A stretch of DNA of 64,000 nt, taken from assembly GCF_003609645.1 (NCBI RefSeq), contig NZ_MCIB01000004.1, positions 1 to 64,000 of the forward strand. Direction: 5' to 3'. The notes under the pieces were generated by a model. It worked only from the letters and a program-made list of their open reading frames with translations. It ran no database searches and was not told the origin of the DNA. Made by a program: the position numbers and the translations under genes. Numbering within the stretch: position 1 is the stretch's first letter; every line of letters begins with the position of its first letter. The DNA is from Thermohalobacter berrensis. Lineage in GTDB: Bacteria > Bacillota > Clostridia > Tissierellales > Thermohalobacteraceae. Below are positions 1 through 64,000 of the stretch, in pieces.

Positions 1-170
1 GGCTTCATTGGTTAAGTAACGGACATCTTAGTCTATCTTCTTTGGTTTAAGTAACGGACGTCGAAGTCTATCTTCTTTGGTTTAAGTAACGGACATCTTA
101 GTCTATCTTCATTGGTTAAGTAACGGACATCCTAGACTCTCTTCTTAGGATAAGTAACAATCCTCATAGG
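1..170. repeat. 34-35 bp tandem repeat array (left end cut by window)
   Basis: Four near-identical units lie head to tail at about 7-40, 41-75, 76-110 and 111-144, with the tail of another at 1-6 and a decayed half unit at 145-170. The shared core on the plus strand is AAGTAACGGACATCTTAGTC followed by TATCTTC. Unit 2 differs at a block (GTCGAAGTC for ATCTTAGTC). There are no unique spacers, so this is not a CRISPR array. The array lies just downstream of the minus-strand structured RNA and may extend further left. Confidence 0.85.
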
Positions 171-184
171 CAATTAGAAAAGAT

Positions 185-611
185 AAAAAAGACAAAAAAA
201 TAAAAGCCGAGAACATAGTGATCTACCTTACACCACCATAGATAGCTTATTACCAAGCCATGATCTTTCGACCATGACCAAGCAGGTCACTACCTATGAT
301 AGTGGTCTGTTCAACCCTGCATGATATCTTAACAGCCCTATACAACCTCTCGGCTGTATAGAACCATTAGTAGAATTAAAAAATTCTACATCGACACCAT
401 ACAGGATCTTAGCTCGACCTTATACGATAGGTTGGGACCCTATTGCAATCAAAATAATCGACTACAATAGAGCCTTTCCCAACCATATAAGATCTTCCCT
501 CCGACTGCATGTGAGCCTTTCGACCTACATGCAATCTTTGGCCGACCCATATATACCCCAAAATAGGAGCATATATGAGTCTGGGCTCAACCACCATGTT
601 CCCGACACTAA
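185..611 (-). ncRNA. candidate large structured non-coding RNA
   Basis: Read on the minus strand, this stretch contains a succession of long helices: a 16-bp stem at 544-581; a GAAA-capped stem at 507-532; a two-tier stem at 419-491 enclosing an 11-bp hairpin (440-470); an 8-bp hairpin at 370-389; a 10-bp stem with a GAGA tetraloop at 338-361; a 6-bp hairpin at 288-304; and a 10-bp stem with a GAAA tetraloop at 256-279. AAGAU recurs at the junctions between stems. An 8-nt segment at 348-355 is perfectly complementary to 205-212, next to a U-rich tract (181-204 on the minus strand) suited to termination. Base composition is less AT-rich than the flanks. Size and layout recall the large ornate bacterial RNAs (GOLLD, ROOL, OLE), but no family could be assigned by eye. 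Confidence 0.65.
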
Positions 612-612
612 T

Positions 613-642
613 ATTATGTGTAGCTATATAAATAATATGCAA
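613..642 (-). promoter_or_regulatory. possible promoter of the structured RNA
   Basis: On the minus strand TTGCAT (637-642) and CATAAT (613-618) are separated by 18 bp, placing a start just before the first helix of the RNA candidate. The -35 is a poor match, the -10 a good one. It is supported mainly by its position. Confidence 0.4.
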
Positions 643-762
643 AAATTTTTAAAATTTATTATCTATTTATATTTAAAAATAATATTCTAAAGTAAGAGTT
701 ATTATTGTATTAAAATTAGTTTTTTCATGGGTTATATAAGTGTATCTACCACTTAATTCAAG

Positions 763-791
763 TTGTAATTAGGGTGAATATATATTATAAT
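763..791 (+). promoter_or_regulatory. sigma-A type promoter for the thioredoxin-like gene
   Basis: TTGTAA (763-768), 17-bp spacer, TATAAT (786-791). It gives a leader of roughly 70 nt before the start at 867. Nothing else is evident in 643-866, which is very AT-rich. Confidence 0.6.
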
Positions 792-866
792 TTAATATAT
801 CATAGAAAAAGAATGTAATTTTTTAGATATTATATTTATTTTAAAATGTTTTATGGGGGTATAAAA

Positions 867-1370
867 ATGGATTCTAGTGCCTTGTATGATACTGGAGTTT
901 CTTTTGATGAGTTTGTAAATAGGGATAATGATACCTATAAAGAAAAAACTTTAGAAATACTTAATAGTATTAACTTTACTGAAGAACAAATAGAGAAAAT
1001 AAAAAGTATAGATAAAAACATAAAGGTTTTAATATGTGGAGAAATATGGTGCCCCGATTGCATGATTAATATACCTGTTGTGGAAAAAATGAGAAAATAT
1101 AATGATAAAATAGAACTTTCCATTGTTCCTAGAGATGGTAATGAAGAATACTTTATTAAATATGCTCCTTGTGAAAAGGTAAAAATACCTACTTTTGTGT
1201 TTTATGATGAAGATTTTAATGAATTAGGTAGTTTTGTAGAGCATCCAAAGAAAATCAAAGATATTGTATCAAATGGAAATCAAGCAAATATTATAGTTGC
1301 TAAAAGAAAATATAAAAAGGGCGAATATGCCCAAGAAACATTAAGGGATATACTTGAAATTCTACTATAG
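867..1370 (+). CDS. thioredoxin-family protein
   Basis: The 167-residue product has a thioredoxin-type redox motif WCPDC at residues 61-65, preceded by a hydrophobic strand (IKVLICGEI) and followed by a helix, then a cis-Pro-like segment KIPTFVFYDEDF. It resembles the cytosolic thioredoxin-like proteins of Firmicutes that probably act in disulfide or peroxide handling; no signal peptide is present, so a cytoplasmic location is inferred. The ATG at 867 was chosen because GGGGGT (855-860) sits 6 nt upstream; an upstream ATG at 846 has no ribosome site. It is a monocistronic unit ended by a terminator that overlaps its stop codon. Substrate unknown. Confidence 0.85.
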   Translation: MDSSALYDTGVSFDEFVNRDNDTYKEKTLEILNSINFTEEQIEKIKSIDKNIKVLICGEIWCPDCMINIPVVEKMRKYNDKIELSIVPRDGNEEYFIKYAPCEKVKIPTFVFYDEDFNELGSFVEHPKKIKDIVSNGNQANIIVAKRKYKKGEYAQETLRDILEILL

Positions 1371-1395
1371 GAGTCGTTTCGACTCCTTATGTTTT
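1369..1395 (+). terminator. intrinsic terminator
   Basis: The stem AGGAGTCG/CGACTCCT with a TTT loop (1369-1387) is followed by TATGTTTTT. It starts inside the stop codon of the thioredoxin-like gene. Confidence 0.8.
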
Positions 1396-1398
1396 TAT

Positions 1399-1427
1399 AA
1401 CACATAGGAAATTGTAATCAAAGAAAA
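1399..1427 (+). repeat. partial copy of the dispersed two-hairpin element
   Basis: AACACATAGGAAATT and the following 13 nt match, with two differences, the 5' arm region of the elements at 19917 and 22285. The 3' arm and second hairpin are absent, so this is a remnant or a recruited half. Confidence 0.6.
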
Positions 1428-1444
1428 ATGGAAGGAGCAAAAGA

Positions 1445-2671
1445 ATGAAAAAATTAAATGTGTTCATATCAGTATTATTACTTGTAATAATATTAGTAGG
1501 TGTTTATCAATTTCAAAAGGGTGATTTAATAGAAAAATTATCTCTTTCAAAAGTAAAAGCATCTGAGAAAGAACTTGAAACCTCTAATATTATAGACCAT
1601 TATTTAGCACAGCCAAATTCAGATTGGAGTATTCATAAAGAAAAAGTAACTGTTAAAGGTATATATATTACTGGAAATACTCTTGCATATAATAAGAGAT
1701 TTTATAAACTGTTAGATCTTTTAAATACTACAGAATTAAATACTATGGTAATTGATGTTAAGGATGACAATGGTATATTAACTTACGAATCAAATGTAAA
1801 GATGGCTAATGAATTTGGGGCGGACAAGCAACCAAAGGTTAAAAATTTCATGGAGAAGATGGAGATTTTAAGAAATAATAATGTATATCCAATTGCAAGA
1901 ATTGTTACATTTAAAGATAAAATAGCAGCTTCTAGAAGGCCAGATTTAGCTATAAAAACAAAAGATGGCAAAGTATGGAGAGATAATAAGGGAAATGCAT
2001 GGTTAAACCCATACAATAAAGAGTCTTGGGAATATCCAATAAGATTAGCAGAAGAAGCTGCTTTGATGGGATTTAAGGAAATTCAATTTGACTATGTAAG
2101 GTTTCCAACAGATGGAAATAGATCTATCATAGATTATGGTGAGATAGCTAAAAATAAAAGTATGGCTGAAGCTATTTCAGAGTTTTTAGCTTATGCAAGA
2201 AAAAGGTTAGAGCCTAAAGGGGTTTATGTATCTGCTGATATTTTTGGTTTAGTAACAACTGTTAAAGACGATATGGGAATCGGACAACACCTAGAAACCC
2301 TATCTACTAGTGCAGATATATTAAGTCCCATGGTTTATCCTTCACATTATGCTTTAGGGTCATATGGAGTTAAATATCCAGACTCAAATCCTTATAAAAT
2401 AGTTCATACAAGTTTATCTACAGCTAAGAATAGAATAGACAAGCTTGAGACTCAAAAGAAAAAGGCAATTATACGCCCATGGCTTCAAGACTTTTCAGCA
2501 CCATGGCTAAAGAAATTATATGGTAAACATTATGTAAGTTATGGGCCTGAGCAAATTCGAGCACAAATTAAAGCCACTTATGATGCTGGATTAGAAGAAT
2601 GGATTTTTTGGAATGCAAGTAATAGGTATACAGAAAATGGGTATTTAAAAGAAGAAAATATAAACAATTAA
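1445..2671 (+). CDS. putative glycoside hydrolase (DUF4015 family)
   Basis: The 408-residue protein starts with a hydrophobic signal-anchor (residues 8-22) after KK, so it is secreted or membrane-tethered. The body matches the DUF4015 (TIM-barrel, putative glycoside hydrolase) family: conserved segments include NTMVIDVKDDNG, YPIARIVTFKD and FDYVRFPTDG, whose Asp/Tyr/Arg residues are typical of the family, then LSPMVYPSHY and a C-terminal EEWIFWNASN. Members are thought to act on cell-surface polysaccharide, but the substrate is not established. AGGAGC lies 7 nt before the ATG. A strong terminator follows, so it is a single-gene unit. Confidence 0.88.
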   Translation: MKKLNVFISVLLLVIILVGVYQFQKGDLIEKLSLSKVKASEKELETSNIIDHYLAQPNSDWSIHKEKVTVKGIYITGNTLAYNKRFYKLLDLLNTTELNTMVIDVKDDNGILTYESNVKMANEFGADKQPKVKNFMEKMEILRNNNVYPIARIVTFKDKIAASRRPDLAIKTKDGKVWRDNKGNAWLNPYNKESWEYPIRLAEEAALMGFKEIQFDYVRFPTDGNRSIIDYGEIAKNKSMAEAISEFLAYARKRLEPKGVYVSADIFGLVTTVKDDMGIGQHLETLSTSADILSPMVYPSHYALGSYGVKYPDSNPYKIVHTSLSTAKNRIDKLETQKKKAIIRPWLQDFSAPWLKKLYGKHYVSYGPEQIRAQIKATYDAGLEEWIFWNASNRYTENGYLKEENINN

Positions 2672-2681
2672 AATAGAATTT

Positions 2682-2722
2682 AAAGAAAGAGGATTCATAA
2701 AGAATCCTCTTTCTTTTTACTT
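2682..2722 (+). terminator. intrinsic terminator
   Basis: Perfect 15-bp stem AAAGAAAGAGGATTC / GAATCCTCTTTCTTT with a 5-nt loop, then a T-rich tract. Confidence 0.9.
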
Positions 2723-2832
2723 TTTTTACTTTGTTATATGTTTTTTATTCTAATGGAATAATAATTTTACTAAATTAAATTTAAGTAAAATATATTTATA
2801 AATATAGTTAATTAACTTTAAAGGGTGGTAAA

Positions 2833-3372
2833 ATGAAATTTAGCAACTTTAAATTTTCTTTAGATGATGATTATTTTAATAGAAGTGAAAGACATTTATC
2901 CTTTGGAGATGTTAAAGAAAGAATTATAAAATTTATTAAAAGAGACCCTGTAGCTAGCTATAAGTTAGCCATAGGTACAGACTCACAAGTTAAAGGGGGC
3001 TATACAGTTTTTGCTTCAGCTATTGTTGTACATAGAGTAAAAAAAGGAGCATGGGGATGTATAAAGAAAAATATACTGGATAGAGAGGTAATGAACCTAA
3101 GAGAAAAAATATCAATCGAAACTAATCTAACTTTACAGTTAGCCTCTAAATTTACTCCCGATTTTTTTGATGAAATAACAGAAATAATATTGCCGTATGT
3201 GGATAAGGGAGCAAACTTTTCCCATGAAGTACATATTGACATAGGTAAAAAGGGAGAAACAAAAAGGTTTACGAAAGAAATGGTAGGATATTTTGCTGGA
3301 CTCGATTTTGAGGCTAAAATTAAGCCAGAATCATATGCGGCTACTTCCTATGCAAATAAATATACAAAATAA
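2833..3372 (+). CDS. YkuK/DUF458-family RNase H-like protein
   Basis: The 179-residue product shows the DUF458 pattern: YKLAIGTDSQV with an Asp at the end of a first strand, as in RNase H folds, FASAIVVHRV, and a second acidic strand VHIDIGKKGETK, ending in the conserved ESYAATSYANKYTK. The B. subtilis member is YkuK, of unknown role; a nuclease-like activity is suggested only by the fold. The SD AAAGGGTGG precedes the ATG. It ends 94 nt before the ribonucleotide reductase gene, which has its own promoter, so co-transcription is not needed. Confidence 0.82.
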   Translation: MKFSNFKFSLDDDYFNRSERHLSFGDVKERIIKFIKRDPVASYKLAIGTDSQVKGGYTVFASAIVVHRVKKGAWGCIKKNILDREVMNLREKISIETNLTLQLASKFTPDFFDEITEIILPYVDKGANFSHEVHIDIGKKGETKRFTKEMVGYFAGLDFEAKIKPESYAATSYANKYTK

Positions 3373-3381
3373 AAAAATCCT

Positions 3382-3410
3382 TTGACTTCATAATAAAATG
3401 ATGTTACAAT
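3382..3410 (+). promoter_or_regulatory. sigma-A promoter of the ribonucleotide reductase gene
   Basis: TTGACT (3382-3387), 17-bp spacer, TACAAT (3405-3410). The leader is about 50 nt, too short for a cobalamin riboswitch. Confidence 0.75.
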
Positions 3411-3465
3411 ATGTAGTGCTTTGGGTATTATACAAGTACAAAATATTGTAATTGGGGGTAAGAAA

Positions 3466-5763
3466 ATGGCACTTACAGAAAACGCTATAAAAGTACTTGA
3501 AAAAAGATATCTTAAAAAAGACCTTAAGGGAAAAGTTGTAGAGACACCAAATGGAATGTTTAAAAGGGTAGCCAAACATATTGCTAAGGCTGACAAGCTG
3601 TATAATAAAAATGCAGATGTAAAAAAGATAGAAAAAGAATTTTATGATATGATGGAAAATCTTGAGTTTTTGCCAAACTCTCCAACTCTTATGAATGCTG
3701 GAAGAGAATTAGGACAATTATCAGCATGTTTTGTACTTCCTGTTGAAGATTCAATGGAAGGAATATTTGATGCTATTAAAAATGCTGCTCTTATACATAA
3801 AAGTGGTGGAGGTACTGGTTTTAGTTTTTCAAGACTTAGACCAAAGGGATCTACTGTTAAATCAACTGGAGGAGTAGCTTCAGGCCCTATAAGTTTTATG
3901 AGGGTTTTTAACTCTGCCACAGAAGCTGTAAAACAGGGTGGTACTAGAAGAGGAGCTAACATGGGAATACTTAGAGTTGACCATCCTGATATAATGGAAT
4001 TTATTGAATGTAAAAAAGATATTACAGAGATTACAAACTTTAATATAAGTGTTGGTTTAACTGAAAAGTTTATGGAAGCAGTTGAAAAAGGAGAAGATTA
4101 TGACCTTGTTAATCCCCACACAAAGGAGGTTACAGGTAAATTAAATGCTAGGGAAGTATTTCAGCGTATAATAGAAATGGCTTGGAATAATGGTGAACCA
4201 GGTATAATATTTTTAGATAGACTAAATAAATTTAATCCTACACCAGGATTAGGAGAAATAGAAAGTACTAATCCATGTGGTGAACAACCATTACTTCCAT
4301 ATGAATCATGTAACCTTGGTTCAATAAACTTAACTAAAATGCTTAAAAAAGTTGGAGACAAATATGAAATAGACTATGAAAAATTAGAAAAGACTGTATA
4401 TAAAGCTGTTCACTTTTTAGATAATGTAATAGATGTAAATAAATATCCTTTAAAGAAAATAGAAGAAATGACTAAAAGCACAAGAAAAATCGGATTAGGA
4501 ATAATGGGCTTTGCTGATATGCTTTTATATTTAGGTATTCCATACAATTCAGAAGAGGCTGTAGAATTAGCTGATAAGTTAATGAAGTTTATAAACGAAA
4601 AATCAAAAGAAAAATCTATGGAATTGGCAGAAGAAAGAGGAGTATTCCCTGCATATGATGATAGTATTTATAAAGATAAAGAAATAAAGATTAGAAATGC
4701 AACCACTACAACTATAGCACCAACAGGAACTATAAGTATAATAGGAGGTACAAGTAGTGGAATAGAGCCACTATTTGCTGTTACATATGTAAGAAATGTA
4801 ATGGATAATGATAAATTAATTGAAGTTCATCCATTGTTTGAAAAAATTGCAAAAGAAAGAGGTTTTTACTCAAAAGAATTAATGGAAAAAATAGCAGAAG
4901 AAGGTTCAGTAAGCCATATAGATGAAGTACCAGAGGATATTAAGAAGATATTTGTTACTGCTCACGATATATCTCCAATATGGCATATAAAAATGCAGGC
5001 AGCTTTCCAAAACCATGTAGATAATGCAGTTTCTAAGACTGTTAACTTTAAACATGAGGCAACAAAAGAAGATGTTGAAGAAGTTTATATGTTAGCCTAT
5101 AAACTAGGATGTAAAGGGGTTACAATATATAGAGATGGAAGTAGAGACAATCAGGTTTTAAGTACAGGAAAAACTAACCAAAAATCAGTAAATATTAAAG
5201 AAAAGGTAAAACCAAGACCAAGGCCAGATGTTACTGAAGGCATGACAGAAAAGGTTAAAATCGGATGTGGAAATCTATATATTACTGTAAACTATGATAA
5301 AGATGGAATATGTGAGGTATTTACTAACTTAGGTAGAGCTGGAGGCTGTCCAAGTCAAAGTGAGGCAACAAGTAGACTGGTATCTATTGCATTAAGGTCA
5401 GGAATGGATATTAAATCAATAATAGAGCAGCTAAAGGGTATAAGATGCCATTCAACACTTCGTCAAAGGGCAACAAACAAGAATATCAAAGTACTGTCTT
5501 GTCCTGATGCAATTGGAAAGGCCCTTGAAAAGGCTATGAATACTTATGTTGATTTAGATAATAACTTAACAGTAGATGATATAGCTAGGGAAATAGAAAA
5601 GGAGAAGGAAAATATTCTTGAAAATTCCTTAGCAAAAAATGAGGTTTCTATTAGTGCTGATACTGAAATTAGTGAAAGTTTATGTCCAGAATGTGGAACA
5701 AAGATAGAACATGAAGGTGGATGTACTATCTGTAGAAACTGTGGATATTCAAAATGTGGTTAA
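3466..5763 (+). CDS. nrdJ: adenosylcobalamin-dependent ribonucleotide reductase (class II)
   Basis: This 765-residue enzyme reduces ribonucleotides to deoxyribonucleotides using coenzyme B12. N-terminal motifs are [14 protein letters not shown] and [13 protein letters not shown], with the first active-site cysteine in [24 protein letters not shown] carries the catalytic Cys/Glu/Cys set; [13 protein letters not shown] is the phosphate-binding loop. A TSCPD domain follows (about residues 600-680). The C-terminus is a zinc ribbon ([21 protein letters not shown]), typical of the clostridial/archaeal long form, ending in a Cys near the terminus. Start at 3466 because GGGGGT lies 7 nt upstream; the reading frame is open further up without an SD. 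A corrinoid-rich lifestyle fits the AcsCD genes in this window. Confidence 0.95.
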
Positions 5764-5781
5764 AATATCATAAATCAATAT

Positions 5782-5816
5782 AAAAAGGATACCTAGAAAT
5801 AGGTATCCTTTTTTAG
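5782..5816 (+). terminator. intrinsic terminator
   Basis: AAAAAGGATACCT / AGGTATCCTTTTTT hairpin with a 6-nt loop and T tail. The rest of the gap to 6057 is AT-rich and shows no convincing element. Confidence 0.9.
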
Positions 5817-6057
5817 ATTCTTTAATACTTAAACTAATAAGGTTTAAAATAAATATAATTATTGCTTGGAGAGGTGTAAACATTTTACAATAATAGAAAA
5901 TAAGTTTATTATTTTAATATAAAGTTTTATTACAATTATTATGTGATTAATTAGAATTCAAACAATTAAGTAAATGGGTTTATTATTTAATTATTAGTTA
6001 AGGGAAAATATGTAAAATCAGTTATAAAGTATAAAAAGTAAAAAGGAGAGTATTTAA

Positions 6058-6357
6058 ATGAATAATAGGGTATTTAAAAACATATTAACCATAATTAGTT
6101 TTATGGCATTACAAATTGTTCTTTCGTGGATTTTACAGCTAATTATTTATGATATTTTAGCCACTGATATAGACAGTGCGATATTTTATACTTCAACACC
6201 AATAGTTCCTCTTATATATATCGGGCTTAATAGTCTTGGAGCATGGATTGCTTACAAAAAATCAAGAAATAAATTTAAAATTATTTCATGGGTTACTCTG
6301 TGTATGATTATATCTCCAATTACATACTTCTTTTTCTCTATGATAATATGGATTTAA
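6058..6357 (+). CDS. small membrane protein, unknown function
   Basis: I do not recognise this 99-residue protein. It has three predicted transmembrane segments (about residues 9-30, 44-65 and 76-97) separated by short polar loops, the second with NSLGAWIAYKKSRNK placing positive charges inside. AAGGAG 8 nt before the ATG gives a good start. It is followed 37 nt later by a second small membrane protein of similar size with which it is probably co-transcribed. No cysteine or other catalytic signature is visible. Confidence 0.65.
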   Translation: MNNRVFKNILTIISFMALQIVLSWILQLIIYDILATDIDSAIFYTSTPIVPLIYIGLNSLGAWIAYKKSRNKFKIISWVTLCMIISPITYFFFSMIIWI

Positions 6358-6394
6358 TAAGCTATGTATAATACCTATGGAAGGAGAATATGAT

Positions 6395-6682
6395 TTGAAA
6401 TTAAAATACTATATAACTGCTTTAATGTCTTCAATAGCATTATTATTTTATTTTTTTCCATGGATATATGATATGCACAAAGGATTAGATTTTTGGGAAA
6501 TTAGTCTTAGTTGGTTTATGTATGCTTGGATATTATTACCCATACATATATTTTTTAGTATTCGATTAAAATTAAGAAATAATTCTAACTGGAAACACCA
6601 TTTAATTTCTGCTATTCTTATTTTAATAACTTATATAATATTATATATTGCAATATATATTGGTATTATAGTACATGTATAG
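6395..6682 (+). CDS. small membrane protein, unknown function (TTG start)
   Basis: A 95-residue protein with three predicted transmembrane segments, beginning with a Lys-rich KLKYY before the first. The TTG at 6395 was chosen because AAGGAG (6381-6386) lies 8 nt upstream, whereas the in-frame ATG at 6377 overlaps that SD. It belongs with the preceding small membrane gene and precedes the MoxR operon by about 200 nt. A link to the MoxR/DUF58 system is possible but only positional. No family recognised. Confidence 0.6.
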   Translation: MKLKYYITALMSSIALLFYFFPWIYDMHKGLDFWEISLSWFMYAWILLPIHIFFSIRLKLRNNSNWKHHLISAILILITYIILYIAIYIGIIVHV

Positions 6683-6878
6683 AAGATTAAAAAATGACAT
6701 AAAAGGTTAAATATACCGGAAGATTCTTGAACTTTTCTATTTCATGAATATTTGTATAGAAATTTATCTAGATATGTATTACAGAATGTTAATAAAGCTA
6801 TGCAGGATGATTATATCTAAATGTAGAAATTACTTAGTAAGAATATTCAAAAAATTAATAAAATCATGGAGGGACACA

Positions 6879-7820
6879 ATGAGAAAAGAAATAGAAAAGT
6901 TAATAGACAATATAAGTAAAGTAATAATAGGGAAAAGGTCTGTTATAGAAAAAATAATTATATGTCTTTTATGTAAAGGTCATGTTTTACTAGAAGATGT
7001 TCCTGGCACAGGAAAGACTACTTTAGTACATTCTTTAGCAAAATCATTAAATTTATCTTTTAAAAGAATACAATTTACTCCTGACTTGTTACCTTCTGAC
7101 GTATTAGGTATATCTGTATATAATCAGAAAAGTGGAGATTTTGAATTTAAAATAGGTCCAGTATATAGTAATATAGTTTTAGCAGATGAGATAAACAGAA
7201 CTTCTCCTAAGACACAGTCAAGTCTTTTAGAAGCAATGCAAGAAGAACAGATAACAGTAGATGGTATAACTTATCCACTACCACAACCCTTTATAGTATT
7301 AGCAACACAAAATCCAATAGAATATGAAGGGACATTCCCACTTCCTGAAGCACAGCTTGATAGATTTATGATGAAATTATCACTAGGATATCCTGATAAA
7401 ACAAGTGAAAAGGCTATCTTAAGGAAATTTAAGCTACAAAACCCAATTGAAACCCTTAAGTCGGTTCTATCTGTAGATGATGTTTTAAAGATGCAAAAGG
7501 AAGTTGAAAAGGTTCATGTTGACCAGGCTATAGATGATTATATTATAGAGATTGTTTCAAAGACCAGAGAAAATAAGGATATACGTCTAGGTGTTAGTCC
7601 AAGGGGATCAATCGCATTATTTAAAGCAGCACAAGGCCATGCATATATAAACAATAGAGACTATGTAATACCAGATGATGTAAAGAAATTAGTTATTCCT
7701 ATTTTTAGTCATAGAATAATCTTAAAGCCAGAGGCCAAGATTAAAAAGCTAAATGAAAAAACTGTTTTAGAAAATATATTATTAGACACAAAGGTATCAG
7801 TGGTGAAAAATCATGGATAA
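6879..7820 (+). CDS. MoxR-family AAA+ ATPase
   Basis: The 313-residue protein is a MoxR-type AAA+ chaperone: Walker A DVPGTGKT, followed by the typical QFTPDLLPSDVLG, Walker B LADEINR, sensor 1 LATQNP and LGVSPRGS near the lid. Such ATPases are encoded with DUF58 (von Willebrand A-like) proteins and transglutaminase-like membrane proteins and are thought to act in protein maturation or envelope functions. GGAGGG sits 5 nt before the ATG at 6879; the open frame extends to 6744 without an SD. The stop overlaps the next gene by 8 nt, indicating translational coupling. Confidence 0.92.
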   Translation: MRKEIEKLIDNISKVIIGKRSVIEKIIICLLCKGHVLLEDVPGTGKTTLVHSLAKSLNLSFKRIQFTPDLLPSDVLGISVYNQKSGDFEFKIGPVYSNIVLADEINRTSPKTQSSLLEAMQEEQITVDGITYPLPQPFIVLATQNPIEYEGTFPLPEAQLDRFMMKLSLGYPDKTSEKAILRKFKLQNPIETLKSVLSVDDVLKMQKEVEKVHVDQAIDDYIIEIVSKTRENKDIRLGVSPRGSIALFKAAQGHAYINNRDYVIPDDVKKLVIPIFSHRIILKPEAKIKKLNEKTVLENILLDTKVSVVKNHG

Positions 7821-8988
7821 ACAATTAAAAATATTACTTTTATTATTAGTAATATTTGCCCTTTTAGTTGGAGGGAAATTTATTTATTTACTTTTGTTTT
7901 TAGTTTCAGCAGTTTATTTATATTCTTTATATACTTTGAAAAACTGTGAGGATAAAATTGTAGGTGTCTTTTGGGGGAATGATTATCAAGTTGAAAAAGG
8001 GGATAAGATAAAAGTCGATTATAAAATCTACAATAGTAGTATATTTCCTGTTCCATATATAATGATATTTCCTAATATATCTAAGAGATTAGATGATAAA
8101 GCTAGAGAAAAAGAAGTTTATTCATTATTACCCTTTGAATATTTAACTATTAAAAAGGAGTTTAAATGTAAACATAGGGGGACCTATCAGGTTGGAGAAC
8201 TTGATGCTAAAATAGGAGATATATTTGGGATAAAAAATAAGAATTTCAAGATAAAAAATGATTTGGTTATAACAGTCTACCCTAAAGTATATAAATTAGA
8301 TGCCTTTAATATATTTGGTAAAGAGTTTTATGGTAAGGTATCTGCAAATGAAAAATTTTATGAAGATTATTCTAGTATAAAAGATATTAGAAAATATCAG
8401 GTTGGAGATAGTCTAAAAAGGGTAAATTGGAAGGTTACAGCAAAAAAAGGTGAATTATATGTAAAAAATTATGATGTATCATCTGATACACAGATTCAGC
8501 TTTTTATGGATTTCCAGCTTGATAAATATAGTAATGATACAGATGGCTTAATAGAAGAAAAATTGGTTGAATGTGCAATAAGTATAATTCATTTTGCTCT
8601 ATATAGAGATATAGATATAAACTTTGTCACATATACGGACCAAAAAATTAGCTTAAATGCAAGGAACATAAGTAGATTTAATGAATTTTTAGAGCTAAGT
8701 ACAAGAATAAGACCAAGTAAAAATATTAATTTAGGTGATATTCTTTTAAATGAATTGAGGTCAGTTTCTTTAGGTTCAACTATTATTATACCAACACCTG
8801 AAATAGATGATAATTTAGTATCTTCTTCATTATCATTAAAAAAAATGGGGTATATCATAACCTTTATAGTTGTTAGGGATTTTAATAAGGATAAATGGGT
8901 ATTAGAAAATATAAAATTAATAGAAAAAGCAGGAATAAGGGTTTACAGGGTTGATATTGAAGATGATTTAAACCTTGTACTGAGGTGA
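7813..8988 (+). CDS. DUF58 domain-containing protein
   Basis: The 391-residue protein has two N-terminal hydrophobic segments (about residues 5-37), then a beta-rich region and the DUF58 core near residues 185-225 with IKDIRKYQVGDSLKRVNWK, the family hallmark, followed by a vWA-like domain (IQLFMDFQLD). DUF58 proteins are partners of MoxR ATPases. It overlaps the moxR stop by 8 nt and its own stop overlaps the SD of the transglutaminase gene, so the three form a tightly coupled operon. The exact cellular role is not known. Confidence 0.9.
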   Translation: MDKQLKILLLLLVIFALLVGGKFIYLLLFLVSAVYLYSLYTLKNCEDKIVGVFWGNDYQVEKGDKIKVDYKIYNSSIFPVPYIMIFPNISKRLDDKAREKEVYSLLPFEYLTIKKEFKCKHRGTYQVGELDAKIGDIFGIKNKNFKIKNDLVITVYPKVYKLDAFNIFGKEFYGKVSANEKFYEDYSSIKDIRKYQVGDSLKRVNWKVTAKKGELYVKNYDVSSDTQIQLFMDFQLDKYSNDTDGLIEEKLVECAISIIHFALYRDIDINFVTYTDQKISLNARNISRFNEFLELSTRIRPSKNINLGDILLNELRSVSLGSTIIIPTPEIDDNLVSSSLSLKKMGYIITFIVVRDFNKDKWVLENIKLIEKAGIRVYRVDIEDDLNLVLR

Positions 8989-8992
8989 TTAT

Positions 8993-11272
8993 GTGGATAA
9001 AAATGATAAGTCAACATTTATTTTTAAGTTATATATTAATATTTTTATAAACTATTTTCTTATAAGACTATTATTTGATACTTTAGAAATAGAACATAAC
9101 CTATATATGTCGTTAATTATCCTATTACTATCAGCAGTTTCTATTGTGCTTATATATATTATATGGAAAAAGCCCTTAATATTAGCTTCAGTAGTTTTAA
9201 TATTATTTCCGATTATGATATTTATGTATAGATATGAACATGAAATATATCTGAAGATGCTACAAAAAATAGATGATTTTATTATATGGGCTTCTAGATT
9301 CTTAAGTGGATTAACCTTTCTTTATAATCAATATTTTTATATATTAGTTGTATTGATTATTTTCCTCCTTTCATTAATAACATTCGTTTTTGTGTTTAAA
9401 ATAAAAAGTATTTATCCCTTAACTATATTTGGTACTATATTGTTTTTATATAGATGGTTTTTGTTTTTAGATAAGGCACTCATCTATTATATATTTTATA
9501 TAATGCTTGTCTTACAGTTATACACATACAGAGTTTATAAGAAAAAGGAAAATTTATGGATTAATAAATCAATCTCTTTTGGTCCTGCAGTTTATAAAAG
9601 ATGGATTATATATTCTACTAGTGTAGTAGTAATTATTGTCAGTATAGTTTCTGTATTTCCCAAAAACTTTGCTCCAATTACTTGGAGATGGCTCGATGAT
9701 AAAGTACAAGAAATATTTCCTCAGGTTACAGAGTGGCGTAACTCAAGAAAGGCATCAGAGAATTATGGAAGTAGTATAAGATTTGATTTGTCTTTAACAC
9801 AATATCAAGAATCCCACAAGAGACTGGGAGGGCCCATTAATAGGGATAATGTGTTAATGATGAAGGTAAAGAGTAAAGAACCATTGTATTTAAAGGGAAT
9901 AGTTAAGGACTTTTATACAGGAGCCTACTGGAAATCTACAGAAGATGTATTTCATGAACAGATATCAAATACAGATTTAACTATACACAAAAATAAAGAA
10001 ATTAAAGGTGAATTAATAGTTCAAACTATTGAGCATATAAACTTAACAACCTCAACATTGTTTAATAGTTATATACCTATAAAGGTAAGTCTTGAAGATA
10101 ATACATTTTATACAACAGATGAATATGAGCTATTTGCTGGTATCCTTTTAACAAAAAATCAAAGATATACAATATACTCCATAAAAAAAGAAATCAATAG
10201 AGATGATATGAATACCTCCAGCTATAAAAAAAGAAAAGAGCATGAAAAATATTTACAATTGCCTGAAATATTACCTAAAAGGGTAGTTGAGCTTGCTAAG
10301 AAAATAACTAAAGGCTATAAAAATGATTATGATAAGGTAAATGCATTAGTAAAATATCTTAGAGAAAATTATAAATATACCTTAACCCCACCGGAAACCC
10401 CTTATAATAGGGATTTTGTAGACTATTTCTTATTTGATTTAAAAGAAGGATATTGCACTTATTTTGCATCATCCCTTGCAGTCCTTACTAGGAGTATAGG
10501 TATTCCATCAAGATATGTTGAAGGATTTAAAACTCCAAATGAAAAGGATGCAGGTATATATTATGTTTACAGTAGTAATGCACATGCTTGGACTGAGGTT
10601 TATATAGAAAATATAGGCTGGGTGCCCTTTGAAGCTACCCCTGCATATACAGGTATTAATTATGATGAGTACTTTGATGAAAAACAAGTTGAAAATAATA
10701 ATGAAACACTATCTAATAATGAAATAACAGATTATAGAACAGGTAATGATGATATGAAAAATAGCCTTTTAGAAAATTTATTACAGGAAGAAAGTAATGT
10801 TAGTGTAAATGATTTTAAAGAGGAAAAGGACAATAGTAAAGGTATTTTAGTTATTTTTATTATTTTAGTTTTATTACTTTTAAGTAGAATAATATATAGT
10901 TATATTAAAATTAAAAAAATACTTGAATATGATTATAGAGAAAACAAAAGAGAAGGTATAATTAAATACTATTTGATGATTCTAAGTTTATTCAAATTGA
11001 TAAACAAACAGAAATTAGAACATGAAACTTGCTATGAATATAGTAATAGAATAATAAAAGCATTACCTCAATATCTAGATAAATTACCTTATATAACAGA
11101 TATTTTTATTAAATCAAGATATGGTAAAGAGGAAATAAATGAAGATGAAGTTTTAGATTTAAAAAACTATTTCCTAAAATGTGAGGAGTATGTTAAGAAA
11201 CAGATAGGATTATTAAAATTTTTATTTTTAAAGTATATTATGATGAAAATATATAATATAAAAGTTGAGTGA
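8993..11272 (+). CDS. transglutaminase-like membrane protein
   Basis: A 759-residue protein with about six N-terminal transmembrane helices (residues 10-220), an extracytoplasmic region, a transglutaminase-like domain at about residues 430-560, one further transmembrane helix (about 617-635) and a cytoplasmic tail resembling DUF4129. The papain-like triad is visible: Cys in KEGYCTYFASS, His in NAHAWTEVY, and an acidic residue in GWVPFEATP. Start is the GTG at 8993 with GAGGTG 5 nt upstream. It completes the moxR-DUF58-transglutaminase operon, an arrangement widespread in bacteria; substrates are unknown, with peptide bond or cell-wall cross-link processing a common suggestion. Confidence 0.9.
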   Translation: MDKNDKSTFIFKLYINIFINYFLIRLLFDTLEIEHNLYMSLIILLLSAVSIVLIYIIWKKPLILASVVLILFPIMIFMYRYEHEIYLKMLQKIDDFIIWASRFLSGLTFLYNQYFYILVVLIIFLLSLITFVFVFKIKSIYPLTIFGTILFLYRWFLFLDKALIYYIFYIMLVLQLYTYRVYKKKENLWINKSISFGPAVYKRWIIYSTSVVVIIVSIVSVFPKNFAPITWRWLDDKVQEIFPQVTEWRNSRKASENYGSSIRFDLSLTQYQESHKRLGGPINRDNVLMMKVKSKEPLYLKGIVKDFYTGAYWKSTEDVFHEQISNTDLTIHKNKEIKGELIVQTIEHINLTTSTLFNSYIPIKVSLEDNTFYTTDEYELFAGILLTKNQRYTIYSIKKEINRDDMNTSSYKKRKEHEKYLQLPEILPKRVVELAKKITKGYKNDYDKVNALVKYLRENYKYTLTPPETPYNRDFVDYFLFDLKEGYCTYFASSLAVLTRSIGIPSRYVEGFKTPNEKDAGIYYVYSSNAHAWTEVYIENIGWVPFEATPAYTGINYDEYFDEKQVENNNETLSNNEITDYRTGNDDMKNSLLENLLQEESNVSVNDFKEEKDNSKGILVIFIILVLLLLSRIIYSYIKIKKILEYDYRENKREGIIKYYLMILSLFKLINKQKLEHETCYEYSNRIIKALPQYLDKLPYITDIFIKSRYGKEEINEDEVLDLKNYFLKCEEYVKKQIGLLKFLFLKYIMMKIYNIKVE

Positions 11273-11305
11273 GTCAGATGACCGTCTTCTGACTCATTTT
11301 AATAT
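11270..11305 (+). terminator. intrinsic terminator
   Basis: TGAGTCAGA / TCTGACTCA with an 9-nt loop (11270-11296), then TTTTAATATTTT. It closes the moxR operon. Confidence 0.8.
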
Positions 11306-11354
11306 TTTGGTAGTTTTATTTAAATTAATTGCAAAAAATTTAAACATTAAATAA

Positions 11355-11363
11355 TGGTATAAT
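11355..11363 (+). promoter_or_regulatory. extended -10 promoter for the SLH protein
   Basis: TGGTATAAT provides a TGn-extended -10 with perfect TATAAT; no good -35 is present at 17 bp. It lies 38 nt before the ATG. Confidence 0.55.
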
Positions 11364-11401
11364 ACTTATTATAAACTATTTTTTAGAGTAAGGGGGATAA
11401 T

Positions 11402-13636
11402 ATGAAATTGTTAAAACAAGTCTTTGTTATTCTAATGTTAGTTGTAATTATTTCTACTAATTGTTTTGCTCAGTCACAGCCTATACAGACATTAAAAAAA
11501 GAGATTATAGTAAATGATATAAGAAGGACAGTAAATATGGTAATTGTGGATTTAAATAATCCAGATATTGAATTAGATGTAGTAATATCCAATGATATGA
11601 TAGGTGGAGATGAAGAGTTTGAAAATATGCTAAGTCGTAAAAACATAGATGCTGCCATAAATGCTAATTTTTTTGATGCGTATGAAAGCTTAGAGCCATA
11701 TGGAACAATTATGAAAGATGGAAAAATATTATACCTTGAAGGTGAAAATACTTCCATGGGAATTAGTGAAGGAAATAATATAGTTTTTGATAGGTTTAAG
11801 ACAGTAATAAAGGGCTATCTTGATGGGAAAAGACAAAACGAATGGAACAATAAAACTCAATCTATGGCCTTTTATTTGTTTGATGTTTGGTATGTCAATA
11901 ATTTACCACTAGATCCTACAGGAGTATATCTTTATACACCTGAAAGGGGAGAATCTATCACAGTAGAAGGTGGTACAGCTATTGAAGTAATTAATAATAA
12001 AGTTAACAGAGTATTAAAAAATGTAGATAAAGTTAAAATACCTAGAAATGGGTACATAATATATTATGGCAGTCAATCAGCTACCCAAGATTACATTGAT
12101 AATAGATTTAAAATAGGAAGAACTATTGAATTTGAATTTGAAACAAAATATACAGATCAAAAGAAAATAAGGAAGAACAAAGACATCAAAGATACACCAG
12201 AACAACCTAAAGAACCTACATTACTTTATGGTTGTGTTGATAAAACAACAAAAAACTATTGGGATTTAAAGAAAAACGAAATGGATTTTAATATTTTTAA
12301 TGTATGGTATGTAAATACTAAACCAATTGATTCCACAGGTGTTTATCTTTACACACCTGAAAGGGGAGATAGTTTACAAGTACCTATAGGAAATGTTGTT
12401 ATAGTTGAAAATGGAGAAGTAAAGGAAGTTTTATACAATACAAAACAATTTAACATACCAGATAATGGCTTTGTAATCTATTATGGAAAAGATGCAGCTG
12501 ATAGAGAATATATTAAAGCAAGGTTTAGAGAAGGCAAGGCTATTGATTTTTATGATCCTAATACTAAAAAGATTAATACTGAGGAGATTATAAGTAAAGC
12601 AGTAGAGAAAAATAAAGTTGCCCTTTATGAAGAAGTTGAATATACTGAAAAACAAACAAAGATAAATTTAAATAATGTGCAGGATTTAATATCTGCTGGC
12701 CCATATCTAATAAAAGAAGGAAAAATAATAGTTAATCCAGAAGGTGAAGGATTTAAAGAAGAAAAGATTACTAAAAACAGGGCCCAAAGGAGTGCTATCG
12801 GTATAACACAGGATAATAAGCTACTTATGGTAACTGTAAGTAATGTTAATATGGAAGAATTGGCACAAATAATGCTACAACTTAGAGCAATTGAAGCAAT
12901 GAACCTTGATGGAGGTGCTTCTAGTGCACTTTATGCAAATGGCAGGGTAATAACAAAACCTGGAAGAAGATTAAGTACTATTTTAGCAGTTTATAAACAT
13001 AATGACAGTAATGATAAGCTAAAAGATACTGATAAAAGTATAGAGAATAAAATAGTAAACAGACAGTTTAGGGATATTTCTGAAGTCAAGAGATATGAGG
13101 AGAGTATTTTAGATTATACAGCAAATAAATTTTCTGATATAAATAAAAAGCACTGGTTTGCTAAAAATGTGAGTTATTTAGTGGCATTAAATATAATAGC
13201 AGGTTATGAAGATGGTACTTTTAGACCTAATAACGATATTAATGTAGATGCTTTTATAAAGATGATTATAACTTCACTAGGATATGATATACAAAATGGA
13301 CCTACATATTGGGCATCCCCATATATTAAGAAGGCAAAAGAGATTGGTATAATTAATGGAGGAGAATTCCTCGAGTTTAACCGACCTATAAAAAGGGGAG
13401 AAATGGCTAGAATGATTGTACGAGCTTTAAATTCACAAATAAATTTAGATAAAGAGCAACTAAAAAAAGAGATTAAAGATTTTAACCAAATTGTTCCCGA
13501 GTTACAAGATGACATATTAAAGGCATATGGAATGGGTATTATTACGGGATATGAAGATGGTACTTTTAGACCTGACGAGACTGCAAATCGAGCTGCAGCT
13601 GCTACAATGATTGTAAGAATGTTAGATGCTAAATAA
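11402..13636 (+). CDS. phosphodiester glycosidase with C-terminal SLH domains
   Basis: The 744-residue protein has a signal peptide (residues 1-24, cleavage near CFAQS), an N-terminal half of a phosphodiester glycosidase (NAGPA-like) domain with AINANFFD, and a C-terminal half with RSAIGITQDN and MNLDGGASSALY. Between them two copies of a 65-70 residue module are inserted (about residues 153-222 and 293-363), each with FNVWYVN-like, TGVYLYTPERG and a closing NGxxIYYG. The last 180 residues are three SLH repeats (two with GYEDGTFRP), anchoring it to secondary wall polymer. It likely removes phosphodiester-linked sugars at the surface. AGGGGGATAAT precedes the ATG. Confidence 0.9.
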   Translation: MKLLKQVFVILMLVVIISTNCFAQSQPIQTLKKEIIVNDIRRTVNMVIVDLNNPDIELDVVISNDMIGGDEEFENMLSRKNIDAAINANFFDAYESLEPYGTIMKDGKILYLEGENTSMGISEGNNIVFDRFKTVIKGYLDGKRQNEWNNKTQSMAFYLFDVWYVNNLPLDPTGVYLYTPERGESITVEGGTAIEVINNKVNRVLKNVDKVKIPRNGYIIYYGSQSATQDYIDNRFKIGRTIEFEFETKYTDQKKIRKNKDIKDTPEQPKEPTLLYGCVDKTTKNYWDLKKNEMDFNIFNVWYVNTKPIDSTGVYLYTPERGDSLQVPIGNVVIVENGEVKEVLYNTKQFNIPDNGFVIYYGKDAADREYIKARFREGKAIDFYDPNTKKINTEEIISKAVEKNKVALYEEVEYTEKQTKINLNNVQDLISAGPYLIKEGKIIVNPEGEGFKEEKITKNRAQRSAIGITQDNKLLMVTVSNVNMEELAQIMLQLRAIEAMNLDGGASSALYANGRVITKPGRRLSTILAVYKHNDSNDKLKDTDKSIENKIVNRQFRDISEVKRYEESILDYTANKFSDINKKHWFAKNVSYLVALNIIAGYEDGTFRPNNDINVDAFIKMIITSLGYDIQNGPTYWASPYIKKAKEIGIINGGEFLEFNRPIKRGEMARMIVRALNSQINLDKEQLKKEIKDFNQIVPELQDDILKAYGMGIITGYEDGTFRPDETANRAAAATMIVRMLDAK

Positions 13637-13657
13637 AGAAAATGTTTTCTCTTTATG

Positions 13658-13686
13658 TTGAAAAAAATATAGATATGTATTACAAT
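13658..13686 (+). promoter_or_regulatory. sigma-A promoter of the thiamine-precursor transport operon
   Basis: TTGAAA (13658-13663), 17-bp spacer, TACAAT (13681-13686). Transcription would start about 20 nt before the TPP riboswitch. Confidence 0.75.
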
Positions 13687-13711
13687 ATAGATGAAATTTA
13701 ATAGATAATAA

Positions 13712-13812
13712 AAAACTGGGGAGCTAGGTGCACCTAGCTGAGAGGGAACTGATGCAGTTCCGACCCATAGAACCTGAACTGGGTAATACCAGCGAAGGGA
13801 GAATATTGTGTA
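13712..13812 (+). promoter_or_regulatory. TPP (THI-element) riboswitch
   Basis: The conserved THI-box segments are present in order: GGGGAGC, CTGAGAG, a variable hairpin (GGAACT/AGTTCC), CCGACCC, GAACCTGA, CTGGGTAATACCAGCG and AAGGGA. It binds thiamine pyrophosphate and acts on the terminator at 13843. AACTGGGT at 13777-13784 is complementary to the terminator loop (13858-13865), a plausible antiterminator or contact. Confidence 0.95.
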
Positions 13813-13842
13813 ATCCATTTATTTAGGATTATAGGATATATT

Positions 13843-13885
13843 AACCCTTTACCTTGAACCCAGTTAAGGTAAAGGGTTTTTTATT
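13843..13885 (+). terminator. riboswitch-controlled terminator
   Basis: 13-bp stem AACCCTTTACCTT / AAGGTAAAGGGTT followed by TTTTTATTTT, placed 18 nt before the first gene. It is the expression platform of the TPP riboswitch, predicted to form when TPP is bound. Confidence 0.92.
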
Positions 13886-13902
13886 TTGAAAGGGGGTATT
13901 AG

Positions 13903-14193
13903 ATGCCAGTAGTTAATGTAAGCCTTCAAGTAATACCAAGGGTAGAAGATGAAAGAATATATGAAGTTGTAGATAAGGTTATTAAATATATAGACTCAGC
14001 AGGAGTTAAATATGAGGTAGGTCCCATGGAAACCACTATGGAGGGAGAGCTAGATGAATTACTCCAAATAGTAAAAAAAGCACAGGAAATATGTGTAAAA
14101 GAAGGGGCCTCCAGAGTTTTATCAGTGGTAAAAATAGACTATAAGCCAGAGGGCGTGACTATGAATGAAAAAATTTATAAATATAGAAAATAA
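13903..14193 (+). CDS. MTH1187-family thiamine-binding protein
   Basis: A 96-residue protein of the MTH1187/YqgV thiamine_BP family (ferredoxin-like fold): it begins VVNVSLQVIPRVEDERIYEVVDKV, has YEVGPMETTMEGELDELL and a C-terminal GASRVLSVVKIDY. These proteins bind thiamine or its pyrimidine and are encoded with thiamine-precursor transporters. It is the first gene after the TPP riboswitch. AGGGGG precedes the ATG. Its last 29 nt overlap the start of the permease gene, so the two are translationally coupled. Confidence 0.9.
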   Translation: MPVVNVSLQVIPRVEDERIYEVVDKVIKYIDSAGVKYEVGPMETTMEGELDELLQIVKKAQEICVKEGASRVLSVVKIDYKPEGVTMNEKIYKYRK

Positions 14194-14932
14194 AACAATA
14201 CCTATTGCATTTTTATTTTTACTAATAGCTATATGGCAGATAATAGTAGATGCTGGATTAGTAGCAAAATATATTCTCCCTTCACCTAAGGATGTATTTT
14301 TTACTTTTATAGATATTCTTCCAATGATAAAGGGGCATGTTTTAGTTACACTATATGAAGCACTATTAGGCTTTTTTATATCTATTGTATTTGCCTTAAT
14401 TTTGTCAGTACTAATGGATAATATAAGTATTGTTAAAAAAGCTTTATATCCACTAATAGTTATTTCACAAACTGTTCCAATAATTGCCTTAGCTCCTTTA
14501 TTTGTAATTTGGTTTGGGTTTGGTAGACTACCTAAAATAATAGTTGTCGTTTTAGTCTGCTTTTTTCCAATAGTAGTTAGTTTATTAGATGGATTAGAAT
14601 CAGTAGATAGAGATATGCTTAATCTTATTAGGTCTATGGGTGGAAATAAATTTCAAATTTTTAGGTTTATAAAATTTCCGGCATCTATGGTTAGTTTCTT
14701 TTCAGGCCTTAGAATAGCTGCAACTTATAGTATAATGGGGGCAGTAATTGGAGAATGGCTAGGAGGAAGTGAAGGGTTAGGAGTGTACATGCTTAGGGTA
14801 AAACATTCCTATGCCCTTGATAAAATGTTTGCTGCAATTTTAGTAATAGTAATTTTAAGTATGACTTTATTTAGGATAGTGGCTTTAGTAGAGTACTTAG
14901 TAATGCCATGGACAAGAGAAATGGACAAATAA
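14165..14932 (+). CDS. ABC transporter permease, thiamine-precursor (ThiX-like)
   Basis: A 255-residue BPD_transp_1 permease with six predicted transmembrane helices. The cytoplasmic EAA-like loop reads LIRSMGGNKFQIFRFIKFPASM (broken by conserved Gly), typical of the nitrate/taurine/thiamine-precursor (SsuC/ThiX) group. Start at 14165 inside the upstream gene. With the NMT1-type binding protein and ATPase downstream and the TPP riboswitch upstream it is inferred to import a thiamine pyrimidine precursor such as formylaminopyrimidine or HMP. Confidence 0.88.
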   Translation: MKKFINIENKTIPIAFLFLLIAIWQIIVDAGLVAKYILPSPKDVFFTFIDILPMIKGHVLVTLYEALLGFFISIVFALILSVLMDNISIVKKALYPLIVISQTVPIIALAPLFVIWFGFGRLPKIIVVVLVCFFPIVVSLLDGLESVDRDMLNLIRSMGGNKFQIFRFIKFPASMVSFFSGLRIAATYSIMGAVIGEWLGGSEGLGVYMLRVKHSYALDKMFAAILVIVILSMTLFRIVALVEYLVMPWTREMDK

Positions 14933-14959
14933 AATTTAGTTAAAAGGGAGGAATCATCA

Positions 14960-15964
14960 ATGTTTAAAAAGACTATTTCTATTATGATTATTGGTTTATT
15001 AATATTTTCACTAGTTGGTTGTGGTGCATCAGAAAAAAATACAACTGAAAAACAAGAGCTAAAAAAGGTTACTGTTGTACTTGATTGGGTTCCAAATACA
15101 AATCACACAGGATTATATGTGGCAAAAGAAAAGGGATATTATAAAGAAGAAGGATTAGAGGTTGAAATTATTCAGCCTACAGAGGGAGGAAGTACTGACC
15201 TTATAGCAGCAGGTCAAGGTGAATTTGGTATAAGTTATCAGGAACAGGTTACATTTGCTAGAACTGCTGAAAATCCACTACCTATTAAAGCTATAGCTGC
15301 TATTATACAGCATAATACTTCAGGTTTTGCTTCACCTGTAGAAAAAAACATAAAAAGTCCTAAGGATTTTGAAGGAAAAAGATATGGTGGATGGGGTTCA
15401 CCAGTTGAAAGGGCAATGTTAAAAGCACTTATGGAAAAGTATGATGGAGATTTTTCTAAGCTTGAGATGGTAGATATAGGAGCTGCAGATTTCTTTTCAA
15501 GTGTTCAAAAAGATGTAGATTTTACATGGATTTACTATGGTTGGGATGGAGTAGCTGCTGAAGTTAGAGATTTCCCTATAAACTTTTTAAAACTTCAAGA
15601 TTTAGACCCAAGATTAGATTTCTATACTCCGGTTATAATTGCTAAAGAAGATTTACTAAATCAAAATCCTGAGCTTGTAAAGAAGTTCTTAAGGGCTACT
15701 ACAAAGGGATATGAATATTGTATAGAAAATCCAGAGGATGCTGTAGAATCCTTATTAAAGCATGCACCTGAAATAGATAAAGAAATTGCAGTAGCAAGTC
15801 AAAAATATCTTGCTAAAGAATATCAAGCTGATGCTCATAAGTGGGGAGTAATGAAGGAAGAAATATGGAAAAACTATGGTGAATGGTTATATGAAAAGGG
15901 GCTAATAGACAAAAAACTTGATGTGAAAGAGGCTTACACAAATGAATTCTTGCCAAAAGAATAA
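14960..15964 (+). CDS. NMT1/THI5-like substrate-binding lipoprotein (ThiY-like)
   Basis: A 334-residue lipoprotein: lipobox FSLVGCG with Cys at residue 21, then the NMT1/THI5 fold with [21 protein letters not shown] and [21 protein letters not shown]. These are close to the ThiY pyrimidine-binding proteins of Bacillus. It delivers the thiamine pyrimidine precursor to the permease. The SD is AAAGGGAGG. The ATPase gene begins inside its 3' end (overlap 23 nt). Confidence 0.9.
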
Positions 15965-16703
15965 TGAGAAACTCTTGGTTAAAAACTTAAGAAAAAGTTT
16001 TGAAAATCTATTAGTAGTAGATAATATATCACTTACATTAAAAGAAAATGAATTTGTAACCCTTTTAGGGCCTAGTGGATGTGGAAAAAGTACAATTTTC
16101 AATATTATTGCAGGTCTATTAAATCCAGATAAGGGAAATGTATATATTGACGGAGAAAATTATACAGGAAAAACTGGTAGAGTAAGCTATATGTATCAAA
16201 AAGATCTGTTACTTCCTTGGAAAAGAATTATAGATAATGTTGCCCTTCCCCTTGTTATTAAAGGGGAAAGTAAAAGAAAAGCTAGGGAAAAAGTAAAAAA
16301 ATACTTTGAGGTTTTTGGCCTTGAAGGATTTGAATATAAATATCCCTTTCAGCTTTCAGGAGGAATGAGACAAAGGGCAGCACTTATGAGAACATACATG
16401 TTTTCTAAGGATGTGATACTATTAGATGAGCCATTTGGAGGATTAGATGCAATTACTAAATCGAAAATGCAAAAGTGGCTCTTAGATGTATTAAATAAAC
16501 TTAAAGCTTCTATTCTATTTATTACCCATGATATAGAAGAAGCAATATTCTTATCTGATAAAATATATATATTGTCAGATAGACCTGCTTCAATTAAAGA
16601 AGAAATAATTATTAATTTACCAAAACCTAGAGATAGAGAGATTACAACATCTGAAGAATTCAATGAAATAAAAAGACATATACTTAACATAATGAACAAT
16701 TGA
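15942..16703 (+). CDS. ABC transporter ATP-binding protein (ThiZ-like)
   Basis: A 253-residue ATPase with Walker [10 protein letters not shown]-loop [12 protein letters not shown], signature LSGGMRQR, Walker [13 protein letters not shown] and H-loop FITHDIEEA; the pattern is that of the SsuB/TauB/ThiZ group. It energises uptake with the adjoining permease. Start was set to ATG 15942 with AGAGG upstream; an in-frame TTG at 15972 is an alternative. The operon ends at the hairpin at 16717. Confidence 0.88.
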
Positions 16704-16716
16704 TGGTTAATAACTT

Positions 16717-16746
16717 TAGCGGAGATTACATCTCCGCTATTTTTAA
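16717..16746 (+). terminator. intrinsic terminator of the thi operon
   Basis: TAGCGGAGA / TCTCCGCTA, loop TTACA, then TTTTTAAAATT. The next gene starts only 23 nt after it. Confidence 0.88.
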
Positions 16747-16768
16747 AATTAAAATTAGGAGTGATAAA

Positions 16769-17440
16769 ATGGCTGTATTTGATAAAGAAGCTAAAGGATA
16801 TGACAGATGGTATAAAACTGAAAAAGGAAAGTTTATTGATGATGTTGAGACTAAATGTGCATTTGACCTTTTAAAACTAAAAAAGGGTATGAAAATATTA
16901 GATATAGGGTGCGGAACTGGTAATTTTAGCATTAAATTAGCTAAAAAGGGATGTAAGGTTATTGGAATAGATATTTCAGATGAAATGTTAAAGATTGCAA
17001 GAGAAAAGGCTAAAGAGGAAGAATTAGACATAGAATTTTATAATATGGATGTATATAATTTAAAATTTGAAGATGAATCTTTTGATGCTGTTTTTTCAAT
17101 GGCAGCCTTTGAATTTATTAAAGAACCTGAAAAGGCTATGGAAGAAATATTTAGAGTGACTAAAGGAGAAGGACAAATTTTAATAGGAACGATAAATAAG
17201 AATAGTAAATGGGGAGAACTATACCTATCTGATGAATTTCAAAAAAATACAGTGTTTAAGTATGGAGATTTTAAGACACTAGAAGATTTGAAAAAATTAA
17301 AAAATGAACATCTAATAGATACATCGGAATGCCTATTCATTCCTCCAAGTGCCCCTGAAGAAGACTTTACTGCAGAGAATGAAGAAAAATTATCTAAAAC
17401 AGAAAAGGGAGGGTTTATATGTGCCCTATGGAAAAAATAG
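16769..17440 (+). CDS. class I SAM-dependent methyltransferase, substrate unknown
   Basis: A 223-residue Rossmann methyltransferase: motif I ILDIGCGTGNFS, acidic loop VIGIDIS ending the second strand, NMDVYNL, and FDAVFSMAAFEF. The N-terminus FDKEAKGYDRWYKTEKGKF is typical of the UbiE/small-molecule group. The ATG at 16769 was chosen because TAGGAG lies upstream; the frame is open back to 16700 without SD. Its last 22 nt overlap a YkoF-like thiamine/HMP-binding gene, so the pair is co-translated. This coupling suggests a small-molecule or pyrimidine-related substrate, but that is inference. Confidence 0.85.
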   Translation: MAVFDKEAKGYDRWYKTEKGKFIDDVETKCAFDLLKLKKGMKILDIGCGTGNFSIKLAKKGCKVIGIDISDEMLKIAREKAKEEELDIEFYNMDVYNLKFEDESFDAVFSMAAFEFIKEPEKAMEEIFRVTKGEGQILIGTINKNSKWGELYLSDEFQKNTVFKYGDFKTLEDLKKLKNEHLIDTSECLFIPPSAPEEDFTAENEEKLSKTEKGGFICALWKK

Positions 17441-17688
17441 CATCATGTGAAATATCTTTTATACCTATAATGAGTAAAGATTATATTTCAGATATAAAAA
17501 AGGTACTTGAGATAATTAAATCTTATAATTTAGAGCATAATATAGGTATACTTTCAACAACAATAAGGGGAAATAAAGATGATATACTAAAATTAATTAA
17601 GAATATATATAATACAATGGATGAAATATGCAGTTTTACAATGGATATAAAAATATCAAATATATGTGGATGTGAGAAAGATAATTAA
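17419..17688 (+). CDS. YkoF-like thiamine/HMP-binding protein
   Basis: An 89-residue single-domain protein whose pattern, CEISFIPIMSKDYISDI, GILSTTIRGNKDDILKLI and a closing strand MDIKISNICGC, matches one domain of YkoF, which binds thiamine and hydroxymethylpyrimidine. B. subtilis YkoF has two such domains in tandem. GGAGGG is 5 nt before ATG 17419. It overlaps the methyltransferase gene by 22 nt and lies just after the thiamine-precursor operon, consistent with a role in that metabolism. Assignment rests on pattern only. Confidence 0.72.
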   Translation: MCPMEKIASCEISFIPIMSKDYISDIKKVLEIIKSYNLEHNIGILSTTIRGNKDDILKLIKNIYNTMDEICSFTMDIKISNICGCEKDN

Positions 17689-17808
17689 TAATAAGTAAGT
17701 GGGAATAAATGACTATTTTCATACTAAGATTTAATATTTTTTACTTTATATGGTAAAATACTTATGGTAAAATATTCAATAGTAAAGCTATAAATGGGGT
17801 GAAAATAT

Positions 17809-18687
17809 ATGAAAAAGTTAGGATTAGTATTAGAAGGTGGAGGAATGAGAGGAGTTTATACATCAGGAGTTTTAGATTATTTTATGGAAAAAGAGCTTTA
17901 CTTTCCATATGTAATTGGAGTTTCCGCAGGGGCTTGCAATGCACTATCATATTTATCTAGACAAAAGGGCAGAAGTAGAGATATAAACCTAACTTTTGCA
18001 GATGACCCCAGATATATTGATGTTAAGAATGTATTTAAAAGGGAAAATGTCTTTAATTTGGATTTTTTATTTAATGATATTTCTAAAAAATTAATACCAT
18101 TTGATTATGAAAGATTTGAAAAAGCTGAAGAAAAATTTGTTGTATGCTGTACAGATTGTAATACAGGTAAGCCTGTCTATTTTGATAAAGATAGTTGCAG
18201 TGATATCTTTAATGCTGTTATGGCATCAAGTAGTTTACCATTTGTAAATTTTCCAGTAAAGCTTGAAGGAAAAACTTTATTAGATGGAGGAATTACTGAT
18301 TCAATTCCCATTAAAAAATCTATAAAAGATGGAAATAGTAGAAATGTTATTATACTTACAAGACAAAAAGGATATAGGAAAAAACCCTTTAGATTTAGAA
18401 GGCTTGCCAAAAGATTCTATCCAGAATATGATAAGTTAGTTGATGCAATATGTAATCGCTATAAAGGTTATAATACTACATTAGATTTTATAGACAGACT
18501 AGAAAATGATAGAAGGGCTTTTGTAATAAGACCAAGTAAACCATTAAAGGTAAAAAGGACTGAAAAAGATAAAGAAAGATTAAAAGAAATATATAAACTA
18601 GGCTATGAAGATGCTGAAAAATTATTTGACGATATGATGAACTGGATAAAGGAAGAAAATAAAAGAAAGAATAAAGCTTCAAATTAA
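17809..18687 (+). CDS. patatin-like phospholipase
   Basis: A 292-residue RssA/YjjU-type patatin: oxyanion loop EGGGMRGVYTSG at residues 8-19, nucleophile elbow GVSAG, and catalytic Asp in LLDGGITDSIP. It should hydrolyse phospholipid or other acyl esters; it has no signal peptide, so a cytoplasmic or membrane-peripheral site is inferred. The SD GGGGTG precedes ATG. It converges on hisC, sharing a bidirectional hairpin. Upstream, a pair of direct TATGGTAAAATA repeats (about 17750-17775) covers the likely promoter. Confidence 0.9.
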   Translation: MKKLGLVLEGGGMRGVYTSGVLDYFMEKELYFPYVIGVSAGACNALSYLSRQKGRSRDINLTFADDPRYIDVKNVFKRENVFNLDFLFNDISKKLIPFDYERFEKAEEKFVVCCTDCNTGKPVYFDKDSCSDIFNAVMASSSLPFVNFPVKLEGKTLLDGGITDSIPIKKSIKDGNSRNVIILTRQKGYRKKPFRFRRLAKRFYPEYDKLVDAICNRYKGYNTTLDFIDRLENDRRAFVIRPSKPLKVKRTEKDKERLKEIYKLGYEDAEKLFDDMMNWIKEENKRKNKASN

Positions 18688-18714
18688 AAGAGCGGCTATT
18701 TAGCCGCTCTTAAG
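18688..18714. terminator. bidirectional terminator
   Basis: AAGAGCGGCT / AGCCGCTCTT with an ATTT loop, between the convergent patatin and hisC genes, flanked by A- and T-rich ends. Confidence 0.82.
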
Positions 18715-18716
18715 TA

Positions 18717-19793
18717 TTAAAGTACTTCTTTTAAAAGCTTTATGAATAGTTTGTTTTGTGCTTCTATACCGATTGTTACTCTAATCCAAGTTCCCATTAT
18801 AGGTCTTATAATCATGCCTCTTTTTTGAAGTTCAACAAATATTTTATTAGCATCTTTTTTAACATTTACAAATATATGGTTAGTTTCAGAAGGAGCATAT
18901 TCAAGACCCAACTTGTCAAATTCTTGATATAAGTATTCTTTTCCTTTTTTATTTACCTCATAGCTTTTTTTGATAAAATCTTGGTCTTCCAATGCAGCAA
19001 CTGCAGCAACTTGAGCCATTTTATTTACATTAAATGGTCCCCTTATCTTATTCATATTATGGATTATCTCTTCACTTGAAATAGCAAAACCTACTCTTAA
19101 TGCTGCGAGACCATATGCTTTGGAAAATGTTCTTAAAATAATCACATTAGAATATTTGTCTAAAAGTTTAATACTATCATTTAGATAATCATCCCTTGTA
19201 ACATATTCTCTGTAGGCTTCGTCATATACAACGATAACGTTTTCAGGAACATTTTCTAAAAATTCTATTAGTTTTTCTTCAGTAAACATTGTACCTGTAG
19301 GATTGTTTGGATTGCATAACCAGATTAATCTAGTTTTTTCAGTAATAGCTTCTCTCATTCCATCTAAATCATATGTCCAGTTCTTAAGAGGAACTACTAT
19401 AGGCTTTCCACCCATCATCTTTGTTGTTGTTATGTATCTTGGGAATGTTATATCTGCCATTATTACTTCATCATATTTATTAATGAATGTTTTAGCAATA
19501 ATGTCAACCATTTCATCTGAACCACTACTTGGAAGGATCTGTGTTACTTTTACACCAAGCTTTTCAGCTAAACTTTCTTTTAAAAGAGTAGCATTTCCAT
19601 CTGGGTATATTGCAAGATTTTCTGCAGCTTTCTTTACAGCTTCAACAGCTTTAGGAGAAGAGCCTAGTGGATTTTCATTAGATGCAAGCTTTATAACTTC
19701 ATCTAACCCGTATTCCCTTTTAACATCTTCAATTGGCTTACCAGGTTTATAAGCTTCAAGGTCTTTAATTTCCTCTCTAAATTTAATTGTCAT
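18717..19793 (-). CDS. hisC: histidinol-phosphate aminotransferase family (HisC)
   Basis: A 358-residue PLP aminotransferase of fold type I, HisC subfamily: LASNENPLGSSPKA near the N-terminus, LWLCNPNNPTGTM, YDEAYREYV, and the PLP-lysine segment RTFSKAYGLAALRVG. HisC converts imidazole-acetol phosphate to histidinol phosphate and often also makes Phe/Tyr. No other his gene is in the window, so an aromatic amino acid role is as likely. On the minus strand GGAGGGAAG precedes the ATG at 19793. Confidence 0.9.
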   Translation of the reverse strand: MTIKFREEIKDLEAYKPGKPIEDVKREYGLDEVIKLASNENPLGSSPKAVEAVKKAAENLAIYPDGNATLLKESLAEKLGVKVTQILPSSGSDEMVDIIAKTFINKYDEVIMADITFPRYITTTKMMGGKPIVVPLKNWTYDLDGMREAITEKTRLIWLCNPNNPTGTMFTEEKLIEFLENVPENVIVVYDEAYREYVTRDDYLNDSIKLLDKYSNVIILRTFSKAYGLAALRVGFAISSEEIIHNMNKIRGPFNVNKMAQVAAVAALEDQDFIKKSYEVNKKGKEYLYQEFDKLGLEYAPSETNHIFVNVKKDANKIFVELQKRGMIIRPIMGTWIRVTIGIEAQNKLFIKLLKEVL

Positions 19794-19916
19794 GTCATTC
19801 TTCCCTCCCGCTTGTCATATTTGTATTAATATAATTATATCATAATAATAAGGTTAATATAATAAAGATATAAGCAATATTTATATTTATAGTTATTATT
19901 TTGAAATTTTTTTACA

Positions 19917-20030
19917 ACACATAGGAAATTATAATCAAATAAAAACTGTGGATAAAATATAATTTCCGTTATGTGTTTCAAAAAAGTCAACATTTAGAAT
20001 CTTTTATTTTTAATAAAAGACTTTTTTATA
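19917..20030 (+). repeat. dispersed two-hairpin leader element, copy A
   Basis: Hairpin 1 pairs ACACATAGGAAATTATA (19917-19933) with TATAATTTCC(GT)TATGTGT (19958-19976): 17 bp with a 2-nt bulge. Hairpin 2 encloses CTTTTATT/AATAAAAG inside AAAAAAGTC/GACTTTTTT and ends in a T run, like a terminator. It starts 237 nt before the EF-G-like gene. The remainder of the gap 19794-20153 is AT-rich; the region 20031-20153 holds an internal GGAGG (20083-20087) but no recognised element. Confidence 0.75.
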
Positions 20031-20153
20031 AAATTAGCTACATTTCACCTTATATTTCCAAAAATAATAAATATAATTGGAGGATTTTTTTATTCACTAT
20101 AGAATATTATTAATAATCAGAAAATTCAAATTTTAAATCAAGGGGGAAATTTT

Positions 20154-22226
20154 ATGAAAATATATGAAACTGATAAAATAAGAAATGTTACACTTTTAGG
20201 CCATGGGGGAAGTGGAAAAACTACATTAACAGAGGCTATGCTGTTTACAACAGGAGTAACAAAAAGAATAGGGAAAGTAGAAGATGGTAATACTGTATCA
20301 GACTTTGAAAAAGAAGAAAAAGAAAGACAGTACTCAATTAATACTTCTATAATTCCAGTAGAATGGAAGGACCATAAGTTAAACACTATAGATACTCCAG
20401 GATATTTTGATTTTGTAGGGGAAATAGAAAGTGCATTAAAGGTAGCAGCTGGTGCGGTAATCGTAGTAGATGCATCATCAGGAGTAGAAGTAGGAACGGA
20501 AAAAGCATGGCAATATACAAGAAGAGAAAAAATACCAACACTAATATTTATAAATAAAATGGATAAAGAAAATGTAAATTTTGACAAAGTTTTAAATGAG
20601 TTAAGAGAAAAGTTTGGGAAAAAGGTTGTCCCCTTTGAAATTCCATTAGGAGAAAAAGATGATTTTAGAGGACTTATAAATATAGTTGATATGAATGCAA
20701 GGGAATATAATGAAAAAGAAATAAAGTGTTTTGATACTGAGATTCCAGATAATGTTATGGATAAAATAGAACCCCTTAGAGAAATGCTAATTGAATCAGT
20801 TGCAGAAAGTGATGAAGAGTTATTTGAGAAATACTTTGCTGGCGAAGAATTTACAGATGAAGAAATTCATAGAGGATTAAGGGCAGGTGTAATAAACGGA
20901 GATTTAGTTCCTGTACTCTGTGGAGCAGCTTCTAAGAATATAGGAGTACAGACATTAATGGACATGATTTGGGATTACTTACCTGCACCTAAAGATATAG
21001 TAACTCCAGTTGGTGTTAACCCTGAAAACGAAGAACCAGTTGAAAGAAATATGGAGGCTAATGAGCCATTTTCAGCTTTAGTATTTAAGACAATTGCTGA
21101 TCCATATGTAGGTAAAATATCACTATTTAAAGTTTTATCTGGTGAGCTTAAAAAGGATGATGAAATACTTAACTCAACTCAAGGGAATAAGTTGAAAATA
21201 AATCATCTTTATGTAATTAGAGGAAAAGAACAAATTGAGGTATCAAAGATTATAGCTGGAGATATAGGTGCAGTAACTAAATTAAATGATACCTATACAG
21301 GAGATACATTATGCTGTATGGAAAATCCAATTAAATACTCTGGTATTGAATTCCCCGAACCAGTAATGTTTTTGGCTGTAGAACCTAAATCAGAAAGTGA
21401 TGAAGAAAAAATGAGTAATGGTTTACAAAAGCTTTCAGAAGAAGATCCGTCCTTTAAATCAATGTATAACAGGGAAACTAAACAAACTTTAATAGGTGGT
21501 CAGGGAGATATCCATTTAAGTGTTATTACAAGTAGATTAAAAAATAAGTTTGGTGTAGAGGTTGAATTAGTAGATCCAAAGGTTCCTTATAGAGAAACAA
21601 TTAAAGGAAGAGCTGAGGCTGAAGGTAAACATAAAAAACAAACTGGTGGACATGGACAATATGGTCATGTATTTATTAGATTTGAACCAAGTCAAGAAGA
21701 ATTTCAATTTGATGAGGAAATTTTTGGTGGTGCAGTACCTAAGCAATATATACCTGCTGTTGAAAAAGGTCTTAAAGAATGCTTTGAGGAAGGAATTTTA
21801 GCAGGTTATCCTGTAGTTAACGTAAAGGCTACATTGTATGATGGATCATATCATTCTGTTGATTCATCAGAACTTGCTTTTAAAATGGCAACAGCCCTAG
21901 CATACAAAAAAGGAATGAAAGAAGCAAAACCAATACTACTTGAACCAATAATGAATGTGGAAGTACTTATACCAGAGGATTATATGGGCGATATAATGGG
22001 AGATTTAAATAAGAGAAGAGGCAGAATATTAGGTATGGAACCACAAAAAGATGGTAAACAATTAATTAGAGCTGAAGTTCCTCAAGCAGAAATGTTTAAA
22101 TATGCCTCTGACTTAAGGTCAATGACTCAAGCAAGGGGATCATTTAAAATGGAATTTTCTAGATATGAAGAAGTACCAGGTGAATTAACTCAAAAGATTA
22201 TTGAACAGGCTAAAAAGGAAAAATAA
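20154..22226 (+). CDS. EF-G-like translation factor GTPase
   Basis: A 690-residue translational GTPase with all EF-G domains: G1 GHGGSGKTT, G3 DTPGYFDF, G4 NKMD, then domain II, and domains III-V with GHGQYGHVFIRFEP and the C-terminal PILLEPIMNVEVLIPEDYMG. The G1 differs from canonical EF-G (AHIDAGKTT), and there are no neighbouring rpsL/rpsG/tuf genes, so it is the divergent EF-G-like paralogue common in Firmicutes rather than the housekeeping fusA. Its role is not settled; ribosome recycling, stress or drug-release functions have been proposed for paralogues. AAGGGGG precedes the ATG. A strong terminator follows. Confidence 0.88.
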   Translation: MKIYETDKIRNVTLLGHGGSGKTTLTEAMLFTTGVTKRIGKVEDGNTVSDFEKEEKERQYSINTSIIPVEWKDHKLNTIDTPGYFDFVGEIESALKVAAGAVIVVDASSGVEVGTEKAWQYTRREKIPTLIFINKMDKENVNFDKVLNELREKFGKKVVPFEIPLGEKDDFRGLINIVDMNAREYNEKEIKCFDTEIPDNVMDKIEPLREMLIESVAESDEELFEKYFAGEEFTDEEIHRGLRAGVINGDLVPVLCGAASKNIGVQTLMDMIWDYLPAPKDIVTPVGVNPENEEPVERNMEANEPFSALVFKTIADPYVGKISLFKVLSGELKKDDEILNSTQGNKLKINHLYVIRGKEQIEVSKIIAGDIGAVTKLNDTYTGDTLCCMENPIKYSGIEFPEPVMFLAVEPKSESDEEKMSNGLQKLSEEDPSFKSMYNRETKQTLIGGQGDIHLSVITSRLKNKFGVEVELVDPKVPYRETIKGRAEAEGKHKKQTGGHGQYGHVFIRFEPSQEEFQFDEEIFGGAVPKQYIPAVEKGLKECFEEGILAGYPVVNVKATLYDGSYHSVDSSELAFKMATALAYKKGMKEAKPILLEPIMNVEVLIPEDYMGDIMGDLNKRRGRILGMEPQKDGKQLIRAEVPQAEMFKYASDLRSMTQARGSFKMEFSRYEEVPGELTQKIIEQAKKEK

Positions 22227-22234
22227 AAAATTAG

Positions 22235-22284
22235 AAAAGCAGTTGAAAATTTTACGATTTAAAAATTTTCAACTGCTTTTTATG
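22235..22284 (+). terminator. intrinsic terminator
   Basis: AAAAGCAGTTGAAAATTT (22235-22252) pairs with AAATTTTCAACTGCTTTT (22263-22280). Confidence 0.88.
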
Positions 22285-22394
22285 ATTTATAGAAAATCAT
22301 AATTAAATAAAAATAGTGAATAAAATATAATTTCCGTTATGTATTTAAAAAAAGTCAACTTTAAGAATTTTCTATTTTATAGAAGACTTTTTTA
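22285..22394 (+). repeat. dispersed two-hairpin leader element, copy B
   Basis: It shares a 23-nt identical block with copy A (22320-22342 versus 19952-19974) and the same order of hairpins. In hairpin 2 the inner stem has changed sequence but stays paired (TTCTAT/ATAGAA here, CTTTTATT/AATAAAAG in A), and the outer AAAAAAGTC/GACTTTTTT stem is kept. It lies 112 nt before the TTG start at 22506. Confidence 0.75.
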
Positions 22395-22477
22395 TAATTT
22401 CTAAATAAAAAATATAAATACTTTTAAGGAAAATTACGAAGGAATAAATGTATATATTAACTCAAAAAATAAAAATA

Positions 22478-22497
22478 CTCCTAATATTTTAAGGAGG
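22478..22497 (+). promoter_or_regulatory. hairpin covering a ribosome binding site
   Basis: CTCCT (22478-22482) can pair with AGGAG (22492-22496), part of the AGGAGG of the next gene, with a 9-nt loop. A weak (5-bp) stem that could limit initiation at the TTG start. Confidence 0.4.
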
Positions 22498-22505
22498 AAT
22501 TAAAT

Positions 22506-22754
22506 TTGGCTGATTATTATATAAATCTTGATGAAGAATTAGGATTAAATGCAGTTACCAAGGTTTTAGAAGCTATGAGTGAAGTTAAAGAAGATGATAC
22601 ACTAATTATTAGTATGGATAGTGATGATGCAGCACAATCTAGGCATTTAGCTGAATTGTTAGAAAATAATGGTTTCGAATATCTTCCTAAAGGGAGTCAT
22701 TCAGGAGAAAAGTATACCCTTATTGCCCACCTTCAAAATAGAAAGGAGGGGTAA
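22506..22754 (+). CDS. small acidic protein, unknown function (TTG start)
   Basis: An 82-residue acidic protein with alternating helix/strand pattern: helix (GLNAVTKVLEAMSEV), strand DTLIISMDSDD, helix SRHLAELLENNGFEYL, strand YTLIAHL. This order and size recall the TusA/SirA-like fold, although the usual CPxP motif is absent, so a sulfur-carrier function is not supported. Start is TTG at 22506 with AGGAGG 8 nt upstream. One nucleotide separates its stop from the next gene, with which it forms a two-gene operon behind leader element copy B. Confidence 0.7.
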   Translation: MADYYINLDEELGLNAVTKVLEAMSEVKEDDTLIISMDSDDAAQSRHLAELLENNGFEYLPKGSHSGEKYTLIAHLQNRKEG

Positions 22755-22755
22755 A

Positions 22756-22980
22756 ATGGGTAGAAAAAAAGATTATCGAAATAAAAAACACAGGACAAAT
22801 GATGTAGTAATGGAAACCCAAAAAAAATTAGATATGTATAAAAAGGATGATGAGATAGAATCTCTTCTTACAGATAAAACAGCTTATGGTGAGTGGATGT
22901 CTACAACTAATGGTTGGGTAAGTTTTGAAGAACAAAATAATCATGTAGACCATATGGAAGAAATAACAAAAACAGAATAG
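22756..22980 (+). CDS. small hypothetical protein, possibly DUF3787-like
   Basis: A 74-residue protein with a very basic N-terminus (MGRKKDYRNKKHR) and a C-terminal segment DKTAYGEWMSTTNGWVSFEE then HVDHMEEI. The TA-x-W ... V ... HV spacing loosely resembles the clostridial DUF3787 small (spore-surface) proteins, but the AAWANIE motif is not conserved, so this is tentative. GAGGGG precedes the ATG at 22756. The open frame upstream to 22669 overlaps the previous gene and lacks an SD. A terminator follows directly. Confidence 0.65.
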   Translation: MGRKKDYRNKKHRTNDVVMETQKKLDMYKKDDEIESLLTDKTAYGEWMSTTNGWVSFEEQNNHVDHMEEITKTE

Positions 22981-22985
22981 GTAAA

Positions 22986-23016
22986 AGCGGCTACATTGTA
23001 GCCGCTATATTTTTAA
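22986..23016 (+). terminator. intrinsic terminator
   Basis: AGCGGCTAC / GTAGCCGCT with an ATT loop, then ATATTTTT. Confidence 0.88.
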
Positions 23017-23137
23017 TGAAAAAATTGTTATTAGAAATGCAAAATAGATTTTATTTAAATTCCTTAGTTTTATAAAGATATTTTAAAGAAATTCTAAATA
23101 ATACTTATATTCTACCATAATTGTGGAAATATACTTA

Positions 23138-23167
23138 TTGAAAAATACTAATGAAAACTTATACAAT
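23138..23167 (+). promoter_or_regulatory. promoter of the ctsR operon
   Basis: TTGAAA (23138-23143), 18-bp spacer, TACAAT (23162-23167). The CtsR box begins 9 nt after the -10. Confidence 0.7.
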
Positions 23168-23176
23168 ATTATTAAA

Positions 23177-23199
23177 GGACAAAGAAAGTCAAAGTCAAA
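23177..23199 (+). promoter_or_regulatory. CtsR operator
   Basis: GGACAAA-GAA-AGTCAAA matches the CtsR direct heptad repeat (RGTCAAA-NAN-RGTCAAA) with one mismatch, and a further GTCAAA follows directly. It sits at the transcription start, so binding would block initiation: autoregulation of the clp operon. Confidence 0.85.
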
Positions 23200-23218
23200 T
23201 GAAAATTGAGGTGAATTT

Positions 23219-23680
23219 ATGGCAAGACTAAGTGATGTAATTGAAGATTTTATAAAATCTCTTATGCAGGGAGAAAAAAATAAAGTTATAGAAATACAAA
23301 GAAATGAATTAGCTGAACATTTTAACTGTGCACCATCACAGATAAATTATGTTCTTACCACTAGATTTACAATAGATAAAGGATACTACATTGAGAGTAA
23401 AAGAGGTGGTGGTGGGTATATAAAAATAAAGAAAGTAAATATTAAAAGTGATAGGGATATATATAATCTTATATTAAATAAAATAGGTAATTCTATTACT
23501 AAAATGAAAGCCTACAGTATTATTGATAATTTTTTAGAAAAGGGTTTTATTAGTAGGAGGGAAGCAGCTTTAATGAAGGCATCACTTAATGAAAGATCAT
23601 TAAATTCTGCTTCACAGTATAAAAATGAGTTAAGGGCTAGTATTATAAAAGAGATGCTGTTAGCGTTGTTAAGAGAGTAA
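23219..23680 (+). CDS. ctsR: transcriptional repressor CtsR
   Basis: A 153-residue class III heat-shock repressor: N-terminal winged helix MARLSDVIEDFIKSLM, ELAEHFNCAPSQINYVL, and the glycine-rich wing ESKRGGGGYIKI (the thermosensing loop), then the C-terminal dimerisation domain with SLNERSLNSASQYKNELRASI. It represses the clp regulon by binding the heptad repeat seen just upstream; McsB arginine phosphorylation removes it. It is the first gene of ctsR-mcsA-mcsB-clpC. SD GAGGTG precedes the ATG. Confidence 0.95.
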   Translation: MARLSDVIEDFIKSLMQGEKNKVIEIQRNELAEHFNCAPSQINYVLTTRFTIDKGYYIESKRGGGGYIKIKKVNIKSDRDIYNLILNKIGNSITKMKAYSIIDNFLEKGFISRREAALMKASLNERSLNSASQYKNELRASIIKEMLLALLRE

Positions 23681-23693
23681 GGAGGGGAAAGTA

Positions 23694-24206
23694 ATGTTAT
23701 GTGATGAATGTGGAAAAAATAAATCAACAGTCCATTACACTAAAATATTAAATGGAAAAAAAGAGGAGATTCACTTATGTGATGAATGTGCTAAGGATTA
23801 TAAACAATTTGATATAGATTCTTCTTTTTCTATACACAACTTCTTAACTGGGTTATTAGATAATATGCAAGAGGGACCTTTTAAAAATGTTAATTATGTT
23901 CATGAACTAAAATGTAATAGATGTGGATTGACATATAATCAATTTAGAGAAACAGGTAAATTTGGCTGTAGTGAATGTTATAAATCATTCCATGATAAGC
24001 TAATACCATTATTAAAAAGGATCCACAGACATGATTCCCATATAGGAAAAGTTCCTAAAAGGGCAGGAAGTAAAATAAGGATTAAAAAGGAAATTACTAA
24101 ACTAAAAAATAAATTAGAAATAGCAGTAAAAAAAGAAGAATATGAAAAGGCAGCTGAACTTAGAGACAAAATAAAGGAACTTAAAAATCAAATAGATAGT
24201 GATTAG
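23694..24206 (+). CDS. mcsA: McsA, activator of the arginine kinase McsB
   Basis: A 170-residue protein with two zinc-binding Cys pairs in the N-terminal half (CDECGKN, LCDECAK) and two more (CNRCG, CSECY), then a C-terminal UVR motif (YEKAAELRDKIKELK) of the kind that binds ClpC. McsA activates McsB and acts as ClpC adaptor. It lies 13 nt after ctsR with GGAGGGG as SD. Confidence 0.93.
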   Translation: MLCDECGKNKSTVHYTKILNGKKEEIHLCDECAKDYKQFDIDSSFSIHNFLTGLLDNMQEGPFKNVNYVHELKCNRCGLTYNQFRETGKFGCSECYKSFHDKLIPLLKRIHRHDSHIGKVPKRAGSKIRIKKEITKLKNKLEIAVKKEEYEKAAELRDKIKELKNQIDSD

Positions 24207-24217
24207 GGGTGGTCTAT

Positions 24218-25246
24218 ATGTCTAAATGGCTAGAGGGAAAGGGTAAGGAAAATGACATAGTAATCAGTAGTCGAATTAGACTTGCCAGAAATATTGAAAA
24301 TATTAAGTTTCCATATTTGATGAATAAAGATGATTCAGAGGAAGTAATTAATAATATAAAAAAGGCAATAATAGAAAGTAATACTGTTTTGTCTAGGGAT
24401 TTCGATTTTCACAGATTAAATAAAATATCTCCCCTTGACAGAAAAGTTTTGGCTGAAAAGCACTTAATAAGTCATAATCTTTTAGAAACTCCAGAGAAAA
24501 GCGGTTTTTTACTAAGTAAAGATGAAAAAGTTACAATTATGATTAATGAAGAAGACCATATTAGAATTCAAGTGCTTTTTCCAGGTTTGGAATTATATAA
24601 AAGTTGGGAACTATGCAGTAACATAGATGATGTATTAGAAGAAAATATAAAATATGCCTTTGATGAAAAACTAGGTTATCTTACTTGTTGCCCAACTAAT
24701 ATAGGGACGGGAATGAGAGCCTCTGTTATGCTTCATCTTCCATGCTTAGTATTGACTGGCCAAATAAACAAGATTTTACAGGCTGTAAGCCAAATTGGTT
24801 TAACAGTTAGAGGAATATATGGTGAAGGCACAGATGCATTAGGAGACTTATTTCAAATATCTAATCAGACTACTTTAGGGGAAACAGAAGAGGAGATAAT
24901 CGACAAATTAAAAAATATTGTAATCCAAATAATAGCAAAGGAAAGAAGTGCAAGGGATACTCTTTTAACTAAAAAGAGGACAGAAATAGAAGATAGAGTT
25001 TTTAGGTCTTGGGGTATACTTACAAACTCTAGAATTATAGATTCTAAAGAAGCTATGAAATTATTATCACATGTAAGAATGGGTATAGAAATGGGAATTA
25101 TAAAAGATATAGGTCTTCAGGTAATTAATAAATTAATGTTTTCCACTCAGCCAGCTACAATCCAGAAATATTCAGGAATAGATTTAGATGCAAAACAAAG
25201 AGATATTAAAAGGGCAAAATTTATTAGGGAAAAACTGAAAAATTAG
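24218..25246 (+). CDS. mcsB: protein arginine kinase McsB
   Basis: A 342-residue member of the phosphagen kinase fold: VISSRIRLARN at the N-terminus, catalytic-domain segment TCCPTNIGTGMRASVMLHLP, and GLTVRGIYGEGTDALGDLFQISNQ. It phosphorylates arginines on CtsR and on aggregated proteins, marking them for ClpCP. The ATG at 24218 was preferred over a GTG at 24209 because the AGGGGTGG SD is then at normal distance. It precedes clpC by 12 nt. Confidence 0.95.
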   Translation: MSKWLEGKGKENDIVISSRIRLARNIENIKFPYLMNKDDSEEVINNIKKAIIESNTVLSRDFDFHRLNKISPLDRKVLAEKHLISHNLLETPEKSGFLLSKDEKVTIMINEEDHIRIQVLFPGLELYKSWELCSNIDDVLEENIKYAFDEKLGYLTCCPTNIGTGMRASVMLHLPCLVLTGQINKILQAVSQIGLTVRGIYGEGTDALGDLFQISNQTTLGETEEEIIDKLKNIVIQIIAKERSARDTLLTKKRTEIEDRVFRSWGILTNSRIIDSKEAMKLLSHVRMGIEMGIIKDIGLQVINKLMFSTQPATIQKYSGIDLDAKQRDIKRAKFIREKLKN

Positions 25247-25258
25247 GAGGTGTCCCAA

Positions 25259-27709
25259 ATGGCAATGTTTGGAAGATTTACTGAGAGAGCCCAAAAGGTT
25301 GTGGTTTTTTCACAGGAGGAAGCTAAAAGTTTAGGACATAATTATGTAGGAACAGAACACCTTCTTTTAGGGTTACTAAAGGAAGGAGAAGGTGTTGCTG
25401 CTAAAGCACTACAAAATTTAGGTGTGGATTTAAATAAAATAAGACAAGAAATTATAAATAAAGTAGGAAAAGGTGAAGATGGAGGGCAACTTTTAGGATT
25501 TACTCCTAGAACAAAAAGGGTTTTTGAATTAAGTATAATGGAAGCTAAAAGTTTAGGACATAACTATGTAGGAACAGAGCATCTTCTTTTAGCTTTAATA
25601 AGAGAAGGAGAAGGTGTTGCAGCAACTATATTAAAGGGAGCAGGAATAAATTTTTCAAAAGCAAGGGAAGAAGTGATTAAAATGCTTAATGAAAATTATG
25701 GAATGCAAGGTAAGGGTAAAGGAAGAAGAGATTCAGTAAAAACACCAAATCTAGATAAATTTGGCCGAGACCTAACTAAACTGGCTAATGAAGAAAAACT
25801 AGACCCTGTTATTGGAAGGGAAAAAGAAATAGAAAGGGTAATACAAGTTTTAAGTAGAAGAACTAAAAATAATCCATGTCTAATAGGTGAACCAGGTGTA
25901 GGTAAGACTGCTATAGCAGAAGGTTTAGCACAACAGATAGTAGAAGGTAAAGTTCCAGAAATACTTAAAGATAAAAGAGTAGTAACTTTAGATCTAGCTT
26001 CAATGGTAGCAGGTGCAAAATATAGAGGTGAATTTGAAGATAGATTAAAGAAAGTAATGGAAGAGATAAGAAAGGCAGGAAATGTAATTTTATTCATAGA
26101 TGAAATGCATACAATTATAGGTGCAGGTGCTGCTGAAGGAGCTATTGATGCTTCTAACATACTTAAGCCAGCACTTGCAAGGGGAGAAATACAAGCAATA
26201 GGTGCTACTACATTAGATGAATATAGAAAATATATAGAAAAGGATTCAGCATTAGAAAGAAGATTCCAGCCTATAATGGTTGAAGAACCAAATATCGAAG
26301 ATACAATTAAAATATTAGAAGGGCTTAGAGATAAATATGAAGCACATCATAGAGTAAAAATAACAGATGAAGCTTTAAAAGCAGCAGCTGAATTATCAAA
26401 TAGATATATAACAGATAGATTTTTACCCGATAAAGCAATAGACTTAATAGATGAGGCTGCTTCTAAAGTTAGACTTAAGGCTATAACAGCCCCTACAGAT
26501 TTAAAGGAACTTGAAAATAAGTTAGAAGAGTTAGCTCAGGAAAAGCAAGAGGCCATAAGCACTCAGAACTTTGAAGAAGCTGCTAGAATTAGAGATAAGG
26601 AAAAGGAAATAAAAGATGAGTTAGAAAAAAGAAAGGATGAATGGACTCAACAGAAACATACAGATTCAACTGAGGTTAATTATGAAACTATATCTGAAGT
26701 AGTATCATCATGGACTGGAATCCCTGTAAAAAAATTGGCTGAAGAAGAGTCTGAGAGACTACTTAAAATGGAGGAAATACTTCATGAAAGGGTTGTTGGT
26801 CAAGAACAAGCAGTAAAAGCAGTATCTAGTGCAATAAGAAGAGCTAGGGTAGGATTAAAGGATCCCAAAAGACCTATAGGTTCCTTTATATTCCTTGGAC
26901 CTACTGGGGTAGGAAAAACAGAGCTTACTAAAGCATTGGCAGAAGCAATATTTGGTGATGAAGATGCAATGATTAGAATAGATATGTCAGAATATATGGA
27001 AAAACATGCAGTATCAAGATTAGTAGGTTCCCCTCCAGGATATGTAGGACATGAGGAAGGTGGACAATTAACTGAAAAAGTAAGAAGAAAGCCATATTCA
27101 GTTATCTTATTTGATGAGATAGAAAAGGCTCATCCTGATGTGTTTAATATATTATTACAAATATTAGATGATGGAAGATTAACAGATGCAAAGGGAAGAT
27201 TAGTTGACTTTAAAAATACAGTTGTTATTATGACATCTAATGTTGGGGCTAGTACTATAAAGAAACAAAAGACATTAGGCTTTGCTGCAAATGTGGAAGA
27301 TCAAGAAAAAGATGAGTATGAAAAAATGAAAGAAAATATTATGCAAGAATTAAAAAGATCCTTTAGACCAGAATTTATTAATAGAATAGATGAAGTTATT
27401 GTATTCCACTCACTTAAAGAAAGGCATATAAAAGAGATAGTTGATTTAATGGTTAATGATTTAGAAGGTAGACTAAAGAAGCTAAACATAAACATAAAAG
27501 TTACGGATAAAGCTAAAGAATATCTAGCGAAGGAAGGTTATGACCCAACTTACGGGGCTAGACCTCTTAAAAGAACTATAAGAAAGCTTATAGAAGACCA
27601 ATTATCAGAAGAAATATTAAAGGGTGCAATATCCAAGGATGATAATATAGTAGTTGATTTTGACGGTGACAAGTTAACATTTAATAAAGAGACATTAAGT
27701 TATAAATAG
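25259..27709 (+). CDS. clpC: ATP-dependent Clp protease ATPase subunit ClpC
   Basis: An 816-residue Hsp100 ATPase: two Clp_N repeats (both with [13 protein letters not shown]), D1 with Walker [10 protein letters not shown] near residue 210 and Walker [11 protein letters not shown], a UVR-containing middle domain ([15 protein letters not shown]), D2 with Walker [10 protein letters not shown] near residue 550, and a C-terminal D2-small domain. It unfolds substrates, including arginine-phosphorylated proteins, for ClpP. Start ATG 25259 is 8 nt after AGGAGG; a second ATG at 25265 is less well placed. clpP is not in this window. Confidence 0.96.
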
Positions 27710-27716
27710 AATTTAT

Positions 27717-27757
27717 AAAAAAGTAGTGGGAAGGACAGATTTCTCACTACTTTTTTA
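27717..27757 (+). terminator. intrinsic terminator of the clp operon
   Basis: AAAAAAGTAGTGGGAA pairs with TTCTCACTACTTTTTT around a short loop, then T residues. Confidence 0.88.
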
Positions 27758-27868
27758 CTTTTCAAAACATAAAGGTAACAATATCTATAAATAGTAAAAA
27801 CATACTATATCACCTCTAATGTATAATATGTTAATACTAATATTTAAGCTAATGATTTTGGTTATTAA

Positions 27869-27897
27869 TTGAAATAATCTATATGATAGACTATAAT
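27869..27897 (+). promoter_or_regulatory. sigma-A promoter of radA-disA
   Basis: TTGAAA (27869-27874), 17-bp spacer, TATAAT (27892-27897). Confidence 0.78.
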
Positions 27898-27950
27898 TAT
27901 TTACATAATAGTAAATACTTAAAAATATAAGATATTTAGGAGGATTTTTG

Positions 27951-29312
27951 TTGGCTAAGATTAAAACTAGGTTTATTTGTCAAGAATGTGGATATGAGAC
28001 CCCTAAATGGATGGGAAAATGTCCATCATGTGACCAGTGGAATACTTTTGTTGAAGAAGTCTATGAAAAGAATAAAAAGATAGCAAAATCTAGATTAGAA
28101 GGAAAAGAAGCTAAAAAATTAGTAGACATAGAGACTAATGAGGAAGAAAGAATATCTACTTATATAGGTGAGTTAGATAGAGTACTTGGTGGTGGAATAG
28201 TAAAAGGTTCACTTATATTAGTTGGTGGAGACCCTGGTATAGGAAAGTCTACATTATTAATTCAAGTAGCTAACTACATTGCTAAGAATAAATTGAAAGT
28301 TTTATACGTTTCGGGAGAAGAATCTGCAAAACAGATAAAAATAAGAGCAAGTAGACTTGGTATTGAATCAGATGATCTTTATATTCTTGCTGAGACTAAT
28401 GGGCAAATTATTAAAAATACAGTGGATAAGCTTAAACCAGATATTTTAATAGTTGATTCTATTCAAACAGTATATATTCCGGAGATTACTTCGGCTCCAG
28501 GTAGTGTTAGTCAAGTCAGAGAAATTACTTCTACCCTTATGAGAATGGCAAAAGAAAATGAAATGGCTACTTTTATTGTAGGACATGTTACTAAACAAGG
28601 TTCAATTGCTGGCCCAAGGGTTTTAGAACATATGGTTGATACTGTTTTATATTTTGAAGGTGAAAGACATCATACTTATAGAATATTAAGATCAGTAAAA
28701 AATAGGTTTGGTTCTACTAATGAAATAGGTATATTTGAAATGAGAGATAAAGGGCTTATTGAAGTTAAGAATCCATCAGAAATGCTCCTCTCAGGAAGAC
28801 CTACCAATACTTCAGGGACAGTAGTGGTACCCAGTATAGAAGGTACACGACCTGTATTAATAGAAATTCAAGCCCTTGTAAGCTATACTGCCTTTGGAAT
28901 GCCAAGAAGAGTTGCAACAGGTTTAGATTATAATAGATTAACACTAATGATGGCAGTTTTAGAGAAAAAAGTAGGAATGCAGCTTGCCAACTTTGATGCT
29001 TATGTTAATGTTACAGGGGGAATACAGATAAAGGAACCTGCAACAGATTTGGGGATTGTATGTGCTATAGCATCTAGCCTAAAGGATATACCCATTGACC
29101 CTGATACTGTAGTAATGGGGGAAGTAGGCCTAGCGGGCGAATTAAGAACAATTAATCATATAGATAAAAGGATAAATGAAGCAGCTAAACTTGGTTTTAA
29201 AACAGCATTAGTTCCTAAATCAAATCTTAAAGGTATGGAATATAATAAGAGTATTAAGGTTGTTGGAGTTACCAATATTAGAGATGCTTTAGATTTAGTT
29301 TTAGGAGGGTAG
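27951..29312 (+). CDS. radA: DNA repair protein RadA
   Basis: A 453-residue RecA-related branch-migration ATPase: C4 zinc finger CQECGYETPKWMGKCPSC at residues 10-27, Walker A GGDPGIGKS, Walker B DILIVDSIQ, the RadA-specific KNRFGST motif and a C-terminal Lon-protease-like domain with GGIQIKEPATDLG. It processes recombination intermediates. Start is TTG; the second of two adjacent TTGs (27951) is 6 nt after AGGAGGA. Next to disA, as in many Firmicutes. Confidence 0.95.
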   Translation: MAKIKTRFICQECGYETPKWMGKCPSCDQWNTFVEEVYEKNKKIAKSRLEGKEAKKLVDIETNEEERISTYIGELDRVLGGGIVKGSLILVGGDPGIGKSTLLIQVANYIAKNKLKVLYVSGEESAKQIKIRASRLGIESDDLYILAETNGQIIKNTVDKLKPDILIVDSIQTVYIPEITSAPGSVSQVREITSTLMRMAKENEMATFIVGHVTKQGSIAGPRVLEHMVDTVLYFEGERHHTYRILRSVKNRFGSTNEIGIFEMRDKGLIEVKNPSEMLLSGRPTNTSGTVVVPSIEGTRPVLIEIQALVSYTAFGMPRRVATGLDYNRLTLMMAVLEKKVGMQLANFDAYVNVTGGIQIKEPATDLGIVCAIASSLKDIPIDPDTVVMGEVGLAGELRTINHIDKRINEAAKLGFKTALVPKSNLKGMEYNKSIKVVGVTNIRDALDLVLGG

Positions 29313-29319
29313 TAACTAA

Positions 29320-30396
29320 ATGAGAATAGAAGACATTAAAAGTGATAATATATATGAGTCTTTAAAAATGTTAGCACCTGGAACACCACTAAGGGAAGGA
29401 TTAGAAAATATTGTAAGAGCAAAAACAGGAGCTTTAATAGTTGTAGGGGATAGTGAGGAGGTGCTAAAGATTGTAGATGGAGGTTTTGAAATTAATAGCG
29501 ATTTTACTCCAGCTCAATTATATGAATTAGCTAAGATGGATGGTGCTATAATATTAACTCAAGATATTAAAAGGATATTATATGCAAATGCACAGCTTAT
29601 GCCAGATCCATACATTGCTTCAAAGGAAACAGGTATACGACATAGGACTGCTGAAAGGGTTGCTAAACAAACTGGTCAGCTAGTTATTTCTATTTCACAA
29701 AGAAGAAATATAATAACCTTGTATAAGGGATATTCCAAGTATGTATTAAAAGATGTAAGTGAAATACTAACTAAAGCCAACCAAGCTATACAAACCCTTG
29801 AAAAGTATAAAGCAGTATTAGACCAAAGTATGACTAACTTAAGTGCATTAGAATTTGAAGATTTGGTAACAGTCTATGATTTTGCTACAGTATTACAGAG
29901 AACAGAAATGGTTTCTAGAATAGTAAATGAAATAGAAAAGTATATATTAGAGCTTGGTAATGAAGGAAGGCTAATTGAGATGCAGCTTGAAGAACTAGCA
30001 GGAGATGTTGAAGAAGATGGCTTAAATATTATTAAGGATTATAATAAAGTTGAGGATAAAGACAATGAGGAAATAAGGGAAGAGATTAAGAATCTATCAT
30101 CAGAAGATCTTTTAGATTTAACTAATATTGCTAAAATGTTGGGTTATGATGATGGGATTAATTCATTAGATATTAATGTTTCTCCAAAGGGATATAGGAT
30201 ATTAAGTAAAATCCCAAGACTACCCTCTAACGTATTAGAAAATGTTATTCAAATGTTTCCATCATTTCAGGATATCCTTAGAGCATCAATATCTGATTTA
30301 GATGCTGTAGAGGGAATAGGTGAGATAAGGGCTAGGGCAATAAAAGAAGGTTTAAGAAGAGTACAAGAGCAATCGCTATTAGATAGACATGTGTGA
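29320..30396 (+). CDS. disA: DNA integrity scanning diadenylate cyclase DisA
   Basis: A 358-residue protein making c-di-AMP from two ATP and monitoring DNA branches. The N-terminal DAC domain has [10 protein letters not shown] and [15 protein letters not shown], both catalytic motifs; a helical spine follows, and the C-terminus is a helix-hairpin-helix domain with [18 protein letters not shown]. It follows radA by 7 nt with an SD inside the radA stop region (GGAGGG), so the two are co-transcribed, matching the known RadA-DisA functional link. Confidence 0.96.
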
Positions 30397-30408
30397 TTTA
30401 CAAACAAT

Positions 30409-30435
30409 AAAGCGGCCTAATGGCCGCTTATTTTT
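30409..30435 (+). terminator. intrinsic terminator
   Basis: AAGCGGCC / GGCCGCTT with a TAAT loop, then ATTTTTG. Confidence 0.88.
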
Positions 30436-30520
30436 GACATGTATTAAAAATATAATAATTTCAAAATTTTATATCTACTCATAATTACCTACTAACATTA
30501 ACCACTAATCACTACCTAAC

Positions 30521-30913
30521 CTACAACATACTATAAATACCTAGTGCTTTTAATTCTTTATATTTTTTAATAATTGAATCATATATATTTAGATCAAGTG
30601 TAGTAGATAAAGCTGCAATATAGAATAAGTGGTCACCAAGTTCCTCTTCAATTTTTTCTTTGCAATTATCACAAAGCGTTCCCTCTACGTGTGTTTTTAA
30701 GTTTTTCTTTATTTCTTCAATACTTTCTTTAGTGTAATCTTGTTTTTCACCATTAATTTTTATACAACCACAGGCAGTAACAGATTTGGTTAATGCCCTA
30801 TTAATTTTAGCATTTGATTCTTCTAGTTTTGCCATGATATCTAGGATGCTTTTATGTCGTATTAACACATCAGAAACAGTATTTTCAAAATCATCCCACA
30901 ACAAATCTTTCAT
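30521..30913 (-). CDS. small MazG-like/DUF1573-annotated type protein, unknown
   Basis: A 130-residue soluble protein with a helical N-terminus (DDFENTVSDVLIRHKSILDIM), a CGC pair in VTACGCIKING, a CDNCKEK pair, and EELGDHLFYIAALSTTLDL, which resembles the EELGD acidic motif of MazG-type NTP pyrophosphohydrolases. Similar clostridial proteins are conserved but uncharacterised. The four cysteines could bind a metal. On the minus strand an AGGTGAT SD precedes the ATG at 30913. It is transcribed alone, convergent with disA and divergent from carD. Function not assigned. Confidence 0.75.
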   Translation of the reverse strand: MKDLLWDDFENTVSDVLIRHKSILDIMAKLEESNAKINRALTKSVTACGCIKINGEKQDYTKESIEEIKKNLKTHVEGTLCDNCKEKIEEELGDHLFYIAALSTTLDLNIYDSIIKKYKELKALGIYSML

Positions 30914-31033
30914 CTGATCACCTCAGTTAGTTTAGTCTCTTTATTTAATTATACTTTTTTATAAAAGAATTTGTCAATTAGGAAATAAGTCTTATGTTGA
31001 CAAGTTAAAAAGGGTGTGATAAAATAAAATAAT

Positions 31034-31062
31034 TTGACAATTTCCCGAGTATAATGTATACT
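31034..31062 (+). promoter_or_regulatory. sigma-A promoter of the carD-like gene
   Basis: TTGACA (31034-31039), 17-bp spacer, TATACT (31057-31062); a near-consensus promoter. Confidence 0.8.
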
Positions 31063-31101
31063 ATTATTAGAAGCTTATGTCTATTTTGGGAGGGTATGTA
31101 T

Positions 31102-31578
31102 ATGTTTAATATTGGAGATAAAATTGTTTATCCCATGCACGGTGCAGGTGTCATTGAATCTATTGAAGAAAAAGAGATTTTAGGAAAAAAGAGAAAGTAT
31201 TATGTAATGAAGATGCCTATAGGAGAAATGAAAGTTATGATCCCAGTAGATAATATAGAAGATATAGGAATAAGAGAGGTTATAACACAAGAAGAAGTAG
31301 AACAAGTTCTAGCAGTTTTAGGAGATAATAAAAGTAAAATGCCTAAAAATTGGAATAGAAGATATAGAGCAAATATGGATAAAATAAAGAGTGGAGATAT
31401 ATATGAAATAGCAAGTGTTGTTCGTAATTTAATGATTAGAGATAAGGAAAAAGGATTGTCAACAGGTGAAAGGAAGATGTTAAGTAGTGCTAAACAAATT
31501 TTAATAAGCGAAATTGTTCTAGCAAAAGGCATACAAGAGAGAGAGGCTGAAAATTTAATTGAAACTGTAGTGAATTAA
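31102..31578 (+). CDS. CarD-family transcriptional regulator
   Basis: A 158-residue protein with the CarD/TRCF RNA-polymerase interacting Tudor-like domain at the N-terminus (FNIGDKIVYPMHGAGVIESIEEKEI) and a C-terminal helical domain with MLSSAKQILISEIVLAKG. CarD contacts the RNA polymerase beta subunit and modulates promoter opening, often at rRNA and stress genes. ATG 31102 was preferred since GGAGGG is 7 nt upstream; in-frame ATGs at 31096 and 31054 are less suitable. It stands before the PIN/TRAM-ispD-ispF genes, a common Clostridia arrangement. Confidence 0.92.
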   Translation: MFNIGDKIVYPMHGAGVIESIEEKEILGKKRKYYVMKMPIGEMKVMIPVDNIEDIGIREVITQEEVEQVLAVLGDNKSKMPKNWNRRYRANMDKIKSGDIYEIASVVRNLMIRDKEKGLSTGERKMLSSAKQILISEIVLAKGIQEREAENLIETVVN

Positions 31579-31605
31579 GCGTCTTATATGGCGCTTTGTT
31601 TTTGT
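31577..31605 (+). terminator. intrinsic terminator
   Basis: AAGCGTC / GGCGCTT (one G-U pair), loop TTATAT, then TGTTTTTG. Confidence 0.78.
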
Positions 31606-31729
31606 TTGTGAACATATAGACATACATTATAGTAAAAATTTATCATGATTAAGTATTAAGAAATGTGGTAAATTAGTTATATAATAATAAATTATTGGAA
31701 ATAAATAAAGTATAGGAGGTGATAAAGAA

Positions 31730-32824
31730 ATGGTTAATAAAATCTTAAGGGGAGCAGTATCTTTAGTAGGAGTTTTATTAGGGTATGGGATAGTAGCTTT
31801 GGCTAACTCTATTGAATACTTAAATTTTTTAAAAGAGTTTGGGTTTTATCCATATGTAATTTTTAGTTTAATTGGTGGAATTATATTTTTTATTATTTCA
31901 CCCAGTATTATTAAAGTTGGAAAGAGACTTGCGGATTCTGTAGAAGGTGAATTACAAAAAGTACCAGCCTTTGATATGATTTTAGGTTCAGTTGGATTAA
32001 TTATTGGACTTGTAATTGCATACTTAATAAGTCAACCATTTTTAAATTTAGAGATTCCGTACCTAGGAGTTATCATATCTATTATACTTTATTCACTTTT
32101 AGGATATCTAGGTGCAATAGTTCCTACTAAAAAAAGAGAAGACTTTTTATCAATTGTTAGCTTCTTTAAAAGGGGTACAAGTAAAGAAAAAAATTTAAAA
32201 ACTAGCTCAAAGGTACAGCCTAAAGTTCTAGATACTAGTGTAATTATTGATGGAAGAATAGCAGATATTTGTAAAACAGGATTTGTTGAAGGCCCACTTG
32301 TTATACCAGAGTTTGTATTAGAAGAGCTTCAGCATATAGCTGATTCTTCTGATGCTTTAAAAAGAAACAGAGGAAGAAGGGGTCTAGATATATTAAACAA
32401 AATTCAAAAAGAAATAGATATTGAAGTTATTATTTATGATAAAGATTTTGAAGATATAAATGAAGTAGATAGTAAACTTTTAAAACTAGCTCAATTGCTT
32501 AAAGGTAAAGTTGTAACTAATGATTTTAACTTAAATAAAGTAGCTGAATTTCATGGTGTAGAAGTGTTAAATATAAATGAGTTAGCCAATGCACTAAAGC
32601 CAGTAGTATTACCAGGAGAAGAGATGGTAGTTAGAGTAATTAAAGATGGAAAGGAATCTGGCCAAGGAGTTGCTTACTTAGATGATGGCACAATGATAGT
32701 TGTTGATGGTGGTAAAAAGTATATTGGAGATACTATATCAGTAATGGTTACCAGTGTACTTCAAACTGCTGCTGGTAGGATGATATTTGCAAAGCCCAAA
32801 TCAATAGCTGATAAAGCAGTATGA
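31730..32824 (+). CDS. PIN/TRAM domain membrane protein (YacL-like)
   Basis: A 364-residue protein with four N-terminal transmembrane helices (about residues 7-27, 40-60, 82-104, 110-128), a PIN nuclease domain beginning KVLDTSVIIDGRIADI with the acidic catalytic residues and LEELQHIADSSDALKRNRGRRGLD, and a C-terminal TRAM domain (EMVVRVIKDGKESGQGVAYL). Probable membrane-bound RNase; B. subtilis YacL is the homologue. AGGAGGTGAT precedes the ATG. Its neighbours (carD, ispD, ispF) are the usual ones in Firmicutes. Confidence 0.93.
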   Translation: MVNKILRGAVSLVGVLLGYGIVALANSIEYLNFLKEFGFYPYVIFSLIGGIIFFIISPSIIKVGKRLADSVEGELQKVPAFDMILGSVGLIIGLVIAYLISQPFLNLEIPYLGVIISIILYSLLGYLGAIVPTKKREDFLSIVSFFKRGTSKEKNLKTSSKVQPKVLDTSVIIDGRIADICKTGFVEGPLVIPEFVLEELQHIADSSDALKRNRGRRGLDILNKIQKEIDIEVIIYDKDFEDINEVDSKLLKLAQLLKGKVVTNDFNLNKVAEFHGVEVLNINELANALKPVVLPGEEMVVRVIKDGKESGQGVAYLDDGTMIVVDGGKKYIGDTISVMVTSVLQTAAGRMIFAKPKSIADKAV

Positions 32825-32828
32825 GGCT

Positions 32829-32856
32829 AAAACCCGGCGAAAGCCGGGTTTTATTA
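32829..32856 (+). terminator. intrinsic terminator
   Basis: AAAACCCGGC / GCCGGGTTTT closed by a GAAA tetraloop and followed by ATTAATTTT. Confidence 0.88.
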
Positions 32857-32897
32857 ATTTTAGAAAATTATGCTATAATTAACTAGAGGTGATAGAT

Positions 32898-33602
32898 ATG
32901 TATAAAAATAAATATGTATCAGTAGTAATACCAGCTGCAGGATTAGGAAAAAGGATGAAAAGTAAAATAAACAAGCAATTTATTAAAATAAAAAATAAGC
33001 CAATATTAGCCTATACTATAGAAAAATTTGAGGAATGTAAATATGTAGATGAAATAGTTGTTGTAACAAGAAAAGAGGAAATGGAATTTTGTAAAGTAGA
33101 AGTTATTGAAAAATATGGCTTTAAAAAGGTTAAAGGAATTGTAGAGGGAGGAAAAGAAAGACAGGACTCTGTTTATAATGGATTACTTGCGGTTAGTGAA
33201 AATTGTGATATTGTTTTAATCCATGATGGAGCAAGACCATTTGTAAGTATAAAAAATATAGTTGATGGTATTAAAGGAGTATTAGAATATAAAGCTTGTG
33301 TTATTGGAGTTCCAGTTAAAGATACTATAAAAAAAGTTAATGACCAATTAGATGTAGTAGATACCCCTAAAAGAAGTGAATTATGGGCTGTACAGACTCC
33401 CCAATGTTTTGACTATAATTTAATCTTAAAGGCTTATAGAAGACTTGAGAATGAACAAATTCACGTTACAGATGACAGTAATTTAGTTGAGCTATTAGGA
33501 CATAAGGTTAAAATGATAAAGGGAAGTTATGACAATATCAAGGTAACTACACCAGAAGATTTGAAAATAGGAGAGGTGATTCTAGAGAGTAACCAAAAAT
33601 AG
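32898..33602 (+). CDS. ispD: 2-C-methyl-D-erythritol 4-phosphate cytidylyltransferase
   Basis: A 234-residue nucleotidyltransferase of the MEP isoprenoid pathway, joining CTP to MEP. Motifs: VVIPAAGLGKRMKS (CTP-binding glycine loop), EGGKERQDSVYNGL, IHDGARPFV, TPKRSELWAVQTPQCF and TDDSNLVE. ATG at 32898 was chosen over GTG 32889, which lies inside the AGAGGTGAT SD. It is followed 24 nt later by ispF, the next-but-one pathway enzyme. Confidence 0.95.
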   Translation: MYKNKYVSVVIPAAGLGKRMKSKINKQFIKIKNKPILAYTIEKFEECKYVDEIVVVTRKEEMEFCKVEVIEKYGFKKVKGIVEGGKERQDSVYNGLLAVSENCDIVLIHDGARPFVSIKNIVDGIKGVLEYKACVIGVPVKDTIKKVNDQLDVVDTPKRSELWAVQTPQCFDYNLILKAYRRLENEQIHVTDDSNLVELLGHKVKMIKGSYDNIKVTTPEDLKIGEVILESNQK

Positions 33603-33626
33603 AGTGTAATAAGAGGAGGAAAAGAC

Positions 33627-34100
33627 ATGAGAGTTGGTATAGGATATGATGTACATAGATTAGTAGAGGGAAGAAAGTTAATTTTGGGCGGGGTTGAGAT
33701 TAAACATAATAAAGGATTATTAGGACATTCAGATGCTGATGTTCTTATCCATGCAATAATGGATAGTATATTAGGGGCTCTAGGACTAGGTGATATAGGG
33801 AAGCACTTTCCTGATACTGACCTAAAATATAAGGGTATATCTAGTCTATTATTATTAAAGGAAGTATATAAACTATTAGAAGAAAAAGGCTATAGGATAA
33901 ATAATATAGATTGTGTTATAGTAGCCCAAAGGCCCAAATTAGCTGATTATATTGACAAGATGAAAGAAAATATAGCAGATGTACTTAATACATCGAAGGA
34001 GAATATAAACATAAAAGCTACGACAACAGAGAAGTTAGGATTTGAAGGAAGGGAAGAGGGTATATCAGCTCAGGCAGTATGTACTTTATGTAATAAGTAG
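33627..34100 (+). CDS. ispF: 2-C-methyl-D-erythritol 2,4-cyclodiphosphate synthase
   Basis: A 157-residue trimeric zinc enzyme that cyclises CDP-ME-2-phosphate. The sequence shows [19 protein letters not shown] (zinc ligands Asp/His), [19 protein letters not shown] and KHFPDTD, and the C-terminal [15 protein letters not shown]. Operonic with ispD; AGAGGAGG precedes the ATG. Both reactions supply isoprenoid precursors. Full family length. Confidence 0.96.
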
Positions 34101-34170
34101 TAATTCGAGAAAAAAGTGAGAATAACTACTAAAAAACCCCTTTAGATAATATTAGAATAAACTGAATTGT

Positions 34171-34199
34171 TTGAAAAAAATGTAAAAATATGGTATAGT
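34171..34199 (+). promoter_or_regulatory. sigma-A promoter
   Basis: TTGAAA (34171-34176), 17-bp spacer, TATAGT (34194-34199), serving the gene at 34242. Confidence 0.75.
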
Positions 34200-34241
34200 T
34201 AAATTACTAACTTATGCTATAAAGGGGGATTTTTTTTAAAA

Positions 34242-34628
34242 ATGGGAAAAATAAAATTTAAGTATCCTATGATGTTGTTTGCTAAGTGTGAGTGTAGCAA
34301 ACAAGTACCTATTGAAGAAATGGAAGTAGAGGAAAAATCAGATGATAAAGCTAAATTAAGATACAAGGTGAAATGTTCATTATGTGGAAAGAATATTGAT
34401 AAGACCTTAAATTTAACAGAAGATGAAAAAGAGTTTACTGATTTAATGAATGTATTTAAAGTAATTCCTTCTATTAAAGATGAATTAGCTATTATTAAGT
34501 TAGATACTGTAAAGGGAAGAATGAAAGATAAAGAAATATTTCTATATGGCGACTATTCCCATTTAAGATTCTGGGATAATGTTGTTCAAAAAGATCTTAT
34601 TAAAATTCCTTACGAGAGAAAAGAATAA
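34242..34628 (+). CDS. hypothetical protein with zinc-ribbon-like cysteines
   Basis: A 128-residue soluble protein I do not recognise. Two Cys pairs, CEC near residue 14 and CSLCGKN near residue 47, are spaced like a zinc ribbon and framed by KVKCSLCGKNID. The C-terminal half contains an acidic helix (EDEKEFTDLMNVF) and aromatic segment YGDYSHLRFWDNVVQKD. It has its own promoter and terminator. GGGGG is followed by a long T/A spacer of about 12 nt before the ATG, an unusually long gap that may lower translation. Confidence 0.7.
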   Translation: MGKIKFKYPMMLFAKCECSKQVPIEEMEVEEKSDDKAKLRYKVKCSLCGKNIDKTLNLTEDEKEFTDLMNVFKVIPSIKDELAIIKLDTVKGRMKDKEIFLYGDYSHLRFWDNVVQKDLIKIPYERKE

Positions 34629-34649
34629 GAATAAAGTTAAAATTTAATA

Positions 34650-34690
34650 AATACTGAGGGACTAACTATAATGTCCCTCAGTATTAGTTT
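34650..34690. terminator. bidirectional terminator
   Basis: AATACTGAGGGA / TCCCTCAGTATT, 12-bp stem, between convergent genes; T residues follow on the plus strand. Confidence 0.85.
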
Positions 34691-34720
34691 ACAACAGTCA
34701 AAGGGAATAAGGCCACTTTT

Positions 34721-35251
34721 CTAAAAATATCCCATCATTTGTAATAAATCCTTTATCCTTTCTAACTGAGGCTTAAACTCTGTAGTAAATAAATGTGAAC
34801 ATTTTTTTATATTTTTTTGTCCCATCAATAATTTTGAAGCAAAAGCCATACAGGTTGATTCGCCACATCTTTTACAGTTGATTTTAGGTAAGTGATTATA
34901 TAATTCTATTGCTGTAGGTTTAGTACGCATTTCATACAAGGGTTGTATATTATCTTTGTTATTGTATGTGTTATTAATTAAATCCTTTACCATATCAATT
35001 ATCTCATATGCATCCGTCTCGTTAATTGCCTTTGATACTGCAATTGAATCTTTATATAAAGTAATAATTCTAAACTCCTTCGTAAATGTTAAAGAAGGTA
35101 TATTTTTATTAAATATGGCGTTTTTTATAACTCTATTAATATATGGCAGAACTTCGCCTATGTCAGTAGAAAGCTTACCTTTAAATCTTATTTTTTTGCT
35201 ATCTGCTATACATGATTGCATATATGTTATGAATATCTCATCAAGATACAT
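34721..35251 (-). CDS. 4Fe-4S domain protein with AcsC-like iron-sulfur motif
   Basis: A 176-residue protein. The N-terminal 110 residues are unassigned (alpha/beta, no membrane helix). The C-terminal third is an Fe-S domain: INCKRCGESTCMAFASKLLMG...IKKC, the CxxCxxxxC-x(n)-C pattern of the FeS (PF04060-type) domain, closely like the N-terminus of AcsC (49057) in this window. It is preceded on the minus strand by a cysteine desulfurase gene 38 nt upstream, so it is probably an Fe-S protein connected with cluster assembly or electron transfer for the neighbouring Wood-Ljungdahl enzymes. That link is inferred from position. Confidence 0.8.
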   Translation of the reverse strand: MYLDEIFITYMQSCIADSKKIRFKGKLSTDIGEVLPYINRVIKNAIFNKNIPSLTFTKEFRIITLYKDSIAVSKAINETDAYEIIDMVKDLINNTYNNKDNIQPLYEMRTKPTAIELYNHLPKINCKRCGESTCMAFASKLLMGQKNIKKCSHLFTTEFKPQLERIKDLLQMMGYF

Positions 35252-35289
35252 TAAATCACCCCAGGAGATTCTCTTAGTTATTGATAAAA

Positions 35290-36438
35290 CTAGTTTAATT
35301 TGATAATTTCTTTTAATGCATTTACTAGAAGGTCAATGTCTTTTTTAGTATTGAAATAGCCTATTGAGATTCTTACAGTACCAGTATTTTTAGTTCCAAT
35401 GATGCTATGGGCAGTTGGTGCACAATGTAGACCAGACCTTACCATGATTCCATAATCACTATCTAATCTATAGGCTACTTCTTCTGCAGATAGGCCTTCT
35501 ATATTAAAGGAAACTACTCCAACAATCTTTTCAGGGTCCTTTGGACCATATATTGTAAGTTTATCTATTTCCATTAATCTATTTAAAGTATAAGCTATAA
35601 GTTTTTTTTCTTTTTCAAATATATTATTTATGCCTGTATTTAATATGTACTCTAGGCCTTCCTTAAGTCCGGCAATTCCACAAATGTTTAAAGTACCTGC
35701 TTCAAATTTATTAGGAAGATAATCAGGCTGATATTCATATGATGAATCTCCACCTGTACCTCCCTCTTTTAAAGGAGTTAGATTACCATTCCAATTCAAA
35801 ATAAAGCCTCCAGTACCTGTAGGACCAAAAAGACTTTTATGACCAGTAAAAGTTAGTATATCAATATTATCCTTGTTAATGTCAATAGGATAAATACCGG
35901 CAGTTTGAGCTGCATCTACGACAAAGGGAATATCATACTTTTTAGCAATTTCTCCTATTTTTCTAATTGGTTGTATTGTACCTATTACATTTGATGCATG
36001 ATTAAAGATTATTAAAGATGTATTTTTCCTAATATATTTTTCTACATCTTTAGGGTCTGTATATCCTTCCTTAGTACAAGGTACAGTAGATATAGTTATT
36101 TTCTTTTCTTTTTCTACTGTTTTTAAACATCTCCAGACAGCATTATGCTCAAGGCTACTGGTAATAACGTGATCTCCTTTTTTAACAATACCTTTTATTA
36201 TTGTATTTATTGCTTCAGTTGCATTTGTAGCAAAGATTACATTACTAGTTTTTTCCTGTTTAAAGAGTTTAGCTATTAATTTACGAGTTTTGTAGACCAA
36301 TCTATCAGCTTCTAAAGCTTTTCTATATGCTCCTCTACCAGAAGTAGTTCCTATATTATTCATATAATTAACTATCCCATTAACAACTTCAGGTGGTTTA
36401 GGGTAAGAGGTAGCTGCATTATCTAGATAAACCCCCAT
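35290..36438 (-). CDS. cysteine desulfurase family aminotransferase class V
   Basis: A 382-residue PLP enzyme. It has VYLDNAATSYPKPPEV at the N-terminus, FATNATEAINT, SLEHNAVWRCL, VDAAQTAG (PLP Asp), TFTGHKSLFGPTGTGG with the PLP lysine, and the sulfur-mobilising Cys in RSGLHCAPTAH. This matches the EF2568/CsdA-like cysteine desulfurase family of Firmicutes, which takes sulfur from cysteine. It probably supplies sulfur for Fe-S or Ni-Fe-S clusters. On the minus strand AAGGAGG precedes the ATG at 36438. Confidence 0.9.
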   Translation of the reverse strand: MGVYLDNAATSYPKPPEVVNGIVNYMNNIGTTSGRGAYRKALEADRLVYKTRKLIAKLFKQEKTSNVIFATNATEAINTIIKGIVKKGDHVITSSLEHNAVWRCLKTVEKEKKITISTVPCTKEGYTDPKDVEKYIRKNTSLIIFNHASNVIGTIQPIRKIGEIAKKYDIPFVVDAAQTAGIYPIDINKDNIDILTFTGHKSLFGPTGTGGFILNWNGNLTPLKEGGTGGDSSYEYQPDYLPNKFEAGTLNICGIAGLKEGLEYILNTGINNIFEKEKKLIAYTLNRLMEIDKLTIYGPKDPEKIVGVVSFNIEGLSAEEVAYRLDSDYGIMVRSGLHCAPTAHSIIGTKNTGTVRISIGYFNTKKDIDLLVNALKEIIKLN

Positions 36439-36503
36439 ACTTGTCCTCCTTTTTGATAAAAATAGGTATAAATAAAAGAAATTTTATAACTTATTCTATA
36501 TCT

Positions 36504-36532
36504 ATAATATATTTTTTTATAACATTTGTAAA
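36504..36532 (-). promoter_or_regulatory. sigma-A promoter of the cysteine desulfurase gene
   Basis: On the minus strand TTTACA (36527-36532), 17-bp spacer, TATTAT (36504-36509). It is divergent from the cooT promoter. Confidence 0.6.
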
Positions 36533-36583
36533 TATTACCCAAAATTGCCTCATAAAAGGATTCTTGCTTTATAACTGTAAATA

Positions 36584-36612
36584 TTGACAAAAAAGTAGGC
36601 TTGTGATATAGT
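36584..36612 (+). promoter_or_regulatory. sigma-A promoter of the cooT operon
   Basis: TTGACA (36584-36589), 17-bp spacer, TATAGT (36607-36612), near consensus. It precedes the leader hairpin at 36654. Confidence 0.8.
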
Positions 36613-36639
36613 TTTAACAAATAAAAAAGTTATATTTTG

Positions 36640-36697
36640 GAATCGAAATCATGAAGATTTCTTTAAGTCCTTATTGTGGGCTTTTAGAAATCTTTTT
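36640..36697 (+). promoter_or_regulatory. leader RNA motif with attenuator hairpin before cooT
   Basis: GAAATC (36645-36650) can pair with GATTTC (36656-36661) around an ATGAA loop. Alternatively the GATTTC arm joins a longer stem: AAGATTTCTTTAAGTCC (36654-36670) with GGGCTTTTAGAAATCTT (36678-36694), followed by TTTG. The two structures exclude each other, as in attenuators. The segment ATGAAG ... TTTAAGT ... TTGTGGGCTTTT recurs in the fmdE leader (56757-56820). Confidence 0.65.
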
Positions 36698-36726
36698 GTA
36701 AATTATAGGGAATTGGAGGTAATAAA

Positions 36727-36915
36727 ATGTGTGAATCAACTGCTTATTTAATAACTAAAGATGGAGAAAAAAAGGTCATGGAAAATGTAGTAAACATGAA
36801 GCCGGAAAACGGTAAAGTGTATTTAACAGGACTTTTAGGAGACCAAAAAATAGTTGAAGGAAAAATAGAAGAAATAAAATTAATTGAACATAAAATACTG
36901 ATTTCACAAGAGTAA
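36727..36915 (+). CDS. cooT: CooT family nickel-binding protein
   Basis: A 62-residue protein starting MCESTAYL, with the Cys at position 2 that serves as the nickel-binding site of CooT homodimers, and the typical KVYLTGLLGDQKIVEGKIEEIKLIEHKI beta-rich body. CooT family proteins bind Ni(II) and help mature carbon monoxide dehydrogenase. It opens a three-gene operon about 1.5 kb before cooS. The GGAGGT SD is 5 nt before the ATG. No further Cys is present, consistent with the single-site family. Confidence 0.9.
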   Translation: MCESTAYLITKDGEKKVMENVVNMKPENGKVYLTGLLGDQKIVEGKIEEIKLIEHKILISQE

Positions 36916-36938
36916 AAGTTGATATGGGGGATTAAGAA

Positions 36939-37355
36939 ATGATAATTGCAGTAATAGATGGAATGGGTGGAGGCATAGGAGGAGAAATTGTAGCAAAACT
37001 AAGGGAAGAGTTACCATCACATTTTGAAATCTATGCCCTTGGAAGTAATTCGATAGCAACCTCTACAATGTTAAAAAATCATGCTAATAAGGGTGCTACA
37101 GGAGAGAATGCTATTGTAACATCTGTCAAAAAGGCTAATGTAATTATTGGCTCAGTTTCTATAGTAATTCCAAATTCAATGATGGGAGAAATAACTCCTA
37201 AAATAGCAACGGCTATTGCTGATTCAGAGGCTTTTAAAATACTTCTTCCAATTGTACCTGAAAACTTTGAGCTAATGGGGCTTGAAAATAAACCTTTGAT
37301 GTTGCTTATAAATGATGCAATTGAGTGTTTGAAAAAAGAGTTTAATATAAAATAA
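36939..37355 (+). CDS. DUF3842 family protein
   Basis: A 138-residue protein starting MIIAVIDGMGGGIGGEIVAKL, a nucleotide-binding-like glycine loop after the first strand, then YALGSNSIATSTMLKNHANKGATGENAIV and VSIVIPNSMMGEITPKIA. DUF3842 is a conserved clostridial family without known function; the position, between cooT and the His-rich gene directly before cooS, suggests a role in CODH/ACS maturation. GGGGGAT precedes the ATG. Confidence 0.85.
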   Translation: MIIAVIDGMGGGIGGEIVAKLREELPSHFEIYALGSNSIATSTMLKNHANKGATGENAIVTSVKKANVIIGSVSIVIPNSMMGEITPKIATAIADSEAFKILLPIVPENFELMGLENKPLMLLINDAIECLKKEFNIK

Positions 37356-37382
37356 TATTTTTAATATTTTGGGGGGAATAAT

Positions 37383-37667
37383 ATGAAAATACTTGATAAA
37401 AGGTATCATCACCATGATGATAGCGAATCTATTTCTTCTCAAGGGTTAAATGCTGACTCAAATGAAGAAAATAAAGATGAAAAAACTCTTAAGGTATTAT
37501 TAGTACACTGGGTAAATCATAATAAATCTCACCAGGAAAACTTTCTTAAGTGGGTTGATAAGGCTGAAGAGATGGGTAAAGATAAAACGGCTCAATTTAT
37601 TAAAAAAGCAAATGAGTACATAGAAAAAGCAAATGAAATGTTATTAGAAGCAAAAAAACATATGTAA
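37383..37667 (+). CDS. His-rich helical protein, probable metal binding
   Basis: A 94-residue protein with an N-terminal histidine cluster (RYHHHDDSE) and a linker rich in Asn/Glu, then a helical domain with HWVNHNKSHQENFLKW and AEEMGKDKTAQFIKKANEYI. The His spacing in the HWxxHNxxH segment suggests metal binding, and helix-only domains with this motif are seen beside CODH and nickel transport genes in anaerobes as far as I know, but this is tentative. It shares the cooT-DUF3842 operon. A 17-bp direct duplication (ACATATGTAAATGGAA) covers its stop codon. Confidence 0.72.
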   Translation: MKILDKRYHHHDDSESISSQGLNADSNEENKDEKTLKVLLVHWVNHNKSHQENFLKWVDKAEEMGKDKTAQFIKKANEYIEKANEMLLEAKKHM

Positions 37668-37686
37668 ATGGAAAACATATGTAAAT

Positions 37687-37733
37687 GGAATAAAAGGGGA
37701 ACTAGGTCCATGACCTAGTTCCCCTTTTATTCC
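37687..37733 (+). terminator. terminator-type hairpin of the cooT operon
   Basis: A perfect 22-bp stem: GGAATAAAAGGGGAACTAGG extended by TC pairs exactly with 37712-37733 around a CAT loop. No run of T follows the full stem; the T-rich segment is inside it (CCCCTTTTATT), so termination could occur after the GC-rich inner part. Confidence 0.8.
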
Positions 37734-38098
37734 ATGATATTGAGTAATTAAAAATTGCTATAAAAAGTGCCTATTATAAACAAAAATTATAAAATAAAAA
37801 TCATAAAAAATTACATACTGCATACAAATTATAGTGGTAATACCAAATGTAAAATTATGGATATAAATGAGAATAAATTATCAATTGATAACGGAAAGAT
37901 AATCATTAAATTAACAATAAATTAACATGGTGAAAAACAAAAGAAAAACCAATGAATGTCTAATGACAACCTAATATAACTCTTAAAATACCAACAAAAA
38001 GTTAAAAAAACATATAAATCTATTGAAATATAAAAATGGATATGATAGGATATTATTGACAAATAATTCAAATTATATTCCACAATTTTGATAAAAAA
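37734..38098. other. AT-rich intergenic region before cooS
   Basis: About 365 nt with no reading frame of note. It holds scattered TTAAC half-sites (for example 37908-37912 and 37920-37924), an additional TTGACA (38055-38060), and no recognised riboswitch. The cooS control region lies directly after it. Confidence 0.6.
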
Positions 38099-38127
38099 TT
38101 TACAAAATATGACTTTGATTGTTAAAT
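38099..38127 (+). promoter_or_regulatory. probable cooS operon promoter
   Basis: TTTACA (38099-38104), 17-bp spacer and TTAAAT (38122-38127). The -10 matches only moderately; it overlaps the first operator palindrome, which supports repression. Confidence 0.45.
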
Positions 38128-38158
38128 ATTTAACTAATCAACGTTAATTAATTAACAA
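38119..38158 (+). promoter_or_regulatory. two Rex-like operators upstream of cooS
   Basis: GTTAAATATTTAAC (38121-38134) and GTTAATTAATTAAC (38143-38156) are perfect 14-bp palindromes. In the frame of the clostridial Rex consensus TTGTTAANNNNTTAACAA, site 1 (38119-38136) has one and site 2 (38141-38158) two mismatches. The centres are 22 bp apart, about two helical turns. Rex senses NADH/NAD+, so redox control of the CODH/ACS genes is inferred. Confidence 0.7.
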
Positions 38159-38217
38159 AATTAAACCATGGGATGTATCAAAAGTTCAATATTTATTATT
38201 GAGTTGGGGGGAAGAAG

Positions 38218-40110
38218 ATGAGTGAAAAAACAATTTCTTTGGATTTAACAACAGAAAAGCTATACAAGAAGGCTAAGGAAGAAAAAATTGAAACAGTGTG
38301 GGACAGAAAAAAGATAATGAAAGCACCATGTGGATTTGGAGAAAAAGGAATTTGCTGTAGATTATGCTCAATGGGACCATGTAGGATAAGCCCAGTTAAA
38401 GGGAAAGGAGCACAAAAGGGAATCTGTGGTGCAACAGCAGATGTAATAGTAGCAAGGAACTTTGCTAGGATGGTTGCAGGTGGAGCAGCTGCCCATTCAG
38501 ACCATGGTAGAGATATTGTACATACTCTTTATATGGCAGATAAAGATGGGAACTACAAGGTTAAAGATGAGGAAAAGTTAAGGAAAATAGCTAATGAATT
38601 AGAGATACAAACAGAAAATAGAGATATATATGATGTTGCACGTGAAGTAGCAGAAATGCTATTAAATGAGTTTGGAAAACCTTTCGGTACTTTAGAGTTT
38701 ATTGAAAGGGCACCAGAGAGTAGAAAGAAAATTTGGAAGGAACTTAATATTGAACCAAGGGCTATAGATAGAGAAATTGCAACTATTATGCACTCAACTC
38801 ATATGGGATGTACTGGTGATGCTGAAAGTCTTATTAATATGTCTATGAGAACTGCCCTATCTGATGGTTGGGGAGGTTCCATGATAGGAACAGACATAAG
38901 TGATGTTTTATTTGGAACTCCAGTACCAAGAGAAACTGAAGCAAATCTTGGAGTTTTAAAAGATAATATGGTTAATATAGTTCTTCATGGTCATGAACCA
39001 ACGCTATCTGAAATGATAGTTTTAGCTGCTGAAGATCCTGAGCTTGTTGAATTAGCCAAAAGTGTAGGAGCAGAAGGTATAAATCTAGTTGGAATGTGTT
39101 GTACTGCTAATGAGGTTACTATGAGACACGGAGTAAAAATTGCAGGAAACTTCCTTCAACAAGAATTAGCCGTATTAACTGGCGCAGTTGAAGCTGTAAT
39201 TGTAGATGTTCAATGTATAATGCCTTCTTTAGTTACACTATCAGAGTGCTTCCATACGAAATTTATTACTACATCACCTAAGGCTAGAATAAAAGGTGCT
39301 ACCCATTTAGAGTTTGAAGAAGAAAATGCACTTGAATCGGCTAAAAATATTGTAAGAGAAGCAATTGAAAATTATAAAAATAGACAAAGAGAAAAGGTAT
39401 TTATTCCACAAGAAAAAAATCATGCTACAGTAGGCTACAGTGTTGAAAGTATAAAAAATCAATTAACTAGAGTAATGAATTCTAATGTAGATAATTCTAA
39501 TCCAATAAAACCTCTTGCAGATTGTATAACTTCAGGTGTTTTAAGGGGAGCTGCAGGAATAGTTGGATGTAATAATCCAAAGGTTAAGCAAGATTATGGT
39601 CATATTGAAATGATTAAGAAATTAATAGCAAATGATGTAATAGTTGTTACTACAGGATGTAGTGCTCAAGCTGCTGCAAAGGCAGGTCTAATGAGTAAAG
39701 ATGCAAGAAAATTAGCTGGAGAAGGTTTAAGAAGAGTTTGTGAGCTAGTAGATATACCACCAGTATTACATATGGGTTCATGTGTTGACATAAGTAGAAT
39801 ACTAAATCTAGTTTCAGATGTTTCTAAGTATCTAAATGTGGATATATCTAAGCTTCCTGTTGTAGGAGCAGCACCTGAATGGATGTCAGAAAAAGCAGTA
39901 TCAATAGGTACTTATGTAGTTTCTACAGGTATTGATACATGGTTAGGTGTTGTACCACCAGTTACAGGTAGTGAAGAAGTTGTTGATATATTGACAAATA
40001 GAATGGAAGATATGGTAGGAGCTAAATTCTATATAGAACAAGATCCAATTAAGGCTGCTGAACAAATGCTTCAAAGAATAGAAGAAAAGAGGGAGAAATT
40101 AGGAATATAA
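38218..40110 (+). CDS. cooS: anaerobic carbon monoxide dehydrogenase catalytic subunit
   Basis: A 630-residue Ni-Fe-S enzyme oxidising CO or reducing CO2. N-terminal cluster cysteines are in CGFGEKGICCRLCSMGPC (B and D clusters). Ligands of the NiFeS C-cluster and its surrounding are visible as HSTHMGCTGDAESL, GMCCTANEV, VQCIMPSL, IVGCNNPK, TTGCSAQAAAKAG and LHMGSCVDISRI. It is the first gene of the Wood-Ljungdahl cluster and works with AcsB (CODH/ACS). The SD GGGGGG is 6 nt from the ATG; two Rex-like operators lie 60-100 nt upstream. Confidence 0.97.
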   Translation: MSEKTISLDLTTEKLYKKAKEEKIETVWDRKKIMKAPCGFGEKGICCRLCSMGPCRISPVKGKGAQKGICGATADVIVARNFARMVAGGAAAHSDHGRDIVHTLYMADKDGNYKVKDEEKLRKIANELEIQTENRDIYDVAREVAEMLLNEFGKPFGTLEFIERAPESRKKIWKELNIEPRAIDREIATIMHSTHMGCTGDAESLINMSMRTALSDGWGGSMIGTDISDVLFGTPVPRETEANLGVLKDNMVNIVLHGHEPTLSEMIVLAAEDPELVELAKSVGAEGINLVGMCCTANEVTMRHGVKIAGNFLQQELAVLTGAVEAVIVDVQCIMPSLVTLSECFHTKFITTSPKARIKGATHLEFEEENALESAKNIVREAIENYKNRQREKVFIPQEKNHATVGYSVESIKNQLTRVMNSNVDNSNPIKPLADCITSGVLRGAAGIVGCNNPKVKQDYGHIEMIKKLIANDVIVVTTGCSAQAAAKAGLMSKDARKLAGEGLRRVCELVDIPPVLHMGSCVDISRILNLVSDVSKYLNVDISKLPVVGAAPEWMSEKAVSIGTYVVSTGIDTWLGVVPPVTGSEEVVDILTNRMEDMVGAKFYIEQDPIKAAEQMLQRIEEKREKLGI

Positions 40111-40129
40111 CTACTAATTAGGATTGGTG

Positions 40130-40906
40130 ATGAAAATGAAAATAGCTATAACTGGAAAAGGTGGAGTGGGTAAAACAACATTTACAGCAATTTTAAGTAG
40201 ATTATATGCATCTGATGGATATAGAGTATTAGCAGTAGATGCTGACCCAGATGCAAATTTAGCTTTAGCTTTAGGTTTTCCAGAAGAAATGATGGAAAAA
40301 ATGGCACCTATTGCTGAAATGAAAAACTTAGTTACCGAAAGAACTAATTCAATTCCTGGTAGCTTTGGAAAGATGTTTAAGATGAATCCTAAGGTTGATG
40401 ACATTCCAGATAGGTATTGTACTGAGTATAAAAATGTAAAGCTTCTTACTATGGGAACTGTTGATACTGGGGGAAGTGGATGTATATGTCCGGAAAATGT
40501 CCTACTTAAGAGACTTACTTCACATTTAATATTAAGGAATAAAGATGTAGTAATAATGGATATGGAAGCAGGAATAGAACATTTAGGAAGAGGTACAGCC
40601 CAAGGTGTAGATGCCTTAATAGTAGTAGTAGAGCCTGGGGCTAGAAGTCTTCAAACATATGAAAAAGTAAAAAAATTAGGACGTGATATAGGAATTACAA
40701 AAACATTAGTAGTTGGTAACAAAATCAGAGATGAGAAAGATGAAGAATATATTTTAAGTAAAGTTGATAAAGACAAATGTTTAGGATTTATACGTTATAG
40801 CCAAGATATAGTAGATTCCGACAGATCAGGAATGTCACCTTTTGATTACTGTAAAGAAACTGTAGAAGAAGTGAAAAAAGTTAAATCTAAACTTTTAAGC
40901 TTATAA
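40130..40906 (+). CDS. cooC: CooC-type nickel insertion ATPase
   Basis: A 258-residue deviant P-loop ATPase: GKGGVGKTTF with the extra lysine, DADPDANLALALG, and a CxC metal-binding motif in GGSGCICPENVLLK, then MDMEAGIEHLGRGT. CooC proteins bind Ni and load it into CODH. ATG at 40130 is placed 6 nt from an AGGA SD; TTG 40124 and ATG 40136 are alternatives. It lies just after cooS; a second homologue is at 47266, perhaps for ACS. Confidence 0.94.
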   Translation: MKMKIAITGKGGVGKTTFTAILSRLYASDGYRVLAVDADPDANLALALGFPEEMMEKMAPIAEMKNLVTERTNSIPGSFGKMFKMNPKVDDIPDRYCTEYKNVKLLTMGTVDTGGSGCICPENVLLKRLTSHLILRNKDVVIMDMEAGIEHLGRGTAQGVDALIVVVEPGARSLQTYEKVKKLGRDIGITKTLVVGNKIRDEKDEEYILSKVDKDKCLGFIRYSQDIVDSDRSGMSPFDYCKETVEEVKKVKSKLLSL

Positions 40907-40942
40907 AATAACTAGATAATATTAAACAAAGGGGGAAGAATG

Positions 40943-42619
40943 ATGGGATTTAAATCTGATATTGAAATTGCTCAAGAGGCTAAATTAAAAGACATTAGAG
41001 AAATTGCTAAAAAAATTGGACTAACAGAAGATGATTTAGACCTCTATGGAAAGTATAAAGCAAAGGTAGATTATAACTTAATGAAAGAGGGCAAAAAAGG
41101 TAAAAAAGCAAAACTTATCTTAACTACAGCTATCAACCCAACGCCAGCAGGGGAAGGTAAAACAACAACTACTATAGGGGTTGCAGATGCATTGTCAAGA
41201 CTTGGTAAAAAAGTAATGGTTGCATTAAGAGAACCTTCATTAGGCCCAGTATTTGGTATAAAGGGTGGAGCAGCTGGTGGAGGATATGCACAAGTTGTTC
41301 CAATGGAAGATATAAACCTTCATTTTACCGGTGATATTCATGCAATAGGTGCAGCAAATAATTTATTAGCTGCTATGTTAGATAATCACCTACATCATGG
41401 AAATAAACTAGGAATAGATACAAGAAAAATTACCTGGAGAAGAGCTGTTGATATGAATGATAGACAGCTTAGATATATAACTGATGGTTTAGGTGGAAAA
41501 GGAAATGGTGTACCAAGGGAAGATGGATTTGATATTACAGTTGCTTCAGAGGTAATGGCTGCTTTTTGTCTTGCTAATGATATTACAGATTTAAAAGAAA
41601 GATTAGGAAATATTATTGTTGGCTATACAAAGGACGATAAGCCAGTTACAGCAAGGGATTTAAATGCCCATGGAGCTATGGCAGCATTACTTAAAGATGC
41701 ATTAAAACCTAACCTAGTACAGACATTAGAAGGAACTCCTGCCTTTGTTCATGGTGGACCATTTGCCAATATAGCCCATGGATGTAATTCTGTGATTGCA
41801 ACAAAGATGGCTATGCACTTTGCAGATTATGTAGTAACTGAGGCTGGATTCGGAGCAGACTTAGGAGCTGAAAAGTTCTTAGATATTAAGTGTAGAATGG
41901 CTGATCTTGAGCCAGATGCAGTAATAATAGTAGCTACTGTCAGAGCACTTAAATATAATGGTGGAGTACCTAAGGATAAATTAAATGAAGAAAATCTAGA
42001 AGCACTAGAAAAAGGTCTTCCAAACCTATTAAAGCATATAGAAAACATAACTAAGGTATTTAACTTACCTGCAGTAGTAGCAATAAATAGATTCCCATTT
42101 GATACTGAAGCTGAAATAGATTTAATTAGAAATAAATGTAAAGAATTAGGAGTAAATGTAGCATTATCAGAAGTATGGGCTAAAGGAGGAGAAGGTGGAA
42201 CAGAATTAGCTCAAGAGGTATTAAAATTAGTTGATGAAGAAAGCAATCTTGAGTTTGCTTATGATGTAAATCAATCAATAAAAGATAAAATAAGAGCTAT
42301 AGCTCAAAAGGTATATGGTGCAGATGATGTAGCATTTACAAAGACTGCAGATAAAGAGATTGAAAAACTAGAAAGTCTAGGATTCAGTAATTTACCAATT
42401 TGTATGGCTAAAACACAGTATTCATTAAGTGATAATCCACACCTATTAGGAAGACCTGAAGGATTTAATATAACAGTAAGACAGGTTAAAGTATCAGCAG
42501 GTGCAGGATTTATAGTAGCACTTACCGGTGATATTATGACAATGCCAGGACTTCCAAAGGCTCCTGCTGCTGAAAAAATAGATGTAAAAGAAGATGGAAC
42601 AATAACAGGCTTATTCTAA
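40943..42619 (+). CDS. fhs: formate-tetrahydrofolate ligase
   Basis: A 558-residue enzyme activating formate to 10-formyl-THF with ATP, the first THF step of the methyl branch. Seen: [16 protein letters not shown] (P-loop), [43 protein letters not shown] and a C-terminal [14 protein letters not shown]. Start could be ATG 40940 or 40943; 40943 gives the usual SD distance (7 nt) from GGGGG. Confidence 0.97.
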
Positions 42620-42648
42620 TAAACAGAAACATAAATGGAGGGGAGAAG

Positions 42649-43290
42649 ATGGATAAAGAAAGATTAGTACAAAAAAGCTGTAATGAGTTTGTAAATCTTC
42701 TCTCCTCTAAAGCTGCTGTACCTGGTGGTGGAGGAGCAGCAGCTTTAGTAGGAGGGATTGGAACTGCATTAGCTGGTATGGTATGCAACTTAACTGTAGG
42801 CAAGAAAAAGTATGCACAGTATGAAGATGATGTAAAACGAATTTTAAAAAGGGCTGAAGATTTGCAGAAAGATCTTTTAGATATGGTAGATGAAGATGCT
42901 GAAAACTTCTTACCACTTTCAAAGGCATATGGAATGCCAGCAAATACTGAAGAAGAGAAGAAGGAAAAGGAAAAGGTTATGCAACAGGCTCTTAAAAAGG
43001 CTTGTGAAGTACCTATAAAAATAGTTGAAACGTGTTATGAAGCTATAAAGCTACATCAAGGGCTAGTAGATAAGGGTTCAAGGCTGGCTATAAGTGATGT
43101 GGGAGTAGGTGTACAATGTTTGAAATCTGCCCTTATAAGTGGACAACTAAATGTAATTATTAATATAAACATGATAAAAGATGAGGAATATGTAAATAGA
43201 GTAAAGGAAAAAACAGAAAAACTAGTAAATGAAGGATCAAAAATAGCAGATGAAGTTTATGTAAAAGTAGAAAAAATTCTATCTAAATAA
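42649..43290 (+). CDS. fchA: methenyl-THF cyclohydrolase (FchA-type cyclodeaminase/cyclohydrolase)
   Basis: A 213-residue helical protein of the FTCD_C family: CNEFVNLLSSKAAVPGGGGAAALVGGIGTALAGMV (glycine-rich loop broken by Ala) and DVGVGVQCLKSALISGQLNV. It converts 10-formyl-THF to methenyl-THF, the step after Fhs. SD is GGAGGGG; the gene is 30 nt after fhs and 23 nt before folD, so it is operonic. Confidence 0.93.
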   Translation: MDKERLVQKSCNEFVNLLSSKAAVPGGGGAAALVGGIGTALAGMVCNLTVGKKKYAQYEDDVKRILKRAEDLQKDLLDMVDEDAENFLPLSKAYGMPANTEEEKKEKEKVMQQALKKACEVPIKIVETCYEAIKLHQGLVDKGSRLAISDVGVGVQCLKSALISGQLNVIININMIKDEEYVNRVKEKTEKLVNEGSKIADEVYVKVEKILSK

Positions 43291-43312
43291 ATTAAAAAAA
43301 GGGGGATTTAAG

Positions 43313-44185
43313 ATGGGTGAAGTTATCTATGGTAAACCAGTTGCTGATAAGATTACTGAAACAGTAAAAAAAGATGTAGAAGAATTAAAAAATAGGGGTA
43401 TTGTTCCTAAGCTAGCAATAGTTAGAGTAGGAGCTAAACCAGATGATTTGGCATATGAGAGAGGAGCATTAAAAAGATGTGAAAAGGTAGGTATAGAGCC
43501 TCAAGTAGTTGAACTTCCTGAAGATATTTCACAGGATGATTTTATAAAAGAGTTACATAAGTTAAATGATGATGAAATGGTTCATGGAATATTAGTATTT
43601 AGACCATTACCAAAGCATCTTGATGAATCAGTAATTAAATATGAAATTGCACCTGAAAAAGACGTTGACTGCTTTAGTCCTGTTAATGAAGGAAAGCTTT
43701 ATGAGGGTGATGATTCTGGATTTTCACCATGTACACCAGTTGCAGTAATGGAAATATTAAAACATTATGATGTTAAATTAAAGGGAGCAGATGTTACTGT
43801 TATAGGTGCTTCAAATGTTGTTGGTAAGCCTGTAGCACTTTTATTATTAAATGAGGCTGCAACTCCTACTATATGTCATATTGATACTAAAGATACAGCT
43901 AAAGCTTCAAGAAATGCTGATATATTAGTTGCAGCTTGTGGTGTACCTAGACTAGTAAAAGAAAACTTTGTAAAAGATAGTGCTGTTGTGATAGATGTTG
44001 GTATTAATTTAGATGAGAACGGAAAATTATGTGGAGATGTAGACTTTGACAATGTAAAAGAAAAAGCTTCAAAGATTACTCCTGTTCCAAAGGGTGTTGG
44101 TTCTGTTACAACTTCAATATTAGCAAGACATGTAGTAAAGGCATGTAAAATGCAGACAGAAAAGCTTGCTGAGGCTCTTGTTTAA
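43313..44185 (+). CDS. folD: methylene-THF dehydrogenase/cyclohydrolase FolD
   Basis: A 290-residue protein: N-terminal catalytic domain with KLAIVRVGAKPDDLAYERGALKRCEKVGI, then VHGILVFRPLPKHLDE, PEKDVDCF, and a Rossmann NAD(P) domain VTVIGASNVVGKPVALLLL; the C-terminal VPKGVGSVTTSILARH replaces the more common PGGVGPMT. It reduces methenyl-THF to methylene-THF. The presence of FchA beside it suggests the dehydrogenase activity is the important one. The Tyr/Lys pair of the catalytic helix is altered (YERGALKRC), as in some clostridial forms. Confidence 0.94.
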   Translation: MGEVIYGKPVADKITETVKKDVEELKNRGIVPKLAIVRVGAKPDDLAYERGALKRCEKVGIEPQVVELPEDISQDDFIKELHKLNDDEMVHGILVFRPLPKHLDESVIKYEIAPEKDVDCFSPVNEGKLYEGDDSGFSPCTPVAVMEILKHYDVKLKGADVTVIGASNVVGKPVALLLLNEAATPTICHIDTKDTAKASRNADILVAACGVPRLVKENFVKDSAVVIDVGINLDENGKLCGDVDFDNVKEKASKITPVPKGVGSVTTSILARHVVKACKMQTEKLAEALV

Positions 44186-44213
44186 AAATTGTAATTAAAA
44201 AGGGGGACAGGAA

Positions 44214-44858
44214 ATGATAATTTCAGAGCAAAAGCCTATTGAAGAGATTTTAGAAAGTATTAAAGATTGTAAAAAAGTAGTTATTACAGGATGTAGTTTA
44301 TGTGCAACAACATGTAAATCTGGGGGAGAAGAAGAGATTTTAAAGCTAAAAGAAATTTTAGAGGAGCAGGGAAAAGAGGTTCTAGGATATAAAGTATTAG
44401 ACCCTGCATGTAATTACTTAAAAGTAAGAAAAGATATGAAAAAACTTAAAAGTGAGTTAAAAGAAGCAGATGCTTTAATATCACTTTCTTGTGGAGATGG
44501 AACTCAGACTGTAGCAAAGGTAGTTAAGGTACCAGTTTATCCTGGAACAAACACATTATTTATAGGTGAAATAGAAAGAGTAGGAAAGTTTGAAGAGGCT
44601 TGTAGAGCATGTGGAGATTGCCAACTAGCTTGGACAGGAGGTATATGTCCTATAACAAAATGTCCAAAGAGTCTAATTAATGGCCCTTGTGGAGGGGCTA
44701 TGGACGGAAAATGTGAAGTTAATTCAGATAATGATTGTGCGTGGGTTATGATCTATGAAAAATTAAAAGAAATGGATAAATTAGAAAATCTAGAAGAAGT
44801 AAAGCCTCCTACTGATTATCAAAAATGGGTACATCCTAGTAAGGTGAGTATCAGATAA
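44214..44858 (+). CDS. metV: MetV, Fe-S/zinc partner of methylene-THF reductase
   Basis: A 214-residue cysteine-rich protein of the methylenetetrahydrofolate reductase C-terminal domain family: VVITGCSLCATTCKSGGEEE, LISLSCGDGTQTV, CRACGDCQLAWTGGICPITKC and LINGPCGGAMDGKC. In acetogens MetV forms a complex with MetF, binding Fe-S clusters and routing electrons to the flavin for methylene-THF reduction. It is directly followed by metF. Confidence 0.94.
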   Translation: MIISEQKPIEEILESIKDCKKVVITGCSLCATTCKSGGEEEILKLKEILEEQGKEVLGYKVLDPACNYLKVRKDMKKLKSELKEADALISLSCGDGTQTVAKVVKVPVYPGTNTLFIGEIERVGKFEEACRACGDCQLAWTGGICPITKCPKSLINGPCGGAMDGKCEVNSDNDCAWVMIYEKLKEMDKLENLEEVKPPTDYQKWVHPSKVSIR

Positions 44859-44897
44859 TAGAAAAAATAAAGATGTGTTTAAAAAGGGGGATTTTAG

Positions 44898-45797
44898 ATG
44901 AGCTTACTCAGAGAGGTTTTAGAAAATGGAGAATTTGCAATTACAGCAGAAATGGCTCCTCCTAAGGGAACAGATATTTCACATTTAAGAAAATGTGCTC
45001 AACTTATGAAGGGAAGAGTTCATGGAGTAAATGTAACAGATTTTCAATCTGCAGTAATGCGTGTTACTTCCTTAGCAACTTGTAAGATACTAAAAGAAGA
45101 AGGATTAGAACCAGTACTTCAGTTAACTGGAAGGGATAGAAATAGAATTGCTACACAAGGGGAACTTCTTTCAGCGGGAGTTTTTGGAATAGAAAATGTA
45201 TTGTGTTTAACAGGAGACCATACAGTTGTAGGGGACCATCCTCAGGCAAAGCCTGTATATGACTTAGATTGTATTGGAATATTACAAGCTGCTACTACTT
45301 TAATGGATGGTAAAGATATGGCAGGTAATGAGTTAAACAAGGCTCCAGAGTTTTATTTAGGGGCATGTGTAACTCCAGAGTATGAACCATTAGAAATTCA
45401 AATTATTAAAATGAAAAAGAAGATAAAAGCAGGAGCTAGATTTTTCCAAACTCAAGGTGTTTTTGATATTGAAACCATGAGAAAATTTAGGGAATTAACT
45501 AAAGATTTAGATTGTAAAATTTTAGCTGGAATCATTCCTTTAAAATCTGCTGGCATGGCTAAGTTTATGAATAAAAATGTACCGGGAATAAATGTGCCAG
45601 ATAAGCTAATAGAAAGAATGAAGAATGCTGAAGACAAGAAAAAAGAAGGAATAAAAATCGCTGCAGAGCTTATTCAACAATTAAAAGAGGAAAATTTATG
45701 TGATGGTGTACATATTATGGCAATTGGAGCAGAAGAAAACGTACCAGTAATACTTGATGAGGCAAATCTAACTCCAAGTTATGCAGCTAATGCTTAA
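44898..45797 (+). CDS. metF: methylenetetrahydrofolate reductase MetF
   Basis: A 299-residue flavoprotein TIM barrel reducing methylene-THF to methyl-THF. Visible motifs: TAEMAPPKGTDISHLRK (catalytic Glu), LQLTGRDRNRIATQGELL, VLCLTGDH, and FFQTQGVFDIETMRKF. It partners with MetV. SD GGGGG is in the AAAAGGGGGATTT pattern frequent in this cluster. It feeds AcsE with methyl-THF. Confidence 0.95.
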   Translation: MSLLREVLENGEFAITAEMAPPKGTDISHLRKCAQLMKGRVHGVNVTDFQSAVMRVTSLATCKILKEEGLEPVLQLTGRDRNRIATQGELLSAGVFGIENVLCLTGDHTVVGDHPQAKPVYDLDCIGILQAATTLMDGKDMAGNELNKAPEFYLGACVTPEYEPLEIQIIKMKKKIKAGARFFQTQGVFDIETMRKFRELTKDLDCKILAGIIPLKSAGMAKFMNKNVPGINVPDKLIERMKNAEDKKKEGIKIAAELIQQLKEENLCDGVHIMAIGAEENVPVILDEANLTPSYAANA

Positions 45798-45814
45798 ACT
45801 AAAGGAGTGAGAAT

Positions 45815-47188
45815 ATGAAGATATTAGTATTAGGAGGAGGACCAGGAGGATATGTAGCAGCCATAAAGGCTGCTATTCTTGGAGCAGATGTAACTTTAAT
45901 AGAAAAAAAAGAAGTTGGAGGAACCTGTTTAAATGTAGGCTGTATACCTACAAAGGCATTATTAGCCTCATCAGAAGCCTTTGATATGGTTAATAAAGCT
46001 AAGGAATATGGGATTGAAATTAATGGTGATGTAAAAGTAGATTTTGCCTCAATGATGGAGAGAAAAAATAAAATAGTTGAGGAAATGATAAAAGGTATAC
46101 AGTTTTTATTTGATAAAAAAAGCGTTAAGCTTGTTAGGGGATTTGGAAAATTAATAGATAAAAATAAGATAGAAGTTACTAAGGAAAATGGTACTAAAGA
46201 AGTAATTGAAGGAGATAAGATTATTATTGCTACTGGGTCTAAGCCTATAGTTCCTCCTATATTTCCCTATGATGGTGAAAATGTAATAACTAGTGATGAA
46301 GCACTTGCACTGGAAAATGCCCCTGAATCTATGATTATTGTTGGTGGAGGAGTAATTGGATGTGAATTCGGTCAATTTTTCAAAAAAATTGGAACAAAGG
46401 TAACAATAGTAGAAATGGCAAAGCAGCTATTAAATTATGAGGATAAAGATGTGGCCAAGCAGTTGCTAAGATCTTTTAAAAGAGATAAAATAAAAGTAAA
46501 GACTAACAAAAAAATAGAAAAATGTGAAATTAAAGGTAAAAAAGTAACAGCTTACCTAGATGGGGGTAAGACAATAGAGGCAGAAAAGATGTTAGTTGCA
46601 GTGGGGAGAAAACCAAATATAGAGAATATAGGATTAGAGGAATTAGGAATTGAGATTGAAAATGGAAAGATAGTAGTTAATGAAAAAATGGAAACAAATG
46701 TTGAAGGAGTATATGCAATAGGTGATATAGTAGACAGTCCTTTCCTTGCCCATGTGGCTTCTAAGGAAGGAATAATTGCAGTAGAAAATGCCCTTGGAAA
46801 AGACAAAAAGATAGATTATAAAGCTGTACCTAGATGTGTATACACAGATCCAGAAGTTGCAGCAGTAGGAATTACAGAAAAAGAAGCAAAGGAAAAGAAA
46901 ATAGAATACAAAACAGGCACATTCCAATTTAGAGGCTTAGGAAAGGCAAAGGCTATAGGAAAGTTTCAAGGATTTGTAAAAGTAATTGCTGATAATGAAG
47001 ACAGAATTATAGGTGCAGCAATAGTTGGACCACATGCAACTGACCTATTGGCAGAATTAACTTTAGCGGTGAAACTTGGACTTACAGTAGAAGAAGTAGG
47101 CGATGTCATTCATCCCCATCCAACACTATCAGAGGGTATAATGGAAGCATTACATGATGTACACAATCAATGTGTCCATTCTGTTTAG
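45815..47188 (+). CDS. lpdA: dihydrolipoyl dehydrogenase
   Basis: A 457-residue flavin disulfide reductase: FAD motif LGGGPGGYVAAIKAA, redox disulfide GGTCLNVGCIPTKA, NAD motif VGGGVIGCEFG, FAD GVYAIGD and the C-terminal catalytic HPHPTLSE. No N-terminal lipoyl domain is attached. Within Wood-Ljungdahl clusters LpdA usually co-occurs with GcvH (53544 here), linking to the glycine cleavage/lipoyl chemistry or reductive glycine steps. A 14-bp hairpin follows its stop. Confidence 0.95.
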   Translation: MKILVLGGGPGGYVAAIKAAILGADVTLIEKKEVGGTCLNVGCIPTKALLASSEAFDMVNKAKEYGIEINGDVKVDFASMMERKNKIVEEMIKGIQFLFDKKSVKLVRGFGKLIDKNKIEVTKENGTKEVIEGDKIIIATGSKPIVPPIFPYDGENVITSDEALALENAPESMIIVGGGVIGCEFGQFFKKIGTKVTIVEMAKQLLNYEDKDVAKQLLRSFKRDKIKVKTNKKIEKCEIKGKKVTAYLDGGKTIEAEKMLVAVGRKPNIENIGLEELGIEIENGKIVVNEKMETNVEGVYAIGDIVDSPFLAHVASKEGIIAVENALGKDKKIDYKAVPRCVYTDPEVAAVGITEKEAKEKKIEYKTGTFQFRGLGKAKAIGKFQGFVKVIADNEDRIIGAAIVGPHATDLLAELTLAVKLGLTVEEVGDVIHPHPTLSEGIMEALHDVHNQCVHSV

Positions 47189-47191
47189 TAA

Positions 47192-47231
47192 GAATATGGG
47201 TGTAGGCTGTGTTTAGGCTACACCCATATTC
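47192..47231 (+). other. intra-operon hairpin between lpdA and cooC2
   Basis: GAATATGGGTGTAG (47192-47205) pairs perfectly with CTACACCCATATTC (47218-47231). No T run follows, so it more likely marks an RNA processing or stability site than a terminator. Confidence 0.8.
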
Positions 47232-47265
47232 CCAGTTATTGATTGCATATTAGGGGGTATTATTT

Positions 47266-48033
47266 ATGAACTATACAATAGCTGTAGCAGGTAAGGGAGG
47301 AACTGGTAAGACAACTTTAACAGGGCTTTTAATTGATTATCTTGTAAAAACTAATAAGAAACCTATCATTGCCATTGATGCAGATGCAAATGCAAATTTA
47401 AATGAAGTATTAGGTGAAGAAGTAGATATAACTATAGGTGGAATAAAGGAAGAAGTAAATAAAACAGAAAAGGCTGGAAATAGCTTTCCGGGAGGAATGA
47501 CTAAGGCTCAATATTTAAAGTATCGCCTAAATACAGGCATAACTGAAGGTAATGGATATGACCTTTTAGTTATGGGTAGACCTGAAGGGGAAGGATGTTA
47601 TTGTTATGTAAATGGAATATTAAAAAACCAAATAAATACACTTTCTGAAAGCTACAAATACATAGTTATAGATAATGAAGCAGGTATGGAACATTTAAGC
47701 AGAAAAGTTGTAAAAAAACTTGATACTTTACTATTAATAAGTGATTGCTCAAGAAGAGGTATACAAGCGGTAGGAAGAATAAAAGAGCTTGTAAAGGAAT
47801 TGGAACTTAATGTTGGTGATATTCACCTAATTGTAAATAAAGCTCCAGACGGAAAATTGGCTGATGGAATAAAAGAAGAAATAGAAAGACAGGGACTAAA
47901 TTTATTAGGAGTAGTACCAATGGATATGAAAGTATATGAATATGATGCAAAAGGTACACCTTTAGTAGAATTGCCAGAAGACTCTGTATCTAAAAAAGCA
48001 TTAAAGGATATCTTTTCAAAGATTAAACTTTAA
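47266..48033 (+). CDS. acsF: CooC-like nickel insertion ATPase, second copy
   Basis: A 255-residue P-loop ATPase homologous to the one at 40130: AGKGGTGKTTLTGLL, DADANANLNEVLG, and a Cys pair in GEGCYCYVNGILK, then IDNEAGMEHLSRKV. In acetogens such a protein (AcsF/CooC) matures acetyl-CoA synthase; the copy lying immediately before acsD is more likely the ACS-associated one. It opens the second segment of the cluster, after the hairpin. Confidence 0.9.
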   Translation: MNYTIAVAGKGGTGKTTLTGLLIDYLVKTNKKPIIAIDADANANLNEVLGEEVDITIGGIKEEVNKTEKAGNSFPGGMTKAQYLKYRLNTGITEGNGYDLLVMGRPEGEGCYCYVNGILKNQINTLSESYKYIVIDNEAGMEHLSRKVVKKLDTLLLISDCSRRGIQAVGRIKELVKELELNVGDIHLIVNKAPDGKLADGIKEEIERQGLNLLGVVPMDMKVYEYDAKGTPLVELPEDSVSKKALKDIFSKIKL

Positions 48034-48063
48034 GAAATAAACTATACTAAGGAGGCGATATTA

Positions 48064-49008
48064 GTGGCATTTAAAATGTCAGTCCAAAAGTCAAAGGGTA
48101 AGGTTCAAGAAGTAGAGATAGGAAAGGGAGAAAAGGCAATAAAAATTGGTGGAGAAAATGTAATACCATTTTATGATTTTGATGGTGATATTGGAAATTC
48201 TCCAAAACTTGGTATAGAAATATTAGATGTTTATCCAGAAGATTGGGTAGATTCATTAAAAGAACTATATAAAGATGTTGCTGATAACCCAGTTGAATGG
48301 GCTAAATTTGTTGAAAAAGAGATTAAGCCAGATTTTATATGTTTAAGATTTAAAGGAGCCGATCCTAATGAATTAGATAAATCTCCAGAAGAATGTGCAG
48401 AGGTTGCTAAGGCTGTTGCTGAAGCTATTTCCTTACCCCTAGTTATAGCAGGAACTAATAATCATGAAAAGGATGCAAAGTTATTTGAAAAGGTAGCCCC
48501 AGCAGTTCAAGGACATAATTGCTTATTCTTATCAGCTACTGAAGAAAACTATAAGGCTGTTGGTGCTGGAGTAGCTTTAGCTTATGATCATAAACTAGGT
48601 GCGGAGTCATCAGTAGACATTAACTTAGCTAAGCAGTTAAACGTATTATTAACTCAATTGGGAGTAAAAGGTGAAGATATAGTAATGAATGTAGGTAATT
48701 CAGCTGTTGGATATGGATTTGAATACTTAGTATCAACTGTAGATAGAATTAGGTTAGCTTTATTTAATCAAAATGATAAAACCCTACAAATGCCTATAAT
48801 TACGCCTGTTTCTTTTGAAACATGGAATGTTAAAGAATCTATGGCAGATGAAAATGATGTACCAGAGTGGGGAAGTAGAGAAGATAGGGGAATTTCAATG
48901 GAAATATCTACTGCAGCTAGTGTAATTACAGTTGGTTCAAATGCAGTAGTTTTAAGACATCCGAAATCATTAGAAGTAATGAAAAAATTTGTAAGTGAAT
49001 TGCACTAA
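48064..49008 (+). CDS. acsD: corrinoid iron-sulfur protein small subunit
   Basis: A 314-residue TIM-barrel protein, the small subunit of the CFeSP: IGGENVIPFYDFDGDIGN, FICLRFKGADPNELDKS, VMNVGNSAVGYGFEY and VITVGSNAVVLRHP. It binds AcsC and carries the methyl group between AcsE and AcsB on cobalamin. GTG start at 48064, with AAGGAGG 8 nt upstream. Lies in the acsF-acsD-acsC-acsE segment. Confidence 0.95.
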   Translation: MAFKMSVQKSKGKVQEVEIGKGEKAIKIGGENVIPFYDFDGDIGNSPKLGIEILDVYPEDWVDSLKELYKDVADNPVEWAKFVEKEIKPDFICLRFKGADPNELDKSPEECAEVAKAVAEAISLPLVIAGTNNHEKDAKLFEKVAPAVQGHNCLFLSATEENYKAVGAGVALAYDHKLGAESSVDINLAKQLNVLLTQLGVKGEDIVMNVGNSAVGYGFEYLVSTVDRIRLALFNQNDKTLQMPIITPVSFETWNVKESMADENDVPEWGSREDRGISMEISTAASVITVGSNAVVLRHPKSLEVMKKFVSELH

Positions 49009-49056
49009 ACTAAATTAATTTAAAAGGTAAACAAAATTGTCAAAGGGGGAAGAAAA

Positions 49057-50433
49057 ATGGCTTTAAAAGGGTTAGATATTTTTAAGCTAACACCAAAGAA
49101 AAATTGTAAAGATTGTGGCTTTCCAACTTGTTTAGCTTTTTCAATGAAGGTAGCAGCTGGGGCAGTTGAAATTAGTAAATGTCCTCATATGAGTGATGAA
49201 GCATTAGCAAAATTAGAAGAAGCCACTGCTCCACTAATGAGAACTGTAAAATTTGGTAAAGGTGATAATGAATATTCACTAGGTGGAGAAACAGTTTTAT
49301 TCCGTCATGAGAAAACTTATGTAAATAGAAATAGATTTGCAGTAATGTTTACAGATGCTATGACTGATGAAGAGATTGATAAAAAGATTAATAATATCAA
49401 GAAAGTTAATTATGTAAGAATTGGAGAAGAAATGAAAGTAGAAATTGCTGCAATCAAGTATGAAGGTGACAAAGATAAATACTTAAATTTAGTTAAAAAG
49501 ATTAAAGAGAGCGATTTAGAGGTTACTTATATGTTAGTTTGTGAAAAACCTGACATAGTTAAAGAGGCACTAGAATTATTAAAAGATGAAAATCCAATAA
49601 TCTACGGAGCAAATAAAGAAAATTATGAAGAAATGGTAGGGCTAGTTAAAGATAACAAGTTTCCTCTAGGCTTAAAAGCTGATAACTTAGAAGGACTTTA
49701 TGAACTAGTTGAAAAGGTACAAGAATTAAACTATAAAGAGCTTTTACTAGGAACAGAAGGAGAATCAATTAAAGATACATTTACAAAAACAGTTCAAATA
49801 AGAAGAACAGCACTAAAAGAAGAAGATAGAAAATTTGGTTATCCTTCAGTAGTTTTCGTTAATGAATTAGCTGGTGAAGATAAATTTATGACAACTGCAT
49901 TAGCATCACTATTTACACTTAGATATGGTTCTATAATTGTCTTAAATGACATAGATTATTCAATAGCATTACCATTATTTGCACTTCGTCAAAACATATT
50001 TACTGACCCACAAAGACCAATGACAGTAGAACCTGATGTATATGCGGTTAATGATGCTGATGAAAACTCACCTGTATTAGTAACTGTTGATTTTGCATTA
50101 ACTTATTTCATAGTATCAGGTGAAGTTGAAAGATCTAAAGTTCCTGCATGGTTAGCTATACCAGATGCAGGTGGATATTCAGTACTTACAGCTTGGGCTG
50201 CAGGTAAACTTAGTGGTTCAACTATTGCAAACTTTATTAAAGAAAGTGGAGTAGAAGAAAAAACTAAATGTAGAAAATTAATAATTCCAGGTAAAGTTGC
50301 AGTACTTAAAGGAGAAATAGAAGATAACCTACCAGATTGGGAGATAATAGTTGGTCCAGATGAAGCTATGCATTTACCAAAATTCTTAAAAGAATTAAAT
50401 GAATCAATAAGAGCTGAGGCACAAGGGGCTTAA
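49057..50433 (+). CDS. acsC: corrinoid iron-sulfur protein large subunit
   Basis: A 458-residue subunit: an N-terminal 4Fe-4S domain KKNCKDCGFPTCLAFSMKV ... ISKCPH (residues 14-45), a central TIM barrel, and a C-terminal cobalamin-binding domain with SGEVERSKVPAWLAIPDAGG and GPDEAMHLPKFLKEL. Methylated by AcsE, it donates the methyl to the A-cluster. The SD is AAAGGGGGAAG. The minus-strand gene at 34721 carries a related Fe-S domain. Confidence 0.95.
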   Translation: MALKGLDIFKLTPKKNCKDCGFPTCLAFSMKVAAGAVEISKCPHMSDEALAKLEEATAPLMRTVKFGKGDNEYSLGGETVLFRHEKTYVNRNRFAVMFTDAMTDEEIDKKINNIKKVNYVRIGEEMKVEIAAIKYEGDKDKYLNLVKKIKESDLEVTYMLVCEKPDIVKEALELLKDENPIIYGANKENYEEMVGLVKDNKFPLGLKADNLEGLYELVEKVQELNYKELLLGTEGESIKDTFTKTVQIRRTALKEEDRKFGYPSVVFVNELAGEDKFMTTALASLFTLRYGSIIVLNDIDYSIALPLFALRQNIFTDPQRPMTVEPDVYAVNDADENSPVLVTVDFALTYFIVSGEVERSKVPAWLAIPDAGGYSVLTAWAAGKLSGSTIANFIKESGVEEKTKCRKLIIPGKVAVLKGEIEDNLPDWEIIVGPDEAMHLPKFLKELNESIRAEAQGA

Positions 50434-50492
50434 TAGACCTTTTATAGTTAAAGAATTAACGAACAAATAAAGTGAAAAGTGGGGGGATTTTA

Positions 50493-51278
50493 ATGGAAAA
50501 ATTCATGACTATAGGTGAAAGAATACATTGTATTTCACCAACTATTAGGGAAGCATTACAAAATAGAGATCCAGAACCAATATTAAAAAGAGCTAAAGAA
50601 CAGATTGAGGCGGGAGCTGACTACTTAGATGTAAATATAGGACCAGCAGAAAAAGATGGAGAGGAATTAATGGAATGGGTAGTAAAGCTTATTCAATCAG
50701 AGTTTGATAATGTGCCTCTTGCTTTAGATACTTCAAACAAGAAAGCAATTGAAGCTGGCCTAAAGGTTTATAACAGTGAAAATGGAAAGGCAATAATTAA
50801 TTCTGCAGATGCTGGTTCTAGAATGGACTTATTTGAACTAGCAGCTAAATATGATGCAAAAATAATTGCTTTATGTGCCAAAAATGGAATACCAAGAGAT
50901 AATGATGAAAGACTAGCTTATTGTACTGAAATGTTAGAAAAAGCTATGGAATTGGGAATGGAACCTACAGATATACTATTTGACCCATTATTTTTAGTTA
51001 TAAAAGGTATGCAAGATAAGCAAACAGAAGTATTAGAAGCTATTAAGGCAATTACTGATATGGGACTTAAGACAACAGGTGGATTAAGTAATGTATCAAA
51101 TGGTGCTCCAAAAGATGTAAGACCTATACTTGATAGAGCATTTTTAGCTATGGCTATGCAGTGTGGTCTATCATCAGCAATATTAAATCCATGTGATAAA
51201 GAGTTAATGGATATGATAAAGACTTGTGACGTAATTAAAGGAAATATACTTTATGCAGATTCTTACCTAGAGCTGTAA
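50493..51278 (+). CDS. acsE: methyl-THF:corrinoid protein methyltransferase
   Basis: A 261-residue pterin-binding TIM barrel: MTIGERIHCISPTIREAL, AGADYLDVNIGPA, LALDTSNKKAIEAGLKV and TTGGLSNVSNGAP with the conserved Asn residues binding the pterin. It transfers the methyl of methyl-THF to Co(I) of AcsCD. The ATG at 50493 follows GGGGGGA by 6 nt; the open frame from GTG 50472 overlaps the SD. A long hairpin follows the gene. Confidence 0.95.
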   Translation: MEKFMTIGERIHCISPTIREALQNRDPEPILKRAKEQIEAGADYLDVNIGPAEKDGEELMEWVVKLIQSEFDNVPLALDTSNKKAIEAGLKVYNSENGKAIINSADAGSRMDLFELAAKYDAKIIALCAKNGIPRDNDERLAYCTEMLEKAMELGMEPTDILFDPLFLVIKGMQDKQTEVLEAIKAITDMGLKTTGGLSNVSNGAPKDVRPILDRAFLAMAMQCGLSSAILNPCDKELMDMIKTCDVIKGNILYADSYLEL

Positions 51279-51299
51279 CTTTAATTAAATGTGATATAA

Positions 51300-51357
51300 A
51301 GGGAAGAAAATTATTGTGTTGTTTAGATACCTAAAATTACACAATAATTTCTTCCCT
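51300..51357 (+). other. long intra-operon hairpin between acsE and acsB
   Basis: AGGGAAGAAAATTATTGTGT (51300-51319) pairs with ACACAATAATTTCTTCCCT (51339-51357), with one bulged A; a further TTTAG/CTAAA helix sits in the loop. No T run follows. It sits just ahead of the AcsB ribosome site. Confidence 0.85.
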
Positions 51358-51398
51358 ATATGATTATATTATTAACTATTAAAAAAGGGGGATTTAAG

Positions 51399-53528
51399 GT
51401 GGAAAACCTATTTAAAACCATTTTTACAGGTTCAAAGCAAGCCCTTAAGGCTGCTGAAGATGTAGTTAAAAAGGCTATTGAAGAAAAGGGTAAAGACCAT
51501 AATGTATCCTTTCCTGATACTGCATATTCTTTACCAGTAATCTATGCAGCAACTGGTAATAAAATTAAGACTCTAGGGGAATTAGAGGCTGCCCTTGATG
51601 TTGTAAGAGGGCTAATTGAAGAGGAAATGAAATTAGAAAAGGCATTAAATGGTGGATTGGCAACGGCTGTGTCAGCAGAGATAATTGAAGCAGTTAAATA
51701 TGCTAATGAGGAGGCACCTTATAGTGAACCTTGTACAGGGTTTATACCAGATCCAGTTATTCGTTCATTAGGAGTTCCTTTAGTTACAGGAGATATCCCT
51801 GGAATAGCAGTTGTGTTAGGTGAATGTCCAGATAGTGAAACTGCAGGAAAAATTGTAAAGGATTATCAATCAAAGGGACTACTTACTTTCCTAGTTGGAA
51901 AAGTAATTGACCAAGCAACAGAGGCTGGAGTAAAAATGGGATTAGACTTTAGAGTTATCCCTGTAGGATATGATATAACATCAGTAATCCATGTTGTATC
52001 AGTTGCTATAAGAGCAGGACTTATATTTGGTAATGTTGAACCTGGTAAATTTGACAAACATATGGAATATACAAAAGAAAGAGTACCAGCTTTTGTAAAT
52101 GCCTTCGGACCATTAAGTGAACTGGTTGTTTCATGTGGTGCAGGAGCTATAGCATTAGGTTTCCCAGTTATTACTGACCAAGAAGTACCTGAAGTACCTA
52201 CATTGTTAATTACTCAAAAGGATTACGATAAGTTTGTTCCAACCTCTCTAGAAGCAAGGGGAATAAAGATTAAAATAACAGAACTTCCAATACCTGTTGC
52301 CTTTGCTCCAGCATTTGAAGGTGAAAGAATTAGGAAAGATGATATGTATATTGAATTTGGAGGAAATAAAACAGAAGCTTGGGAGCTTGTAAAGAGTGTA
52401 GATCCTTCAGAAATTGAAGACCATAAAATAGAGATAATAGGACCGGATATTGATGAGGTAGAAGGAGATCCAAAAAGACTTCCATTAGCTATTATGGTAG
52501 AAGTAGGCGGCAAAAACATGCAGGAAGACTTTGAACCTGTATTAGAAAGAAGAATTCATTACTTTATGAACTATACTGAGGGTGTAATGCACGTAGGTCA
52601 AAGGGATACTTCATGGATAAGAATAGGTAAAGAAGCCTTTGAAAAAGGATTTAGATTAAAGCATATAGGAGAAATATTATATGCAAAAATGATTGATGAA
52701 TTTGATTCAGTTGTAGACAAATGCCAAGTAAAAATAATAACTGATGCAGAAAAGGTATCAGAGCTTAAGCAAAAAGAAGCAGAACCTAAATATAGAGCAA
52801 GGGATGAAAGATTAGCTTCATTAAGAGATGATAATGTAGATAAATTCTATTCATGTTTATTATGTCAATCATTTGCACCAGCTCATGTTTGTATAGTTAC
52901 ACCTGAAAGACTAGGACTTTGTGGAGCTGTAAGTTGGTTAGATGCAAAGGCAACATATGAGCTTGACCCAACAGGTCCTTGTCAACCTGTAGAAATAGAA
53001 GGGCTAGAAGACGAAGTTAAAGGTATATGGAAATCTATTAATGAGCATGTAGAACAAAAATCTGGTGGACAAATTAGTAGAATAAGTCTTTACAGTATTA
53101 TGGAAGATCCAATGACATCTTGTGGATGTTTTGAATGTATTGCTGGGATCATGCCAGAGGCAAATGGTGTTATCATTGTTAATAGAGAATTTGATGGTGC
53201 TACACCAGTTGGAATGACATTTGGAGAGTTAGCATCAATGACAGGTGGAGGAGTTCAAACACCAGGATTCATGGGTCATGGTAGATACTTCATTTCATCA
53301 AGAAAGTTCATGTCTGCAGAGGGTGGACCTGGTAGAATAGTTTGGATGCCTAAAGAATTAAAGGATTATGTAAGGGAAAACCTAGATAAAACTGCTAAAG
53401 AGTTATATGGTATTGATAATTTTACGGATATGATATGTGATGAAACAATTGCAACTGATCCAGATGGAGTAGTAAATTACCTACAAGAAAAAGGCCATCC
53501 AGCCCTTGAGATGGATCCACTAATGTAA
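51399..53528 (+). CDS. acsB: acetyl-CoA synthase (CODH/ACS beta subunit)
   Basis: A 709-residue enzyme assembling acetyl-CoA from CO, methyl-corrinoid and CoA. A-cluster cysteines are visible in YSCLLCQSFAPAHVC, ERLGLCGAV and DPMTSCGCFECI. N-terminal CODH-binding domain precedes. Start is the GTG at 51399, 7 nt after GGGGGA; an upstream ATG at 51360 lacks an SD and overlaps the hairpin. It is preceded by its own hairpin and coupled to gcvH downstream by a 15-nt gap. Confidence 0.95.
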   Translation: MENLFKTIFTGSKQALKAAEDVVKKAIEEKGKDHNVSFPDTAYSLPVIYAATGNKIKTLGELEAALDVVRGLIEEEMKLEKALNGGLATAVSAEIIEAVKYANEEAPYSEPCTGFIPDPVIRSLGVPLVTGDIPGIAVVLGECPDSETAGKIVKDYQSKGLLTFLVGKVIDQATEAGVKMGLDFRVIPVGYDITSVIHVVSVAIRAGLIFGNVEPGKFDKHMEYTKERVPAFVNAFGPLSELVVSCGAGAIALGFPVITDQEVPEVPTLLITQKDYDKFVPTSLEARGIKIKITELPIPVAFAPAFEGERIRKDDMYIEFGGNKTEAWELVKSVDPSEIEDHKIEIIGPDIDEVEGDPKRLPLAIMVEVGGKNMQEDFEPVLERRIHYFMNYTEGVMHVGQRDTSWIRIGKEAFEKGFRLKHIGEILYAKMIDEFDSVVDKCQVKIITDAEKVSELKQKEAEPKYRARDERLASLRDDNVDKFYSCLLCQSFAPAHVCIVTPERLGLCGAVSWLDAKATYELDPTGPCQPVEIEGLEDEVKGIWKSINEHVEQKSGGQISRISLYSIMEDPMTSCGCFECIAGIMPEANGVIIVNREFDGATPVGMTFGELASMTGGGVQTPGFMGHGRYFISSRKFMSAEGGPGRIVWMPKELKDYVRENLDKTAKELYGIDNFTDMICDETIATDPDGVVNYLQEKGHPALEMDPLM

Positions 53529-53543
53529 TAGAGGGGTGATTTG

Positions 53544-53915
53544 ATGTATCCAGATAATATAAAATATCATGAAGAGCATACATGGGTAAAGGTAGAAGGA
53601 GAATACGCATATATAGGAGTAACTAAATATGCTTCAGACCAACTAGGAGAAATTTTATTTGTTGAAATGCCTGAAGAAGATGACGAATTAGAAGCAGGAG
53701 AAGACTTTGGAGTTGTAGAATCATCAAAGGTAGCATCAGATTTAATTGCTCCAATTTCTGGGGAAGTTATTGAGATAAATGAGAAGTTAGAAGATGAACC
53801 AGAATATATAAATGAACAACCTTATGATGCTTGGATTGTAAAGATTAAAATAGAAGATGAAAGTCAATTAGATGAACTTTTAAATGCTGACGAATATAAG
53901 GAAAAGTTAGATTAA
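53544..53915 (+). CDS. gcvH: glycine cleavage system H protein
   Basis: A 123-residue lipoyl carrier: YHEEHTWVKVEGEYAYIGVT, the lipoylation lysine in GVVESSKVASDLIAP, and a C-terminal PYDAWIVKIKI. H protein shuttles the aminomethyl group in glycine cleavage. No gcvT or gcvP is in the window; with LpdA (45815) it is a recurring part of clostridial Wood-Ljungdahl clusters. Start ATG at 53544 follows GAGGGGTGA. A terminator follows directly. Confidence 0.95.
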   Translation: MYPDNIKYHEEHTWVKVEGEYAYIGVTKYASDQLGEILFVEMPEEDDELEAGEDFGVVESSKVASDLIAPISGEVIEINEKLEDEPEYINEQPYDAWIVKIKIEDESQLDELLNADEYKEKLD

Positions 53916-53918
53916 TCA

Positions 53919-53955
53919 AAATCCCTACTAAGCATATGCTTAGTAGGGATTTTTA
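53919..53955 (+). terminator. terminator between gcvH and acsV
   Basis: Perfect palindrome AAATCCCTACTAAGCAT / ATGCTTAGTAGGGATTT, followed by TT. The SD of acsV begins 2 nt after its T run, so read-through is required for acsV expression unless a promoter was missed. Confidence 0.85.
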
Positions 53956-53968
53956 TGGAGGCGATTTT

Positions 53969-55894
53969 ATGGTAAAAGTAACATTTAAACCCAAAAATAT
54001 CCAGATAGAAGCTAAAGTAGGAGAAAATTTATTGGAAGTAGCTAGAAGGGCAGATGTATTTATAGATGCTCCCTGTAATGGAAATGGTTCTTGTGGAAAA
54101 TGTAAAGTAAAGATACTTAAGGGCAAAGTGGATTCTAAAAAATCACATCATATAAAAGAAAATGAATGGAAAAATGGATGGGTTTTAGCATGTGTTACTA
54201 AGGTAATTGAAGATATTGAGGTTGAGGTTCCTGAAAATGAGTCTTCTTGTATGAAAGGGATGAAAATAGAAGACCTTTCATCACCTAAAGATAGAGAAAT
54301 TTTCCAAAGGGCTATAAATAAGATACTAGAAAATGGAATGGAATTTAGGTCATATGTAAGAAAGGATTATATTGAAATACCGCAGCCTACCCTTGATGAT
54401 AACATTTCAGATTGGGATAGGATAAAAAGAAGTATAAGAAATGATTTAGGATATTCAAAGGTATTCTGTAGGCTTCCTATATTAAGAAGACTACCTCATA
54501 TTTTAAGGGAAAGTAATTATAAAGTAACTATTACTCATATACCTAGAGGAGGTAATAGGACAACAATTGTCAACATTGAACAAGGTGATACTACAGATAG
54601 GCTTTATGGTGTTGCAGTAGATATAGGTACAACTAGTGTTGCTGCTTGTCTTGTTGATTTATATGAAGGGAAATTACTAGCTAAAGCATCATCAGGAAAT
54701 GCACAGATGCAATATGGGGCAGATGTTATAAACAGAATTATATATGCAACAAAAAATAATGGACTAGAAAAACTTAATAAAGCTGTAATAAATGATACTA
54801 TAAATCCACTTCTTAGGAAAATGTATTTAGATTCAGGTGTAGGTAAAGATGAGGTTATAGCCTTTGTTGCAGCAGGTAATACAACTATGTGTCATTTATT
54901 ACTAGGGGTTTATCCAGACTACCTTAGACGAGAACCGTATATTCCTGCATTTGTGCGCTCACCATTTATTAAGGCTTCTGAGTTAGGGATAGATGTAAAC
55001 CCTGAGACATTCTTATATATAACTCCTTCGGTTGCTAGTTATGTTGGTGGAGATATAACAGCAGGGGTTTTATCATCTGGGATGTGGTCTTCTGAAGAGA
55101 ATGTTCTCTTTGTTGACCTTGGAACAAATGGTGAGATTGTTTTTGGGAATAAAGACTTTTTTGTAACATGTGCATGTTCTTCAGGACCTGCCTTTGAAGG
55201 TGGAGAAATTAGTTGTGGGATGAGAGCAGCAAGTGGAGCTATTGAAAAGATAGTAATAGATAAAAAAACTTATGATGTAAAACTTGATATTATCAATTCT
55301 AAAAAACCTAAGGGTATATGTGGTTCAGGTTTAATTCATCTTATAGCAGAAATGATGATTGCAGGGATAATTGATAGAAAGGGAAGAATTAACAGAAATA
55401 TTGAACATCCTAGGATTAGATTTGATGAAAATGATATAGGTGAGTTTGTAGTTGCCTTTAAAGAGGATTGGGATATTGAAGAAGATATAACTATAACAGA
55501 GATTGATATAGATAACTTTATAAAAGCAAAGGGAGCTGTATATTCAGGAATTTCTACATTATTATTAAGCTTAGGAATGGACTTTGATACTATAGATAAG
55601 GTATATATAGCAGGAGGAATCGGAAATAGTATATCTATTAAAAAATCAATACAGATAGGTCTTTTCCCTGATATACCTGAAGAGAAATTTTCATATATTG
55701 GAAATAGTTCCTTGATTGGATGTTATCTTACACTAATGAGTGAAGATGCTAGGCTTAAAATGGAAGATGTGGCAAATCAGATGACTTACATTGAACTTAG
55801 TGCCCATCCGGGATATATGGATGAGTTTGTGTCAGCCTGCTTCTTACCACATACTAATATTGAAAGATTTCCATCAGTAGAAAAAATACTATAA
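53969..55894 (+). CDS. acsV: RACo-type corrinoid activation ATPase (ASKHA, DUF4445)
   Basis: A 641-residue protein: N-terminal [2Fe-2S] ferredoxin domain with APCNGNGSCGKCKVKI, a middle segment, and a C-terminal ASKHA ATPase domain (DUF4445): AVDIGTTSVAACLVD, FVDLGTNGEIVFG, CSSGPAFEGGEISCGMRAASG and VYIAGGIGNS. It uses ATP to reduce inactive Co(II) CFeSP to Co(I). Start ATG 53969 follows GGAGGCGAT; the frame open to 53936 lies in the terminator. In acetogens it is encoded in the same cluster. Confidence 0.92.
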   Translation: MVKVTFKPKNIQIEAKVGENLLEVARRADVFIDAPCNGNGSCGKCKVKILKGKVDSKKSHHIKENEWKNGWVLACVTKVIEDIEVEVPENESSCMKGMKIEDLSSPKDREIFQRAINKILENGMEFRSYVRKDYIEIPQPTLDDNISDWDRIKRSIRNDLGYSKVFCRLPILRRLPHILRESNYKVTITHIPRGGNRTTIVNIEQGDTTDRLYGVAVDIGTTSVAACLVDLYEGKLLAKASSGNAQMQYGADVINRIIYATKNNGLEKLNKAVINDTINPLLRKMYLDSGVGKDEVIAFVAAGNTTMCHLLLGVYPDYLRREPYIPAFVRSPFIKASELGIDVNPETFLYITPSVASYVGGDITAGVLSSGMWSSEENVLFVDLGTNGEIVFGNKDFFVTCACSSGPAFEGGEISCGMRAASGAIEKIVIDKKTYDVKLDIINSKKPKGICGSGLIHLIAEMMIAGIIDRKGRINRNIEHPRIRFDENDIGEFVVAFKEDWDIEEDITITEIDIDNFIKAKGAVYSGISTLLLSLGMDFDTIDKVYIAGGIGNSISIKKSIQIGLFPDIPEEKFSYIGNSSLIGCYLTLMSEDARLKMEDVANQMTYIELSAHPGYMDEFVSACFLPHTNIERFPSVEKIL

Positions 55895-55903
55895 TACAAT
55901 AGC

Positions 55904-55940
55904 CAATTTATTGTTTACAATTGACAATTAGTAAAAACAA
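55904..55940. repeat. CAATT-rich repeat segment
   Basis: Alternating CAATT/AATTG words (CAATTTATTG, ACAATTGACAATT) form a small repetitive patch. Related words occur at 57375-57410 (ACAATTAAAAATGGACAATT, CACAATTGA). The remnants may be of one small repeat family. Detection is by eye. Confidence 0.45.
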
Positions 55941-55942
55941 AA

Positions 55943-55973
55943 ATTGAAACGGGAACCGGGTTCCTGTTTCAAT
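55943..55973 (+). terminator. hairpin ending the Wood-Ljungdahl cluster
   Basis: ATTGAAACGGGAACC pairs with GGTTCCTGTTTCAAT (one G-U pair). The T run is short, so it is a terminator candidate rather than a clear one; it precedes the GGAGG of the DUF3786 gene by about 8 nt. Confidence 0.6.
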
Positions 55974-55992
55974 TGTAATAAGGAGGTTTTAA

Positions 55993-56661
55993 GTGGATAA
56001 AAATGCTGTAAAAGAAGATAGACAAGGGAAGGTTCCTTTTGAATATGTAAGAAAAATTTATAAAGATAAAGACCCTTTTACTATGGCTAAATTATCTGGT
56101 ACAATTTATAATCAGAATAATAAAACCTTTAAATTAGAGTTAATGGGAGAAACTTATAAAGTTAAATATCCTACTGGAGAAGTTTTTGCTGATGATAATT
56201 ATGAAATTAAAACCTATTCAGTGAAGACTCTTTTATTAAGATACCTTGTGAATGCTAAAGGTATTCCACTTACAGGTAAAGACATAACTTATAAAGAAAT
56301 GCCTGGAGGACATGTTTACTATAGTAATTTCTACGGAAGGACTATAAGAAAGCTAGCTAGAATTTTTGGAAATAACATAGAACAGTTTGAGGCAGTACTC
56401 AAAAAAATAGGAGGAAAAAAGGTTTCTTTAGGAGATGTAGGTTATAGGGTACGTTTTTTAAATAATGTCTATATGACTTTACTTTTATGGGAAGGAGATG
56501 AGGAGTTGTCTCCTTCTGCGAATATATTATTTGATGCTAATGTTATATACTATTTTGATGCTGAAGATTTAGCAGTTGTTGGCGAAATAGCATTGTATAT
56601 ACTTAAAAATAATGGAAAAGTTCCCACATGGAAGGGATTATACAGTAACAAAAATAAATGA
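55993..56661 (+). CDS. DUF3786 family protein
   Basis: A 222-residue protein resembling DUF3786 family members: VPFEYVRKIYKDKDPFTMAKLSG, LMGETYKVKYPTGEVF, VKTLLLRYLVNAKGIPLTGKDITYKEMPGGHVY and LLWEGDEELSPSANILFDANV. The function of this family is unknown; it is often found in acetogens and other corrinoid-using anaerobes, so a part in C1 metabolism is plausible. GTG start at 55993, with AAGGAGG 7 nt before it. It sits between acsV and the FmdE locus. Confidence 0.82.
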   Translation: MDKNAVKEDRQGKVPFEYVRKIYKDKDPFTMAKLSGTIYNQNNKTFKLELMGETYKVKYPTGEVFADDNYEIKTYSVKTLLLRYLVNAKGIPLTGKDITYKEMPGGHVYYSNFYGRTIRKLARIFGNNIEQFEAVLKKIGGKKVSLGDVGYRVRFLNNVYMTLLLWEGDEELSPSANILFDANVIYYFDAEDLAVVGEIALYILKNNGKVPTWKGLYSNKNK

Positions 56662-56692
56662 TAAAAAATTAACAAAAAATTATTCTAAATAA

Positions 56693-56721
56693 TTGAAATA
56701 TAATTTCTTTTATATTATAAT
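56693..56721 (+). promoter_or_regulatory. sigma-A promoter of the fmdE locus
   Basis: TTGAAA (56693-56698), 17-bp spacer, TATAAT (56716-56721). The leader runs about 115 nt to the start of the fmdE gene. Confidence 0.8.
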
Positions 56722-56756
56722 ATTAGTTGAAAAAGGAATAAAATACCATATAAAAA

Positions 56757-56827
56757 TTTAGTCATGAAGACTATTAAAGCCATGAAGGCTACTTATTTAA
56801 GTAGTTTTTGTGGCTTTTTCTATTTTT
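56757..56827 (+). promoter_or_regulatory. leader RNA motif with attenuator before fmdE
   Basis: TAGTC-ATGAA-GACTA (56758-56772) is followed by AAGCC-ATGAA-GGCT. The second hairpin can be replaced by a larger stem, AAAGCCA (56776-56782) with TGGCTTT (56811-56817), holding an inner CTACTT/AAGTAG hairpin, then TTCTATTTTTT, which looks like a terminator. ATGAAG ... TTTAAGT ... TTGTGGCTTTT is shared with the cooT leader (36640-36697). Confidence 0.65.
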
Positions 56828-56844
56828 TGAAAGGAGATGATATT

Positions 56845-57372
56845 ATGGATAAAAAACTATGGGAAAAATGTGTTGATTTCCATGGTCACGAATGTCCAGG
56901 GCTTGCTATAGGATATAGGGTTGCAGAGTCAGTTAGAAAAAGATTAGGATTAGATTTTTCAAAGGATGAGGAAGTTGTATGTATAACAGAAAATGATGCT
57001 TGCGGAGTTGATGCTATTCAGGTTATTTTAGGTTGTACCTTTGGTAAAGGTAATTTAATCTATAGAGGTACAGGAAAACATGCTTTTACTTTCTTTAGAA
57101 GAAATACAAATGAAGGAGTAAGAATTGTATTAAAACCTTTAAATGAAGAGATGGATAGAGAAAAACGACAAAATTACATATTAACTGCACCTGAAGAGGA
57201 AATATTCCAATTTAAAAAGCCAAATTTTGATTTACCAGAAAAGGCTAGAATTTTTAAAACAATAGAATGTGAAATATGTAATGAAGGAGCACCTGAGCAT
57301 AAAATAAGGCTTATGGATGGAAAAAAGGTATGTTTAGATTGCTTTAAAGACTACTCAAGGGGATGGGACTAA
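56845..57372 (+). CDS. FmdE family protein with C-terminal zinc ribbon
   Basis: A 175-residue protein of the FmdE (PF02663) family: VDFHGHECPGLAIGYRVAESV with the conserved H/C/E residues, CITENDACGVDAIQVILGCTFGKGNL, and a C-terminal ribbon CEICNEGAPEHK ... CLDCFKDY. FmdE was named from the formylmethanofuran dehydrogenase operon, but no such genes are here; the conserved His/Cys set suggests metal or cofactor binding. The ATG at 56845 follows AAGGAGATG. It opens the ECF/methyltransferase/ABC locus. Confidence 0.88.
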   Translation: MDKKLWEKCVDFHGHECPGLAIGYRVAESVRKRLGLDFSKDEEVVCITENDACGVDAIQVILGCTFGKGNLIYRGTGKHAFTFFRRNTNEGVRIVLKPLNEEMDREKRQNYILTAPEEEIFQFKKPNFDLPEKARIFKTIECEICNEGAPEHKIRLMDGKKVCLDCFKDYSRGWD

Positions 57373-57458
57373 AGCAATTTACAATTAAAAATGGACAATT
57401 CACAATTGAGGATAGATGAAGACAAATGTGAAATTAAACTTTTAGAGGGGGATTGAAA

Positions 57459-57983
57459 ATGGATAAGACCAAAAAAATAGTTTATTCAAGTTTTTTTATT
57501 GCACTAGGGATAATTATACCAATGCTATTTCATACAATAAAAAATTTTGGGAGAGCATTTTTACCTATGCATATACCAGTATTATTGGGAGGATTTATTT
57601 TAGGTCCATATTTTGGACTATTAGTTGGATTGATTACACCTTTTTTAAGTTCTATACTTACTGGAATGCCACCAATTTTTCCTGTAGGGATAATAATGTT
57701 TTTTGAGTTATCAACCTATGGTTTTGTTTCAGGATTATTTTATAATAAGCTAAAACAGAATGAAATTATAACACTAACTTCAGCTATGATAATTGGAAGA
57801 ATTATTGCTGCTTTAGTAGTAGCAGTTTTAGTCTATGGTTTTGGAGCAAAAATGCCAAACCCATTTACGTATATAAAAATGGCAGTTATTGTTGGATTGC
57901 CTGGTATTGCGATTCAAGTAATCCTAATCCCAATTTTAGTTCTTAGTTTAAAAAGAACACGTATATTACATGAAACTAATTAA
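57459..57983 (+). CDS. ECF transporter S component
   Basis: A 174-residue membrane protein with about six transmembrane segments, matching ECF substrate-binding S components (PF12822-type): KIVYSSFFIALGIIIPML, FLPMHIPVLLGGFILGPYFG, and a C-terminal LPGIAIQVILIPILV. Such proteins bind a vitamin or metal complex and use shared EcfAA'T energising subunits, which are not in this window. The ligand is unknown. ATG at 57459 follows GAGGGGG. Confidence 0.85.
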   Translation: MDKTKKIVYSSFFIALGIIIPMLFHTIKNFGRAFLPMHIPVLLGGFILGPYFGLLVGLITPFLSSILTGMPPIFPVGIIMFFELSTYGFVSGLFYNKLKQNEIITLTSAMIIGRIIAALVVAVLVYGFGAKMPNPFTYIKMAVIVGLPGIAIQVILIPILVLSLKRTRILHETN

Positions 57984-57998
57984 AAGGAGGAAAAGAAA

Positions 57999-58586
57999 TT
58001 GAAGCATAAGGAGTATTTCAATAGTATAGCTGAAAAATGGGATGATATGGTAGAACATAATAAGCAAAAGCTAAATATTCTTTTTAAACATATAAATATT
58101 GAGAAGGGAGAAAGTGTATTAGATGTTGGAACTGGCACGGGAGTATTAATTCCATATATACATAATTTTGTAGGGAATAATGGAGAAATTTATGCTATTG
58201 ACCTTTCAGAAAAGATGATAGAAATTGCAAAGAAAAAGTATGATTTTAAAAATGTCAAATACTTTCAAGGTGATGTAAATAAATTAAATATGGAAAATGA
58301 TTTTAATAGTATTTTATGTTATTCTGTTTTTCCTCATTTTCCTAAAAAGGAAGATACAATAAATAATCTGGCAAAAGGACTAAAGAGGAATGGCAAATTA
58401 GTTATATTCCATTCACAATCTAGAGAAAAAATAAATTCTATTCATAAAAATATAGGAGGAACAGTGGCAAATGACTTGTTACCACCAGTAGACGAAATAG
58501 CTAATATGATGATGAGGGCAGGTTTAGATGTGGAAAAGCAAATAGATAATAGTGATATGTTCTTCATAAAGGGCATAAAAAGGTAA
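57999..58586 (+). CDS. class I SAM-dependent methyltransferase A
   Basis: A 195-residue methyltransferase with motif I VLDVGTGTGVLIPYI, IYAIDLSEKMIEIA, FQGDVNKLN and LCYSVFPHFPKK. The substrate-side region is small; it has a HSQSREKINSIHK segment. TTG start at 57999, 8 nt after AGGAGG, since no ATG is near. It lies between an ECF S component and a second methyltransferase in a locus ending in an ABC importer; no known pathway fits. Confidence 0.83.
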   Translation: MKHKEYFNSIAEKWDDMVEHNKQKLNILFKHINIEKGESVLDVGTGTGVLIPYIHNFVGNNGEIYAIDLSEKMIEIAKKKYDFKNVKYFQGDVNKLNMENDFNSILCYSVFPHFPKKEDTINNLAKGLKRNGKLVIFHSQSREKINSIHKNIGGTVANDLLPPVDEIANMMMRAGLDVEKQIDNSDMFFIKGIKR

Positions 58587-58623
58587 AGGGAAAGATTGGA
58601 GGAGTTTGAAAGGAGTCTAACTT

Positions 58624-59442
58624 ATGGACATTGATTATTTTAAAAAGTTATGGAAAAAAACTGATGAGGATAGAGATGCAGTAGAGAAGTTTTGGAATAG
58701 TAGAGCAGATGAATTTAATAAAAAAATTTCTAAAAGACAAGAAAAAGATAAGGATCCTATAAAATTTCTTATTGAAAACAATATGCTTAAAAGAGATTAT
58801 AAAGTATTAGATATAGGGTCTGGACCTGGTAGATATTCAATAAGATTTGCTAAAGAATGCAAAAAAGTAGTAGCAATAGATATATCAGAAAAAATGTTAG
58901 AGAAAGCTATTGATAATGCCAAAAAAGAAAAACTAGATAATATTCAATTTAAAAAGGTATTTTGGGAAGATTTAAACCTTGAAGAAAATGATTGGAATAA
59001 AAAATTTGATTTAGTTTTTGCTTCTATGTGTCCAGGAATAAACAGCTATGAAACACTTTTAAAAATGGTAGATGCAAGTAGAAATTATTGTTTTTTGAGT
59101 GGTTTTGCACATAGAAATGATTATTTATGGAATAAATTATATAAGAAATTAAGGGGAAAAGATTACCCTAGATTTTATGATAATAAGATTTATTGCATTT
59201 TTAATATATTATGGAATATTGGATATTATCCCGAGATAAGATACATAGATAAAAATTGGGAAGAAACCTATTCAATAGATTATATTTGTAATTTTTATAT
59301 ATCTAGGTTTGAATTGGAAGGAGAATTAAGTATAGAAGAAAAGGAACAAATATGCAAATTATTAAAGGAATATTCTAAAGATGGATATGTAAAAGAAAAT
59401 GTAAGTTCTAAAGTTGCTTGGATTTACTGGAGTGTTAAATAG
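58624..59442 (+). CDS. class I SAM-dependent methyltransferase B
   Basis: A 272-residue methyltransferase: EKFWNSRADEFN, motif I VLDIGSGPGRYSIRFA, VVAIDISEKMLEKA and FDLVFASMCPGINSYE, and a longer C-terminal part rich in aromatic residues (YYPEIRYIDKNWEETYSIDYI). It is clearly different from methyltransferase A (Asp-Gly variations and length), so two successive methylations or two substrates are possible. AAGGAG precedes the ATG. Next gene starts 14 nt later. Confidence 0.83.
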   Translation: MDIDYFKKLWKKTDEDRDAVEKFWNSRADEFNKKISKRQEKDKDPIKFLIENNMLKRDYKVLDIGSGPGRYSIRFAKECKKVVAIDISEKMLEKAIDNAKKEKLDNIQFKKVFWEDLNLEENDWNKKFDLVFASMCPGINSYETLLKMVDASRNYCFLSGFAHRNDYLWNKLYKKLRGKDYPRFYDNKIYCIFNILWNIGYYPEIRYIDKNWEETYSIDYICNFYISRFELEGELSIEEKEQICKLLKEYSKDGYVKENVSSKVAWIYWSVK

Positions 59443-59455
59443 AAAGGGGATTTTA

Positions 59456-61027
59456 ATGGGAAACAAAAATATTTTAATTATTTCATTTATATTAATATTA
59501 TCTCTTCTAGCTGGATGTGGTCAGGATAATATACAAGCAAATGAAAAATTAAATAAAAATAATGATAACCTAGTCATAAGATTAGAGGGAGGAGATTGGG
59601 GATATCCAACACCTTTTTTACATTATAGAAGGGGTCCGGGAGCATATAAAATGAAATTAATATTTGATAGTTTACTTGAAAAGGATGAAAAGGGTCTAAT
59701 ACCTTGGCTTGCAAAAGAATGGGAAATTAAAAATGATGGAAAAGAATACATATTTAAATTAAATAAAAATATAAAATGGCATGATGGAAATAAATTAACT
59801 GCAGATGATGTTAAGTTTACGTTTGAATACTATAAAGCTCATCCTCCTGTTTGGAACAATCTAATAGTTAATGGGAAAAATATAATAGAAAATGTAGATA
59901 TTATAGATGATTATACAATTAAATTTATTGTTAATGAAAAGAATGCAACATATCTAGAGAGAGTAGGAACTATGCCAATAATACCTAAACACATATGGGA
60001 AAATGTAAAAGATCCACTTAAATTTTATAGAGAAGAAGCAGTTATTGGATGTGGACCATATAAACTTACTAATTATAGTAGAGAACAGGGAATTTACAAA
60101 TTTAAAGCCTTTGAAAACTATTGGGGACCTAAACAAAAAGTAGATGTAATAGAATTTGTACCAGTAAGTGATCCAATCCTAGCCTTTGAAAAAGGTGATA
60201 TTGATACTTTGATGGCATCTCCAGATATATTAAATAGATATGAAAACAATGAAGGATTTAAGGTAACTAAAAATAAACCATTCTGGGGATATAGGTTAAT
60301 TTTTAATATGGATAATAGACCTGAATTAAAGGACAAAAGTTTAAGAAAGGTTTTTGCTTATGGAATAAATAGGGATGAATTAGTTCAAAAAGTTGCTAGA
60401 GGGGCAGGTATAGTTGCTAGTATGGGTTATCTTCCAAAAGCACATAAGTGGTATAATCCTGATATTAAAAAATATAATTTTGATATTGAAAAAGCAAGAA
60501 AACTTATAAATGGCAAAGAGTATAGTTTTAAATTATTAATAGGAAATTCTCCAAAAGAAGTAAAAATTGCTGAACTTATTAAACTAAGCCTTTCTAAAGT
60601 AGGGATTAATATAGAGGTAAAAAGTGTTGATAATAAGACAAGAGATGGATTGGTAAAAAAAGGTGATTTTGAGCTGGCCATTATAGGTCATGGAGGATGG
60701 GGAAGAGACCCAGATTTATTAAGGGATATGTACTATTCCTCTGAAACTATGGAAAGTAATAGCCCAGCCTCAGGCTCATTGCCTGGATTTTATAATGAGA
60801 AAATAAATGAATTAGCTTTGTTACAGATGAAACAGCTTAATTTTGATGAGAGAAAAGAAACAATTTATAAACTACAAGAGGTTATTGCCCAGGAGGTTCC
60901 ACAAATCCCTCTATTTAATACAATTGGATATTTTGTATTTAGACCTTTAAAATATGATGGATGGATGTATACTTATGATCATCATTATCCTGAACATTGT
61001 AAGTTATCGTACTTAGAAAGGAAGTAA
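59456..61027 (+). CDS. family 5 substrate-binding lipoprotein (peptide/nickel type)
   Basis: A 523-residue lipoprotein: lipobox LSLLAGCGQD, then the SBP_bac_5 fold: LIFDSLLEKDEKGLIPWLAK, WEIKNDGKEYIFKLN, IKWHDGNKLTADDVKFTFEY and YAIGINRDEL-like FAYGINRDELVQKV. The C-terminus carries a His/Cys cluster, DHHYPEHCKL, unusual for peptide-binding members and compatible with a metal or metal complex, though this is only an inference. The ATG at 59456 follows GAAAGGGG. It is the receptor of the permeases downstream. Confidence 0.87.
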   Translation: MGNKNILIISFILILSLLAGCGQDNIQANEKLNKNNDNLVIRLEGGDWGYPTPFLHYRRGPGAYKMKLIFDSLLEKDEKGLIPWLAKEWEIKNDGKEYIFKLNKNIKWHDGNKLTADDVKFTFEYYKAHPPVWNNLIVNGKNIIENVDIIDDYTIKFIVNEKNATYLERVGTMPIIPKHIWENVKDPLKFYREEAVIGCGPYKLTNYSREQGIYKFKAFENYWGPKQKVDVIEFVPVSDPILAFEKGDIDTLMASPDILNRYENNEGFKVTKNKPFWGYRLIFNMDNRPELKDKSLRKVFAYGINRDELVQKVARGAGIVASMGYLPKAHKWYNPDIKKYNFDIEKARKLINGKEYSFKLLIGNSPKEVKIAELIKLSLSKVGINIEVKSVDNKTRDGLVKKGDFELAIIGHGGWGRDPDLLRDMYYSSETMESNSPASGSLPGFYNEKINELALLQMKQLNFDERKETIYKLQEVIAQEVPQIPLFNTIGYFVFRPLKYDGWMYTYDHHYPEHCKLSYLERK

Positions 61028-61033
61028 TATTAA

Positions 61034-62011
61034 ATGAACAAGCCTATTATTGGGAAAGCATTAGAATATATAATAACTTTCTTTATTATTCTAACATTAA
61101 ACTTTATGGTTCCTAGGCTTATGCCTGGGGACCCATTTACATTTCTTTCAAATGATGAGGTAGGTGTATCATTTACTTTTACAGAAGAGGAAATAAAAAA
61201 GTATAAAGACTATTATGGATTAAATAAACCTATAACTACTCAATATGTAGATTATTTAAAAAACACACTAAGTGGATATTTGGGATATAGTATTTTTTAT
61301 AATGATGAAGTTTTAAATATTATTACTGAGAGAATTACATGGACAATTTCTTTAGTATTTATATCAACTTTGATTAGTGCTTTTTCTGGAAGTTTATTAG
61401 GTTCTATTTCAGCATACTATAGGCATAGAAAAATAGATAAAGTATTATACTTTTTCTTTGTTAGTATTTCTCAAATCCCTCCATTTTTAATAGGACTCTT
61501 AATTTTATATTATTTTGGAGCATATTTAAAGTTATTTCCATTATCAGGGGGTATAACTCCTTTTATGGAATATAACTCATATTGGCATAAAATAATAGAT
61601 TTAGCATATCACTTCATATTACCCGCTTTAACATTAAGTTTTGTAAATATAGGGAATTTTTACTTAGTGTCTAGAAATAGTGTTATAGAAATACTTTCTA
61701 AAGATTATATAACTACTGCTAAAGCTAAAGCACTTAAAAAAAGGAGAATAGTTTTTGTACATGCCTTAAGGAATGCTATTTTCCCTATTGTTACAAGGAT
61801 ATTTTTAAGTTTTGGAACTGTAATAGGTGGAGCTGTTTTAATAGAAAATGTATTTAATTACCCAGGATTAGGACTTTTAATGAAAGAGGCTGTTTTTTAT
61901 AGAGATTATCCCTTAATACAGGGAATATTTACGATTATGGCATTATTCGTTTTAACAATGAATCTACTATCTGATTTAATAAATAAAAAACTAGATCCGA
62001 GGTTGAGCTGA
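61034..62011 (+). CDS. ABC transporter permease (DppB/NikB-type)
   Basis: A 325-residue permease with about six transmembrane helices; N-terminal VPRLMPGDPFTFLSND and the EAA loop TAKAKALKKRRIVFVHALRN are typical of DppB/OppB/NikB. It starts 7 nt after the receptor gene, and its stop overlaps the SD region of the next permease. It forms the pore with the partner permease. Substrate unknown. Confidence 0.9.
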   Translation: MNKPIIGKALEYIITFFIILTLNFMVPRLMPGDPFTFLSNDEVGVSFTFTEEEIKKYKDYYGLNKPITTQYVDYLKNTLSGYLGYSIFYNDEVLNIITERITWTISLVFISTLISAFSGSLLGSISAYYRHRKIDKVLYFFFVSISQIPPFLIGLLILYYFGAYLKLFPLSGGITPFMEYNSYWHKIIDLAYHFILPALTLSFVNIGNFYLVSRNSVIEILSKDYITTAKAKALKKRRIVFVHALRNAIFPIVTRIFLSFGTVIGGAVLIENVFNYPGLGLLMKEAVFYRDYPLIQGIFTIMALFVLTMNLLSDLINKKLDPRLS

Positions 62012-62012
62012 T

Positions 62013-62849
62013 ATGGGAAGAATAATTAATATTATAAAGGACTTTTCTTTAGTAGGGAAAATATCATTAATAGCCTTAGTTATTATTTTAATAATAGCTA
62101 TCTTTGCACCCTATTTATCAAAGTATCCACATGATAAACCAGTTGCTAGTCCCTTAAAGTCACCGACTAAAGAACATATTTTAGGCACAGATGACCTTGG
62201 AATAGATTTATGGGCACAAATAATACATGGAGCTAGAATAAGTTTAATAGTAGGTTTAGGTACTGCTTTAATTGCAGGGGTAGGTGGAAGTACTATAGGC
62301 ATACTAGCTGGGTATTTTGGAGGGTTTATAGATAAATTTTTAATGCGATTAGCTGATGTAATGATAGTGCTTCCTGAACTTCCTACTATGATTGTGTTAG
62401 GAGTTTTCTTTGGCTCCAGTATCTATAACATCATTATAGTGCTAAGCCTTTTTTCATGGATAAAGCCTGCCAGAATTGTTAGATCAAAAACTTTGTCAAT
62501 TAAAGAGGAAAATTTTATAAAAATAGCACAAATATATGGTGCTAAATTTCATTATATAACAATAAAACACATTATGCCTTATATTTTTCCATTAATTTTA
62601 ATTAGCTTTATAAAGTTAATAAATAGAGCAATTATTGCTGAAGCTTCCCTTTCTTTTTTAGGATTAGGTGATCCTACATCTAAAAGTTGGGGTCTTATAT
62701 TAAATTATGCAATTAATTTTAGCGGAATATATTTTACTCCATATTGGAAATGGTGGGTTTTGTCCCCTTTGATAGCTATTACGATAACAGTAGTATCTAT
62801 AGCTATTATAGGTAGAGAATTTGAAAAGATATTTAAACTAAAAATATAA
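62013..62849 (+). CDS. ABC transporter permease (DppC/NikC-type)
   Basis: A 278-residue permease: N-terminal helix, HILGTDDLGIDLWAQIIHGARISL typical of the OppC_N/DppC region (split by conserved Gly/Asp), five further helices, and IYGAKFHYITIKHIMPYI. Starts 2 nt after the preceding gene. It is the second pore subunit of this importer. Confidence 0.9.
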   Translation: MGRIINIIKDFSLVGKISLIALVIILIIAIFAPYLSKYPHDKPVASPLKSPTKEHILGTDDLGIDLWAQIIHGARISLIVGLGTALIAGVGGSTIGILAGYFGGFIDKFLMRLADVMIVLPELPTMIVLGVFFGSSIYNIIIVLSLFSWIKPARIVRSKTLSIKEENFIKIAQIYGAKFHYITIKHIMPYIFPLILISFIKLINRAIIAEASLSFLGLGDPTSKSWGLILNYAINFSGIYFTPYWKWWVLSPLIAITITVVSIAIIGREFEKIFKLKI

Positions 62850-62872
62850 CTATAAAGAGAGGTTTGAAGAGT

Positions 62873-64000
62873 ATGGGAAACACATTATTAAAGGTTGAAG
62901 GACTTAAAGTGAATTATTTTTCAGAAAATGGAAAAATTGAAGCCATTAAAGAAGTATCTTTTAATGTAAAAAAGGGAGAAACTATAGGTATTATAGGTGA
63001 ATCTGGTAGTGGGAAGACTTCTATAGCCATGGCTATAACTGGTCTCTTAGAAAATAATGCAGAGGTTAAAGGAAAAATTATATATGAAGGAGTTAATCTT
63101 TTAGATTTAAAAGAGGAAGAAATAAATAATTATAGATGGAATAAAATAGCCATTGTTTTTCAAAATAGACTTGATGTTTTAAATCCTGTATTAACTATTA
63201 AAGAACAGATTACTGAAGTAATAATAAGGCATAATAATTTATGTAAAGATGAGGTTTATAAAAAAGTAAGAAATCTTTTTGAAAGTATAGGATTAAGTAA
63301 AGATTGGTTAAATAGATATCCCCATGAACTTTCTGGTGGAATGAGACAAAAGGTCTTAATAGCAATGGCCCTTGCTTGTGAACCTGATCTTTTAATAGTT
63401 GATGAACCTACTTCATCTCTTGATGCTGATTCAAGAAGTGAAATAATAAACTTGCTTAAAGGAATTCAAAATAGTAATAGAAAATTTTCTATGATTGTTG
63501 TATCCCATGACCTTACATTAATTAAAGAGCTTACATTTAAAGTTTTAGTATTATATTCAGGTCATATATTAGAAGAGGGTATTACTAGAGAGGTTATAAA
63601 GAATCCTCTACATCCATATACAAGGGGGCTTTTAAATTCATCACCTGAATTAAACCCATATCAAGATTTATGGGGGATACCCATATCGTTGAAAGAAGAA
63701 AAAGGAAAGGGATGTCCTTTTTACCAAAGATGTAACCAAGCAAGGATAGAATGTTCAGAACAAGTCCCTAAGTTAAAGAATTTATCTCTAGAAAGAAAAG
63801 TTGCTTGTAACAGAGGTGGTATATTAACTATATTAGAAGCTAAAGGGATATGTAAAAAATTTACATACAAAAACAGAGTAATTAAGGCCTGTGATAACTG
63901 TAATATAGATATAAAGTCTGGAGAAATTGTTGCATTAGTAGGACAGTCAGGTTCAGGAAAAACTACTCTAGCTAATATAATCTCAGGATTTTCAAAGGCA
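62873..64000 (+). CDS. fused double ABC ATPase of the peptide/nickel importer (partial)
   Basis: The frame starts at ATG 62873 and runs open to the window end (376 codons visible), so it is truncated by the window edge, not by mutation. First ATPase domain: Walker A GESGSGKTS, signature LSGGMRQK, Walker B LLIVDEPTSSLD, H-loop VSHDLTL, then the C-terminal oligo_HPY region (NPLHPYTRGLL, CPFYQRCNQARIEC). A second domain begins with KGICKKFTYKN and Walker A VGQSGSGKTT. Dpp/Opp transporters usually have two separate ATPases; here they are joined. GAGAGG precedes the ATG. Confidence 0.88.
   Translation, partial: MGNTLLKVEGLKVNYFSENGKIEAIKEVSFNVKKGETIGIIGESGSGKTSIAMAITGLLENNAEVKGKIIYEGVNLLDLKEEEINNYRWNKIAIVFQNRLDVLNPVLTIKEQITEVIIRHNNLCKDEVYKKVRNLFESIGLSKDWLNRYPHELSGGMRQKVLIAMALACEPDLLIVDEPTSSLDADSRSEIINLLKGIQNSNRKFSMIVVSHDLTLIKELTFKVLVLYSGHILEEGITREVIKNPLHPYTRGLLNSSPELNPYQDLWGIPISLKEEKGKGCPFYQRCNQARIECSEQVPKLKNLSLERKVACNRGGILTILEAKGICKKFTYKNRVIKACDNCNIDIKSGEIVALVGQSGSGKTTLANIISGFSKA

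Follow-up and report, generated by a model that had tools for sequence, protein, structure and literature searches.

A large structured RNA of spore-forming Bacillota with a candidate forespore promoter

The minus strand of Thermohalobacter berrensis DNA encodes a large structured noncoding RNA close to the start of the window, i.e., of the whole 64,000-nt stretch that was analyzed, whose first base is base 1 of contig C4. An undescribed RNA of this kind had been predicted here from the sequence, and the prediction is borne out by 30 covarying pairs, by occurrence in more than 100 genera, by a conserved promoter of its own, and by the lack of a match in Rfam 15. The account that we favor with moderate confidence is that the locus is an independent gene for an RNA of a new family, which is transcribed in the forespore via sigmaF and/or sigmaG and has an architectural role in trans. 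An RNA of ~420 nt that is absent from Rfam although about one in three genomes of its phylum carries it amounts to a large gap in the catalogue. Its probable tie to the forespore provides an entry to the poorly explored question of what noncoding RNA does in the dormant spore, and the regular geometry of nine helices of 15 to 16 bp makes it a ready target for structural work.

Locus, strand, and copies

The minus strand of 185–611 folds with −212.9 kcal/mol, compared with a mean of −114.6 kcal/mol (sd 5.3) for 100 dinucleotide shuffles, none of which is as low (z = −18.4). The plus strand of the same segment reaches only −103.1 kcal/mol (z = −6.4). It folds far worse because many of the pairs are G–U pairs available on one strand only, and this difference identifies the minus strand as the RNA strand. 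The 5′ end of the RNA lies at about 604–606, the closing helix P1 ends at 208, and a U-rich tail—likely the transcript end, as judged by its sequence—extends to about 185. Two further copies in the same genome (C13:356–780 and C32:1759–2173) are 98 to 99% identical and differ in their neighboring genes.

Positions 3–158 of the window are occupied by a 35-nt tandem repeat resembling GTAACGGACATCTTAGTCTATCTTCTTTGGTTAA, which has no spacers and is found at about 97 places genome-wide. The array (1–184) was rejected as a part of the RNA since it consists of this genome-wide repeat and is absent beside the third copy (C32). The 77-residue frame within the RNA, to which the original prediction had assigned no coding function, was rejected as coding as well: any frame is open throughout in only 4 of 65 homologues, and indels occur in the loops.

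Consensus structure and covariation

A closing helix and five arms make up the consensus structure, which comprises nine long helices, two with 15 bp and the others with 16 bp, and, in addition, a small variable arm (Table 1); at least seven long helices had been predicted. Sixty-five sequences were aligned, and 59 nonredundant ones were subjected to an R-scape-like covariation test, namely an APC-corrected G-test against null alignments in which substitutions are redistributed along the tree. With this tree-aware null, 30 pairs are significant at E < 0.05, all of them lie within the RNAalifold consensus structure, and they are spread over P1 and each of the five arms; covariation beyond phylogeny is thus present. 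Double-sided changes occur in 130 of the 149 consensus pairs, and 97.0% of cells are canonical.

Table 1. Features of the RNA and its promoter. Positions are those of the window, except for the phage copies, which are given by locus
Feature	Position	Strand	Description
-35 element	636..642	-	TTGCATA (GNATA type); PWM
-10 element	612..621	-	ACACATAATA (CATNNTA type); 14 nt from -35 block; motif search, PWM
Whole ncRNA	185..606	-	~415-420 nt, transcribed 606 to ~190; fold, copies, consensus structure
P1 5′ strand	589..604	-	16-bp closing helix, pairs with 208-223; covariation columns 15-396, 22-389, 26-385
Linker P1/HP1	582..588	-	GAGCCCA; consensus GAGCCAA; conserved
Arm HP1	544..581	-	16 bp, 566-581 with 544-559; loop varies freely
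Linker HP1/HP2	537..543	-	GGCCAAA; identical in 46/59
Arm HP2	503..536	-	15 bp, 522-536 with 503-517
Linker HP2/HP3	495..502	-	GGAGGGAA; conserved, third base variable (A/C)
Arm HP3	416..494	-	16 bp, 479-494 with 416-431; 4x4 internal loop; 16 bp, 459-474 with 436-451
Linker HP3/HP4	409..415	-	GAGCUAA; conserved
Arm HP4	313..408	-	16 bp, 393-408 with 313-328; three-way point; 16 bp, 352-367 with 332-347
Variable side hairpin in HP4	370..389	-	8 bp here; presence and length differ among species
HP4b cap	348-351	-	GNRA loop GAGA; closes 352-367/332-347 helix
Linker HP4/HP5	305..312	-	GAACAGAC; consensus GAACGAAC or GAGCAAA; conserved
Arm HP5	231..304	-	16 bp, 289-304 with 231-246; 4x4 internal loop; 15 bp, 270-284 with 251-265
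HP5b cap	266-269	-	GNRA loop GAAA; closes 270-284/251-265 helix
P1 3′ strand	208..223	-	U-rich tail next; covariation
U-rich tail after P1	185..207	-	Sequence; likely transcript end
Phage RNA copies	L174 2583-2154; L176 5867-5438	-	Between large terminase and portal genes

The sequence of the helices varies freely, whereas their length hardly does: the strand length of each long helix is identical in at least 53 of the 59 sequences, mostly in 57 to 59. GNRA loops had been predicted; two are present and conserved, HP4b in 88% and HP5b in 90% of the 59 homologues. In each of the remaining three arms, 52 to 57 different loop sequences occur among the 59. The linkers between the arms are conserved, alike, and single stranded, with the general form GRSCNAA in the context GUCG-[GRSC]-NAA-GAU; the AAGAU that the original prediction had placed at several junctions is a conserved part of them. 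Fixed geometry, free sequence, and conserved corners together suggest that the three-dimensional shape of the RNA is under selection. The resemblance of the later arms to HP1–HP2 hints at an internal repetition of the arm–linker unit.

An 8-nt complement between 205–212 and 348–355, from which a switch or pseudoknot had been proposed, does exist in the window but not as a feature of the family: the mean complementary run is 5.88 nt, against 5.84 nt with the partners shuffled among sequences. Since this complement is not conserved and the GAGA-capped stem that it would disrupt has covariation support, the proposal of a switch does not hold. The original prediction did not include the link to spores, the uniformity of the helices in length, or the type of promoter.

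Two homologues (L167 5048–5333 and L168 4859–5137) are shortened: the distal helices of the two-helix arms are lost, and P1, HP1, HP2, and the basal helices are retained. In G462, G332, G357, G703, G725, and further genomes, the model matches the same RNA a second time, weakly, ~160 to 340 nt from the main match, which reflects the resemblance of later arms to HP1–HP2.

Promoter

A two-block de novo motif search in 63 upstream regions, from which the RNA itself was removed, yielded the motif nnGNATA-N14/15-GGnnATAATA with 13.6 bits, compared with 7.5 to 8.2 bits in eight shuffled sets. The spacing is 14 or 15 at 62 of the 63 motif sites. With a matrix built without the window sequence, the promoter of the window RNA scores 12.8 bits and ranks fourth among all sites on both strands of the 64 kb. 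The motif fits a promoter of the forespore sigmaF/sigmaG type and does not fit TTGACA/TATAAT. The sigmaF and sigmaG consensus sequences of Clostridioides difficile resemble each other, sigmaF promoters keeping a G upstream and sigmaG promoters an A downstream of the -10 element (PMC3789822). Both marks are present in the motif of the RNA, which does not distinguish between the two sigma factors; the AT-richness of forespore promoters is a further caveat.

The genes of small acid-soluble spore proteins (SASPs) are classical sigmaG targets and were used as a check, with 32 SASP loci from 25 RNA-positive genomes and that of the window genome itself. The RNA-promoter matrix yields a median of 9.0 bits on the SASP upstream regions, versus 1.3 bits elsewhere in the same loci (p = 8e-10), and the upstream scores exceed those of dinucleotide shuffles as well (p = 1e-9). 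In the SASP gene of the window genome, a site that scores 17.0 bits precedes the SASP domain by about 100 nt. Transcription of the RNA in the forespore is, as judged by these promoter sequences, very probable.

Distribution among genomes

A DNA search in 249 genomes of the order retrieved relatives at 65 to 78% identity in several families, some of them in tandem. A scan of named genome contigs with a 15-nt pattern gave 115 matches, most of them by chance but five of them true homologues, all five in metagenome-assembled genomes labeled Bacillota, Clostridiaceae, Clostridiales, or Gracilibacteraceae. Covariance models spanning two of the nine helices were used in addition. R1, which models the first two arms, has matches in 43 of the 391 genomes searched in the class and in 110 of the 399 searched in the phylum. 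A broader model (R2) matches 141 of the same 399 (about a third), in 101 of 268 genera.

The sporulation protein SpoIIIAE is present in 331 of the 399 genomes, among them 138 of the 141 RNA-positive ones (lists compared by hand), and the RNA is absent from 65 of the 68 SpoIIIAE-negative genomes. This co-occurrence corresponds to a Fisher p of 1.5e-10, in which the shared ancestry of the genomes is ignored. The remaining three RNA-positive genomes all have SASP genes, and two of them are only 84% complete; hence, every RNA-positive genome bears a spore marker, either SpoIIIAE or SASP (141/141). About 58% of the SpoIIIAE-positive genomes have no RNA match, because of either loss or divergence beyond the two-helix model, which indicates that the RNA is dispensable for sporulation in general. 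In some genomes, tandem and dispersed copies suggest that the dose of the RNA matters. L160 (5410–6885) carries three and L161 (4370–5350) two head-to-tail copies, in units of about 490 nt, each with its own promoter.

Comparison with known RNAs

At gathering threshold, no family of Rfam 15—GOLLD, ROOL, OLE, raiA, HEARO, and 6S included—matches the RNA in the window or in 18 homologous loci. Seven homologous loci searched at E up to 0.5 left the RNA unmatched as well, and a permissive search of window positions 1–900 gave only mir-3202, mir-103, and LOOT, far under threshold. The LOOT RNA (RF03000) matches one hairpin pair locally with 21.1 bits and E = 0.15, which is chance level given a gathering threshold of 46.4. 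These searches support the RNA as a family uncatalogued in Rfam 15. It matches no known family or described system and falls loosely into the existing category of large noncoding RNAs of unknown function. A search of the published open-access literature found no described forespore structured RNA in Clostridia.

GOLLD and ROOL are much larger than the ~420-nt RNA, and we know of no spore link for either. Like the RNA, they are large, multihelical, and found in phages too; their Rfam models do not match it. Both form RNA-only particles, and OLE forms homo-oligomers (PMC12286853). With ~600 nt (PMC12054373), OLE is, like the RNA, a large structured noncoding RNA of anaerobic or extremophilic Bacillota, but the two differ in sequence and structure, and the OLE model has no match to the RNA. 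The raiA motif, or ModT, is a structured noncoding RNA widespread in Bacillota including Clostridia (PMC11706538); it is a separate family, the model of which does not match the RNA.

The role of the RNA and its alternatives

The architectural role is rather likely and is based on the fixed helix lengths and the location of conservation. SigmaF and/or sigmaG RNA polymerase would transcribe the gene within the forespore. Selection may then preserve a defined rigid three-dimensional shape, as is suggested—less firmly than the site of transcription—by the combination of fixed helix lengths, free helix and loop sequences, and conserved junctions and tetraloops. Tetraloop contacts would make the folded RNA a compact particle, be it on its own, as part of an oligomer, or together with a spore protein, and the function of the RNA in the spore would be that of a scaffold or structural element. 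To our knowledge, a structural RNA of the endospore would have no counterpart. That the equal-length 16-bp helices and GNRA docking build an ordered RNA-only or RNA–protein particle within the spore is a doubtful but possible extension of this model.

CsfG is shorter than 200 nt and is described from Bacillus-type spore-formers; we know of no multiarm architecture for it. It is a forespore noncoding RNA of Bacillus subtilis under the control of sigmaF/sigmaG with a function that is unknown (PMC9147052). As judged by its promoter motif, the RNA would share this compartment. The RNA could hence be a forespore regulatory sRNA, similar to a large CsfG, that pairs with mRNAs or another RNA via its linkers, which are single stranded and conserved. 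However, these are only 7 to 8 nt long and mutually alike, the hairpin loops that are exposed show free variation in sequence, and an sRNA that acts by pairing has no need for nine fixed-length helices, which makes this role unlikely. The GGAGGG linker, a possible mimic of a ribosome-binding site, was rejected as such because about one homologue in three has GGCGGG instead.

Large ribozymes and riboswitches, too, have GNRA caps and junction residues that are unpaired and conserved, and the multiarm junction might accordingly harbor a catalytic or ligand-binding core. Yet there is no cis-regulated gene, no known core motif, and no Rfam match, and ~70% of the molecule consists of long helices of free sequence. 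A ribozyme or ligand-sensing RNA is therefore improbable.

That the RNA belongs to a selfish or mobile element, be it retron-like, phage-borne, or a spreading repeat, has a similarly small probability. Two to three near-identical copies per genome, tandem copies, and differing neighbors would be expected of such an element. Moreover, the RNA is present in full length (nhmmer E = 6e-69) in one prophage, which is represented in IMG/VR by two near-identical records, between the terminase and portal genes. On the other hand, no linked protein and no terminal repeats are found, the structure is conserved phylum-wide and confined to spore-formers, and the phage copy, too, has a forespore-like promoter (10.6 bits), in addition to an intrinsic terminator. 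A phage origin of the RNA was rejected since the IMG/VR scans yield this one phage only. The portal gene next to the RNA copy looks split by a frameshift.

The trans-acting nature of the RNA gene in the favored account is suggested by its neighborhood. No family of Pfam, NCBIfam, or PHROGs recurs among 113 neighboring proteins, and the downstream gene lies on the same strand as the RNA in only 19 of 56 loci; together, these make a role in cis unlikely and point to an autonomous RNA. A cis-acting leader, i.e., a riboswitch or attenuator, would call for a recurrent same-strand downstream gene, and none is seen; in the window, the RNA strand continues with just the repeat array and the contig end. 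In favor of a leader is G002 (L166 4677–5029, minus strand), in which the RNA copy is truncated at the contig end and its 3′ end is followed after about 35 nt by a same-strand SASP gene; this gene has a plausible ribosome site and lacks an obvious promoter of its own. This is the single SASP gene inside the fetched RNA flanks, and the adjacency fits forespore expression of the RNA; the leader reading is very improbable. A DNA-level palindromic repeat (cruciform) without RNA function would agree with the several copies in the window's genome, but is hardly credible given the G–U pairs that form on one strand only, the far worse fold of the other strand, the fixed length of helices that vary freely in sequence, and the promoter ahead of the RNA in 62 of 63 cases.

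Elsewhere in the window, the plus strand carries an ordinary TPP riboswitch at 13707–13817 (Rfam RF00059, 73.4 bits).
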